Positions 1 to 37,302 of a stretch of DNA of 37,302 nucleotides are shown one piece after another. The notes beneath the pieces were generated by a model that saw only the letters and a list, made by a program, of their open reading frames with translations, was not told where the DNA came from and ran no database searches. Made by a program: the position numbers and the translations under genes. The first letter of the stretch is position 1. The number at the start of each line of letters is the position of its first letter. The stretch covers positions 1 through 37,302 of the forward strand of contig JAGCDE010000027.1 in the NCBI GenBank assembly GCA_017651315.1, written 5' to 3'. This stretch comes from Bacteroidaceae bacterium. Lineage in GTDB: Bacteria; Bacteroidota; Bacteroidia; Bacteroidales; Bacteroidaceae.

Positions 1-5
1 CCCAT

Positions 6-30
6 TACCTTTGCAACCAGCTCTGGTTGC
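6..30 (+). promoter_or_regulatory. Possible -7 box followed by a hairpin
   Basis: TACCTTTG at 6-13 matches the Bacteroidota -7 consensus TAnnTTTG. It overlaps by one base a perfect 8-bp inverted repeat (GCAACCAG at 13-20 and CTGGTTGC at 23-30, loop CT). A transcript started near position 20 would have a leader of about 200 nt before the first gene. The -33 box would lie outside the window, so this is only a partial promoter call. The hairpin could instead be a protein-binding dyad. Confidence 0.35.
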
Positions 31-40
31 ATACGAATCA

Positions 41-132
41 AGTCAACCACAAGTCAACCTATAGCAGGAATAATAATAACCAGAGTCAACTTCTCTTAGG
101 GATAAGACAATCCGAGTCAACCTTTTTTAGGG
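41..132 (+). repeat. Four AGTCAAC boxes in the leader of the first gene
   Basis: The heptamer AGTCAAC occurs at 41, 52, 84 and 115, always on the plus strand. The last two are part of a longer direct repeat, GAGTCAAC followed by a pyrimidine-rich run and TTAGGGA, 31 nt apart. Start-to-start spacings are 11, 32 and 31 nt, close to one, three and three helical turns. This suits either a set of binding sites on one DNA face or a decayed tandem repeat. Confidence 0.4.
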
Positions 133-225
133 AAACACAAAATGCAACAGTTTTGCAGCGCCAAGTTGTTGTTCTGAAAAACAAATAGAAATATGTTTGT
201 CCCTGTAATTCAAACAAAAACGGAA

Positions 226-1137
226 ATGAAAAGATTCATATTAATCAGCGTTATTGCATCGGCCATTTGTTGCCTCAATGTAAATGCCCAGAAAGCATTT
301 AGACCGATGTCCATGATGGATTATAAAATATGGGGTGAAGAAATTGACCGGTTATTTGACACCGAAGCGGAGGTGAATTTCATGTTTGCACCTTTCCATT
401 CCGGAAGTCCGGCTCTATCTTTCAATAATGGAACAATCAAAGTAGTAACAGGGGAAAAGGAACACTTGAAAGAATGTGACTCGAAATTATATTCATCATT
501 AGTGTTTTTGGCAAAGCATTCCGTTATGACTGCCAATTACTACACCAATCAGCATTATGGATTTGACGGAATGACCTACTATTTGTTCTATAAATCCGAT
601 GGCGTGCGCAGTTGGCACCCTAACGGGTTATGCGGTCAAACCGTAGAAGTCTTTTGGAATGTTCTTCAAGCAGTAGAAACAGACGACGATGCACTATTGG
701 AACAACAGAAAGCAATTGCAGATTCCATCTGTAAAAAATTCAAGACCTACTATCCTGAGGATTTTGCAGATATAGTAATATCAAAATCATCATTTGATTC
801 CAATCCCTTCAATGTAATATTAAGTCTGTTGGCAGTAACAGAATTATCTGACTTCTTGAGAACTGATTTAAAACTCACTTTCAATTTCAAAAGATTAAAA
901 TACAGACGCAGTTACAAACAAGACTATCTCCAGAAATATGAGAAAACTCTCCAACAGGTCGCTTATTGGATGTATGTCCAATCAGATTTTGGAGATATAT
1001 CCAATGCCGTCTATTTTATAGTAGACGATGTAACCGAACCGATAATCGGCAAAAACCAATACGGCACTTATGAAATCAAAATCAATGAAAAAGACATTTC
1101 CGTAGATAAAATGGTCTCCCTAATCCAGCAGCTTTAA
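226..1137 (+). CDS. Exported protein of unknown function
   Basis: I do not recognise this family. The 303-residue product starts with a classic signal peptide: Lys-Arg, a hydrophobic core, and a probable cleavage site at VNA-QK near residue 21. I chose the ATG at 226 over the one at 193 because 226 puts the charged residues and hydrophobic core right at the N-terminus. There is no lipobox cysteine at the cleavage site. The mature part mixes aromatic-rich and charged stretches, with no transmembrane segment and no catalytic motif I can name. The middle has a Trp/His/Cys-containing stretch (SWHPNGLCGQ). The C-terminus (VDKMVSLIQQL) looks helical. It stands alone, with a repeat-bearing leader upstream and a terminator about 70 nt downstream. 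It probably acts in the periplasm or at the outer membrane. Confidence 0.6.
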   Translation: MKRFILISVIASAICCLNVNAQKAFRPMSMMDYKIWGEEIDRLFDTEAEVNFMFAPFHSGSPALSFNNGTIKVVTGEKEHLKECDSKLYSSLVFLAKHSVMTANYYTNQHYGFDGMTYYLFYKSDGVRSWHPNGLCGQTVEVFWNVLQAVETDDDALLEQQKAIADSICKKFKTYYPEDFADIVISKSSFDSNPFNVILSLLAVTELSDFLRTDLKLTFNFKRLKYRRSYKQDYLQKYEKTLQQVAYWMYVQSDFGDISNAVYFIVDDVTEPIIGKNQYGTYEIKINEKDISVDKMVSLIQQL

Positions 1138-1204
1138 TACTGAGATTGGATCTCTGTTTCATTCAAATTATTTACCTTTGCATTATCTGATACCTAGGCG
1201 TATT

Positions 1205-1237
1205 CCTTCTGGGCCTTTGGTGTCAGAAGGTTTTTTT
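1205..1237 (+). terminator. Rho-independent terminator
   Basis: CCTTCTG (1205-1211) and CAGAAGG (1224-1230) form a 7-bp stem with a 12-nt loop, followed directly by seven T. It would end transcripts of the exported-protein gene and insulate the toxin-antitoxin promoter that begins a few bases later. A possible -7 box (TACCTTTG, 1173-1180) lies only about 25 nt upstream of the stem, so a very short RNA could also end here. Confidence 0.75.
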
Positions 1238-1245
1238 CCCAATAA

Positions 1246-1277
1246 TTTGGATTATGTTCACTAATTAGTTAACTTTG
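1246..1277 (+). promoter_or_regulatory. higBA promoter with operator-like palindrome
   Basis: TTTG (1246-1249), a 20-nt spacer and TAACTTTG (1270-1277) match the Bacteroidota promoter consensus. Between the boxes lies a perfect 10-bp palindrome, ACTAATTAGT (1260-1269), ending one base before the -7 box. Toxin-antitoxin operons of the HigBA type are usually autorepressed by the antitoxin, and this is the natural place for its operator. Transcription would start at about 1284, leaving almost no leader before the toxin ATG. Confidence 0.65.
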
Positions 1278-1289
1278 CTGCGAATGCTT

Positions 1290-1652
1290 ATGAAAACACA
1301 GTTTGTCAGACAACTTGTGGTCTTTGAAGACCACTTTAAAGAATTCAGAAAGACACTTGATAAGGAAGCTTTAAAGAAACTGTATCAGGCACTAACCCTC
1401 ATAATGAAAGTGGAGGTAGTTCCGATAAGGTTCCTAAAAGCAATCAAGGGGCGTAAAGGATTATATGAGATACGCTCGGAATATGAAGGGAATATATATC
1501 GGGTGTTCTGCTGTTTCGATGAAGGCAATCTTGTGATATTGTTCAACGGATTTCAAAAGAAGACTCAAAAAACTCCTATTGAACAACTCGACAAAGCCGA
1601 GGCTCTGATGAAAAAGTATTTTGAACAGAAAAGGAATAAAAAAAATGGATAA
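1290..1652 (+). CDS. higB: HigB-type toxin, RelE superfamily (phage Gp49-like)
   Basis: The 120-residue product resembles the HigB/phage Gp49-like branch of the RelE superfamily, whose members are mostly ribosome-dependent mRNA endonucleases. Matching features are a basic N-terminal helical half, the central strand KGLYEIRSEYEGNIYRVF, the hydrophobic strand NLVILFNGF, and the terminal Lys-rich QKKTQKTP followed by a helix. This order (Y-E-I-R, then R-V-F, then F-x-K-K) is the family signature. ATG at 1290 is preferred; ATG at 1284 adds two residues and remains possible. The last codons overlap the antitoxin start by 8 nt, so the two are translationally coupled. The toxin-first order is typical of higBA. 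Substrate and activity are inferred from the family only. Confidence 0.85.
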   Translation: MKTQFVRQLVVFEDHFKEFRKTLDKEALKKLYQALTLIMKVEVVPIRFLKAIKGRKGLYEIRSEYEGNIYRVFCCFDEGNLVILFNGFQKKTQKTPIEQLDKAEALMKKYFEQKRNKKNG

Positions 1653-1953
1653 AAAAGATCTTGAAAAGTTGAATTTGACTCCGATAGAAGACCTCATTGC
1701 AGAGGATTTTGGAGAAATCGGCACTCCTGAACGGGAGCAGTTTGATATGGAATGTGATGCTTTCATAATTGGTGAGCAACTCAAGGATGAACGCCTCAGG
1801 GCGGGATTAACCCAGGAGCAACTTGCAGACAAGATAGGCACTAAGAAGAGTTTTATATCAAGAGTAGAAAGAGGAAATGCCGATATCCAGCTCTCAACAC
1901 TTGTAAAACTCTTCCAAGGTCTTGGCCGGAAAGTGAGCGTAAGAGTTATCTGA
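1645..1953 (+). CDS. higA: HigA-type antitoxin, XRE-family HTH
   Basis: This 102-residue protein carries an XRE-type helix-turn-helix at about residues 42-97: IGEQLKDERLRAGLTQEQLA, then DKIGTKKSFISRVERGNADI. It would neutralise the upstream toxin and repress the shared promoter. The N-terminal 40 residues are acidic and are probably the toxin-binding or linker part. The start at 1645 was chosen because it overlaps the toxin stop (8 nt) and avoids the Lys-rich extension that only mirrors the toxin tail. No other gene follows in the operon. The terminator at 2067-2092 lies about 110 nt downstream, past a gene-free stretch with nothing else recognisable. Confidence 0.85.
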   Translation: MDKKDLEKLNLTPIEDLIAEDFGEIGTPEREQFDMECDAFIIGEQLKDERLRAGLTQEQLADKIGTKKSFISRVERGNADIQLSTLVKLFQGLGRKVSVRVI

Positions 1954-2066
1954 CAGGAAACAACACAAAGGGGGGCTTTGGTCTTTTCAAGTCCGGATAT
2001 TGCCTCAAAGAGCATTAAATTTTTAAAAACCGGAGAATTTTAAGTTTTTTGCAAAGAATAAAAAAA

Positions 2067-2092
2067 GCGAGAGAATAATCTCTCGCGACTTT
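2067..2092. terminator. Bidirectional terminator
   Basis: GCGAGAGA (2067-2074) pairs perfectly with TCTCTCGC (2079-2086) around the loop ATAA. T-runs flank it on both strands: seven A precede it on the plus strand, which read as T on the minus transcript. It ends the broken lipoprotein gene on the minus strand and probably higBA on the plus strand. A near copy sits at 4474-4505 behind the paralogous lipoprotein gene, so the terminator was duplicated along with the gene. Confidence 0.8.
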
Positions 2093-2095
2093 TTG

Positions 2096-2313
2096 TCAGT
2101 CATACCACTTTTCTTTAATTTTTACTCCTTCCGCACCGTAAATTTTGTACTTCGGCTGCTCGTCTTCATAAATAAGAAAAAATTCTCGTTCTTTTGCCCC
2201 ACAATCATAAACAAAAGTGAAGAAGACATCATTGGTTATTGACCGTCTTATTTGCACCGGTTCCCAAACGCCCGGGTGTAAGACCGATTCTGCCGCACCG
2301 ACGCCTATACTAG
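2096..2313 (-). pseudogene. C-terminal fragment of a lipoprotein gene split by the IS
   Basis: This is the 3' part of the gene whose 5' part lies at 3747-4139. Joined across the insertion with one copy of the 8-bp duplication, the frame runs on without a stop to TGA at 2096-2098. The encoded residues (GAAESVLHPGVWEPV, then FFTFVYDCGAKERE) match the C-terminal half of the intact paralogue at 4512-5114 almost residue for residue. The final stretch is more diverged (KIKEKWYD here against RIKETRFK there). The fragment has no start of its own and is unlikely to be translated. Having no internal stops or frameshifts, it suggests a recent insertion. Confidence 0.85.
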
Positions 2314-2337
2314 GGCTCAGTCGATATTTAGTGGGGA
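2314..2337 (+). repeat. Left terminal inverted repeat of the IS
   Basis: A 24-bp repeat, exactly complementary to 3723-3746. The next bases inward do not match, which fixes its length. The 8 bp just outside (2306-2313) are the left copy of the target duplication. Confidence 0.93.
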
Positions 2338-2346
2338 GAGTTAAAT

Positions 2347-2377
2347 TTTGAAGGTTGTGTATAAAGGTCTACCTTTG
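2347..2377 (+). promoter_or_regulatory. IS transposase promoter
   Basis: TTTG at 2347-2350, a 19-nt spacer and TACCTTTG at 2370-2377 are a consensus Bacteroidota promoter just inside the left inverted repeat. Transcription would begin about 10-15 nt before the ATG at 2397, so the leader is very short. Confidence 0.7.
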
Positions 2378-2396
2378 CTGTACCAAAAACAGAGAT

Positions 2397-2774
2397 ATGG
2401 ATTCAGCACTATTAGCCTTAGCCAGCGTCGTACTCCCAGATGAGATACTAGACCGTTTTGAGATTGTCAATGTAAGCCGTACATCTACAGAGATACACAT
2501 CCGACTGGACGAGAAGATCGACAATCGTCTGTCAGATGATTCGAATTATGAGTCCAAGGGTTTCCTGTCCCCCGTCAGCGTTACAGACTTTCCAATCCGT
2601 GACCACAAGGTCATCCTCCTTATCCGTCGCAGACGATGGACGGACAAGCGTACCGGCAGCAGTTTCGTCCTTCCCGTAGAAGTCGCGGCGGAAGGCACCC
2701 GCTACTCGAAGGAGTTCGCGGCTTTTTTAAAAGAGACGTATGGAAATGTCCCCAGTGACCTCCCGTACGCTTGA
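2397..2774 (+). CDS. ISAon1-type transposase N-terminal region protein
   Basis: The 125-residue product is the first ORF of the insertion sequence. Proteins of this kind precede the main transposase in ISAon1-like elements and correspond to the DNA-binding N-terminal part of single-ORF ISL3 transposases. Visible features are an N-terminal helical segment (LALASVVLPDEI), a strand-rich middle, a basic LIRRRRW cluster near residue 77, and a C-terminal KEFAAFLKETYG helix. ATG at 2397 is chosen because it follows the promoter at the usual distance; an upstream in-frame GTG-like start at 2355 would precede the transcription start. The 3' end overlaps the transposase ORF by 35 nt in another frame, which indicates translational coupling. 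Confidence 0.8.
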   Translation: MDSALLALASVVLPDEILDRFEIVNVSRTSTEIHIRLDEKIDNRLSDDSNYESKGFLSPVSVTDFPIRDHKVILLIRRRRWTDKRTGSSFVLPVEVAAEGTRYSKEFAAFLKETYGNVPSDLPYA

Positions 2775-3732
2775 GGAGTTCTACCATATCAACGCCCGTA
2801 CTTTTGACAAGCAGTATAAGGAGGTGCTGAGCGGTTACCGTACATGGGAATCGTTGAAGCACGCAGACCAGTGGCTGGTCTTTCCCGAGAACTTCGGTCC
2901 GAACATGGCAATAGACGAGACGTCATTGTCTAACGGCGACCTGTACACTGTCATTACTAACCGTGACCGCCACGGCCGTGAAGGCTGTCTGGCGGCCATA
3001 ATAGCCGGAACCAAGGCCGAGAAAGTGAACGCGGCACTTGAGCATGTGGACGACTCCATACTCGATACCGTCAGAGAGGTCACGCTTGACCTGTCGGATT
3101 CCATGCGCAACATCGTGAGGTACAGTTTCCGCAAGGCAGAGCGCGTGATAGACCGTTTCCATATACAGAAGCTGGCTTGTGATGCGGTGCAGGAGATGCG
3201 CATAAAGCATCGCTGGGATGCCATACAGGAAGCCACCGACGAGATGGAGGCAGCAAGGCTGTCAGGGGAGGTGTACGTGCCGTTCAGATACGGGAACGGG
3301 GATACGAAGAAGGAACTGTTGGCCAGAAGCCGATATCTGCTGTTCAAGTCTGCCGACAAGTGGACTGCATCTCAGAAAGAGAGAGCTGCGATACTCTTCA
3401 AGGAATATCCAGACCTGAAGAAAGCATATGGACTGTCTCACTCATTAAGGATGATCTTTGCCAAGAACACAATAAAGGATGCTGCAAGACTGTCTATGGC
3501 CAGATGGTATAACCAGGTGGAAGAAGCTGGGTTTCATTCCTTCAATGTCATTGCTGCCACTTTCTACGAACACTACGACGACATACTGAACTTCTATAAC
3601 AACCGCTCATCCAACGCCGCAGCTGAATCATTCAACTCCAAAAACAAAAACTTCAGGACTGCATTAAGAGGGGTGGTCGATGAAAAGTTCTTTCTCTACA
3701 GACTGGCTAATATTTATGCTTATCCCCACTAA
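2740..3732 (+). CDS. ISAon1-type (ISL3-like) DDE transposase
   Basis: This 330-residue transposase cuts and joins the ends of the element. The catalytic triad can be placed: Asp in MAIDET (about residue 58), Asp in VIDRFH (about 138), and Glu in AAESFNSKNK (about 300), the last surrounded by the N-x-x-A-E-x-x-N-x-K pattern of ISL3 enzymes. Length plus the upstream 125 residues equals a full ISL3 transposase, so the ancestral protein is split in two ORFs. ATG at 2740 lies inside the upstream ORF; ATG at 2746 is an alternative. The stop codon TAA falls inside the right inverted repeat. No internal stops or missing catalytic residues are seen. Confidence 0.92.
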   Translation: MEMSPVTSRTLEEFYHINARTFDKQYKEVLSGYRTWESLKHADQWLVFPENFGPNMAIDETSLSNGDLYTVITNRDRHGREGCLAAIIAGTKAEKVNAALEHVDDSILDTVREVTLDLSDSMRNIVRYSFRKAERVIDRFHIQKLACDAVQEMRIKHRWDAIQEATDEMEAARLSGEVYVPFRYGNGDTKKELLARSRYLLFKSADKWTASQKERAAILFKEYPDLKKAYGLSHSLRMIFAKNTIKDAARLSMARWYNQVEEAGFHSFNVIAATFYEHYDDILNFYNNRSSNAAAESFNSKNKNFRTALRGVVDEKFFLYRLANIYAYPH

Positions 3733-3746
3733 ATATCGACTGAGCC
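3723..3746 (-). repeat. Right terminal inverted repeat of the IS
   Basis: A 24-bp perfect complement of the left end. The transposase stop codon (3730-3732) lies within it. The 8 bp just outside (3747-3754) are the right copy of the target duplication. Confidence 0.93.
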
Positions 3747-4139
3747 TATACTAGGTTTAATGTCATTTTGATTCATGTGCTCATTATCATAAAACCAATG
3801 TTTTCCGTCTTTGATAACCTCAAATCCGCGTTCATATTCTACGGTGGTTAACGTGCCTTTCTCGTTTAAATTAGCATCAAATGCTCGCCACTCCCGCTCG
3901 GCTATTTTTTTACCGAAACTCGAAGCGTCAGTCGGTTTTGTCACCTTACTGACATACTCTTCACGGGCAAGAGCATCTTTGATTTGATATTGAGTGTAGT
4001 GATTGGCTGTGAATGTATCAACTACCACCCAACCGACATCATCGATTTTAATTCTTGTGGTACCTTTTGAATTTCCACCGGAACAAGCACTCAAGACAGC
4101 GGCCATGACCAGACCTGTCAAAAATAATAATTTTTTCAT
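3747..4139 (-). pseudogene. N-terminal fragment of a lipoprotein gene split by the IS
   Basis: This is the 5' part of the split gene, starting at ATG 4139. It encodes a lipoprotein signal peptide with lipobox LSAC (Cys19), then about 110 residues that differ from the paralogue at 4512-5114 at only about a dozen positions. Translation would run past the insertion junction into the IS end and stop at TAG 3729-3731, adding a few foreign residues (GSVDI). A truncated lipoprotein of about 137 residues could therefore still be made and exported, lacking the C-terminal third. Function unknown, as for the paralogue. Confidence 0.85.
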
Positions 4140-4280
4140 ATTCATAATTATTGTTAAAAAAATATTTGCTTGCGTTAAATGTACGATAAAAATATTTTTT
4201 TGTCTAGTTTTATTTTAAAAAGGGGGTGGTAATTTAAACTCATCCCGAAAAATAAGGATTCAATAATGCTAAACTCACCC

Positions 4281-4380
4281 GACCGACAAGTCGGTCACCC
4301 TCTCTAAACATTTAGAGAGGGAAATTTAAAAGCCTTCTCTAAATATTTAGAGAAGGCTTTAAAAGTCAAAGACCCTGCGA
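4281..4380. repeat. Cluster of palindromes between the lipoprotein paralogues
   Basis: The gap at 4146-4473 has no gene but carries consecutive dyads. GACCGA/TCGGTC lies at 4281-4296. An 11-bp arm pair beginning CCCTCTCTAAA lies at 4298-4321 with a 2-nt loop. A perfect 32-bp palindrome lies at 4329-4360 (arms beginning AAAGCCTTCTCT). A short CCCT-GCG-AGGG is at about 4373-4383. The second and third share the core TCTCTAAA...TTTAGAGA, so they look like duplicates of one unit. They might act as terminators, RNA-stabilising hairpins or REP-like repeats. Confidence 0.6.
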
Positions 4381-4473
4381 GGGTGGCGCGTACCTTAACG
4401 GTTACTGACGCAACCGAGGCATAACAAAGAAAACGAAAAATCTGTAAGTATCACTTTTTTAAAAAGAATAAGA

Positions 4474-4505
4474 AAAAGCGCGGGAGAATAATCTCTCGCG
4501 CTTTT
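4474..4505. terminator. Bidirectional terminator
   Basis: The arms at 4474-4487 and 4492-4505 form a 14-bp stem (AAAAGCGCGGGAGA with one mismatch in the middle) around the loop ATAA. Flanking A and T runs let it work on both strands. It is six bases from the stop of the lipoprotein gene at 4512 and is a diverged copy of the hairpin at 2067-2092. Confidence 0.8.
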
Positions 4506-4511
4506 GATTGG

Positions 4512-5114
4512 TCATTTAAATCGGGTTTCTTTGATTCTGACATCACTTGTACCATAAATACGATACTTAGGCTCTTCTGGTTCCCAAATCAGAAAAGATT
4601 CTCGTTCTTTGGCACCACAATCATACACAAAAGTGAAGAATACGTCGTTGGACATTGATCGTCGTATCTCCACCGGTTCCCAAACTCCGGGGTGTAGTAC
4701 GGACTCTGCCGCTCCGATATCCATACGAATCTCAATATTACTTTGATTCATATGCTCAATATCATAAAACCAGTGTTTACCGTCTTTGATGACCTCAAAG
4801 CCGCGTTCATACTCCACAGTAGTTACTGTGCCTTTTTCCTCCAGATTGACATTAAAGGCGCGCCACTCTCGTTCGGCTATTTTTTTACCGAAAGTTGAGG
4901 CATCAGTCGGTTTTGTTACCTTACTGACATACTCTTCACGGGTAAGAGCATTTTTAATTCGATACTGAGTGTAGTGATTGGCGGTAAAGGTGTCGACAAC
5001 CACCCAACCGACATCATCGATTTTAACTCTTGTGGTACCTTTTGAATTTCCACCGGAACAAGCACTCAAGACAGCGGCCATGACCAGACCTGTCAAAAAT
5101 AATAATTTTTTCAT
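4512..5114 (-). CDS. Lipoprotein of unknown function, intact paralogue
   Basis: The 200-residue protein has a lipoprotein signal peptide with lipobox LSAC (Cys19), followed by a Ser/Gly-rich tether (SGGNSKGT). The mature part is rich in beta-strand-like segments (VGWVVVDTF, TVTTVEYERGFEVI) and has a conserved VYDCGAKERE stretch holding its only mature cysteine after Cys19. I recognise no family. An IS-split paralogue lies immediately downstream on the same strand. The signal-peptide ends are almost identical in DNA and the C-termini diverge, which points to tandem duplication with recent gene conversion or purifying selection at the 5' end. It follows the WG-repeat-like gene by 27 nt and is probably co-transcribed. 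A terminator stands directly after the stop. Confidence 0.75.
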   Translation of the reverse strand: MKKLLFLTGLVMAAVLSACSGGNSKGTTRVKIDDVGWVVVDTFTANHYTQYRIKNALTREEYVSKVTKPTDASTFGKKIAEREWRAFNVNLEEKGTVTTVEYERGFEVIKDGKHWFYDIEHMNQSNIEIRMDIGAAESVLHPGVWEPVEIRRSMSNDVFFTFVYDCGAKERESFLIWEPEEPKYRIYGTSDVRIKETRFK

Positions 5115-5141
5115 ACATTTTTCTATTGAAACTCGTGTATT

Positions 5142-5912
5142 TTAATCCTCTGGTGGATAATATTGTTTTGTTCTGTGTAATGCCCTATCATGCATAAATA
5201 CATCAAGATTAATTCGATATGTATATGTAAAACGATAATCATTATACTCATCTTCTTCACGCGTCATATATGTTAAGCCCAATAATTGCCATGTCGTTAA
5301 ACTTATCTGATATTTAAGATTGCCTTCTTCATCATAAATGAATCTGTCATCTTCATTGTCTTTGCTGAAAAGGAATAAAGTTTGTTTAATTCTTCCTTCC
5401 TTTGATAATTTTTTTAGGCAAATAATATCTTTCAAACCCTCTGCTATAACATCTCCGTCGAATGAATAGAAAGCAAAATAATGATCTATATTCTCCAACA
5501 TAAACACATCCCCACTCATGTTAATGGGATTTATATCTTGTACTGGAAGTTTATTCTTGTAGAAATACAGTGCAGAAAGTCCAGTTTCATTGTTGAATGT
5601 TGTAATGAAATGATCCTCTAAGCTATATATTTCCATTCCAGTATCAAAAACCTGTTTGTCACCATCAAAAAAATAAGCTACTTCTCCTTGCTTGGCAACA
5701 ACAATTCCTTTTTCAAAATAAATACTGTCATATTTTGCCGGTACAATTATTCTTCCCTGTAAATCTTTAGTACCAAAGAGACCTTCATCTTTAAAAACCA
5801 TAAAAGGATTGGAATTCTTATTATTAAATGTTTCTATAGAAGTCGATCTATGTTTACATGATGGAATAATAGGAATACAAATAATCAGCAATGAAAGAAA
5901 ATGATTTTTCAT
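5142..5912 (-). CDS. WG-repeat-like lipoprotein
   Basis: The 256-residue product begins with a short basic start, a hydrophobic core and lipobox IPSC, so it is a lipoprotein anchored after about residue 18. The segment EGLFGTKDLQGRIIVPAKYD (about residues 47-66) is a typical WG/KWG repeat, a unit that forms beta-rich solenoids or propellers. Later, weaker strand pairs suggest degenerate repeats. WG-repeat proteins are common cell-surface proteins of Bacteroidales and their roles are mostly unknown. ATG at 5912 was chosen because the signal peptide follows directly; the in-frame TTG at 5918 is less likely. It heads a short transcript with the lipoprotein gene 27 nt downstream. Confidence 0.65.
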   Translation of the reverse strand: MKNHFLSLLIICIPIIPSCKHRSTSIETFNNKNSNPFMVFKDEGLFGTKDLQGRIIVPAKYDSIYFEKGIVVAKQGEVAYFFDGDKQVFDTGMEIYSLEDHFITTFNNETGLSALYFYKNKLPVQDINPINMSGDVFMLENIDHYFAFYSFDGDVIAEGLKDIICLKKLSKEGRIKQTLFLFSKDNEDDRFIYDEEGNLKYQISLTTWQLLGLTYMTREEDEYNDYRFTYTYRINLDVFMHDRALHRTKQYYPPED

Positions 5913-6005
5913 AATCAAATAAACAAATAATGTGTTGAAATATTAAAACCAGTTTTCCATAACTCAACTTTTTATAAATAGTCTATTCCTTTCACTGTCT
6001 TCAAC

Positions 6006-6578
6006 TTAATTCTCGTAATCCTTACCCATGGACTTATATTTCATTAGAAAGATAATGTTTTTGGGGGCTTCATTACCAAAGGCACTCTCAAGAACGCTAA
6101 AAGATATTTCATTGCTATATAACACCAACGAACTGACCAGTTCCATTGCATCTTCATCATTAGCATCAAAAGAACGCTTCAACCACATGTATTCGGTTAT
6201 AGTCTGCTGACCAGCTCTATTTGTTTCAACGTACGTTTCAAAACCTTCAATACGAGTATCGAAAGGTGTTCCAATAAAACCTATTTCTTCATCATAGAAC
6301 TTAAGGGAATCACTCTTGAACACGCACCATCTGGCAGTATCAGCACTTCCTTCATAAAGTCCGTTTGTAGAGACAGCCACACCACCTTTCTTAAGAATCA
6401 GCAAGTCATCATTCCCACTCATTACACGTACAAACTTCTCGCCGCCGTCTAAAGACAGCCCCATCTCTTCCATTTGCCATTTGCCTTCAACTCTTTCCTC
6501 CATCACTTGATTTTGACTTTTGCATGAAGTCAACAAGAAGACGTACGATACCGTAATAATAAAACAAGACCATCTCAT
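6006..6578 (-). CDS. Lipoprotein of unknown function
   Basis: The 190-residue protein starts with a signal peptide and lipobox LTSC (about residue 19), followed by a KSQNQ tether. The segment KWQMEEMGLSLDGG, then several strand-like stretches (DDLLILKKGGVAV, WCVFKSDSLKFYDEE), resembles the lipocalin-like small lipoproteins of Bacteroidota that open with a GKW motif. That is a weak structural impression, not an assignment. ATG at 6578 is preferred over an upstream TTG because it places the signal peptide at the N-terminus. It lies 63 nt downstream of the SH3/TonB gene on the same strand and could belong to that transcript. Confidence 0.6.
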   Translation of the reverse strand: MRWSCFIITVSYVFLLTSCKSQNQVMEERVEGKWQMEEMGLSLDGGEKFVRVMSGNDDLLILKKGGVAVSTNGLYEGSADTARWCVFKSDSLKFYDEEIGFIGTPFDTRIEGFETYVETNRAGQQTITEYMWLKRSFDANDEDAMELVSSLVLYSNEISFSVLESAFGNEAPKNIIFLMKYKSMGKDYEN

Positions 6579-6641
6579 TTTTTCAATTTTTTCTTCGTAA
6601 TCCAATATGTTCTCATCGTTTTATTCACAACTGGCATCACA

Positions 6642-7934
6642 TCAGTCCAGTTTGAAATTAACAGGTATAGAATATTTTACCCTGACGGGCTTCCCTTTTT
6701 GTACTCCAGCTTTCCACTTGGGCATAAGTTTTACAACTCTGAGAGCTTCCTTGTCCAATATAGGATTAACAGATTGAGCTATTTCCACATCACTTATAAA
6801 TCCATCCTTTTCTACGACAAAAGAAACAATTACCCTACCTTCTATTCTATTCTCTCGGGCCATTGCTGGATATTTGATATTATTACTGAGGAATTTCGAC
6901 AATTCAGATGTTCCTCCTGGAAATTCTGGCATTTTCTCCGCAACCGTAAGGACATTTTCTTGCTCTTCATCTTCTTCTATTATCTCTATATCATGAATAT
7001 GTATTTCCTTTTTCTTAAAAATGGATTCAAAGGTTCCAATGTGTCCTTCAAGGACATCAGAATGAACCACATCCCTCATCTCCTCTGGGAGCAAGCTGAC
7101 ATCCAACACATGCCAATCAACATCTCCCTCTATACCATAGTATATTTTTGTTTGTTCAATACGCCCTTTTGAATTCATTATGAGGTCAAGAGTCTTTGTA
7201 TTTTCTGTCAACTTGTCCAAGCTCAAATATGGTCCGGTGAAACCGCCAAAATCATTGTCATAGACACGAGTCAACAGGTTATTCCCGAATTCGACAAGAG
7301 TATAGAACTCATTGATCTCATGTATCGTGGTTTCATCACTTTCCCGATTAATTCCATATATATAGCTGTTAGCGAAAGCATACATACCATTCACATAGCG
7401 ACCTAAACAAAGATATTCTTCATCTTCACCATTCGATGATGTAGCCAGACATAAACCAGCGTATTTGCCATCAAACACTCTGGCAACATCAAACACTCTG
7501 TTGGGTGCTGACAACTCAAGCGTTCTCGTTTTAACCTCTTCACAGAACTTCTTCATAATATACGCCTCTGCATAATCCCACACGACATTCCCACTCTCCC
7601 ATACATAAAGCACATGATACCAGTCTCCACTCTCACCAATAATTGGGAGAATATGAGCTCTTGCCGGTATATCATCTTCTATTAGAGCATTTGTAAAGCA
7701 TAAATAACGTCTCATACTTTCATTACTTGTACTGATAACAAGTCTCGGACTTGAAGCATCTGGTTTTTGGCGCAGATTCACGTTATCAACTATTACTTTA
7801 ACGAACCGGCATCTGGGGATTGTAACATCAAACGGCCATTGAGCACTACTTGATGTTGTCATTCCCTGCAGAATGATTATTAACAAGAAGCTTATCATCC
7901 AAAAAAATCTTCTCCTTGGAATGGCTTTAATCAT
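6642..7934 (-). CDS. Secreted SH3 / TonB C-terminal domain protein
   Basis: The 430-residue protein begins with basic residues and a hydrophobic stretch ending near SSAQ (about residue 31), either a signal peptide or an N-terminal anchor. Residues about 43-140 look like a bacterial SH3 domain (VNLRQKPDASSPRLV, then GDWYHVLYVW). The last 95 residues are a TonB C-terminal domain: MPEFPGGTSELSKFLSNNIK, YPAMARENRIEGRVIVSFVV, then the final strands to VNFKLD. TonB domains normally contact TonB boxes of outer-membrane transporters, but in Bacteroidota this fold is also fused to unrelated sensor or envelope proteins. The middle 180 residues are unknown. There is no Pro-rich periplasmic spacer as in true TonB, so an energy-transducing role is doubtful. 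Confidence 0.75.
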   Translation of the reverse strand: MIKAIPRRRFFWMISFLLIIILQGMTTSSSAQWPFDVTIPRCRFVKVIVDNVNLRQKPDASSPRLVISTSNESMRRYLCFTNALIEDDIPARAHILPIIGESGDWYHVLYVWESGNVVWDYAEAYIMKKFCEEVKTRTLELSAPNRVFDVARVFDGKYAGLCLATSSNGEDEEYLCLGRYVNGMYAFANSYIYGINRESDETTIHEINEFYTLVEFGNNLLTRVYDNDFGGFTGPYLSLDKLTENTKTLDLIMNSKGRIEQTKIYYGIEGDVDWHVLDVSLLPEEMRDVVHSDVLEGHIGTFESIFKKKEIHIHDIEIIEEDEEQENVLTVAEKMPEFPGGTSELSKFLSNNIKYPAMARENRIEGRVIVSFVVEKDGFISDVEIAQSVNPILDKEALRVVKLMPKWKAGVQKGKPVRVKYSIPVNFKLD

Positions 7935-8084
7935 AAAATAAAGTAATATATTGTTAGTTGTTTTGTCTATAAACTCTTTTATGTGACTTTGACAATAAAT
8001 GTTGCGAATACTCCACGATAATAGCGCGGAAAGTCACAAAAAACTTTTTTGCAGTTATTTCCATAATAGTCAGCTAATCAGTAT

Positions 8085-8816
8085 CTATTTCTCATGTACA
8101 GCACGGACAGGAAAGCAATTACGAAAAGCTGATTCAGATGTGACACTGCGTGTTTTCTTCGTTATATTGAATGTCAACACTGCAGGATCTGCTTTACTGA
8201 TAACTTCAAATCCCATTTCACGTGCCTTTTCAATCTGTAATCTGCCAGCACCCAGTTCAGAGCCAGTCCAATAATAACCAATATTACCCACCGTCTGCGG
8301 TTCGGCTATACGATACTTTGTACCTTTCTCCTCATCATCCCAGAAAGCACTGAGTCCTGAACCACAAGCAGGCAAAAAAATAGATTTTCCATTCTTTCCG
8401 GTTAATCGAACACCCTTGACGTCGTTTATAACATCAATAGTCATTTCACACCGTTCAATCAACTCACGCATTTCAACTTCAGTGGGCATACGCCATCCGT
8501 CCCCCATTTGCTTTACGGCTATATCTGATATTGTACCGCTGATGTTTGCGGGCGTGTTTTGTGAGTAGTAAATTGATCCTGATATGTTACCGTAAGGAAT
8601 CTGATATCCAAATTCCTCAGGGCTATTTGCTCCGACATTGCTTTCTGCCCAATTAACGCTCAATCCCAAATCTACTCCGTAGGTAATTACAGATGCTTTC
8701 GCCATTTTTTCATTATTGATATTTGAACAACCTCCCTTATTGTGGTGCTTACCACACGACACCATTACCGTGCTCAAACCAAACACAAGCACCGCTGCAT
8801 AACATACTGTTTTCAT
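8085..8816 (-). CDS. FISUMP-type lipoprotein
   Basis: The 243-residue product has a signal peptide with lipobox MVSC (about residue 20). The core follows the FISUMP pattern of Bacteroidales surface proteins: VDLGLSVNWAESNVGA, PEEFGYQIPYG, then GDGWRMPTEVEMRELIERC, IFLPACGSG, YYWTGSE, and a C-terminal FPVRAVH. The aromatic YFAWGE segment of typical members is replaced here by a shorter Tyr/Ser-rich stretch. The start at 8816 was chosen because the longer ORF upstream overlaps the neighbouring FISUMP gene and lacks a sensible N-terminus. It is 40 nt downstream of that neighbour. Its function is unknown beyond probable exposure at the outer membrane. Confidence 0.75.
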   Translation of the reverse strand: MKTVCYAAVLVFGLSTVMVSCGKHHNKGGCSNINNEKMAKASVITYGVDLGLSVNWAESNVGANSPEEFGYQIPYGNISGSIYYSQNTPANISGTISDIAVKQMGDGWRMPTEVEMRELIERCEMTIDVINDVKGVRLTGKNGKSIFLPACGSGLSAFWDDEEKGTKYRIAEPQTVGNIGYYWTGSELGAGRLQIEKAREMGFEVISKADPAVLTFNITKKTRSVTSESAFRNCFPVRAVHEK

Positions 8817-8856
8817 TTTCAGATTATATTTTATAAGTAAACAAACCATGAAAAAA

Positions 8857-9579
8857 CTACTTGCAAACGGGGCGTACAGAACGACCATAGCAACAATTAA
8901 CGCCATTCATTTTATAATGAGCTCGGTCAATTATCGAATCATATTCGAAATCAAGAGCAAATGCACGCATAGAACCAGTAATATCAAGCGAGCTTGACCA
9001 ATAATTTCCATATTTTCCTACACTTTTGAGATCTTCATTAGAACGATAACCATTAGCAGGTAGAAATATGTATTTGTCCGTAAAACCATTTTTTTGACTC
9101 TGAACTTTAAAACCTGCAACTCCCTTAAATTCGGAATTACCTTCGCCGTACCATATCCATAAGCAATTATCAATTAGTTCTTGAAATTCTTCATTAGTTG
9201 GCATTCTCCAGTTTGCACCCCATATCACATGCGCAACATCATCTTGAATATCCAGAACACACTTATTGTCAACTTTTCCCCAAAAACTACCATTACAATA
9301 CTTAGTTTGTTTGTCAAAACTTCCATTACAGTACTTATGAGTAGACCAGTCATATTTGCTTTTTGAGTTTATTTCTGCCCATGCAAAATAGTCCCCATAT
9401 TCCTCAGGGTAAGTAGCACCAACATTCATATTGGCCCATTTGACACTTAAACCTAGGTCAACATAATCACCTATTTAAACTATGTTCTCTTGTTGAGAGG
9501 ATTGTTCTTCCTCAACAAAAGATACATAGTACGAAATTAAACCACTAGTGACAAGCAGAAATGACAAAAAAAATTCCAT
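8857..9579 (-). pseudogene. FISUMP-type protein gene with an in-frame stop
   Basis: From ATG 9579 the frame encodes an N-terminal hydrophobic segment (FFLSFLLVTSGLI), then a Glu/Gln-rich tether, and hits TAA at 9475-9477 (codon 35). Past the stop the same frame continues without break: GDYVDLGLSVKWANMNVGA, EEYGDYFAWAE, WRMPTNEEFQELI, YIFLPANGY, YWSSS, GRSVRPVC. That is a full FISUMP domain. The stop therefore separates the export segment from the domain. ATG at 9429 could start a 190-residue cytoplasmic fragment missing the first strand. A sequencing error or phase variation cannot be excluded, but as written the gene is broken. The close relative at 36719-37302 shows the undamaged form. Confidence 0.7.
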
Positions 9580-9714
9580 ATCGTTCGTTTTTAGAATTGT
9601 AAGTTTTCCAAAATATATATTTATCAAAACTAATATACTCACATATCAGCAATTATGCCGATTCTTTGAGTCTAACTAATTTTTAGCAATGAGACTACAC
9701 ATACATGTACAAAA

Positions 9715-9975
9715 AACGTGGACACCCACCTGCGCCCGTCCGTTTCTTGAGATTCTGGAATACCCTGGTCAGCAGACGGAAAAGATGGTGCCCACGTTAC
9801 AAAAGAATTATAATCCGGAAATGTGTGTCAGGTGGGTACAGAACACCACCTTGACACACCCGGGATACAATTCAGAATTATACCCGCAGCAGCACTTCTA
9901 TCCTTGCGTTTTGGCTGACCAAATGAAATTTTCCAGATTTCAAGAAGCCAAAAGACAAAGCGTTAGTGACGCTTT
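9715..9975 (+). ncRNA. Candidate structured RNA region with hairpins and terminator
   Basis: The 600-bp gap between the FISUMP genes and the DUF4160 gene has no convincing gene. It holds a 12-nt inverted repeat with one mismatch (AACGTGGACACC at 9715-9726, partner at 9787-9798). A 13-bp hairpin with one bulge follows (9823-9835 with 9846-9859), flanked by partly pairing ATCC/GGAT. A terminator-like hairpin lies at 9957-9975. A 122-codon plus-strand reading frame covers the region, but the dyads explain it better than coding does. I do not recognise the RNA. Confidence 0.35.
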
Positions 9976-9977
9976 TT
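9957..9977 (+). terminator. Terminator-like hairpin
   Basis: AAAGCGT (9957-9963) pairs with ACGCTTT (9969-9975) around TAGTG, and T continues to 9977. It would end any plus-strand RNA made from the structured region and shields the DUF4160 promoter downstream. Confidence 0.55.
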
Positions 9978-10147
9978 ATACATGTTTCATGTCAAAGCCC
10001 GAGTTAAAGCACATAAATGCAACTCACTCCGACCCCGCATTTTGCAAATATATGTAAAAAAACTATTGATGCACATAATTGATCAAAAAAATAGGACCAG
10101 AAGGATCAGTTCCCTGTGGCACATTTCAGAAAAAAAGTGAAACAATA

Positions 10148-10179
10148 GTTGCAGGTAATAAATCTATTACCTATTTTTG
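10148..10179 (+). promoter_or_regulatory. Promoter of the DUF4160/DUF2442 pair
   Basis: TATTTTTG (10172-10179) fits the TAnnTTTG -7 box. GTTG at 10148-10151, 20 nt upstream, is one base off the -33 consensus TTTG. The ATG at 10197 lies 18 nt after the -7 box, so the leader is about 10 nt. Confidence 0.6.
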
Positions 10180-10196
10180 CTCAAAAATAAAATGCT

Positions 10197-10436
10197 ATGC
10201 CAACTGTGTTTATTATCATGGGATTCATTTTCAAGTTTTACTCAAATGAGCACAACCCTATTCATATCCACGTTGAGAGAGGTGGGGCTAATGCCAAGTT
10301 TACAATCTTTCCTGTCAAGTTAGTGGATAATCATGGGTTCAAGCCGTCGGAGATAAAAATGATGGAATCCATTATTGAGGATAATCAGGAGGTTATAGCG
10401 CAACACTGGAACAGATACTTCAATAAGTGCAGATAA
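10197..10436 (+). CDS. DUF4160 domain protein
   Basis: The 79-residue protein is a near-textbook DUF4160: FKFYSNEHNPIHIHVERGGA, then AKFTI, and the helix PSEIKMMESIIEDNQEVIAQ ending in HWNRYF. The short His-rich HNPIHIHVE motif is the family hallmark. DUF4160 genes usually sit just before DUF2442 genes, as here with a 1-nt gap, and the pair has been proposed as a toxin-antitoxin-like module. Activity is not established, so I leave the role open. Start is clear: the ATG is positioned right behind the promoter and no longer in-frame start exists. Confidence 0.85.
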   Translation: MPTVFIIMGFIFKFYSNEHNPIHIHVERGGANAKFTIFPVKLVDNHGFKPSEIKMMESIIEDNQEVIAQHWNRYFNKCR

Positions 10437-10437
10437 A

Positions 10438-10851
10438 ATGATAGAGGTAGAAAGGATTTGGCTTACAGACGATGCCGTATGGATTCAGACCAAGAACGGC
10501 GAAGAGGCGTGTGAATATTACGCCGATTACCCGCGCCTAAGGTATGCTACACCCCAACAGAGAGCCAACTATAAGGCCGATGACTATGGAATCCACTGGC
10601 CCGATATTGACGAGGATCTCAGTTATGAGGGCTTCTTCTACCACAAGAATCATACAGAGCTTTATCGATTGTTTATTGCTCACCCGGAGTTGAACGCATC
10701 GGCTGTAGCACGTCGTATGAGTATTTCACAAAGTCTCTTTGCACAGTATATTAGCGGAGCAAAAAAACCGTCCCAGGCCCGTCTTGAAGAAATCTACACC
10801 ACATTACGCGCTATCGGGCAGGAACTGGCGGCATTACCTTCTTTTGTCTGA
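10438..10851 (+). CDS. DUF2442 domain protein with helix-turn-helix
   Basis: The 137-residue protein has a DUF2442 domain at about residues 1-75 (VERIWLTDDAVWIQTKNG, YPRLRYATPQQRANY, IHWPDIDEDLSYEGF). A DNA-binding-like C-terminus at about 85-135 follows (LNASAVARRMSISQSLFAQYISGAKKPSQARLEEI), a clear helix-turn-helix of the XRE kind. That makes it a plausible self-regulating partner of the DUF4160 protein encoded one base upstream. The pair is translated as a unit. The roughly 145-bp stretch after its stop has no convincing promoter or terminator before the lipoprotein gene at 10998. Confidence 0.85.
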   Translation: MIEVERIWLTDDAVWIQTKNGEEACEYYADYPRLRYATPQQRANYKADDYGIHWPDIDEDLSYEGFFYHKNHTELYRLFIAHPELNASAVARRMSISQSLFAQYISGAKKPSQARLEEIYTTLRAIGQELAALPSFV

Positions 10852-10997
10852 CTCAATAAAGGAAGCCGAACAGCCAGAGCGGGATTCTGTTTCCGCGTCC
10901 AAACTCCACCTCATCTATAGCCAGGAAGATTATGCTGAAAACTTGTTTGCTTTATCTATTTTTGTTTCCTTTGTAATGATAATAAACCGCAAATGAT

Positions 10998-11579
10998 ATG
11001 AATAAGCTCTATTTCCCTTTGCTTTCAGCAATAGTTGCATTCGGTGTCGCCTGCAATCCTGACGACAAGAATGATACACCCGAAGACAAGACCGTCAATA
11101 TAACAGAAGAATCCCTGAAAGGAACATGGGAGGGTGGTGTTACAGCCGATTTTGCTCAAGGATATCCCCAGAACTGGCGTATAGAGTTTGACGGAAAGAA
11201 CTATACCACCTGGCATACCCATCAGACTGCCGGTTCCATCAACGATGATGTACAAGGTCTCAAGACTGTAGGTAACAAGGAAAAGGGAACGTGGGAATAC
11301 TCCGATGGCGTACTCACCCTTACGCCAAAGCAGCAATGGGCATCCTATGCCATAACAAGCATGTCGCCCAGCAAGTACTCTTATTATGAATACAACACTG
11401 TGACAATGGAGGCTGTACAGTGGTATGAGACCGCTCAATCTCTCATAGAAAGCGGTATAGAACGTGACATTCAGGAGGGTACAGACTGGTATGTCAAGAA
11501 ATGGAACGTGGTTTCCTTTACCAAGACCACACTTTCGGTCAAGATCAACATGGATATCTTCAAGCTGGAAAAGAAATAA
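10998..11579 (+). CDS. Lipoprotein, lipocalin-like
   Basis: The 193-residue protein has a signal peptide with lipobox GVAC (Cys19), followed by an acidic NPDDKNDTPEDK tether typical of Bacteroidota surface-exposed lipoproteins. The mature part opens with LKGTWEGG and alternates strand-like segments (NWRIEFDGKNYTTWHT, KGTWEYSDGVLTLTPK, VVSFTKTTLSVKI), an order seen in lipocalin-like domains. No binding residues can be assigned. It ends 6 nt before topB and shares its strand, so the two are probably co-transcribed, although no functional link is obvious. Confidence 0.7.
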   Translation: MNKLYFPLLSAIVAFGVACNPDDKNDTPEDKTVNITEESLKGTWEGGVTADFAQGYPQNWRIEFDGKNYTTWHTHQTAGSINDDVQGLKTVGNKEKGTWEYSDGVLTLTPKQQWASYAITSMSPSKYSYYEYNTVTMEAVQWYETAQSLIESGIERDIQEGTDWYVKKWNVVSFTKTTLSVKINMDIFKLEKK

Positions 11580-11585
11580 CAATCT

Positions 11586-13367
11586 ATGATAGTATGTATA
11601 GCTGAGAAGCCCAGCGTGGCAAAGGATATTGCCGATGTGCTGGGTGCCAAGACAAAACACGACGGGTACATTGAGGGTAACGGTTATCAGGTAACCTGGA
11701 CCTTCGGTCATTTGTGTACCCTTAAGGAGCCCCATGATTACACACAGAACTGGAAAAACTGGAGCCTGGGCAGCCTGCCTATGATTCCGCCCCGGTTCGG
11801 AATAAAGTTGATTGAGGATAAGGGAATTGAAAAACAGTTCAAGATAATTGAGTCACTCATGCAGAAGGCCGATGGCATTATCAACTGCGGTGATGCCGGC
11901 CAGGAGGGTGAGCTCATTCAGCGCTGGGTTATGCAGAAAGCCGGCGCCAAGTGTCCCGTAAAGCGCTTGTGGATATCTTCGCTGACCGAAGAGTCCATAC
12001 GCGAGGGGTTCAGCCACCTGCAGGATCAGGATGCGTTCAAGTCACTTTATGAAGCCGGATTATGCCGCGCCATAGGTGACTGGCTGCTTGGAATGAACGC
12101 CACCCGACTGTACACCATAAAATACCGCAACGGCAATAACCGACAGGTGCTCTCCATCGGCCGCGTCCAGACCCCCACCCTGGCACTGGTTGTAAACCGC
12201 CAAAAGGAAATAGATAACTTCAAACCCGAGCAGTACTGGGAGCTCAAGACCGTTTACCGCGACACCACCTTTTCATATACAAAAGGCAAGTTCACCAAGA
12301 TAGAGGACGGCCAGGCTCTGCTGGAGGAGATCCGCCCCCTGAACTTTGTCATAACCGATGTAACCCGCAAGGAGGGCAAGGACTTTGCCCCGCGCCTTTT
12401 TGACCTCACATCGCTGCAGGTGGAGTGTAACCGCAAGTACGGGTATTCGGCCGATGACACACTTAAGACCATCCAGTCACTCTACGAAAAGAAGATAACC
12501 ACATACCCGCGTGTGGATACCACATTCCTGAGCGACGACATATACCCCAAATGCCCCGGCATTCTCAAGGGGCTCAAGGATTACGCCCAGTTCACCGCCC
12601 CGTTAGAGGGCAAGAAACTGCCCAAGTCCAAGAAGGTGTTTGACAACAGCAAGGTAACCGATCACCACGCCATCATACCCACCGGAGTATATCCCAACAA
12701 TCTGACCCAGCAGGAGCGAGCCGTATTTGACCTGATAGCACGCCGTTTCATAGCCGTCTTCTACCCCGACTGCCTCTATGCCCAGACCACCGTCCTGGGC
12801 AAGGCCGGCCGCGCCGAGTTCAAGACCACCGGCCGCGAAATATTGAAACCAGGCTGGCGCGTACTCTTTGAGAAAGAGAAGCAAGAAGACAAACCAGATG
12901 ACGAAGAGCGCATACTCCCCCAGTTCACAGTCGATGAAAGCGGCCCCCACCTGCCTGAGCTCCAGGAGAAATGGACCACCCCGCCCAAACCCTACACCGA
13001 GGCCACCCTGCTGCGTGCAATGGAAACCGCCGGCAAACTGGTGAACGATGAGGAACTGCGTGACGCCATGAAGGAGAACGGCATAGGCCGTCCGTCAACC
13101 CGGGCCGCCATCATAGAGACCCTCTATAAGCGTGGCTATATGCGTAAGGAGAAGAAAAGCCTGTACCCCACTCCCACCGGAACAGGTCTTATAGACCTAA
13201 TTCATGAGGAGCTGCTCAAGAGCGCTGAACTGACCGGAATATGGGAAAAGCGCCTGCGTGAGATAGAGCGCGGGAACTACCAGCCAAGCCAGTTCATGGA
13301 CGAACTGAAACAGATGGTATCCACTCTGGTACACGATGTTCTGGCAGACAACTCCTCAAGACTATAA
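11586..13367 (+). CDS. topB: DNA topoisomerase III
   Basis: The 593-residue type IA topoisomerase decatenates and relaxes DNA by passing strands through a transient 5'-phosphotyrosyl break. The TOPRIM start (IVCIAEKPSVAKDIADVLGA) and the acidic metal site (CGDAGQEGELI, residues 101-111) are present. The catalytic tyrosine is Y307 in ITTYPRVDT. Further core motifs are LSIGRVQTPTL (about 189-199), TDHHAIIPTG, and ENGIGRPSTRAAIIE near residue 490. The protein ends soon after the core, with no Cys-rich zinc-binding tail and no long C-terminal extension, so it is a short form. It starts 6 nt after the lipoprotein gene and converges on the phosphatase gene with a 5-nt gap and no visible terminator. 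Confidence 0.95.
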   Translation: MIVCIAEKPSVAKDIADVLGAKTKHDGYIEGNGYQVTWTFGHLCTLKEPHDYTQNWKNWSLGSLPMIPPRFGIKLIEDKGIEKQFKIIESLMQKADGIINCGDAGQEGELIQRWVMQKAGAKCPVKRLWISSLTEESIREGFSHLQDQDAFKSLYEAGLCRAIGDWLLGMNATRLYTIKYRNGNNRQVLSIGRVQTPTLALVVNRQKEIDNFKPEQYWELKTVYRDTTFSYTKGKFTKIEDGQALLEEIRPLNFVITDVTRKEGKDFAPRLFDLTSLQVECNRKYGYSADDTLKTIQSLYEKKITTYPRVDTTFLSDDIYPKCPGILKGLKDYAQFTAPLEGKKLPKSKKVFDNSKVTDHHAIIPTGVYPNNLTQQERAVFDLIARRFIAVFYPDCLYAQTTVLGKAGRAEFKTTGREILKPGWRVLFEKEKQEDKPDDEERILPQFTVDESGPHLPELQEKWTTPPKPYTEATLLRAMETAGKLVNDEELRDAMKENGIGRPSTRAAIIETLYKRGYMRKEKKSLYPTPTGTGLIDLIHEELLKSAELTGIWEKRLREIERGNYQPSQFMDELKQMVSTLVHDVLADNSSRL

Positions 13368-13372
13368 GATTC

Positions 13373-14650
13373 TCAGTTCCGCTTGTATCCTTCCAGATTA
13401 GCCTTTACGGTTTCCCACTTGTAGTATGGTCCGACATATGGCTCCAGATTCCGAAGCCGTGTCTCCTGCTCCTGGTATAGGAACTTGACAAGTACATCAC
13501 CGCTCTTATTGCGGTAGAAGATCATCTGAAGGTTGCTGGCCATAGGAATATTCCAGAATCCGAGCCAACGGTCGCATATCTGGTCGGCAGGAATACGCTC
13601 ACCCACTCCTTCAATGCCAAGGTAACTGACAAGAGCCATAAGCGGATAGTCATGACCGAAACGGAGGTCCGCGGCATACTTGCCTGTGGCGATACACTCA
13701 TTAGCTTTGGCCACGATATCCTCCACACAGGACTGTGCCATCGGCACACGCTCATCGCCGGACTCCACCGAATTGCAGTGACCTGCATAGAGTGACACAT
13801 TACTCTGGGCCCAACGCTTGTAAATGGCATCAAAGGGAAGGAAACGGAACAGGTTGTCTTCAATGTCAAAATCCTCGGCAATGATGGCGGTACTCCATAC
13901 ATTTTCAGTAAGATTTCTGGCACTCTTGACGAACGCACGCGCCTTTGACACATCGGTAAAGACACGGCTCAATACACCTGTCGTATCGTCCGGAAGATCC
14001 TGCAAGGCGGCCATGGCAGCTCTTGTGGCGGCCGATGACCTCATCTGCCAGCCACGCTCGTTGTCTAAATAGTCCATGAATTTCTCACCGGTGTCAAGAT
14101 AGAAATAGAGATCCGGATTCTGACGCACAAGAGAAGTTGTGAATGCATTCATGCTTATAAGACAGCGCTGCACAGTACTTCCGAAAGCACGGACCTGCTT
14201 CTTCCCCTTAAAGACGGCAGGATAGCGCCTGAACATACGTTCGGCAATCGCAGTATGCTCACGCACTCCTTTTTGGGACAACCTGCCATCCATACCATTG
14301 TAGTTTTCCAGGACCTTGCGGGCGGCCACAAGAAGAGAGTCTCCACCCGGTGTGAGTATGCCCATCTGCTTACCCGTCTCCAATGTCGAGATAAGCCCCT
14401 CGTATGAACTGCCACCCCAGTTTGAACGGGATCCATGTCGGCCATAGTGGCTTATATAGAAAGGTTTGTATCCTTTAGGAGGTTTTGTGTCACGGATTTC
14501 CTTGAACTCATAGGAGTTGGTGTTGTTGCCGGCACGTGTCGGTTCCTCCATCAGTGCACGGACAGCGGCCTCTGATCTGTGCGGCTGACCATACACGGCC
14601 ACAATTACCATAAGCAATGCAGGGAGCAGAATAAGTCTTCTTGGTTTCAT
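13373..14650 (-). CDS. Exported histidine acid phosphatase, clade 2
   Basis: The 425-residue protein has a signal peptide of about 21 residues (core LILLPALLMVIVAV, then YGQ) and lacks a lipobox, so it is periplasmic or secreted. It carries the histidine-phosphatase active-site motif GRHGSR (residues 70-75; His72 would form the phospho-intermediate). The proton-donor motif FGHDYP lies around residue 330. This places it in the branch that contains acid phosphatases, phytases and MINPP-type inositol phosphatases; which substrate it uses cannot be read from sequence. Scavenging phosphate from phytate-like or sugar phosphates would suit a gut bacterium. It is transcribed away from the OmpA-family gene. 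Confidence 0.88.
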   Translation of the reverse strand: MKPRRLILLPALLMVIVAVYGQPHRSEAAVRALMEEPTRAGNNTNSYEFKEIRDTKPPKGYKPFYISHYGRHGSRSNWGGSSYEGLISTLETGKQMGILTPGGDSLLVAARKVLENYNGMDGRLSQKGVREHTAIAERMFRRYPAVFKGKKQVRAFGSTVQRCLISMNAFTTSLVRQNPDLYFYLDTGEKFMDYLDNERGWQMRSSAATRAAMAALQDLPDDTTGVLSRVFTDVSKARAFVKSARNLTENVWSTAIIAEDFDIEDNLFRFLPFDAIYKRWAQSNVSLYAGHCNSVESGDERVPMAQSCVEDIVAKANECIATGKYAADLRFGHDYPLMALVSYLGIEGVGERIPADQICDRWLGFWNIPMASNLQMIFYRNKSGDVLVKFLYQEQETRLRNLEPYVGPYYKWETVKANLEGYKRN

Positions 14651-14696
14651 ATAGTTACTGTTTATCTGTTATTGTCAAACCTTTTCCTTGTATCTG

Positions 14697-14729
14697 CAAA
14701 AATATGAAAAAAGAGTAGAAAGACCACAA
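14697..14729 (-). promoter_or_regulatory. Promoter of the phosphatase gene
   Basis: On the minus strand, TATTTTTG (14697-14704) fits the -7 consensus. CTTG (14726-14729), 21 nt upstream of it, approximates the -33 box TTTG. The ATG at 14650 gives a leader of about 40 nt. No clear box was found for the divergent OmpA-family gene. Confidence 0.5.
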
Positions 14730-14764
14730 GACAATAAAAAGAACAGATATCAGTTATATTATTG

Positions 14765-16759
14765 ATGAAAAAGTTTCATGCCGGCAGAATAGCAGCTTTG
14801 CCGGCCCTGCTTTTGCTGTTATGCAGCTGCGGGGCCGAACTGCACATACGCAAAGGAGACCAGAGTTTCGCTTTGGGTGAATACAATGATGCCGCCGCCC
14901 ACTATAAGCGCGGATATTCCGGCTTATCGTCCAAGGAGAAGGAGCTGCGTGCCTCCACCGCATTCAAGCTGGGTGAATCCTACCGTCGTATCAATTACAC
15001 TCCACGTGCCCTGGCTGCCTATCAGAATGCTGTCCGTTACAAATATTCCGACTCAACGGTCTATAGGGTTCTGGCTGATATGCAGCTTATCAGCGGGAAA
15101 TACAAGGATGCCGAGAAAAACTACAGGATTGCCCTTGAATATAATCCGGACGATGTCCTGTCACTCAAAGGTCTGGAATCATGTAGCCTGACAACCGAAT
15201 ATACCGGGAACCCCACCCGGTTCATTGTCAGGAAGGACCCGGTCCTGAACAGCCGTTACAGCGAGTGGTCACCCGTCCTGGCAGGAGAGGATTGGGGACA
15301 GATATATTTCACTTCCACCCGCAAGGAGGCCTCAGGTGATGACCTAAACCCCATCACAGGCGTGAAAAGCTGTGACATATTCATATCCACCAAGGATGAC
15401 AAGGGTAAATGGAGCAAGCCCAAACCTATCGAGAACGGCCCCAACAGTGAGTTCGAAGACGGTAGCTGCGCTCTGAACCCCGACATGTCTGTCATGTATT
15501 TCACATACTGCGCCACCGATCCCCAGATGCCGAGAGCAGCCAGAATCATGAAATCGAACAGAAGCGACGCCTCATGGTCATCGGCTGCGCCCTATTCCGA
15601 CCGTGAGGACTCGATCTACAACTATGCACATCCCGCGGTATCCCCCGACGGCAAGTGGCTCTATTTCGTATCCGATATGGACGGAGGATACGGCGGACTG
15701 GACATCTGGCGCGTCCCTATCGGAGGGCGTCTCATAGGTGCAGAGAATCTTGGGCCTGACATAAACACACCAGGAAACGAGATGTTTCCCACCTTCCGTA
15801 TGAACGGAGAACTCTATTTTTCATCGGACGGTCATCCCGGCATGGGCGGGCTTGACATATTCCGTGCCGTTGCCACAGACGACTCCACATGGACCATATC
15901 CAACATGCAGTCTCCCGTCAATTCCAGATATGACGATTTCGGCATGACCTTCCAGGGTGACCTTACCCGTGGATATTTCAGCTCCAACCGCAACGATGGC
16001 CGCGGTCGCGACCACTTGTGGACATTCGAACTGCCGGAGACCGTCCACCGTATCACAGGCTGGGTATATGAGAAGGACGGCTATGAACTACCCGATGCAA
16101 TCGTACATCTGGTAGGTAATGACGGTACAAACATGAAACTGAATGTCAAGGATGACGGTTCTTTCACACAGCGTGTCACCCCCGGGGTCAGTTACCTGTT
16201 GCTCGGCACCTCCAAAGGCTATATGAACTACATGCAGGAGATGACAGCCGACAGCACAGACCAGGACCGGGAATATGTCCTGCAGTTCCCTCTCTCATCC
16301 ATATCCAAGCCTGTCCTGATAGACAACATATTCTATGACTTTGACAAGGCTACTCTGCGTCCCGAATCGGCCCAGTCACTTGACGAACTGGTGATTCTGC
16401 TCAACAATAACCCGGGAGTGACTATCGAGATAGGGGCACACTGTGACTACAAGGGCGATGATGACTACAACAAGCGTCTGTCCCAGCAGAGAGCGGAAAG
16501 CGTGGTACAGTACCTCATCAACCATGGGATTGACAAGGAGAGGCTTACAGCACGGGGATACGGGGAGACACAACCCAAGACCATCAGCCGCAAGGCGGCC
16601 GGACAGTATGATTTCCTGAATGAGAACGATATACTTTCCGAAGATTTCATCCTGAAGCTGACTGAGGAGCAGCAGGAGATATGCAACCAGCTCAACCGTC
16701 GGACGGAGTTCAGGGTACTCAGGACTACATACGGCCTTTTCGGAAACAGGTTACAATGA
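14765..16759 (+). CDS. OmpA-family lipoprotein with TPR, PD40 and CRD domains
   Basis: The 664-residue protein has a lipoprotein signal peptide (LLLLCSCG, lipid Cys about residue 22). TPR repeats follow at about 27-145 (GEYNDAAAHYKRG, ALAAYQNAV, DAEKNYRIAL), then a PD40/WD40-like beta-propeller at about 165-425 with repeated motifs SPDGKWLYFVS, GGLDIWR and GGLDIFR. A carboxypeptidase-regulatory-like fold lies at about 430-505, and an OmpA peptidoglycan-binding domain at about 520-650 (YDFDKATLRPES, the Asp/Arg motif in HCDYKGDDDYNKRLSQQRAE). This order matches PorE-type proteins, which bind peptidoglycan next to the type IX secretion machine, but the same order also occurs in genomes without that system. 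ATG 14765 is used; the TTG just before it only adds one Met. Its 3' end overlaps the convergent methylase gene by 9 nt. Confidence 0.88.
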   Translation: MKKFHAGRIAALPALLLLLCSCGAELHIRKGDQSFALGEYNDAAAHYKRGYSGLSSKEKELRASTAFKLGESYRRINYTPRALAAYQNAVRYKYSDSTVYRVLADMQLISGKYKDAEKNYRIALEYNPDDVLSLKGLESCSLTTEYTGNPTRFIVRKDPVLNSRYSEWSPVLAGEDWGQIYFTSTRKEASGDDLNPITGVKSCDIFISTKDDKGKWSKPKPIENGPNSEFEDGSCALNPDMSVMYFTYCATDPQMPRAARIMKSNRSDASWSSAAPYSDREDSIYNYAHPAVSPDGKWLYFVSDMDGGYGGLDIWRVPIGGRLIGAENLGPDINTPGNEMFPTFRMNGELYFSSDGHPGMGGLDIFRAVATDDSTWTISNMQSPVNSRYDDFGMTFQGDLTRGYFSSNRNDGRGRDHLWTFELPETVHRITGWVYEKDGYELPDAIVHLVGNDGTNMKLNVKDDGSFTQRVTPGVSYLLLGTSKGYMNYMQEMTADSTDQDREYVLQFPLSSISKPVLIDNIFYDFDKATLRPESAQSLDELVILLNNNPGVTIEIGAHCDYKGDDDYNKRLSQQRAESVVQYLINHGIDKERLTARGYGETQPKTISRKAAGQYDFLNENDILSEDFILKLTEEQQEICNQLNRRTEFRVLRTTYGLFGNRLQ

Positions 16760-18124
16760 AATACGGATGCGCCAGTCTGACGGATACATGTTATTGGCCC
16801 GGTTGCCTATGTTCTTCACGAATCCCAACGGTCTGCCCGAATAAGTAAGCAGAAGAATCCCCTTGGGCGCATCGGCAATACGCAAGGCTTCACATCGCAA
16901 ATATGATAAAGCTTCCTCTCTTGAAACCTCCAGATTGCAGAACGACCCGGTACGGATCAGTCCGGACATGGCCAAGGCATGTGCCGGTACAAGGTCACGG
17001 CCTTTAAGTCTGGCAATCTCTGTCCCTCTGACAAGCGGATAGAGTGATTGCCCTATCCGGAGCATGTCATCAGCCTGCGGGTATGGCAATGCATATATCG
17101 TACCGCCGTCCTTACAGAACCTGAAACTGTCGGCATCCAAGACCCATTTATCCGTCCCGGACGATCCGGATTCCTGGTTTACTCCACCATTGGCGGATCT
17201 GTATGGGACATGCGATGTACCGTTTTTTTGAAGCAAAGCCAGAAAGAAGCCCTCACCCCTGGTCCTGTTCTGCATGAACCTATACACCGGAATCCCTGTT
17301 CCGTCCAATGCTCCGGTAATATTCCAGGAAGGATCGGTATCAATCGGAACAGGTTCCGCCCCGAGAGTGTCAATAATCCAATGCACATTCTCCTCATTCT
17401 CGGCCAGATTGAACGTACATGTACTGTAAATCAGAAAACCTCCCGGCTTGAGTGCGCTCCATACATCGGACAATATGCCGCGTTGCCGGTCAGCGCACTT
17501 TTGGACAGTCTCCACACTCCAGTCCTCCACTGCCTTAGGCTCCTTGCGGAACATACCCTCGCCGGAACATGGTGCATCGACCGCGATCACGTCGAAAAGC
17601 ACACCTGAACCGCCTATCTGACAGGGAGTGTTACATGTCACCATCACACCCGGCCTGCCCCACTTGACCATGTTCTCAGCCAGTATCTTGGCTCGGCCTC
17701 TCTGTATCTCGTTCGATACCAGAATGCTGCCTTCAGGAAGCAACGAAGCTATCAGTGTAGATTTGCCGCCTGGTGCGGCACACAGATCCAGGAACCGCAC
17801 AGGGCCGTTCACACACCTGCGCACAGCCTGTTCCACAAACATTGACGAAGCTTCCTGAACATAATAGAGTCCCTGATGAAACAGCGGATCACTGATGAAC
17901 GAAGGCCTGCGATCCAGATAACATGCATCCGATGCCCATGGCACTTCACCATCCCGGCAGCAATCCAATGATTCAAGGACATCCTGAAAACCGGATAGTT
18001 TCCGGACATTGAGCCTGATGCTTACTGACGAAGGCGTATTGCCGAGTGCATCCGACAATCCCGCGGCACATTCACCAGGCATAATCCGGGACAACATGCT
18101 GATAAATTCTGAAGGCAGTTCCAT
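16751..18124 (-). CDS. RsmF/RsmB-type RNA cytosine-C5 methyltransferase
   Basis: The 457-residue enzyme belongs to the NOL1/NOP2/Sun family and would methylate a cytosine in rRNA (or tRNA) with S-adenosylmethionine. The SAM loop is FLDLCAAPGGKSTLIASLLP (111-130). The two cysteines needed for catalysis and release are C186 in DAPCSGEGMF and C236 in YSTCTF. The C-terminal 150 residues fit the RsmF-like RNA-binding region. The length is close to that of E. coli RsmF, the most likely match, although site specificity cannot be assigned. It runs convergent to the OmpA-family gene and divergent from thyA, with a 70-nt gap to thyA. Confidence 0.88.
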   Translation of the reverse strand: MELPSEFISMLSRIMPGECAAGLSDALGNTPSSVSIRLNVRKLSGFQDVLESLDCCRDGEVPWASDACYLDRRPSFISDPLFHQGLYYVQEASSMFVEQAVRRCVNGPVRFLDLCAAPGGKSTLIASLLPEGSILVSNEIQRGRAKILAENMVKWGRPGVMVTCNTPCQIGGSGVLFDVIAVDAPCSGEGMFRKEPKAVEDWSVETVQKCADRQRGILSDVWSALKPGGFLIYSTCTFNLAENEENVHWIIDTLGAEPVPIDTDPSWNITGALDGTGIPVYRFMQNRTRGEGFFLALLQKNGTSHVPYRSANGGVNQESGSSGTDKWVLDADSFRFCKDGGTIYALPYPQADDMLRIGQSLYPLVRGTEIARLKGRDLVPAHALAMSGLIRTGSFCNLEVSREEALSYLRCEALRIADAPKGILLLTYSGRPLGFVKNIGNRANNMYPSDWRIRISL

Positions 18125-18194
18125 ATCCTATACAAGCAGGACACGAAGTTAGCCAAAAAATCAGTATATTCGCAGTCAGCTAAAGCCATTTTGA

Positions 18195-18989
18195 ATGAAA
18201 CAATATCTCGACCTGCTTGACAGGATACTCCGCGAAGGAGTAAAGAAAAGCGACCGCACAGGTACCGGTACCATAAGCGTATTCGGGCACCAGATGCGTT
18301 TCAACCTGGAAGAAGGGTTCCCGTTGCTGACGACAAAGAAGCTGCATCTCAAGTCTATCATCTACGAGTTGCTGTGGTTCCTTAACGGGGACACCAATGC
18401 CCGCTGGCTTCAGGAGCGTGGAGTACGCATCTGGAACGAATGGGCAGATCCTGACGGAGAGTTAGGCCATATATACGGTTACCAGTGGCGGTCCTGGCCG
18501 GATTATGAAGGAGGCTTCATCGACCAGATTTCAGAGGCTGTAGAAACAATAATGAAGAATCCCGATTCACGCCGCATAATCGTGAGTGCCTGGAACGTAG
18601 CCGACCTCAAGAACATGAACCTCCCCCCCTGCCACGCTTTCTTCCAGTTCTATGTCGCCGACGGAAAGCTTAGCCTGCAGCTCTACCAACGCAGTGCCGA
18701 CACGTTCCTTGGAGTGCCCTTCAATATAGCGTCCTACGCTTTGCTCACCATGATGATGGCTCAGGTTACAGGCCTCAAGCCGGGTGATTTCATACATACC
18801 ACCGGGGACACGCACCTGTACCTCAACCATCTTGAACAGGCACGGCTTCAGCTCACACGACAGCCGAGACCTCTTCCCAGAATGGTCATTAACCCCGATG
18901 TGAAGAGCATCTTTGATTTCAAGTATGAGGATTTCCAACTTGAAGGATATGACCCGTACCCTCACATTAAAGCCGAAGTGTCAGTATGA
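18195..18989 (+). CDS. thyA: Thymidylate synthase
   Basis: The 264-residue enzyme makes dTMP from dUMP with methylene-tetrahydrofolate, releasing dihydrofolate. The length equals that of E. coli ThyA. The catalytic cysteine is C146 in [12 protein letters not shown]. Other signatures are [18 protein letters not shown] (21-38), [13 protein letters not shown], the phosphate-binding [11 protein letters not shown], and [16 protein letters not shown]. Its stop overlaps the DHFR start by 4 nt (ATGA), so synthesis and recycling of the folate product are translated together. The upstream gap has TATATTCG at about 18163-18170, one base off the -7 consensus. Confidence 0.98.
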
Positions 18990-19489
18990 TAACAATAATA
19001 GCAGCCCTATCCATGGACGGTGCCATCGGCTTTGGGAACCGTCTTCTCTATCATTTGAATGCCGATATGAAACGTTTCAAGGCTCTGACCATCGGCCATA
19101 CCGTTCTCATGGGCCGCAACACCTTTGAATCGTTGCCCAACGGAGCTCTCCCCGGCCGCAGGAACATTGTCCTTACCCGCGACAGATCCCGCTCTTTCCC
19201 CAACGCCGAGACATGCGCATCATTGGATGAGGCACTCTACGCCTGCAATCCGGACGAGCAGATATTCATAATAGGCGGAGCCCAGGTTTACAGTCAGGCG
19301 CTACCATTAGCCCAACGGCTGGAACTGACCGTCATTCATGACATACCCGAACAGGCCGACGCTGCATTCCCTTCGTTCCGAAGCTCACCCTCCTGGCAGC
19401 TGACATTCCGTGAGGATCATCCTGCCGATGACAAGAACCCATTTCCCTATTCCTTCCTGACATACATAAAGGAGGAGCCATGTCAATAA
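18986..19489 (+). CDS. folA: Dihydrofolate reductase
   Basis: The 167-residue protein reduces dihydrofolate to tetrahydrofolate with NADPH. It has the usual N-terminal strand and substrate loop ([28 protein letters not shown], read in two parts), the NADPH motif [12 protein letters not shown] (38-49), the second nucleotide-binding stretch RRNIVLTRD, and [18 protein letters not shown] near residue 95. The acidic residue contacting folate is the Asp of NADMKRF (about residue 27), as in the bacterial family. It overlaps thyA by 4 nt. A strong terminator follows within 75 nt. Confidence 0.97.
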
Positions 19490-19529
19490 AGAAACGTAAC
19501 AGTATCACCCCATATATACACAATAAAGA

Positions 19530-19564
19530 AGAAGGGCCCCGCTATCATTATCGGAGGCCCTTCT
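19530..19564. terminator. Bidirectional terminator between folA and exbD
   Basis: AGAAGGGCC (19530-19538) pairs perfectly with GGCCCTTCT (19556-19564), a 9-bp stem with a 17-nt partly self-pairing loop. It lies between converging genes and its outer arms give A/T-rich tails on both sides. Confidence 0.75.
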
Positions 19565-19586
19565 ATCCTAAAATCAGGCAATCGTT

Positions 19587-20057
19587 TTATTTCTTGCCTT
19601 CCTTTGTAGCCGAATAGACGATATTCAAGGCCCATGCCTTACGCAAAGCCTGCTTCACGTCCGTTACAATACCCATCTGGGTGTTGGTGTCAATCTTGAG
19701 AGACATCTTCATGAAGGGTTTGTCCTTCTCGGCCATGCTCTCACGCTCTGATACCACGAAATCACGTATGTGATCCGGCTCAGCGAACTTGTCATTGAGC
19801 TGGATACGAGGGGCCGGTCCCAAAGCAGCACGATACTCCTTTGTGGGGGGGCCGATGTAAATGTGCGATACCAGAGATTTCTTCTCAAGCTTCTCGATTT
19901 CAGTACCTGAAGGAGTAGTGAACTGGACCTTCAGTTCAACCTCACGCATGGTAGTCACCATCATGAAGAAGAACAGGACTGTGAAAATCAAGTCTGGAAG
20001 AGACGAAGTGTTCAACTCCGGCATTTCCCTTTTTCCGTTACTTCTGAACTTACTCAT
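19587..20057 (-). CDS. ExbD/TolR-family protein (second copy)
   Basis: The 156-residue protein has a short cytoplasmic N-terminus, one transmembrane helix (LIFTVLFFFMMVTTM, about 23-37) and a periplasmic domain. The helix is preceded by SSLPD, whose Asp22 is at the position of the proton-carrying aspartate of ExbD/TolR. The periplasmic part ends with the VTDVKQALRKAWALNIVYS segment typical of these folds. It would couple proton flow through the ExbB-type channel to movement of a periplasmic partner. It is the last gene of the operon, 5 nt after the first ExbD gene. The sequence between helix and C-terminus differs clearly from the neighbouring ExbD, so the two are not a recent duplication. 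Confidence 0.88.
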   Translation of the reverse strand: MSKFRSNGKREMPELNTSSLPDLIFTVLFFFMMVTTMREVELKVQFTTPSGTEIEKLEKKSLVSHIYIGPPTKEYRAALGPAPRIQLNDKFAEPDHIRDFVVSERESMAEKDKPFMKMSLKIDTNTQMGIVTDVKQALRKAWALNIVYSATKEGKK

Positions 20058-20062
20058 ATCAG

Positions 20063-20671
20063 TTACTGTGCTAATGCTGCTGAACCATACTGTTTAGGCT
20101 CGGCCTCGGAAATCTTGGAAGGATACATACCTTTGGCGTATGTCTGCTCGTCCTCAGTGCAGTCAGGCCAGGATTTGCCGAACACCTGCTTGCACCATTC
20201 ATCCCTCAGCTCATTGTAAGCCTTTGTCAACTCATTCTGTACCTTAAAATAAACCTCGTAATTTGTGGAACGGTCTGTCTGCAGCGAAATCACATGCTTG
20301 ACCGTAGTTACGATGGTTCTGAAACCCGGAACCTCATAATCCTCCTTGATGGGCAGATTCGCATTGTCATTGGGGTTGGCTATGAACTCCTTGGCAAGAT
20401 CCTTAAGTTCACTTACCTCAATCTGCTTGTTGATCACACCGTTCTTCACCCAAATCTCATTGGCCTTGTTGACATTAACGACCATGACATTGCGCTCCTT
20501 GATCTTCACCTCCTGATCCTCGGCGTTCGGATCCCACTCGGGAAGACGACGGGACAGACCGGTATCTGTGTCCATTGATGTGGTCACAAGAAAGAATATG
20601 AGCAGAATGAACGATATATCTGCTGTTGAAGATGAATTCAGTCCGGGAACTTTTCTACCACTTTTTCCCAT
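20063..20671 (-). CDS. ExbD/TolR-family protein (first copy)
   Basis: The 202-residue protein has one transmembrane helix (ISFILLIFFLVTTSM, about 19-33). Asp18 in STADISF is the expected proton-pathway residue. The periplasmic domain is longer than in standard ExbD: after the family fold (KNGVINKQIEVSEL, TIVTTVKHVISLQTD, YEVYFKVQNELTKAYNEL) it has a C-terminal extension of about 45 residues including WCKQVFGKSWPDC with two cysteines. Such extended ExbDs are paired with a shorter one in Bacteroidota operons. It follows the 176-residue membrane protein by 23 nt. Confidence 0.88.
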   Translation of the reverse strand: MGKSGRKVPGLNSSSTADISFILLIFFLVTTSMDTDTGLSRRLPEWDPNAEDQEVKIKERNVMVVNVNKANEIWVKNGVINKQIEVSELKDLAKEFIANPNDNANLPIKEDYEVPGFRTIVTTVKHVISLQTDRSTNYEVYFKVQNELTKAYNELRDEWCKQVFGKSWPDCTEDEQTYAKGMYPSKISEAEPKQYGSAALAQ

Positions 20672-20694
20672 AATGATTCTCTTTCAAGGTTGAA

Positions 20695-21225
20695 TTATCT
20701 CCTTTTTTTGAATACGCCTATCATTGAAAGGACTGCACACAGGATTGCAATCAATGCAAGAGCATACATTGAATACAGGCACACATCCGACAACTTAAGC
20801 ATTGAAGCCACCTCATAAAGATGCTGGTTACCCAGACGCAGAGGAGTAGTATCTGCAAGGAAGTAAGATACCACTATGATGGCTATCATAAGAACAAAGA
20901 TGGGAGCGGCATAGCTTACCTTACCCTCCTTCCTGACATCTTCGTTGACAGGTCTTTTCCTCTCAATGCTTCTGTACTTCATGTTCTTGAAGCCGTTCAC
21001 AATTCCGAACAGGAGCACTGCTCCTATGCAGATTACAACCAGGGCATACATCCAGAGGATTAGCGTACCGGTGTGTTGGGGAGCTGTAAGGTTCTTGCCA
21101 TTCAGGAACTCTGTCTGGTCAAATCCTACTCCATAGAACAGTACGAGTACTACTGCGGAGAGGATAAAGAGAAGAGCCAGAATCCAGGATGAAGCCTTTA
21201 TCTGTTTGTTATCGTCTTTTTCCAT
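20695..21225 (-). CDS. Integral membrane protein of the ExbB/ExbD operon
   Basis: The 176-residue protein has four predicted transmembrane helices: ILALLFILSAVVLVLF, GTLILWMYALVVICIGAVLL, AAPIFVLMIAIIVVSYFL, and a last one around YALALIAILCAVLSMIGVF. A basic loop (KNMKYRSIERKRPV) lies between helices two and three. I recognise no named family, but its place between an ExbB-type and two ExbD-type genes, with gaps of 12 and 23 nt, makes it a probable accessory of that motor. No catalytic motif is visible. Confidence 0.7.
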   Translation of the reverse strand: MEKDDNKQIKASSWILALLFILSAVVLVLFYGVGFDQTEFLNGKNLTAPQHTGTLILWMYALVVICIGAVLLFGIVNGFKNMKYRSIERKRPVNEDVRKEGKVSYAAPIFVLMIAIIVVSYFLADTTPLRLGNQHLYEVASMLKLSDVCLYSMYALALIAILCAVLSMIGVFKKRR

Positions 21226-21237
21226 GACAATGGCTTT

Positions 21238-22044
21238 TTACTTTTTGAACTTGAGGTTGTACTTCAGGATGATATCGAGCAAGCTCACTGATGAGTTCTC
21301 CATATCGGTGTTCAAAGCCTCCACCTTACTCAGGATATAGTTATAGAACACCTGAAGGATAAGGGCAACAATAATACCGAAGATTGTGGTGATAAGGGCC
21401 ACCTTCATACCGCCGGCAACGACTGTCGGAGATATATCACCAGCCTGCTGGATATCATCGAATGCCTGCACCATACCGATCACAGTACCAAGGAATCCGA
21501 GTGAAGGAGACATTGCTATGAACAGTGTGATCCATGAAAGGTTCTTCTCAAGGTTCGAAGCCTGGACGCTACCGTATGACACGACTGAACGCTCCACCAC
21601 GTCAAGACCCTGGTCAATTCTCATAAGTCCCTGATAGCAGATTGAAGCAACCGGGCCGCGTGTGTCACGGCAAATCTTCTTGGCACCCTCAATGTCACCG
21701 TTCTCAAGCGAAGCCTGAATGTCTTCAAGAAGCTTCTTGCTGTTGATCTCACAGAGGCTGAGGAAGATGATACGCTCGATGCAGAGAGCAAGACCGATGA
21801 TCATGGCGATGGCAACAAGCGACATGAAGCCTGCATTACCCTCGATGAACTTCACCTTGATGTTCTTGTGGATGCTCTGCTGCTCTTCTACAGGAGCCTG
21901 GACAATCTCGTCAACTGTCTCTTCAGCGGCTTCTACAACTTCCTGTACCTCCTGAGCAGCTTCAACTGCGTCCTGGGCATTAATTGTCTGGTTTGCTCCG
22001 ATAAGGAGACCCGTCATTGCAATGAATGCAAATACCTTTTTCAT
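21238..22044 (-). CDS. MotA/TolQ/ExbB-family proton channel
   Basis: The 268-residue protein forms the proton-channel part of an energy-transducing motor. It begins with a signal-peptide-like segment (core AFIAMTGLLIGANQ, then INAQ). An acidic Gln/Glu-rich stretch (about 25-58) follows, then three membrane helices. The family signature SLGFLGTVIGMVQAFDDI lies near residue 185, followed by the last helix (LITTIFGIIVALILQVFYNYI). The cytoplasmic middle, with CRDTRGPVASICYQGL, is normal for the family. It is first in the operon with a membrane protein and two ExbDs. Whether the motor drives TonB or Tol-type partners is not decidable here. Confidence 0.9.
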   Translation of the reverse strand: MKKVFAFIAMTGLLIGANQTINAQDAVEAAQEVQEVVEAAEETVDEIVQAPVEEQQSIHKNIKVKFIEGNAGFMSLVAIAMIIGLALCIERIIFLSLCEINSKKLLEDIQASLENGDIEGAKKICRDTRGPVASICYQGLMRIDQGLDVVERSVVSYGSVQASNLEKNLSWITLFIAMSPSLGFLGTVIGMVQAFDDIQQAGDISPTVVAGGMKVALITTIFGIIVALILQVFYNYILSKVEALNTDMENSSVSLLDIILKYNLKFKK

Positions 22045-22142
22045 TTGAGTTTGTTTTTAGTTGTTAGTATGTTCTTATAATTAAAAATTCTCCCAAAACA
22101 TGTTCGGACGCCTTCCATAATTCCGTCACCCCATATTATGGG

Positions 22143-22230
22143 CGGAAAGACGGGGATTCGAACCCCGGATACGCTTTTGGCGTATACACGCTTTCCAGGC
22201 GTGCCTCTTCAACCGCTCGAGCATCTTTCC
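22143..22230 (-). tRNA. tRNA-Ser (anticodon GGA)
   Basis: Read on the minus strand, the acceptor arm GGAAAGA pairs with TCTTTCC. The D-arm has GCTCGAGCGGTTGAAG, the anticodon stem CACGC/GCGTG encloses the GGA anticodon, a long variable arm (TATACGCC...GGCGTAT type) marks a class II tRNA, and GGTTCGAATCC is the T-loop. The discriminator is G and CCA is not encoded (CCC follows). It decodes UCC. It lies in the divergent gap between the ExbB gene and lpxK. Confidence 0.95.
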
Positions 22231-22409
22231 TTGAAGGCACTATCCACCCATAGCGTCCAAAACGGTTGCAAATTACAACATTTTTACGGAATATAACAAC
22301 CATTCGTTATTAAAACATGTAAAAAAATAAGGTTTTGCCCTCCGCAAGGCTCTCCCCGGCCCTTAAAACAGTCAACATTACCTATTTTTAATTAAATTTG
22401 CCCTTCTAT

Positions 22410-23483
22410 ATGGGACCTGATTTCCGGACATACAAGCTTCTTAAGCCGGTCAGTCGGATCTGGGCAGCCGTCAGCTCTGTCCGGAACCGCCTATTTGACA
22501 AAGGAATCCTCAGGTCAGAGACATTCCGTCTGCCTGTGATATCGGTAGGCAACATTACCGTAGGCGGAACCGGCAAATCACCCCACACTGCATATATAGC
22601 TTCACTGCTGGCCCGCAGCGGCCGGACAGCCATCCTGAGCAGAGGCTATGGCCGTCAGACCAAAGGGTTCCGCATGGTCTCACCATCTGACACATACCGC
22701 TCTGTAGGGGATGAGCCCCTGATGCTCTCCATTCTGCTTCCGGATGTATGCGTTGCAGTCGATGAGGACAGGGCCCACGGAATCAGGACCATTATTAATA
22801 AGGTGAATCCCAGGGTAATAGTTCTCGACGATGCCTTCCAGCACCGTAAAGTCACCCCTTCCCTCAACATCCTGCTCATCAACTATAACCGGAACATTCT
22901 CCTTGACTGTCCGATGCCGGCAGGAAGATTGCGGGAGAGCGCGTCCAACCGCGACAGGGCCGACATAATGGTTGTGACAAAGTGTCCGCAGGGAATCGGT
23001 CTGTCCGAAATGGAGAGCATATCAGCGGAACTTGTTACAGCCAGGCAGCAGCGGGTATGGTTCTCCACGATGGAATACGGTCCTCTATACAGGCTCAGCG
23101 ACCACACCGTATATTCGCCCGACATCTCCACCCCTATACTCGCCGTGACAGGAATCGCATCACCCGATGCGATGGTCGCCCACCTGAAGGACACCTTCCG
23201 CGAAGTGGCCCTGATATCATACCCGGACCATCACCGCTTCACAAGCAGGAATCTGCTGAAAATCGGCAGGACACTTGACGCCATAGGGTCAGGAGCCATT
23301 ATCGTCACCACAGAGAAGGATGCGTCAAGGTTCCTGAGTGCCGATATGCCCCCCGGGCTTATCGGCAGGATATTTGTACTACCCATTGCCGTCAGGTTCC
23401 TTAAAGACGGCGACCTGTTTGATAGCTTAATTACAGAACATGTTGAATCATTCGAAAAAAATAACAGTCATGACTGCACCTGA
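22410..23483 (+). CDS. lpxK: Tetraacyldisaccharide 4'-kinase
   Basis: The 357-residue inner-membrane-associated kinase phosphorylates the 4' position of the lipid A disaccharide precursor. The nucleotide site is VGNITVGGTGKSPHTAYIAS (about 47-66), followed by the family motifs ILSRGYGRQTKGF and VGDEPLML. VAVDEDRAHGI and VIVLDDAFQHR come next, the last containing the DDxxQH signature. YPDHHRFT and TTEKDASRF near the C-terminus also match. ATG 22410 is used: a TTG start at 22398 would lie within a possible -7 box (TAAATTTG, 22393-22400), which leaves an almost leaderless mRNA. The 3' end overlaps thiL. Confidence 0.95.
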   Translation: MGPDFRTYKLLKPVSRIWAAVSSVRNRLFDKGILRSETFRLPVISVGNITVGGTGKSPHTAYIASLLARSGRTAILSRGYGRQTKGFRMVSPSDTYRSVGDEPLMLSILLPDVCVAVDEDRAHGIRTIINKVNPRVIVLDDAFQHRKVTPSLNILLINYNRNILLDCPMPAGRLRESASNRDRADIMVVTKCPQGIGLSEMESISAELVTARQQRVWFSTMEYGPLYRLSDHTVYSPDISTPILAVTGIASPDAMVAHLKDTFREVALISYPDHHRFTSRNLLKIGRTLDAIGSGAIIVTTEKDASRFLSADMPPGLIGRIFVLPIAVRFLKDGDLFDSLITEHVESFEKNNSHDCT

Positions 23484-24525
23484 AAAGACCGCTATCTCAT
23501 CATTGGGCGAATTCCGGCTGATAGACCATCTGACAAAAGAGATCAGACTGCAGAACAGCTCCACCTTATACGGAGTGGGGGATGACTGCGCAGTGCTGGA
23601 CTACTCGGACCCTGACAAGGAGGTCCTGGTAACTACCGACATGCTGATGGAGGGAGTCCATTTCGACCTGACATACGTACCTCTGAAACATCTTGGATAT
23701 AAAAGTGCCATGGTCAATATCTCAGATATATACGCCATGAACGGGACCCCACGCCAGATGACGGTATCCATAGCCTTGAGCAAACGTTTCTATGTAGAGG
23801 ACCTGGAGGATTTCTACGCCGGGATCCTGCTGGCATGCCAGCGTCACGGAGTGGATCTGGTGGGAGGAGACACCACCTCGTCCCTGACCGGACTGGCCAT
23901 AAGCATCACCTGCATAGGTGAGGCAGAGAGGGGAAAAGCAGTATATCGCAACGGAGCCGGGCAGAATGACCTGATTTGCGTATCGGGCAATCTGGGCGCC
24001 GCCTACATGGGCCTGCAGCTGCTGGAGCGTGAGAAAGCCGTTTTCAACAGCACCCCGCATGACGCCAATGAGCCTTTCAGCCCTGACTTTGCGGGAAAGG
24101 AATACCTGCTGGAGCGCCAGCTCAAGCCTGAGGCACGCGGTGATATAATCAGGGAACTCCGTGAGGCCGGTATCCGGCCCACCGCAATGATGGACATATC
24201 CGACGGACTCTCATCAGAGCTCATCCACATATGCAAGCAGAGCGGCACCGGCTGCAGCGTCTATCAGGAGCGCATCCCGATAGATTACCAGACCGCCGTT
24301 ATGGCCGAGGAGTTCAACATGGATGTCTATACCTGCGCCCTGAACGGAGGAGAGGACTACGAGTTACTTTTCACCGTTCCCCTGACTGACCACGACAAGA
24401 TAATCCAGCTAAAGGATGTAAAGCTAATAGGTCACATGACAAAGCCCGAATCAGGAAGACATCTGATCACAAAGTCCGGCCAAGAAATAGAACTCAAGGC
24501 TCAGGGCTGGGCCTCCAATCTTTGA
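23470..24525 (+). CDS. thiL: Thiamine-monophosphate kinase
   Basis: The 351-residue enzyme makes thiamine diphosphate from thiamine monophosphate and ATP. It belongs to the PurM-like fold. Seen: GEFRLIDHLT, GVGDDCAVLDY (metal-binding Asp pair, about 37-47), TTDMLMEGVHFDL, VNISDIYAMNGTPR, DLVGGDTTSS, MMDISDGLSSEL and NGGEDYELLFTVP. All match ThiL signature blocks in order. ATG 23470 overlaps the lpxK end by 14 nt; an in-frame ATG at 23440 would add ten residues that look like a shadow of the lpxK tail. No thiamine-pyrophosphate riboswitch was seen before it. Confidence 0.95.
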   Translation: MTAPEKTAISSLGEFRLIDHLTKEIRLQNSSTLYGVGDDCAVLDYSDPDKEVLVTTDMLMEGVHFDLTYVPLKHLGYKSAMVNISDIYAMNGTPRQMTVSIALSKRFYVEDLEDFYAGILLACQRHGVDLVGGDTTSSLTGLAISITCIGEAERGKAVYRNGAGQNDLICVSGNLGAAYMGLQLLEREKAVFNSTPHDANEPFSPDFAGKEYLLERQLKPEARGDIIRELREAGIRPTAMMDISDGLSSELIHICKQSGTGCSVYQERIPIDYQTAVMAEEFNMDVYTCALNGGEDYELLFTVPLTDHDKIIQLKDVKLIGHMTKPESGRHLITKSGQEIELKAQGWASNL

Positions 24526-24542
24526 AAAGATTCTAAGCGAAC

Positions 24543-24805
24543 GGAACTAAAGGGTAATACCCTCTGGAAACCATGGCCGCCCGTGGGCTTGTGAACCGAC
24601 GAACGAAGAGAGAGTAGAGGAAGCTGGCTTACTCTACCGAACGAGGAGGAGGTCAAGAGTGTTGCTCTTAACGGGAGGGACCCGTCACTAAGAAGACGCT
24701 CTGGAAGATGGGAGTCTACTCACGTCTTTCAGAGCGTCTTATTAGAGATGGGAGGGATAGCGCCGCAAGGCGCGTAGTTTCCAGAGGATATTACCCTTTA
24801 GTTCC
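24543..24805. ncRNA. Large inverted-repeat-closed structured element
   Basis: A 29-nt arm (24543-24571, starting GGAACTAAAGGG) pairs with 24777-24805, with one C-A mismatch only. Inside are several independent hairpins: GTAGAG/CTCTAC with an inner AAGC/GCTT (24614-24637), AAGAG/CTCTT (24655-24669), ACGGG/CCCGT (24671-24685), an 11-bp stem AAGACGCTCTG/CAGAGCGTCTT enclosing a further hairpin (24693-24740), and GCGCC-GCAA-GGCGC with a GNRA loop (24760-24773). Together they give a multibranched fold of about 263 nt. The element fills the gap between the thiL stop and the stop of the PII-like gene, where only a terminator would be expected. It is not RNase P, tmRNA, SRP RNA or a self-splicing intron as far as I can tell. 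Either strand could be the transcript. Confidence 0.65.
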
Positions 24806-24807
24806 CT

Positions 24808-25101
24808 TTAAATACTTTTCTCTACATTCCAGACAAAGGCGCGCAGACCAAGTTTCTCGGTCGCTACGTCCATTGCGTGCAGTTTGTCAAGAACGATATC
24901 CACCTTGCCGTCATCAACCATGGTGATGATACCGGAGCACATCGAGGGCCAGGCGTGATTGCCGTAGTGGGGCTCACCCTTGACCGAACCCCTGCCCTGC
25001 AGCTGCTCCACCATGGAGAAGCCGCGGCAGTTGTTGGTTGTGAGCAAGTCAATTATACGCTCGGTATATGACTGGTCGAATGCTATAAATATTGCTTTCA
25101 T
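24808..25101 (-). CDS. PII-like, transporter-associated protein (PG0541-like)
   Basis: The 97-residue protein starts MKAIFIAFDQSYTERIIDLL and has the small alternating strand-helix layout of PII-like (ferredoxin-fold) proteins, with a Gly-rich loop GRGSVKGEPHYGNHAWPS at about 37-54. Proteins of this type sit at the end of RND efflux operons in Bacteroidota; from memory this is the PG0541 family. PII-like proteins trimerise and bind nucleotides or metals in a loop that regulates a membrane transporter, so a regulatory role on the RND pump is plausible but unproven. It starts 12 nt after the pump gene. Its stop is three bases from the structured element. Confidence 0.75.
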   Translation of the reverse strand: MKAIFIAFDQSYTERIIDLLTTNNCRGFSMVEQLQGRGSVKGEPHYGNHAWPSMCSGIITMVDDGKVDIVLDKLHAMDVATEKLGLRAFVWNVEKSI

Positions 25102-25113
25102 AGTTGTGCCTGA

Positions 25114-28100
25114 TTAATGTTTTGCGGTCTTGTCATGAATGAACTGTTCCTTGTTCTCGGCCCAGAATTTAGCCAGCTCCAGCTGCTTGCGGTGCCTGCG
25201 GCGGGCTTTCTTAATTCCAGTGCTCTGGAATATGCAGTACAGAGTAGGCACAAGCACCAGGGTAAGTAGTGTTGAAACTGTCAGACCACCTATTACTGAT
25301 ATACCTAACGGACGCCACAATGCCGAACCCTGTCCGTGGCTGAGAGCCATAGGAATCATACCCAGGATAGTGGTCATGGTGGTCATAAGTACAGGACGCA
25401 GACGACTGCGGGCAGCAGTCACGGTAGCCGTGATGGCCGACATTCCGCGCTCGCGGCACAGACCCGTATAGTCAATGAGCACGATACCGTTCTTAACCAC
25501 AATACCAATCAGCATTATGGCACCCAGCATACTCATCAGGTTGATGGATGTGCCGGTAAGCGCCAAAGCTATCAGCACGCCGCTAAGTGCGAACGGTATT
25601 GAGAACATGATGATGAACGGCAGTGTGAGAGACTCAAACTGGGCAGCCATCACAATAAACACCAGCATGATGATAAGCAGAGCCAGGGTAGCCATATCGG
25701 CAAATGACTCCTGCTGGTCCTCATAGTCACCGGATATCTGTATGGAAACGCCCTCGGGCAGTTCCATATTGTCAATTACAGCCTGACCTGCCGCAACCAC
25801 ATCACTCAGGGCGGCGCCACCGGCTATCACGCAGGTAACGGTATTGATACGCTGACGGTCCTTACGCTGGATGGTAGGCGGAGTGAACACCTCCTCAAGA
25901 TGACCTACGTCACGTACACGGACGGCATTGGTGCCGCTGCCGTAAAGCAGGATGTTCTCAATATCATCCAGCTGCGTGCGGTACTCCGGAGCGTAACGCA
26001 CCTTTATGTAATACTCCTCGCCGTCCTCACGGAAATACGATGCCGTAGCACCATAGATTCGGTTACGCAGGTATGTAGCAGCCGTAGAGAGGTTCAGTCC
26101 GTGCTGTGCCAGTTTCTCGCGGTCAAACACCACCTCATATTCAGGCTGATAGTTGTCACGGCTGATGTAGGCCTCACCTACACCCGGCACTTGCTTCATT
26201 GCAGCCAGGAATTCGGCAGCCAGCTTATCTGTCTGACCAAAGTCATAACCGTAAATCTCAAACTCTGCGGTTGACTGACCGCCCATACTCATACCGCCGC
26301 CGGCAGTAACCATAAAGCGTTCAATCTCCGGACGCGCATTAAGGTCGGCACGCATCTCGGCCACAACCTGGTCAGATGAGATGCTGCGCTCACCAAGTTC
26401 CTTGAGTGAAATGGTGAAAGATATTATGTGCGTACCGTTGGTCTGCATTGAAGCAAAGGTGTTGTTCTCATCGGCAGCGCCCACACGGTAGTTACATGTC
26501 ACCAGGTCATCGGCATAACGTTTCATCCATGTATCGGACAACTCCTGGGCCACCGCTCTGGAACGGTTGGTATTGGTGTTGATAGGCATGTAGATTGTGG
26601 CCGATATACGTGACTGCTCATCGGACGGGAAGAACTCTGACTTGAGGTTTCCGGCAGTAAACAGGGATGCCACAAACAGCACAATGGCAATAAGCACGAT
26701 AGTCTTGCGGTGGCGCACTGCCACATTGATAAGACGTGAATACCAGTGGTCCAGTCCGTCCAGAGCCTTCTGGATGGGACGGTACAGGAAAGTATGTATG
26801 CGGCTGCCCTTCTTTTCCAGCTTGAGCATACGTGAGCAGAGCATCGGAGTCAGTGTCAGTGACACAATCAGAGAGATGGCAATGATGATACACATCATCC
26901 AGCCCAACTGCTTGAACATGACACCTGCCATACCCGACATCATGGTCAGGGGGAAGAACACGGCGAATATGGTCATCGTGGATGCCATAACCGAAACGGC
27001 CACCTCATTGGTAGCGTGGATGGCGGCCTGCTTGGGGTTGGCGCCACGCTCAATGTGGGTGGTGATGTTCTCCAACACCACAATGGTATCATCCACCACC
27101 ATACCGATGGCTATGGTGAGCGAACTCAGTGATATGATGTTCAGTGAGCCGTCGGTCACAAACAGATAGATGAACGATGCAATCAGTGACAGAGGGATGG
27201 TGATAGCCACAACCACCGTTGCACGCCAGCGTCCGGTAAACAGATAAACCACCAGCACCACAAACAGCAAGGCGTAAAGGATAGTCTCGGCCAGAGAGTT
27301 CACGGTCTGTATGATATCCTCTGATCCGTCATGTATCATACCTATATGGATATCGCTGGGCAGGTTCTTCTGAAGGCCGGGAAGAGCCTCATTCACCTTG
27401 CGGCAAATCTCCACGGTATTGGCGCCGGTCTGTTTCTGGATAACCATCATAGCGCCCTGCACGCCGTTGTTGTAAGATTCCTGCGCACGCTCCTGAGTAC
27501 GGTCCACAATCTCGGCCACATCACTCAGATAGACGTTACGGCCACCTAACGACGCTATGACCAGATTGCTCATGTCACGCGGGTCCTTGAACTCACCGTC
27601 AACGCGCAGGGCGTATGTCTCGTTACCCACATCCAGGTTACCACCGGGAATACTGCGGTTCTCGGAACCTATCAGGGCTGCAATAACCTCAATGGTCAGG
27701 TTATAAGCCTCCAGTTTGGCGGGATCACAATAGACATATATTTCACGCTGCGGTGCACCTGTAACTGACACTGTACCCACTCCCGGAATACGTGCCAGCG
27801 GGTTGACCACATTCTCATCAAGTATCTTGTACAGTGCAGCCTGACTCTCACCTGCCTGAACCGACAGCAGCATGATAGGCATCATACTGGTATCGAACTT
27901 GAATATGATAGGCTGTCCCGCGCCGTCGGGCAGCGAGTTGGTAATCATGCTCAGTTTGTCACGCACATCGTTGGTAAGGTCATCGATTGAATGGCCGAAC
28001 TCAAACTCAAGCGTAATGACCGATACGTTCTCCGATGAACGTGATGTGATATGCTTTATGTGACTGCAACTGTTAAGTGTGTTCTCAAGGGGACGGGTCA

Positions 28101-28287
28101 CATTGTTCTCTATATCCGATGCGTTGGCACCGTTATAGTACGTGAACACCATTATGGTGTTGGACTCTATGTCGGGCAGCTGGTCAATGGGCAGCTTGGA
28201 GTAAGAGAACAAGCCGAACACCACAACTGCCACAAAACAGAGTGCTGTAAAAATCGGTCTTTTGACCGAACCTTCATATAGACTCAT
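25114..28287 (-). CDS. RND-family efflux pump, inner-membrane transporter
   Basis: The 1057-residue protein is a full-length AcrB-type RND transporter with 12 expected membrane helices and two large periplasmic loops. The start SVKRPIFTALCFVAVVVFGL is helix one. The proton-relay helix holds IGMVVDDTIVVLENI with its two Asp. Family stretches SISGDYEDQQ-type pore regions, GIVVKNGIVLIDY and RLRPVLMTTMTTILGMIPMA in the second half, and PTLYCIF near the end are all present. It moves drugs, bile salts or similar compounds out with the adaptor and TolC-type genes just upstream in the operon. Substrate class (hydrophobic/amphiphilic versus metal) is not certain, but no metal-type motifs were seen. 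Confidence 0.95.
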   Translation of the reverse strand: MSLYEGSVKRPIFTALCFVAVVVFGLFSYSKLPIDQLPDIESNTIMVFTYYNGANASDIENNVTRPLENTLNSCSHIKHITSRSSENVSVITLEFEFGHSIDDLTNDVRDKLSMITNSLPDGAGQPIIFKFDTSMMPIMLLSVQAGESQAALYKILDENVVNPLARIPGVGTVSVTGAPQREIYVYCDPAKLEAYNLTIEVIAALIGSENRSIPGGNLDVGNETYALRVDGEFKDPRDMSNLVIASLGGRNVYLSDVAEIVDRTQERAQESYNNGVQGAMMVIQKQTGANTVEICRKVNEALPGLQKNLPSDIHIGMIHDGSEDIIQTVNSLAETILYALLFVVLVVYLFTGRWRATVVVAITIPLSLIASFIYLFVTDGSLNIISLSSLTIAIGMVVDDTIVVLENITTHIERGANPKQAAIHATNEVAVSVMASTMTIFAVFFPLTMMSGMAGVMFKQLGWMMCIIIAISLIVSLTLTPMLCSRMLKLEKKGSRIHTFLYRPIQKALDGLDHWYSRLINVAVRHRKTIVLIAIVLFVASLFTAGNLKSEFFPSDEQSRISATIYMPINTNTNRSRAVAQELSDTWMKRYADDLVTCNYRVGAADENNTFASMQTNGTHIISFTISLKELGERSISSDQVVAEMRADLNARPEIERFMVTAGGGMSMGGQSTAEFEIYGYDFGQTDKLAAEFLAAMKQVPGVGEAYISRDNYQPEYEVVFDREKLAQHGLNLSTAATYLRNRIYGATASYFREDGEEYYIKVRYAPEYRTQLDDIENILLYGSGTNAVRVRDVGHLEEVFTPPTIQRKDRQRINTVTCVIAGGAALSDVVAAGQAVIDNMELPEGVSIQISGDYEDQQESFADMATLALLIIMLVFIVMAAQFESLTLPFIIMFSIPFALSGVLIALALTGTSINLMSMLGAIMLIGIVVKNGIVLIDYTGLCRERGMSAITATVTAARSRLRPVLMTTMTTILGMIPMALSHGQGSALWRPLGISVIGGLTVSTLLTLVLVPTLYCIFQSTGIKKARRRHRKQLELAKFWAENKEQFIHDKTAKH

Positions 28288-28300
28288 GGTTGCACGCTAT

Positions 28301-29329
28301 TTACTTTTCAACTTCAACCTCCTTGCCGTCAGCCAGTTTGGCCTGACCTGCAATTACAACCTGTGCGCCGTTAGACACACCTGATATCAGCTCATAGCGG
28401 TCACCCAGACGCTGCCCCAGTTCCACCTTATTATAACTGACCCTACCGTTGTTATAGACATATACGAAACGGTCACCGGAACCGGCACGCTTCTCAATAG
28501 CCAGATCAGGCACGACCACATGATTGAGAGTACCCAGATTAAGGGTGGCGCGTGCAAACATGCCGGGACGCAACTTGAGGTTCTGGTTAGCCACATTCAC
28601 CTCAACGGGGAATGTATGTGTCATGGCATCAACCGTAGGATATATCAGTGAGACCTTACCGGTAAATGTCTCACCGGGATAAGCATCCAGCTCAATGCTC
28701 ACCTCATCACCCTTCTTTACCTTTGAGTAATACTGCTCTGATACGTTGATGGTCAGCTTCACAGGAGCAATCTTCTGCACCACCAGAATAGGCTGTCCTC
28801 CGTACAGGTCACCATTGTCATAGTTACGGGTGGTAACCACACCGTCTATCGGACTGGCCAGCTGAGTGTTTTCCTTAAGGGTCTTGAGTGATTTGCGGGC
28901 CACCTCAAGCTGAAGGTTCAGGTTATCCCACTCTGACTTTGAAACACCTCCCACCTGATAAAGCTGGTCTATGCGATTGAATTCCGTCTCCAGGTTCTTA
29001 AGCTGCATCTCCTGCTGGCTCAGAGTAGTCTCATCCATCTGGACCAGGATCTGGCCGCAGCGTACATTGTCACCCACCTCAACGTTTATCTTACTTATAC
29101 GTGCCGGGGTAGCCGGAGCAATGTTGTTCTTAATCTCACCAACTATAGTAGCCGAATAGACCTGTATCTGGGCCACCGGTTCCTCAACCACCGTGGCCAG
29201 TTTGACAAGAGGCTTGGCATTGGGGTCAACCAAAGGTGCCTGTGTTGCTGTCTCTGACTTTTTCTGCCCGCATGCCACCATCATAAGCATGGAGCAGATA
29301 GCAATTCCTGTAATTCTGAATGCTTTCAT
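28301..29329 (-). CDS. RND efflux membrane-fusion (adaptor) lipoprotein
   Basis: The 342-residue periplasmic adaptor bridges the RND pump and the outer-membrane channel. It has a lipoprotein signal peptide with lipobox MVAC (about Cys20). A short lipoyl-like domain is split around a helical hairpin: ISKINVEVGDNVRCGQILVQMD, then the coiled-coil segment LKNLETEFNRIDQLYQ...LNLQLEVARKSLKTLK, then SPIDGVVTTRNYDNGD. A beta-barrel follows (ETFTGKVSLIYPTVD...TFPVEVNVAN, LRPGMFARATL) and a C-terminal membrane-proximal part (GDRYELISGVSNGAQVVIAG). The hairpin is short, as in many Bacteroidota adaptors. It lies 23 nt after the channel gene. Confidence 0.93.
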   Translation of the reverse strand: MKAFRITGIAICSMLMMVACGQKKSETATQAPLVDPNAKPLVKLATVVEEPVAQIQVYSATIVGEIKNNIAPATPARISKINVEVGDNVRCGQILVQMDETTLSQQEMQLKNLETEFNRIDQLYQVGGVSKSEWDNLNLQLEVARKSLKTLKENTQLASPIDGVVTTRNYDNGDLYGGQPILVVQKIAPVKLTINVSEQYYSKVKKGDEVSIELDAYPGETFTGKVSLIYPTVDAMTHTFPVEVNVANQNLKLRPGMFARATLNLGTLNHVVVPDLAIEKRAGSGDRFVYVYNNGRVSYNKVELGQRLGDRYELISGVSNGAQVVIAGQAKLADGKEVEVEK

Positions 29330-29352
29330 AATTTATATCTGTTTGTTCTTTT

Positions 29353-30720
29353 TTACTTAGTTGACGGTATGTTCTCATCATTGCCAAGCACCTTGTCCAG
29401 ATCGGCCTTGGCTGCCAGATAGTTGTAAATAGACTGGCTGTATGTCAGCCTGGCCTGGGTAAGCTGAACCTCGGAGTTGTTAAGCTCCAGGATGGTTCCC
29501 TTACCTATCTCATAACGCTTGCTGGCTATCTCACGTCCCTTCTCGGCCTGCTCTATGGCTTCATGGTTGCTGGCCACCTGCTCGGCATTGGCCTTCATGT
29601 TATCCACGTAGCTGCGCACCTGCATGTTCAGTTGTTTCTCAGTATAGCCTATATTCTCATTAAGCTGGCTTATCTGCAGCTTGGTGCTGCGCAGCTTGGT
29701 GAAGTTGCCCATTCGGAATATAGGCACTGACAGCGACAGTACCAATGATGAACTCTTGGCCCATTCATACTCGCCTACATTCCAGTCCTTGTTGTAAAGA
29801 GACTGAAGCGAATATGTCCCCGCCAGCGCCATAGTTGGCAGAAAATTCATTTTCTGCACCCTGAGTGTCTGATTCAGCATAGTCTCATTCAGTTTGAGCT
29901 GACGCATGCTGGTATTGTTGTCAAGCGAATAGCTGCCTGCCGCAAGCGCCTCACCATATAGCCTGTCCTCATAATCCTCAAGGCTACCCTCAACCACAAT
30001 CTCCGTCTCCGGGTCCATCCCCATAAGGATTATGAGCTGAAGCTTGGCCAATGTCACCGCATTACGCGCCTGGATAACGGTAGGATTCAGCGAGCGCAAC
30101 TGGACTTCGGCACTTATCTTGTCATACTCGCTGGTTCCGCCCAGCTCATATAGCGACTTGACCACATTGAAATTCCTCTCGGCCTGCTCGAAGCTCTTGC
30201 ACAGCACGTCATAGCTGTCCTGCGCCAGAATAACCTGATAGTAGGCCTTGGTAACCTGATTCACCAGATCCAGCCTGGAACTGCGGCACTGCTCAACGGC
30301 ATTGTCCAGATCACTCTTGGTCAGATTCATCGTGGCATATACCGTAGGGGCGAACAGGGGCAGGCTCACCTGGAACTGACCGTTCCACGTACTTGTATTA
30401 TCCTGGCCCATCTTGAATGACTGGACCTGACCTCCCATATTAAGTTTCATCACGGCGGCCAGAACCGTGTACTGTATGGTTCCACTGAAATCCACACTGG
30501 GCAGAAGCGCCTGCCATGCCTCATCCTTGCTTACCTTCTTAACCTCAATCTGCTGCTCAGCCACCTTGATTGTAGGGTTATCACTGAGGGCTATACGTAA
30601 AGCATCCTCAAGAGTAACCTTTAAAGCAGTACCGGAATTCTCCTGTGCCGAAGCTGTCACTGCAAGGACAGTAACCACCGCCAGGAGCGCGGTTTTGCAT
30701 AAAAAACCTCTTCTCATCAT
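29353..30720 (-). CDS. TolC-family outer-membrane efflux channel
   Basis: The 455-residue protein forms the outer-membrane exit duct of the pump. It has a signal peptide (AVVTVLAVTASAQ, no lipobox). Two OEP repeats, each with long helices, follow: LEDALRIALSDNPTIKVAEQ, LVNQVTKAYYQVILAQDSY and ALMGM-type turn after KLQLIIL, then NTSMRQLKLNETMLNQTL, LNENIGYTEKQLNMQVRSY and LNNSEVQLTQARLTYSQSIYNY. The YNYLAAKADLDKVLG end is typical. Its ATG overlaps the TetR stop by 4 nt, so regulator and channel are translationally coupled, and the whole pump belongs to one transcript. Confidence 0.93.
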   Translation of the reverse strand: MMRRGFLCKTALLAVVTVLAVTASAQENSGTALKVTLEDALRIALSDNPTIKVAEQQIEVKKVSKDEAWQALLPSVDFSGTIQYTVLAAVMKLNMGGQVQSFKMGQDNTSTWNGQFQVSLPLFAPTVYATMNLTKSDLDNAVEQCRSSRLDLVNQVTKAYYQVILAQDSYDVLCKSFEQAERNFNVVKSLYELGGTSEYDKISAEVQLRSLNPTVIQARNAVTLAKLQLIILMGMDPETEIVVEGSLEDYEDRLYGEALAAGSYSLDNNTSMRQLKLNETMLNQTLRVQKMNFLPTMALAGTYSLQSLYNKDWNVGEYEWAKSSSLVLSLSVPIFRMGNFTKLRSTKLQISQLNENIGYTEKQLNMQVRSYVDNMKANAEQVASNHEAIEQAEKGREIASKRYEIGKGTILELNNSEVQLTQARLTYSQSIYNYLAAKADLDKVLGNDENIPSTK

Positions 30721-31343
30721 CTATTGTTTGATTTATACCTATACAGCTCCAGTTGCAGCATACCATCCCTGGTGGCAATGCCGCGCAACAGCACCACAAG
30801 AGTGCCGTCTATAAGTTCTTCGTATGGGAAAGTACCTTTGTGACTCTCCTCATTGACCATCCTGCCCATAGCACTGAACGCCTTCATAAGCACATCCATA
30901 TTCACGTCATCACGGAATACACCCTGCCTTACGCCCATCTCCATAAACCGGCGCATACGCTCTGACATATCCTTGATGTGTTCATTGAAAATCTGCTTGA
31001 GTCTGGGATATTTTTCCATCTCTGTAAACTGTGTGCGTTCAGCACGGCGAGATTCCTCGATAAGCATTCTCAGATGCTTCAGAAAAACAGTAAGAACATC
31101 GTCCTCCTTGCAAATCTCTTCCTCTATCTGCTCTGTCATAAGACGGCAGTGTCTCTGCATGCACTCCACCAACAGTTCCTCCTTGCTGCCGAAAATCTCA
31201 TAAAGAGTGCGTTTGGACACCTGCATATCACGAGCCACATCATCCATGCGTACCTGCAGGTTTCCGTCACGCAGAAGCATGGCAGATATCGTCTCCACTG
31301 CCTTGAGCCGTATCTCTTCTCTGTTACAAGGATTGAAATTCAT
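30717..31343 (-). CDS. TetR/AcrR-family repressor of the efflux operon
   Basis: The 208-residue protein has a TetR-type helix-turn-helix at about residues 12-58 (KAVETISAMLLRDGNLQVRM, then DDVARDMQVSKRTLYEIFGSKEELLVECM). A helical ligand-binding domain fills the rest, with LRMLIEESRRAERTQF and KAFSAMGRMVNEESH. ATG 31343 was chosen because upstream codons fall in the promoter/operator; the longer ORF to 31412 would start before the -7 box. It is first in the operon, and a dyad symmetry spans the promoter just upstream, so autorepression with release by a pump substrate is likely. Confidence 0.9.
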   Translation of the reverse strand: MNFNPCNREEIRLKAVETISAMLLRDGNLQVRMDDVARDMQVSKRTLYEIFGSKEELLVECMQRHCRLMTEQIEEEICKEDDVLTVFLKHLRMLIEESRRAERTQFTEMEKYPRLKQIFNEHIKDMSERMRRFMEMGVRQGVFRDDVNMDVLMKAFSAMGRMVNEESHKGTFPYEELIDGTLVVLLRGIATRDGMLQLELYRYKSNNR

Positions 31344-31365
31344 GACGCGATGTCCTTTTGGCCCG

Positions 31366-31407
31366 CAAAGATACGGGAAAACTCCGCACGGTGTGCAGAG
31401 TTTCCCG
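31366..31407 (-). promoter_or_regulatory. tetR promoter with a large operator dyad
   Basis: On the minus strand TATCTTTG (31366-31373) is a consensus -7 box. Directly upstream lies a 34-bp inverted repeat (31374-31389 with 31393-31407). Its arms read CGGGAAAACTCCGCAC and GTGCAGAGTTTCCCG, which pair with one bulge and one mismatch around GGT. It fills the spacer between the -33 and -7 positions, where repressor binding would block RNA polymerase. There is no T-run beside it, which argues against a terminator. Confidence 0.6.
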
Positions 31408-31446
31408 ACCAAAACAGCTTATTTAGCCATTTTTAGCATTTCATGC

Positions 31447-31890
31447 TCACTCCGAGAGCAAATCCTTAAGGAAAGTATCCAGTTCCTCGTCCAACCCCTG
31501 CATGAGCCCCTGAGTGAGAAGGGTGTTGTCCTCATCAAACAGCATCAGTTCAGCTACGGTCTCGCGGTCATCGTCCACCAGAACGAATGAGAACGGCTTC
31601 CAGATGGCGAGTGTCTCAAGAGGCCGCTCGGCATCAATATCCTTGAGGATCCGGCGCAGTATCTTTTCCATTACCTGATAGAAATCCTCCTCGGGTATCT
31701 CGACCAGATCAGACAGTCTGGTGGTGGCCAGGTCGCGGTCATCATCACTTACTGTCACCTCGCCGGTCTCACGGATGGGCATGATATGAATATCCGTCAC
31801 TACTGACTGTTCCTGAGGACGGCGGAACTCGTTGATTACTCCGGTAAGAAGTGTCTTGATTTCCTGGAATGATGATTCGCTTAATCTCAT
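31447..31890 (-). CDS. Conserved protein downstream of secA, unknown function
   Basis: The 147-residue acidic protein has no signal peptide or membrane helix, so it should be cytoplasmic. Its N-terminal helix SSFQEIKTLLTGVINEF, central acidic DDDRDLATTRLSDLV, a helix EEDFYQVMEKILRRILKDID, and the strand SFVLVDDDRETVAELMLFDED followed by GLDEELDTFLKDLL are visible. I do not recognise a named family. The 22-nt gap behind secA on the same strand implies co-transcription. A role connected with export is possible but only inferred from position. Confidence 0.65.
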   Translation of the reverse strand: MRLSESSFQEIKTLLTGVINEFRRPQEQSVVTDIHIMPIRETGEVTVSDDDRDLATTRLSDLVEIPEEDFYQVMEKILRRILKDIDAERPLETLAIWKPFSFVLVDDDRETVAELMLFDEDNTLLTQGLMQGLDEELDTFLKDLLSE

Positions 31891-31912
31891 AGCTGTATAG
31901 TTTTATCTTGCT

Positions 31913-34900
31913 TTAAAGACCTTGGCCGTGACAGTTCTTGAACTTCTTGCCGCTGCCGCACGGGCACGGGTCATTACGGCCAGGTGTCTTCTCCACGCGG
32001 ATGGGTTCACGTACCTGCTGACGTGTGTCGCGGGCAGCCGCCGCTCGCTGGTTCGGGTCGCCCAGGTCACTGCTGCGGTTCTCGGAATACTGGCGGCGTT
32101 GCTGACGATTCTGGGCCGGTGCCTCGCGTACGCGCTCGGGATCGGGCTCCGGAATCTGACCGCGCATCAGGATAGATACGGTCTGGTCATTCATCTTGTT
32201 CACCATATTGTCGAACAGAGTGACTGACTCCAGCTTGAATATAAGCAGCGGGTCTTTCTGCTCATAGCTGGCATTCTGCACCGAATGTTTCAGTTCATCC
32301 AGTTCGCGCAGGTTCTCCTTCCAGCAGTCATCGATGGTATGAAGCAGGATTGCCTTCTGGAATGCCGTCACTACGCTCTTGCTCTCCGATTCGTATGCCT
32401 CCTTGAGGTTGCATGGAATCTGATAGACCCTGCGTCCGTCAGTCACAGGAATCAGAATGTTCTCATAGTGGTCACCCTGTTCCTCATATACCCTCTTTAT
32501 CACAGGGTTCACTATCATGGCCATGCGCTCGCTTTTGCGCTTGAAATTCTCCATGGCCGTATTGAACAGACGGTCAGGAAGTTCTTCGGCCTTCAACCTG
32601 TCATATTCATCGGCATCGAAAGGAAGTTCGGTGGCAAGCACGCGGAACACCTCCATCTGAAGGCTATCATAGTCGGCGCAGTTCTCTGAAATCACCGAGC
32701 AACGGTCCCAGATCATATTGGCTATATCCATGCCGATACGCTCGCCTATCAGGGCGTGACGGCGCTTCTCATATATCACGGTACGCTGTTTGTTCATCAC
32801 GTCATCGTACTCAAGCAGGCGCTTACGGATACCGAAGTGGTTCTCCTCAACCTTCTTCTGAGCCTGCTCTATACGCTTGGTGATGAAACTGTTCTCAATC
32901 ATCTCATCCTCCTCGAGTCCCAGCTTGTCCATGAGCGGGGCGATGCGCTCGGAGCCGAACAGGCGCATCAGGTTATCTTCAAGCGATATGAAGAATACCG
33001 ATGAACCCGGATCACCCTGACGGCCGGCACGTCCGCGCAGCTGCCTGTCAACACGGCGGCTCTCATGACGCTCCGTACCAACTATGGCCAGACCTCCCGC
33101 CTCACGCACCTCGGGCGACAGCTTGATATCGGTACCACGGCCAGCCATGTTGGTGGCTATGGTCACTATGCTCTTCTGTCCGGCCTTGGCCACGATGTCG
33201 GCCTCCTTCTGGTGCAGCTTGGCGTTCAGTACGTTATGCTCTATCTTTCGCATGGTAAGCATTCGGCTCAGCTGTTCGCTTATCTCGACCGATGTGGTAC
33301 CCACCAGAACCGGGCGGCCGGCATCGACCAGGCGAACAATCTCCTCGATCACGGCCTTGTACTTCTCGCGTTTGGTCTTGTATATGCGGTCGTTCTGGTC
33401 TATACGGGCAATGGGCTTGTTGGTGGGGATTACCACCACATCCAGCTTGTAGATGTCCCAGAACTCACCTGCTTCGGTCTCGGCCGTACCGGTCATACCG
33501 GCCAGCTTGTGGTACATTCGGAAGTAGTTCTGCAGGGTGATTGTGGCGAATGTCTGGGTGGCGGCCTCTATGTTCACGCGCTCCTTGGCCTCGACAGCCT
33601 GATGCAGTCCGTCGCTCCAGCGGCGGCCCTCCATGATACGGCCGGTCTGCTCATCCACGATTTTCACCTTGCCGTCCTCGGTCACGATGTAATCCACATC
33701 GCGCTCAAACATGCAGTAGGCCTTGAGCAGCTGGTTGATGGTATGTATGCGCTCGCTCTTGACGGCGTAGTTGGTCAGCAGTTCATCCTTCCTGGTCAGA
33801 CGCTCCTCCTGAGTGAGCTCGGTCTCAGTCTCAAGTTCCGACAGCTGACTTGCTATATCGGGCAGGACAAAGAACTCGGGGTCCTTGTTGGTGCCGCTTA
33901 TCAGCTCCACACCCTTATCGGTCAGATCTACGCTGTTAAGTTTTTCATCTATCACAAAATAGAGCGGCTCCACAGCCTCGGGCATACGCTTGTTCTGCTG
34001 CTCCATGTATATCTCCTCGGTCTTCTGCATGCCCACCTTCATACCGGGTTCGCTCAGGAACTTGATGAGAGCCTTGTTCTTGGGCAGGGCCTTGAAGCTG
34101 CGGAAGAGTGACAGGAAGCCTTCGGCCACCTCTTCCTGGTTCTCGGAGTGCACCTTCTTGCGGGCATCGGCCAGATACTGTGTGGCCAGGCGCTTCTGGG
34201 CCTCGAACAGCTGCTCCACCTGGGGGCGGAGCTGCTCAAACTGCTGGTCATCGCCCTTGGGTACGGGACCTGATATAATAAGAGGTGTACGGGCATCGTC
34301 TATAAGCACGGAGTCCACCTCATCCACGATTGCGTAGTTATGACCGCGCTGCACCAGCTCGTTAGGATGACCGGCCATATTGTCACGCAGGTAGTCAAAA
34401 CCGAACTCGTTGTTGGTTCCGAACGTGATATCGGCACGGTATGCGTTACGGCGGGCCTCGGAGTTGGGCTGATGCTTGTCAATGCAATCTACGGAGAGCC
34501 CGTGGAACATATAGAGCGGGCCCATCCACTCGGCATCACGCTTGGCCAGATAGTCATTCACAGTAACCACGTGGACGCCGTTGCCCGTGAGGGCGTTCAG
34601 GAATACCGGCAGGGTGGCCACAAGGGTCTTACCTTCACCGGTGGCCATCTCGGCTATCTTACCTTTATGCAGTACCACGCCGCCAAACAGCTGCACATCA
34701 TAGTGTATCATGTTCCATACGGTGTCGTTACCGCCGGCCACCCAGTGCTGCTGCCACAGGGCCTTGTCTCCGTCTATTATTACAAAATCATGCTTTGCAG
34801 CCAGGTCGCGGTCAAAATCGGTTGCGGTTACCTCCACCTGCTCATTCTCGGTAAAGCGGCGGGCGGTCTCCTTCACTATGGCGAAAACATCTGGCAGGAC

Positions 34901-35215
34901 CTCATCCAGCACCACCTCATAGCGGTCCAGAACCTCTTTCTCTAATTTGTCTATCTGGTTGAACAGGGGCTCGCGCTCTTCAAGCTCGGTCTGCTCTACC
35001 TTAGCTTTAAGCTCTTCAATACGTTTTTTCTCGGGTATGACAAAATCGCGCACCTTCTGCCTGATCTGCTGTGTTGCGGCGCGTAGTTCGTCATTTGACA
35101 GTTTCTCATATTTAGGATATGCGGCCTTGATTTTTTCCACCCACGGCTGAATCTCCTTGATGTCGCGGGTCTGCTTGTTTCCGAAAAGCTTCCCTATAAA
35201 CTCGTTAAATCCCAT
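31913..35215 (-). CDS. secA: Preprotein translocase ATPase SecA
   Basis: The 1100-residue motor pushes unfolded preproteins through SecYEG with ATP. The Walker A is ATGEGKT (residues 191-197) and the DEAD-like box is [13 protein letters not shown]. The helicase motifs [12 protein letters not shown] and [16 protein letters not shown] follow, and [20 protein letters not shown] is the conserved stretch after IRA1. It ends with the zinc-binding SEC-C motif [17 protein letters not shown]. It is longer than E. coli SecA (901 residues) because of the Bacteroidota N-terminal extension before the Walker A and an insertion around residues 370-460. Expression probably starts from a promoter about 60 nt upstream of ATG 35215. 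It heads a short operon with the small acidic protein. Confidence 0.98.
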
Positions 35216-35274
35216 TATGCGGTTTTCTATTTGTTACTACTGTTTTTACAGCACGCAAAATCCGTGCCGAAATG

Positions 35275-35282
35275 CAAAAGTA
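35275..35282 (-). promoter_or_regulatory. -7 box of the secA promoter
   Basis: TACTTTTG on the minus strand fits TAnnTTTG and lies 60 nt upstream of the secA ATG. A clear -33 TTTG is not visible at the usual spacing, so the call is moderate. Confidence 0.45.
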
Positions 35283-35322
35283 CATTTTTTACAAGAAAAC
35301 ACGTCATTTTTGTCACATCATC

Positions 35323-35361
35323 TTTATCAAGTACCGCAGACTTGTTTATCAAGCACCGCAG
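35323..35361 (+). repeat. Two direct repeats before the structured element
   Basis: TTTATCAAGTACCGCAG (35323-35339) and TTTATCAAGCACCGCAG (35345-35361) differ at one base and are offset by 22 nt. The second runs into the left arm of the inverted-repeat element that starts at 35358, so the repeat may mark its edge. Confidence 0.6.
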
Positions 35362-35545
35362 GACATACGGTTTCTGCACCAGCAGCTCTGGGCTATTCCG
35401 GGCCTTTCCGGACCCTAAACGCCGAACTCGTCATGGTCCCCCCTATGGGGCCCAACGTTCCTCGAACATGCGGCGTTCTTAACGGGATCCTCCAAGGCCC
35501 TCCACTTACGCCCTCCGCTAATGGTGCTGAAACCGTATGTCCTGC
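35358..35545. ncRNA. Rod-like inverted-repeat element, candidate structured RNA
   Basis: A 24-nt arm (35358-35381, starting GCAGGACATACGG) pairs with 35522-35545 with one mismatch. Inside, GGGCCTT (35400-35406) pairs with AAGGCCC (35494-35500) and AACGCCG (35418-35424) with CGGCGTT (35471-35477). A GGACCC/GGGATCC pair lies between them, and CCCC/GGGG arms flank a small loop. Because the pairs are nested, the whole 188 nt folds as a long rod with bulges. It is GC-rich and unlike the AT-rich relic around it. Size and shape recall 6S RNA superficially, but I see no basis to claim identity. Either strand may be transcribed. It could instead be a short non-autonomous mobile element. Confidence 0.5.
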
Positions 35546-35574
35546 TCCTGCAACTGGAAACCTTACCGGAATAA

Positions 35575-35715
35575 TTAGGAATGACCGGTCAATCCTCGCT
35601 GGGAGATTCCGCGGAATTCCAACTCATCCTTCAGGACCTCTCCCGGATGAGTAGGCTTGAACGGCTTAAGATTGTTTGCTATCATCATTGGGTCTTTCCC
35701 CTTTACTGTTACCAT
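35575..35715 (-). pseudogene. Truncated HigA-type antitoxin relic
   Basis: The 46-codon frame encodes ANNLKPFKPTHPGEVLKDEL and EFRGISQR, the unmistakable start of HigA-family XRE antitoxins (xxFxPTHPGEVLKxEL, GISQ). After ISQR the sequence changes to GLTGHS and stops at TAA 35575-35577, where a full antitoxin would continue for about 60 residues. The breakpoint near 35590-35595 lies between this relic and the GC-rich structured element, so insertion or rearrangement by that element may have removed the 3' part. It cannot form a complete helix-turn-helix. Confidence 0.7.
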
Positions 35716-35727
35716 ATTCTTGTCCTT

Positions 35728-35826
35728 TTATTTAAATAGAACGGTATCCTCCAAGGGCAAGGCCTGCCTTCTGAAAGCATTTGCCAAGGAGAAAACAGTA
35801 ACCGGAATATTATCGGGATCATTCAT
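35728..35826 (-). pseudogene. Possible 3' remnant of the relic's partner gene
   Basis: A minus-strand frame ends DNIPVTVFSLANAFRRQALP and LEDTVLFK, then TAA, 12 nt before the HigA relic ATG. Spacing and strand fit a toxin-antitoxin partner. The frame is only about 33 codons back to the nearest ATG, upstream codons do not look like protein, and the family is not recognised. It is probably a decayed end of the upstream gene. Confidence 0.3.
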
Positions 35827-35907
35827 ATCCAAATACGGCCTCACTGCAACCAGCAGTGTAAAAAGCGTGTATCCAGCGGAACAGACCCAGTGCGTCGCTA
35901 TCCAAAC

Positions 35908-35936
35908 ACACAAACTTGTGTTGCACAAGTTTGTGT
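35908..35936. repeat. Perfect 13-bp inverted repeat
   Basis: ACACAAACTTGTG (35908-35920) and CACAAGTTTGTGT (35924-35936) pair exactly around TTG, about 20 bp downstream of the stop of the minus-strand membrane protein. It may end that transcript, although no T-run follows on the minus strand, or protect its 3' end. Confidence 0.6.
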
Positions 35937-35955
35937 CAAGAATCAAGAATCAAAA

Positions 35956-36597
35956 CTATTCCCGCACTATTATATCAACCAGACCCTTTACTGATACGGC
36001 CTTTGTAAAAGGTAATACAATCGGAACAATAACAAGACACACTATCAGGCCTGACAATAATACCATCTCATTTGTCAGAGGCAACACACATCCGTCGGAT
36101 GTATTTGTCACAACATGTAATATCAGATACAATGCCATTATTGAAGCAAGCACCCAACATATACACTTGACGGTTCTTAGCATCTTTCCCATCTTGTTTC
36201 TGGCATCCAGTCGGAGATCAAATCTATCACAAGCCAAATCATAATTGATTATGACATCCAAGTCTTTCTTTATCGATGTATCACTAGCCGAATAAACATC
36301 CCATTTGCCATTATCCGTTTGAGTTACGATAAAAACTGCAGGTTTAACCTCCGAACCATCTGTTCCAACTCTCTGAGGATATGTTTTCCATATAGGATAA
36401 CTTTTCCTGCGCTCCCTAAACCAATCACGCATAAGTACAAACACCTGGATAATTTTTTCATCTTCATTGGTTATATTGACGCAGTAGAAAAGATGACCTT
36501 TAATCTTTTTTCTCTCATGATTTTCGATAAAATGGCCCTTGTACCCCTTTTCTACTAGCAATTTCTTAAAATCCTCAATAGGTTTAGTATTCATCAT
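35956..36597 (-). CDS. Membrane protein of unknown function
   Basis: The 213-residue product has a soluble N-terminal part of about 135 residues. It is followed by two transmembrane helices (CICWVLASIMALYLILHVV and VLLSGLIVCLVIVPIVLPF) separated by a short Thr/Ser loop. The soluble part has aromatic, strand-rich stretches (GHLFYCVNITN, IIQVFVLMRDW, AVFIVTQTDNGKWDVYSAS) resembling nothing I can name. With no signal peptide, the soluble domain should face the cytoplasm. An overlapping plus-strand frame of similar length lacks protein-like composition. MetMet start; either ATG is possible. The neighbourhood (relic antitoxin, inverted repeats) is accessory. Confidence 0.65.
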   Translation of the reverse strand: MMNTKPIEDFKKLLVEKGYKGHFIENHERKKIKGHLFYCVNITNEDEKIIQVFVLMRDWFRERRKSYPIWKTYPQRVGTDGSEVKPAVFIVTQTDNGKWDVYSASDTSIKKDLDVIINYDLACDRFDLRLDARNKMGKMLRTVKCICWVLASIMALYLILHVVTNTSDGCVLPLTNEMVLLSGLIVCLVIVPIVLPFTKAVSVKGLVDIIVRE

Positions 36598-36652
36598 AAT
36601 AATTACTTAATTGATTAATAATCAGCTCTTAATTTATACGTCTTAAGCTAAT

Positions 36653-36685
36653 CTGTCAGCGGATGGCGACGCCATCTCCTGACAG
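36653..36685. repeat. Nested inverted repeat downstream of the last gene
   Basis: CTGTCAG (36653-36659) pairs with CTGACAG (36679-36685), and inside it GATGGCG (36662-36668) pairs with CGCCATC (36670-36676). It lies about 33 bp past the stop of the FISUMP gene. It may serve as a transcript end, although no T-run follows on that strand. Confidence 0.55.
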
Positions 36686-36718
36686 ATAGCTAGTTCTTCT
36701 TTTGGGAAAGGACAAATC

Positions 36719-37302
36719 CTATGGGCAAACGGGGCGAACGGATTGACCGTAGTAGCGGTCGTCGTCGTCCGTGTAGTGATTGCCGGAATTGAAGTAGAGC
36801 TCCATCGCGTAGTTCGGATGGCCAGAGTAGAGCGAAGAAGACCAGTAGATACCGTACTCTCCCGCGGAGAACAGTCTCCTATCGTCGCGAAACCCGGCAG
36901 CGGGCAGGAAAATAAAACGATTGGTATAATCAGGAATGTTACTTGTCACTTTGAAACCGGCTGTACCGCTAAACTCTGCATTACCAGACGCATACCAAGT
37001 CCACGTACAGCTATTTATTAATTCATAAAACTCATCCGATGTGGGCATACGCCAATTACCACCCCATTTTACATAGGCTACATCATCGGTAAGATCAAGG
37101 GTGGTCTTGGTATCAGTAAAGCCTTCATTGCCATAACTGCTATTGCTGCAGTATTTGGTTAAGGTGTTATATGAGCCATTACAGTATTTGTACGTGGACC
37201 AGCTATAGTCAGACTTGGTATCTGTTTCACCCCATGCAAAGTAATCACCATACTCTTCCGGAGCAGTGGCACCAACATTAAAGGTGGCCCATTTCACACT
37301 CA
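36719..37302 (-). CDS. FISUMP-type protein, 5' end beyond the window
   Basis: The visible 194 residues form an intact FISUMP domain: SVKWATFNVGATAPEEYGDY, FAWGETDTKSDYSW, WGGNWRMPTSDEFYELI, FIFLPAAGF, YGIYWSSS and the final GQSVRPVCP. The frame is still open at the window edge, where the DLGL part of the domain and any signal peptide would follow. It is the closest relative here of the broken FISUMP gene at 8857-9579 and keeps the same Cys/Tyr positions. It is probably exposed on the cell surface; function is unknown. Internal NG/YCNGS repeats are seen around residues 35-50 of the visible part. Confidence 0.85.
   Translation of the reverse strand, partial: SVKWATFNVGATAPEEYGDYFAWGETDTKSDYSWSTYKYCNGSYNTLTKYCSNSSYGNEGFTDTKTTLDLTDDVAYVKWGGNWRMPTSDEFYELINSCTWTWYASGNAEFSGTAGFKVTSNIPDYTNRFIFLPAAGFRDDRRLFSAGEYGIYWSSSLYSGHPNYAMELYFNSGNHYTDDDDRYYGQSVRPVCP

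Follow-up and report, generated by a model that had tools for sequence, protein, structure and literature searches.

The stretch of DNA that we analysed (hereafter the window; 37,302 nt of a contig from a Bacteroidaceae bacterium) carries, between two convergent genes, one copy of a family of structured elements that are very probably both mobile and pseudoknotted, as judged from sequence comparison. Copies are dispersed, differ in presence from genome to genome and share one architecture, and spacers between convergent genes contain more than their share of them. At the few loci compared, the outer arms repeat the end of the neighbouring gene in inverted form, and the core is found in either orientation within one spacer. 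The window copy itself is probably a non-autonomous mobile element, the folded strand of which would be recognised by a putative enzyme supplied in trans. It is this enzyme that we infer, and for that reason the complete reading is held less firmly than mobility and the pseudoknot.

Architecture of the element and its pseudoknot

The upstream gene (23440..24525, + strand), which we take to be thiL after the first-pass annotation (a name given from sequence alone), is an ORF that matches the Pfam AIRS N-terminal domain with 101.9 bits and ends at the element. The P-II assignment of the downstream, convergent ORF (24808..25101, − strand) is weak (Pfam P-II, 22.7 bits, below the cut-off of 25). 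The first-pass annotation had described a 29-nt closing stem with one mismatch, a GNRA tetraloop in one hairpin and strong structure throughout 263 bp, and all three hold: the inverted arms (24543–24571 and 24777–24805) are 97% identical with a single mismatch, a GCAA loop tops the hairpin at 24760–24773, and the 263 nt fold to −132.5 kcal/mol on the + strand (z-score −10.9) and to −129.7 kcal/mol on the − strand (z-score −12.8), 0 out of 200 shuffles being equally stable for either. On the 3' side the arm stops 2 bases short of the P-II-like ORF, and on the 5' side 17 bases separate the thiL stop codon (24523–24525) from the arm. These bases belong to the element as its leader, so the element is better drawn from about 24524 to 24805.

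Read on the + strand, the window copy starts with the leader GAAAAGATTCTAAGCGAAC (24524..24542), which together with the preceding T makes the thiL stop codon TGA. It is followed by the 5' arm of the closing stem P1 (24543..24571; locus-specific in sequence) and by hairpin P2 (24575..24588; GGCC-GCCCGT-GGGC), a covarying helix with the first pseudoknot strand, CCCGT, in its loop (24580..24584). An optional module of about 74 nt (24597..24670, approximate boundaries), inserted at the TGAAC of the core, then interrupts the core ahead of the second pseudoknot strand, ACGGG (24671..24675), which pairs with the P2 loop and is followed by AGGGA. The covarying hairpin P4 (24681..24752) has the base CCCGU...AUGGG with a G.U wobble and a long optional tip (other copies have a minimal P4), and is flanked on both sides by GGGAGGG (GGGAGGGA 5' of P4). 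Hairpin P5 (24760..24773; GCGCC-GCAA-GGCGC, then GUAG), which covaries within the genus, and the 3' arm of P1 (24777..24805), complementary to the 5' arm, complete the element.

The same order (P1 arm; P2 of 4 bp with a GCCCGU-type loop; NNGGG; AGGG; P4; AGGGAU; often P5 and GUAG; 3' arm) is found in the window copy, in minimal copies and in distant copies, with an H-type pseudoknot between CCCNN of the P2 loop and the downstream NNGGG. P1 arms of other copies differ in sequence and are still self-complementary, P5 is missing or replaced in several distant copies, and P2 of the window subfamily has one internal mismatch, at a pair that is unpaired in 34 out of 90 aligned rows. The internal hairpins of the first-pass annotation are thus part of a real fold; overlooked was the pseudoknot (24580–24584 with 24671–24675), which the single-sequence fold of the window copy does not recover, and two of the hairpin-bearing stretches (24597–24670 and the long tip of 24681–24752) turn out to be optional modules that are missing in other copies. 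The 5' leader precedes the arm in many copies: an exact 10-nt leader motif, defined post hoc, lies upstream in 31 out of 79 non-redundant copies (absent from the other 48), on the other side in two out of 79, and in 0 out of 86 shuffles. Strict leader matches in the collected loci number 20 (duplicate loci counted), all with the core motif at most 230 nt downstream.

Orthologous copies differ in the optional module: L105 lacks it and L080 has it (flanks 95–99% identical), as do L222 and L101 (94–95%), and L129 and L065 versus L013 (92–94%). It is a dispersed repeat in its own right: the module of the window copy (GAACCGACGAACGAAG...GAGGAGGAGG; 24597–24670) also stands alone, with no core, in six further genera of this family (L031, L183–L187). 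Either the module targets the TGAAC of the core, or segments are exchanged between copies by conversion.

Compensatory changes were counted in three alignments: A1 (29 of 37 minimal-core regular-expression matches, eight with module remains being excluded), A2 (24 hand-picked copies: 19 of the 23 non-window model matches and five from A1, leaving out two near-duplicates in L259, the copy at L257 6687, which pairs poorly on its 3' side, and L270) and A3 (every model match, 94 in total, from 79 selected loci, with L257 6687 and L270 included; 90 distinct rows). Paired cells make up 92.8% in A1, 91.4% in A2 and 94.6% in A3, and two-sided changes are seen at 18 out of 36, 27 out of 36 and 27 out of 31 pairs, respectively (601 two-sided cells in A3, which was fitted to the covariance model and hence leans to the structure of that model). 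These counts are of sequences rather than events, and related copies repeat one another. All five covariation measures exceeded all 500 shuffles in each alignment; the compensatory stem changes that the first reading proposed to test for are present.

The pseudoknot was excluded from the covariance model by which the copies were found. All five of its pairs are formed in 83 of the 90 distinct copies, with double changes at two pairs (29 and 26) and the first three pairs nearly invariant; the combinations include CCCGU/ACGGG, CCCAU/AUGGG, CCCUC/GAGGG and CCCGC/GCGGG, and CCCAC/GUGGG in a related subfamily. Taken alone on A3, it has 98.0% of cells paired and 56 two-sided cells, and 0 out of 500 shuffles matched either figure or its covariation score; the number of double-change pairs (66 out of 500 shuffles) and of pair types (334 out of 500) were not exceptional. 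Paired sequence varies nearly everywhere except at the CCC/GGG of the pseudoknot and at the P4 base, and unpaired core residues are conserved across families of the order.

No known Rfam family accounts for this structure. The window has 0 Rfam matches at the gathering threshold, in line with the earlier view that no classical RNA fits, and at lax E-values the element has only sub-threshold matches to microRNA, roX1 and snoRNA models, on the P4 hairpin; we regard these as unrelated hairpin families and reject a known Rfam RNA. Matches in L029 and L032 were likewise sub-threshold (IRE and c-di-GMP-I models in L032, outside the element). A plain intrinsic terminator is rejected too: a simple scan found no terminator-like and no promoter-like site at the window element, and the conserved architecture far exceeds what termination requires, as the first reading had remarked of the structure.

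Dispersal across genomes and insertion at gene ends

A DNA similarity search matched 24 out of 101 genomes, 23 of them in the genus (including the own genome of the window, G000); the lone match in another genus (G044), like those in G121, G145, G159, G164 and G167 of the family sample, covers the optional module only. The exact core pattern was found in 113 stretches of GTDB genome contigs (L040–L152), all from genomes titled Bacteroidales, Bacteroidaceae or Prevotellaceae. Covariance model R1, built from 29 minimal copies, matched 33 out of 37 genus genomes (0–34 matches apiece, nine in G000; no match in G014, G024, G025 and G032) and 25 genomes, in two of 30 genera, in a family sample of 349. 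With a broader model from 24 diverse copies (R2), five of 393 genomes of the order were matched: G000, plus a single genome from each of four further families (3–9 matches). In the phylum (395 genomes), R2 matched G000 and, weakly, one other genome (E-value 0.006); searches of more than 40 genomes used stricter filters, by which weak matches may be lost. G000 has 10 copies: nine found by the model, and that of the window, whose score is held down to 26 bits by the module.

The 89 copies compared fall into 54 flank clusters, 34 of them with a single copy, so the element recurs at many unrelated loci across Bacteroidales. The window element had no match in phages or plasmids, and viral contigs had 0 exact pattern matches; a phage or plasmid origin is rejected. 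Titles and opening lines of abstracts, among the literature matches listed, do not appear to describe the element, which is apparently a family of Bacteroidales undescribed before.

Metagenome-assembled contigs often start or stop within the element (L040, L084, L098, L104, L117, L139 and L150; contigs C5, C6, C9 and C11 of G011; C50 of G016), which implies that it breaks assemblies and that copy numbers are likely underestimates. On contig 51 of G000 (L259), three similar copies (1951–2060, 2321–2430 and 6078–6187; two direct, one inverted) lie within 4.3 kb, around two oxidoreductase genes with TPP-enzyme and POR domains. Four loci on separate contigs of G088 (L285, L290, L294 and L298) share downstream sequence as far as a GAGAGTGAC hairpin, which suggests a longer repeated unit in that genome.

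Of 30 P-II-like loci collected, 26 could be parsed, the own genome among them. In eight (G002, G006, G007, G009, G012, G018, G027 and G036) the stop codons of the thiL and P-II-like genes overlap and there is no spacer, which indicates that the window copy is an insertion. The thiL stop codon is the TGA from the element leader in G000 and TAA at three empty sites (L156, L165 and L173); any duplication at the insertion is at most three bases (CTT), and flanks at other loci are remodelled. G011 and G023 have at this spacer the related subfamily with the CCCAC/GUGGG pseudoknot, G015 and G021 a further related form in the opposite orientation, and G030, G022, G016 and G005 an unrelated AATTGAAAATTGA-type palindrome. 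The element is missing at two other sites as well (L126 and L082); a seemingly empty site at L020 was not counted, being a deletion derivative that retains the leader and part of an arm. Among the options raised in the first-pass annotation, that of a dispersed mobile RNA element is the one supported by the unrelated loci, the empty sites, the compensatory changes and the want of an Rfam match.

The thiL/P-II-like spacer (L153–L182) looks like a hot spot, as relatives have several unrelated palindromic insertions there, or none. In relatives (L158, L169 and L171), the AcrB-type gene and the P-II-like gene are separated by a further palindromic insert, which has GCCAACGCC-type or GCCAACAGCC-type repeats. 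A second repeat of structured look within a palindrome, sharing the motif ...GATCCCGTTAA...GCCGTTTAGGGTC..., was seen at L112 (6530–6744) and L039 (2481–2836; no credible Rfam match in this locus), and is apparently unrelated to the window element; L082 is an empty site for it (GACCAATATATTGGTC), by comparison with which AATATATT appears to have been duplicated.

Candidate enzymes and competing explanations

No autonomous copy was found. None of the loci searched for one has the core halves far apart around a long internal ORF, in a search that was not exhaustive. Pfam was searched with 10 ORFs from around copies that lie in pairs or clusters (G031, G035 and G000): six have domains (Panacea, ParE, ParD, Lcl_C below the cut-off, TPP-enzyme and pyruvate:ferredoxin oxidoreductase) and four have none, and the tested ORFs between paired copies include no reverse transcriptase and no transposase. 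The only two matches of G031 are inverted copies on either side of a 242-codon ORF without Pfam match (L257, 5766–6491), which is followed by a Panacea-domain ORF (6777–7775).

REPINs and REPs with their RAYT (TnpA-REP) are among the most similar known systems, and the element may be a DNA unit of the REPIN kind, which a REP-associated Y1 (HUH) transposase would recognise as folded single-stranded DNA (ssDNA) and move, an explanation we consider unlikely. Both are small intergenic palindromic non-autonomous repeats with a predicted ssDNA/RNA fold and a short 5' motif; the strand bias described below would suit recognition of one ssDNA strand, and one TnpA-REP group needs a conserved motif ahead of a bulged palindrome, according to the abstract of PMC8266576. 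REP-like GGGACGGTTC (at most two mismatches) lies within ~110 nt of 30 out of 89 copies, 17 of which have it on both sides; the other 59 have none nearby, and none was seen around the window copy. REPs may have inserted next to the element, or they may represent one of its routes of spread. The enzyme family (Y1_Tnp) is encoded in 23 of the 37 genus genomes, including the high-copy G005, G022 and G023, but was not detected in G000 (83% complete), in the high-copy G007, G020 and G027, or in six carriers outside the genus (G483, G534, G564 and G088, 96–99% complete; G226, 89%; G386, 86%). Described REPINs, according to the abstract of PMC3116915, are REP doublets that form hairpins, whereas the element, with GGGACGGTTC on both sides in a minority of copies, has a conserved pseudoknot core of ~60–80 nt; its arms are not conserved, and the GUAG after P5 (GTAG in the DNA) is absent from distant copies.

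The genus probably has a RAYT/REP system of its own: REP-like GGGGACGGTTC sequences occur in 12 out of 30 Y1-transposase loci (L190, L191, L196, L198–L200, L202, L203, L207, L213, L215 and L216), in most cases forming inverted pairs that lie close to the two gene ends. Their presence is a further point on the side of a REPIN-like unit.

That the element is an RNA structure at gene 3' ends kept for the host, whether terminator, mRNA stabiliser or small RNA, is decidedly unlikely, although this would explain both the conservation of the core fold across families and the strong preference for convergent gene ends. Of 100 copies, 46 are bordered by gene ends on both sides and eight by gene starts; tandem gene pairs hold 17 in each orientation, and 12 copies have no ORF called on one side (in some module-bearing copies the 3' end was placed too early in this count). 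Using mechanical calls of ORFs of at least 100 codons in L040–L152, we found convergent genes around 26 of the 47 spacers that hold an element and around 46 of the 258 other spacers of 20–600 nt (odds ratio 5.7, p = 2.5e-7). Against a role for the host, the same spacer is empty in relatives, matches range from 0 to 34 per genome, the two orientations are equal in tandem gene pairs, and the window copy shows no site of terminator or promoter type. Of the stable ncRNA first proposed, it is the host-serving version that fits this presence/absence pattern and the absent orientation preference less well.

Group I and II introns, IStrons, retrons and omega RNAs are multi-helix RNAs with a pseudoknot and dispersed copies. 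The element resembles them in these respects, and with its RNA-like fold and + strand wobble bias it could be a SINE-like, retron-like or intron-derived retroelement, copied via RNA by a reverse transcriptase; we think this very unlikely. Reverse transcriptases (RVT_1) are found in seven of the 37 genus genomes, two of which have many copies (G022 with 28, G021 with 15), but neither in G000 nor in the high-copy G005, G023, G007, G020 and G027, and in 0 out of the six distant carriers. Unlike those RNAs, the element has no Rfam match, intron and retron models included, its copies sit between genes, and the ORFs checked between paired copies include neither of these enzymes nor a transposase. 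Carriers without Y1_Tnp or RVT_1 imply that copies can persist in a genome that has neither class; movement could have preceded the loss of an enzyme.

Arm turnover, strand bias and significance

One orthologous spacer is empty in L126 and filled in L148 and L049, where the left gene ends with an inverted copy of the end of the right gene (GAGCAGAAGTAA), replacing the end seen in relatives; in L136 the core lies in the opposite orientation to that of L148. L266 has a comparable inverted copy beyond a stop codon, and in G015 and G021 the neighbouring gene end is copied likewise at the thiL locus. The view of the element as a dyad-type unit with the 29-bp arms as its ends has to be given up: the arms vary in sequence and length from copy to copy and, at the sites compared, duplicate flanking genes, and what is conserved is the inner core and the short 5' leader. 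Homogenisation of arms and inversion of the spacer are effects of template switching between inverted repeats, according to the abstract of PMC8604942. Since template switching homogenises arms, their complementarity alone is weak evidence for RNA function, and it is the pseudoknot, P4 and the conservation of unpaired residues on which the case rests. Pure DNA palindrome dynamics, in which template switching makes and repairs the stems of a functionless fold, would explain the copied gene ends and the flipped core, but it is highly improbable given that unpaired residues of the core are conserved between families of the order, that the crossing pseudoknot helix occurs with several pair combinations, and that P4 and P5 covary.

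The strand was left open by the first-pass annotation and can be answered in outline. In the arms of the 89 copies, read on the + strand, there are 77 G.U against 14 A.C mismatches (22 against nine outside the shared inner arm), or 37 against 13 after collapsing identical contexts (p = 0.0009). For the whole structure the counts are 50 against five in A1 and 52 against 18 in A2, with 29 and 18 of the G.U cells, respectively, at one and the same P4 pair; among its 89 cells in A3, 75 are G.U, 13 A.U and one G.C. The bias is suggestive of folding of the window + strand, as RNA or as ssDNA. It is no proof, since template switching can also account for asymmetric base-pair frequencies in stems, according to the abstract of PMC8794818.

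Under our preferred reading of a non-autonomous element mobilised in trans, the + strand, as RNA or ssDNA, would fold to the pseudoknotted core, and core and leader would be recognised by the enzyme, which would copy or move the element. Template switching in replication after insertion would then extend the arms and maintain their complementarity. The insert would be tolerated as it lies past the stop codons, can supply its own TGA and forms a hairpin where the transcript would end anyway. Against this reading are the failure of the searches to find an autonomous copy or an enzyme, the 48 copies that lack the exact leader motif, the near-invariance of three pseudoknot pairs and its two unexceptional measures, the better z-score of the minus strand (pseudoknots ignored) and the fact that arm complementarity is obtainable by template switching without RNA function.

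The element is also comparable to ERIC- and RU-type repeats and bacterial MITEs, in being ~100–260 nt long, dispersed and intergenic, with inverted-repeat ends and no coding capacity seen. It differs from them in having no fixed terminal inverted repeats (conserved ends shared with an autonomous insertion sequence define a classical MITE, and here the arms differ between copies), in that no parent insertion sequence was found, and in its RNA-type covariation, pseudoknot included, across families of an order. We tentatively raise the possibility, which we put below an even chance, of a new class of selfish elements: what makes them mobile would be a pseudoknotted fold of RNA or ssDNA and not the sequence of their ends, the enzyme that moves them would belong neither to the Y1 transposases nor to the reverse transcriptases, and template switching from adjacent genes would rewrite their arms at every site.

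The family adds a strongly covarying structured element, apparently undescribed, to an order whose members abound in gut and rumen. Its orthologous sites are available in empty, filled, flipped and module-swapped states, which makes two questions testable: what moves small structured repeats with no transposase or reverse transcriptase in sight, and what share of compensatory changes, the usual proof of RNA function, is due to DNA template switching rather than to selection. For the second question, arms and pseudoknot within one element offer a natural contrast.
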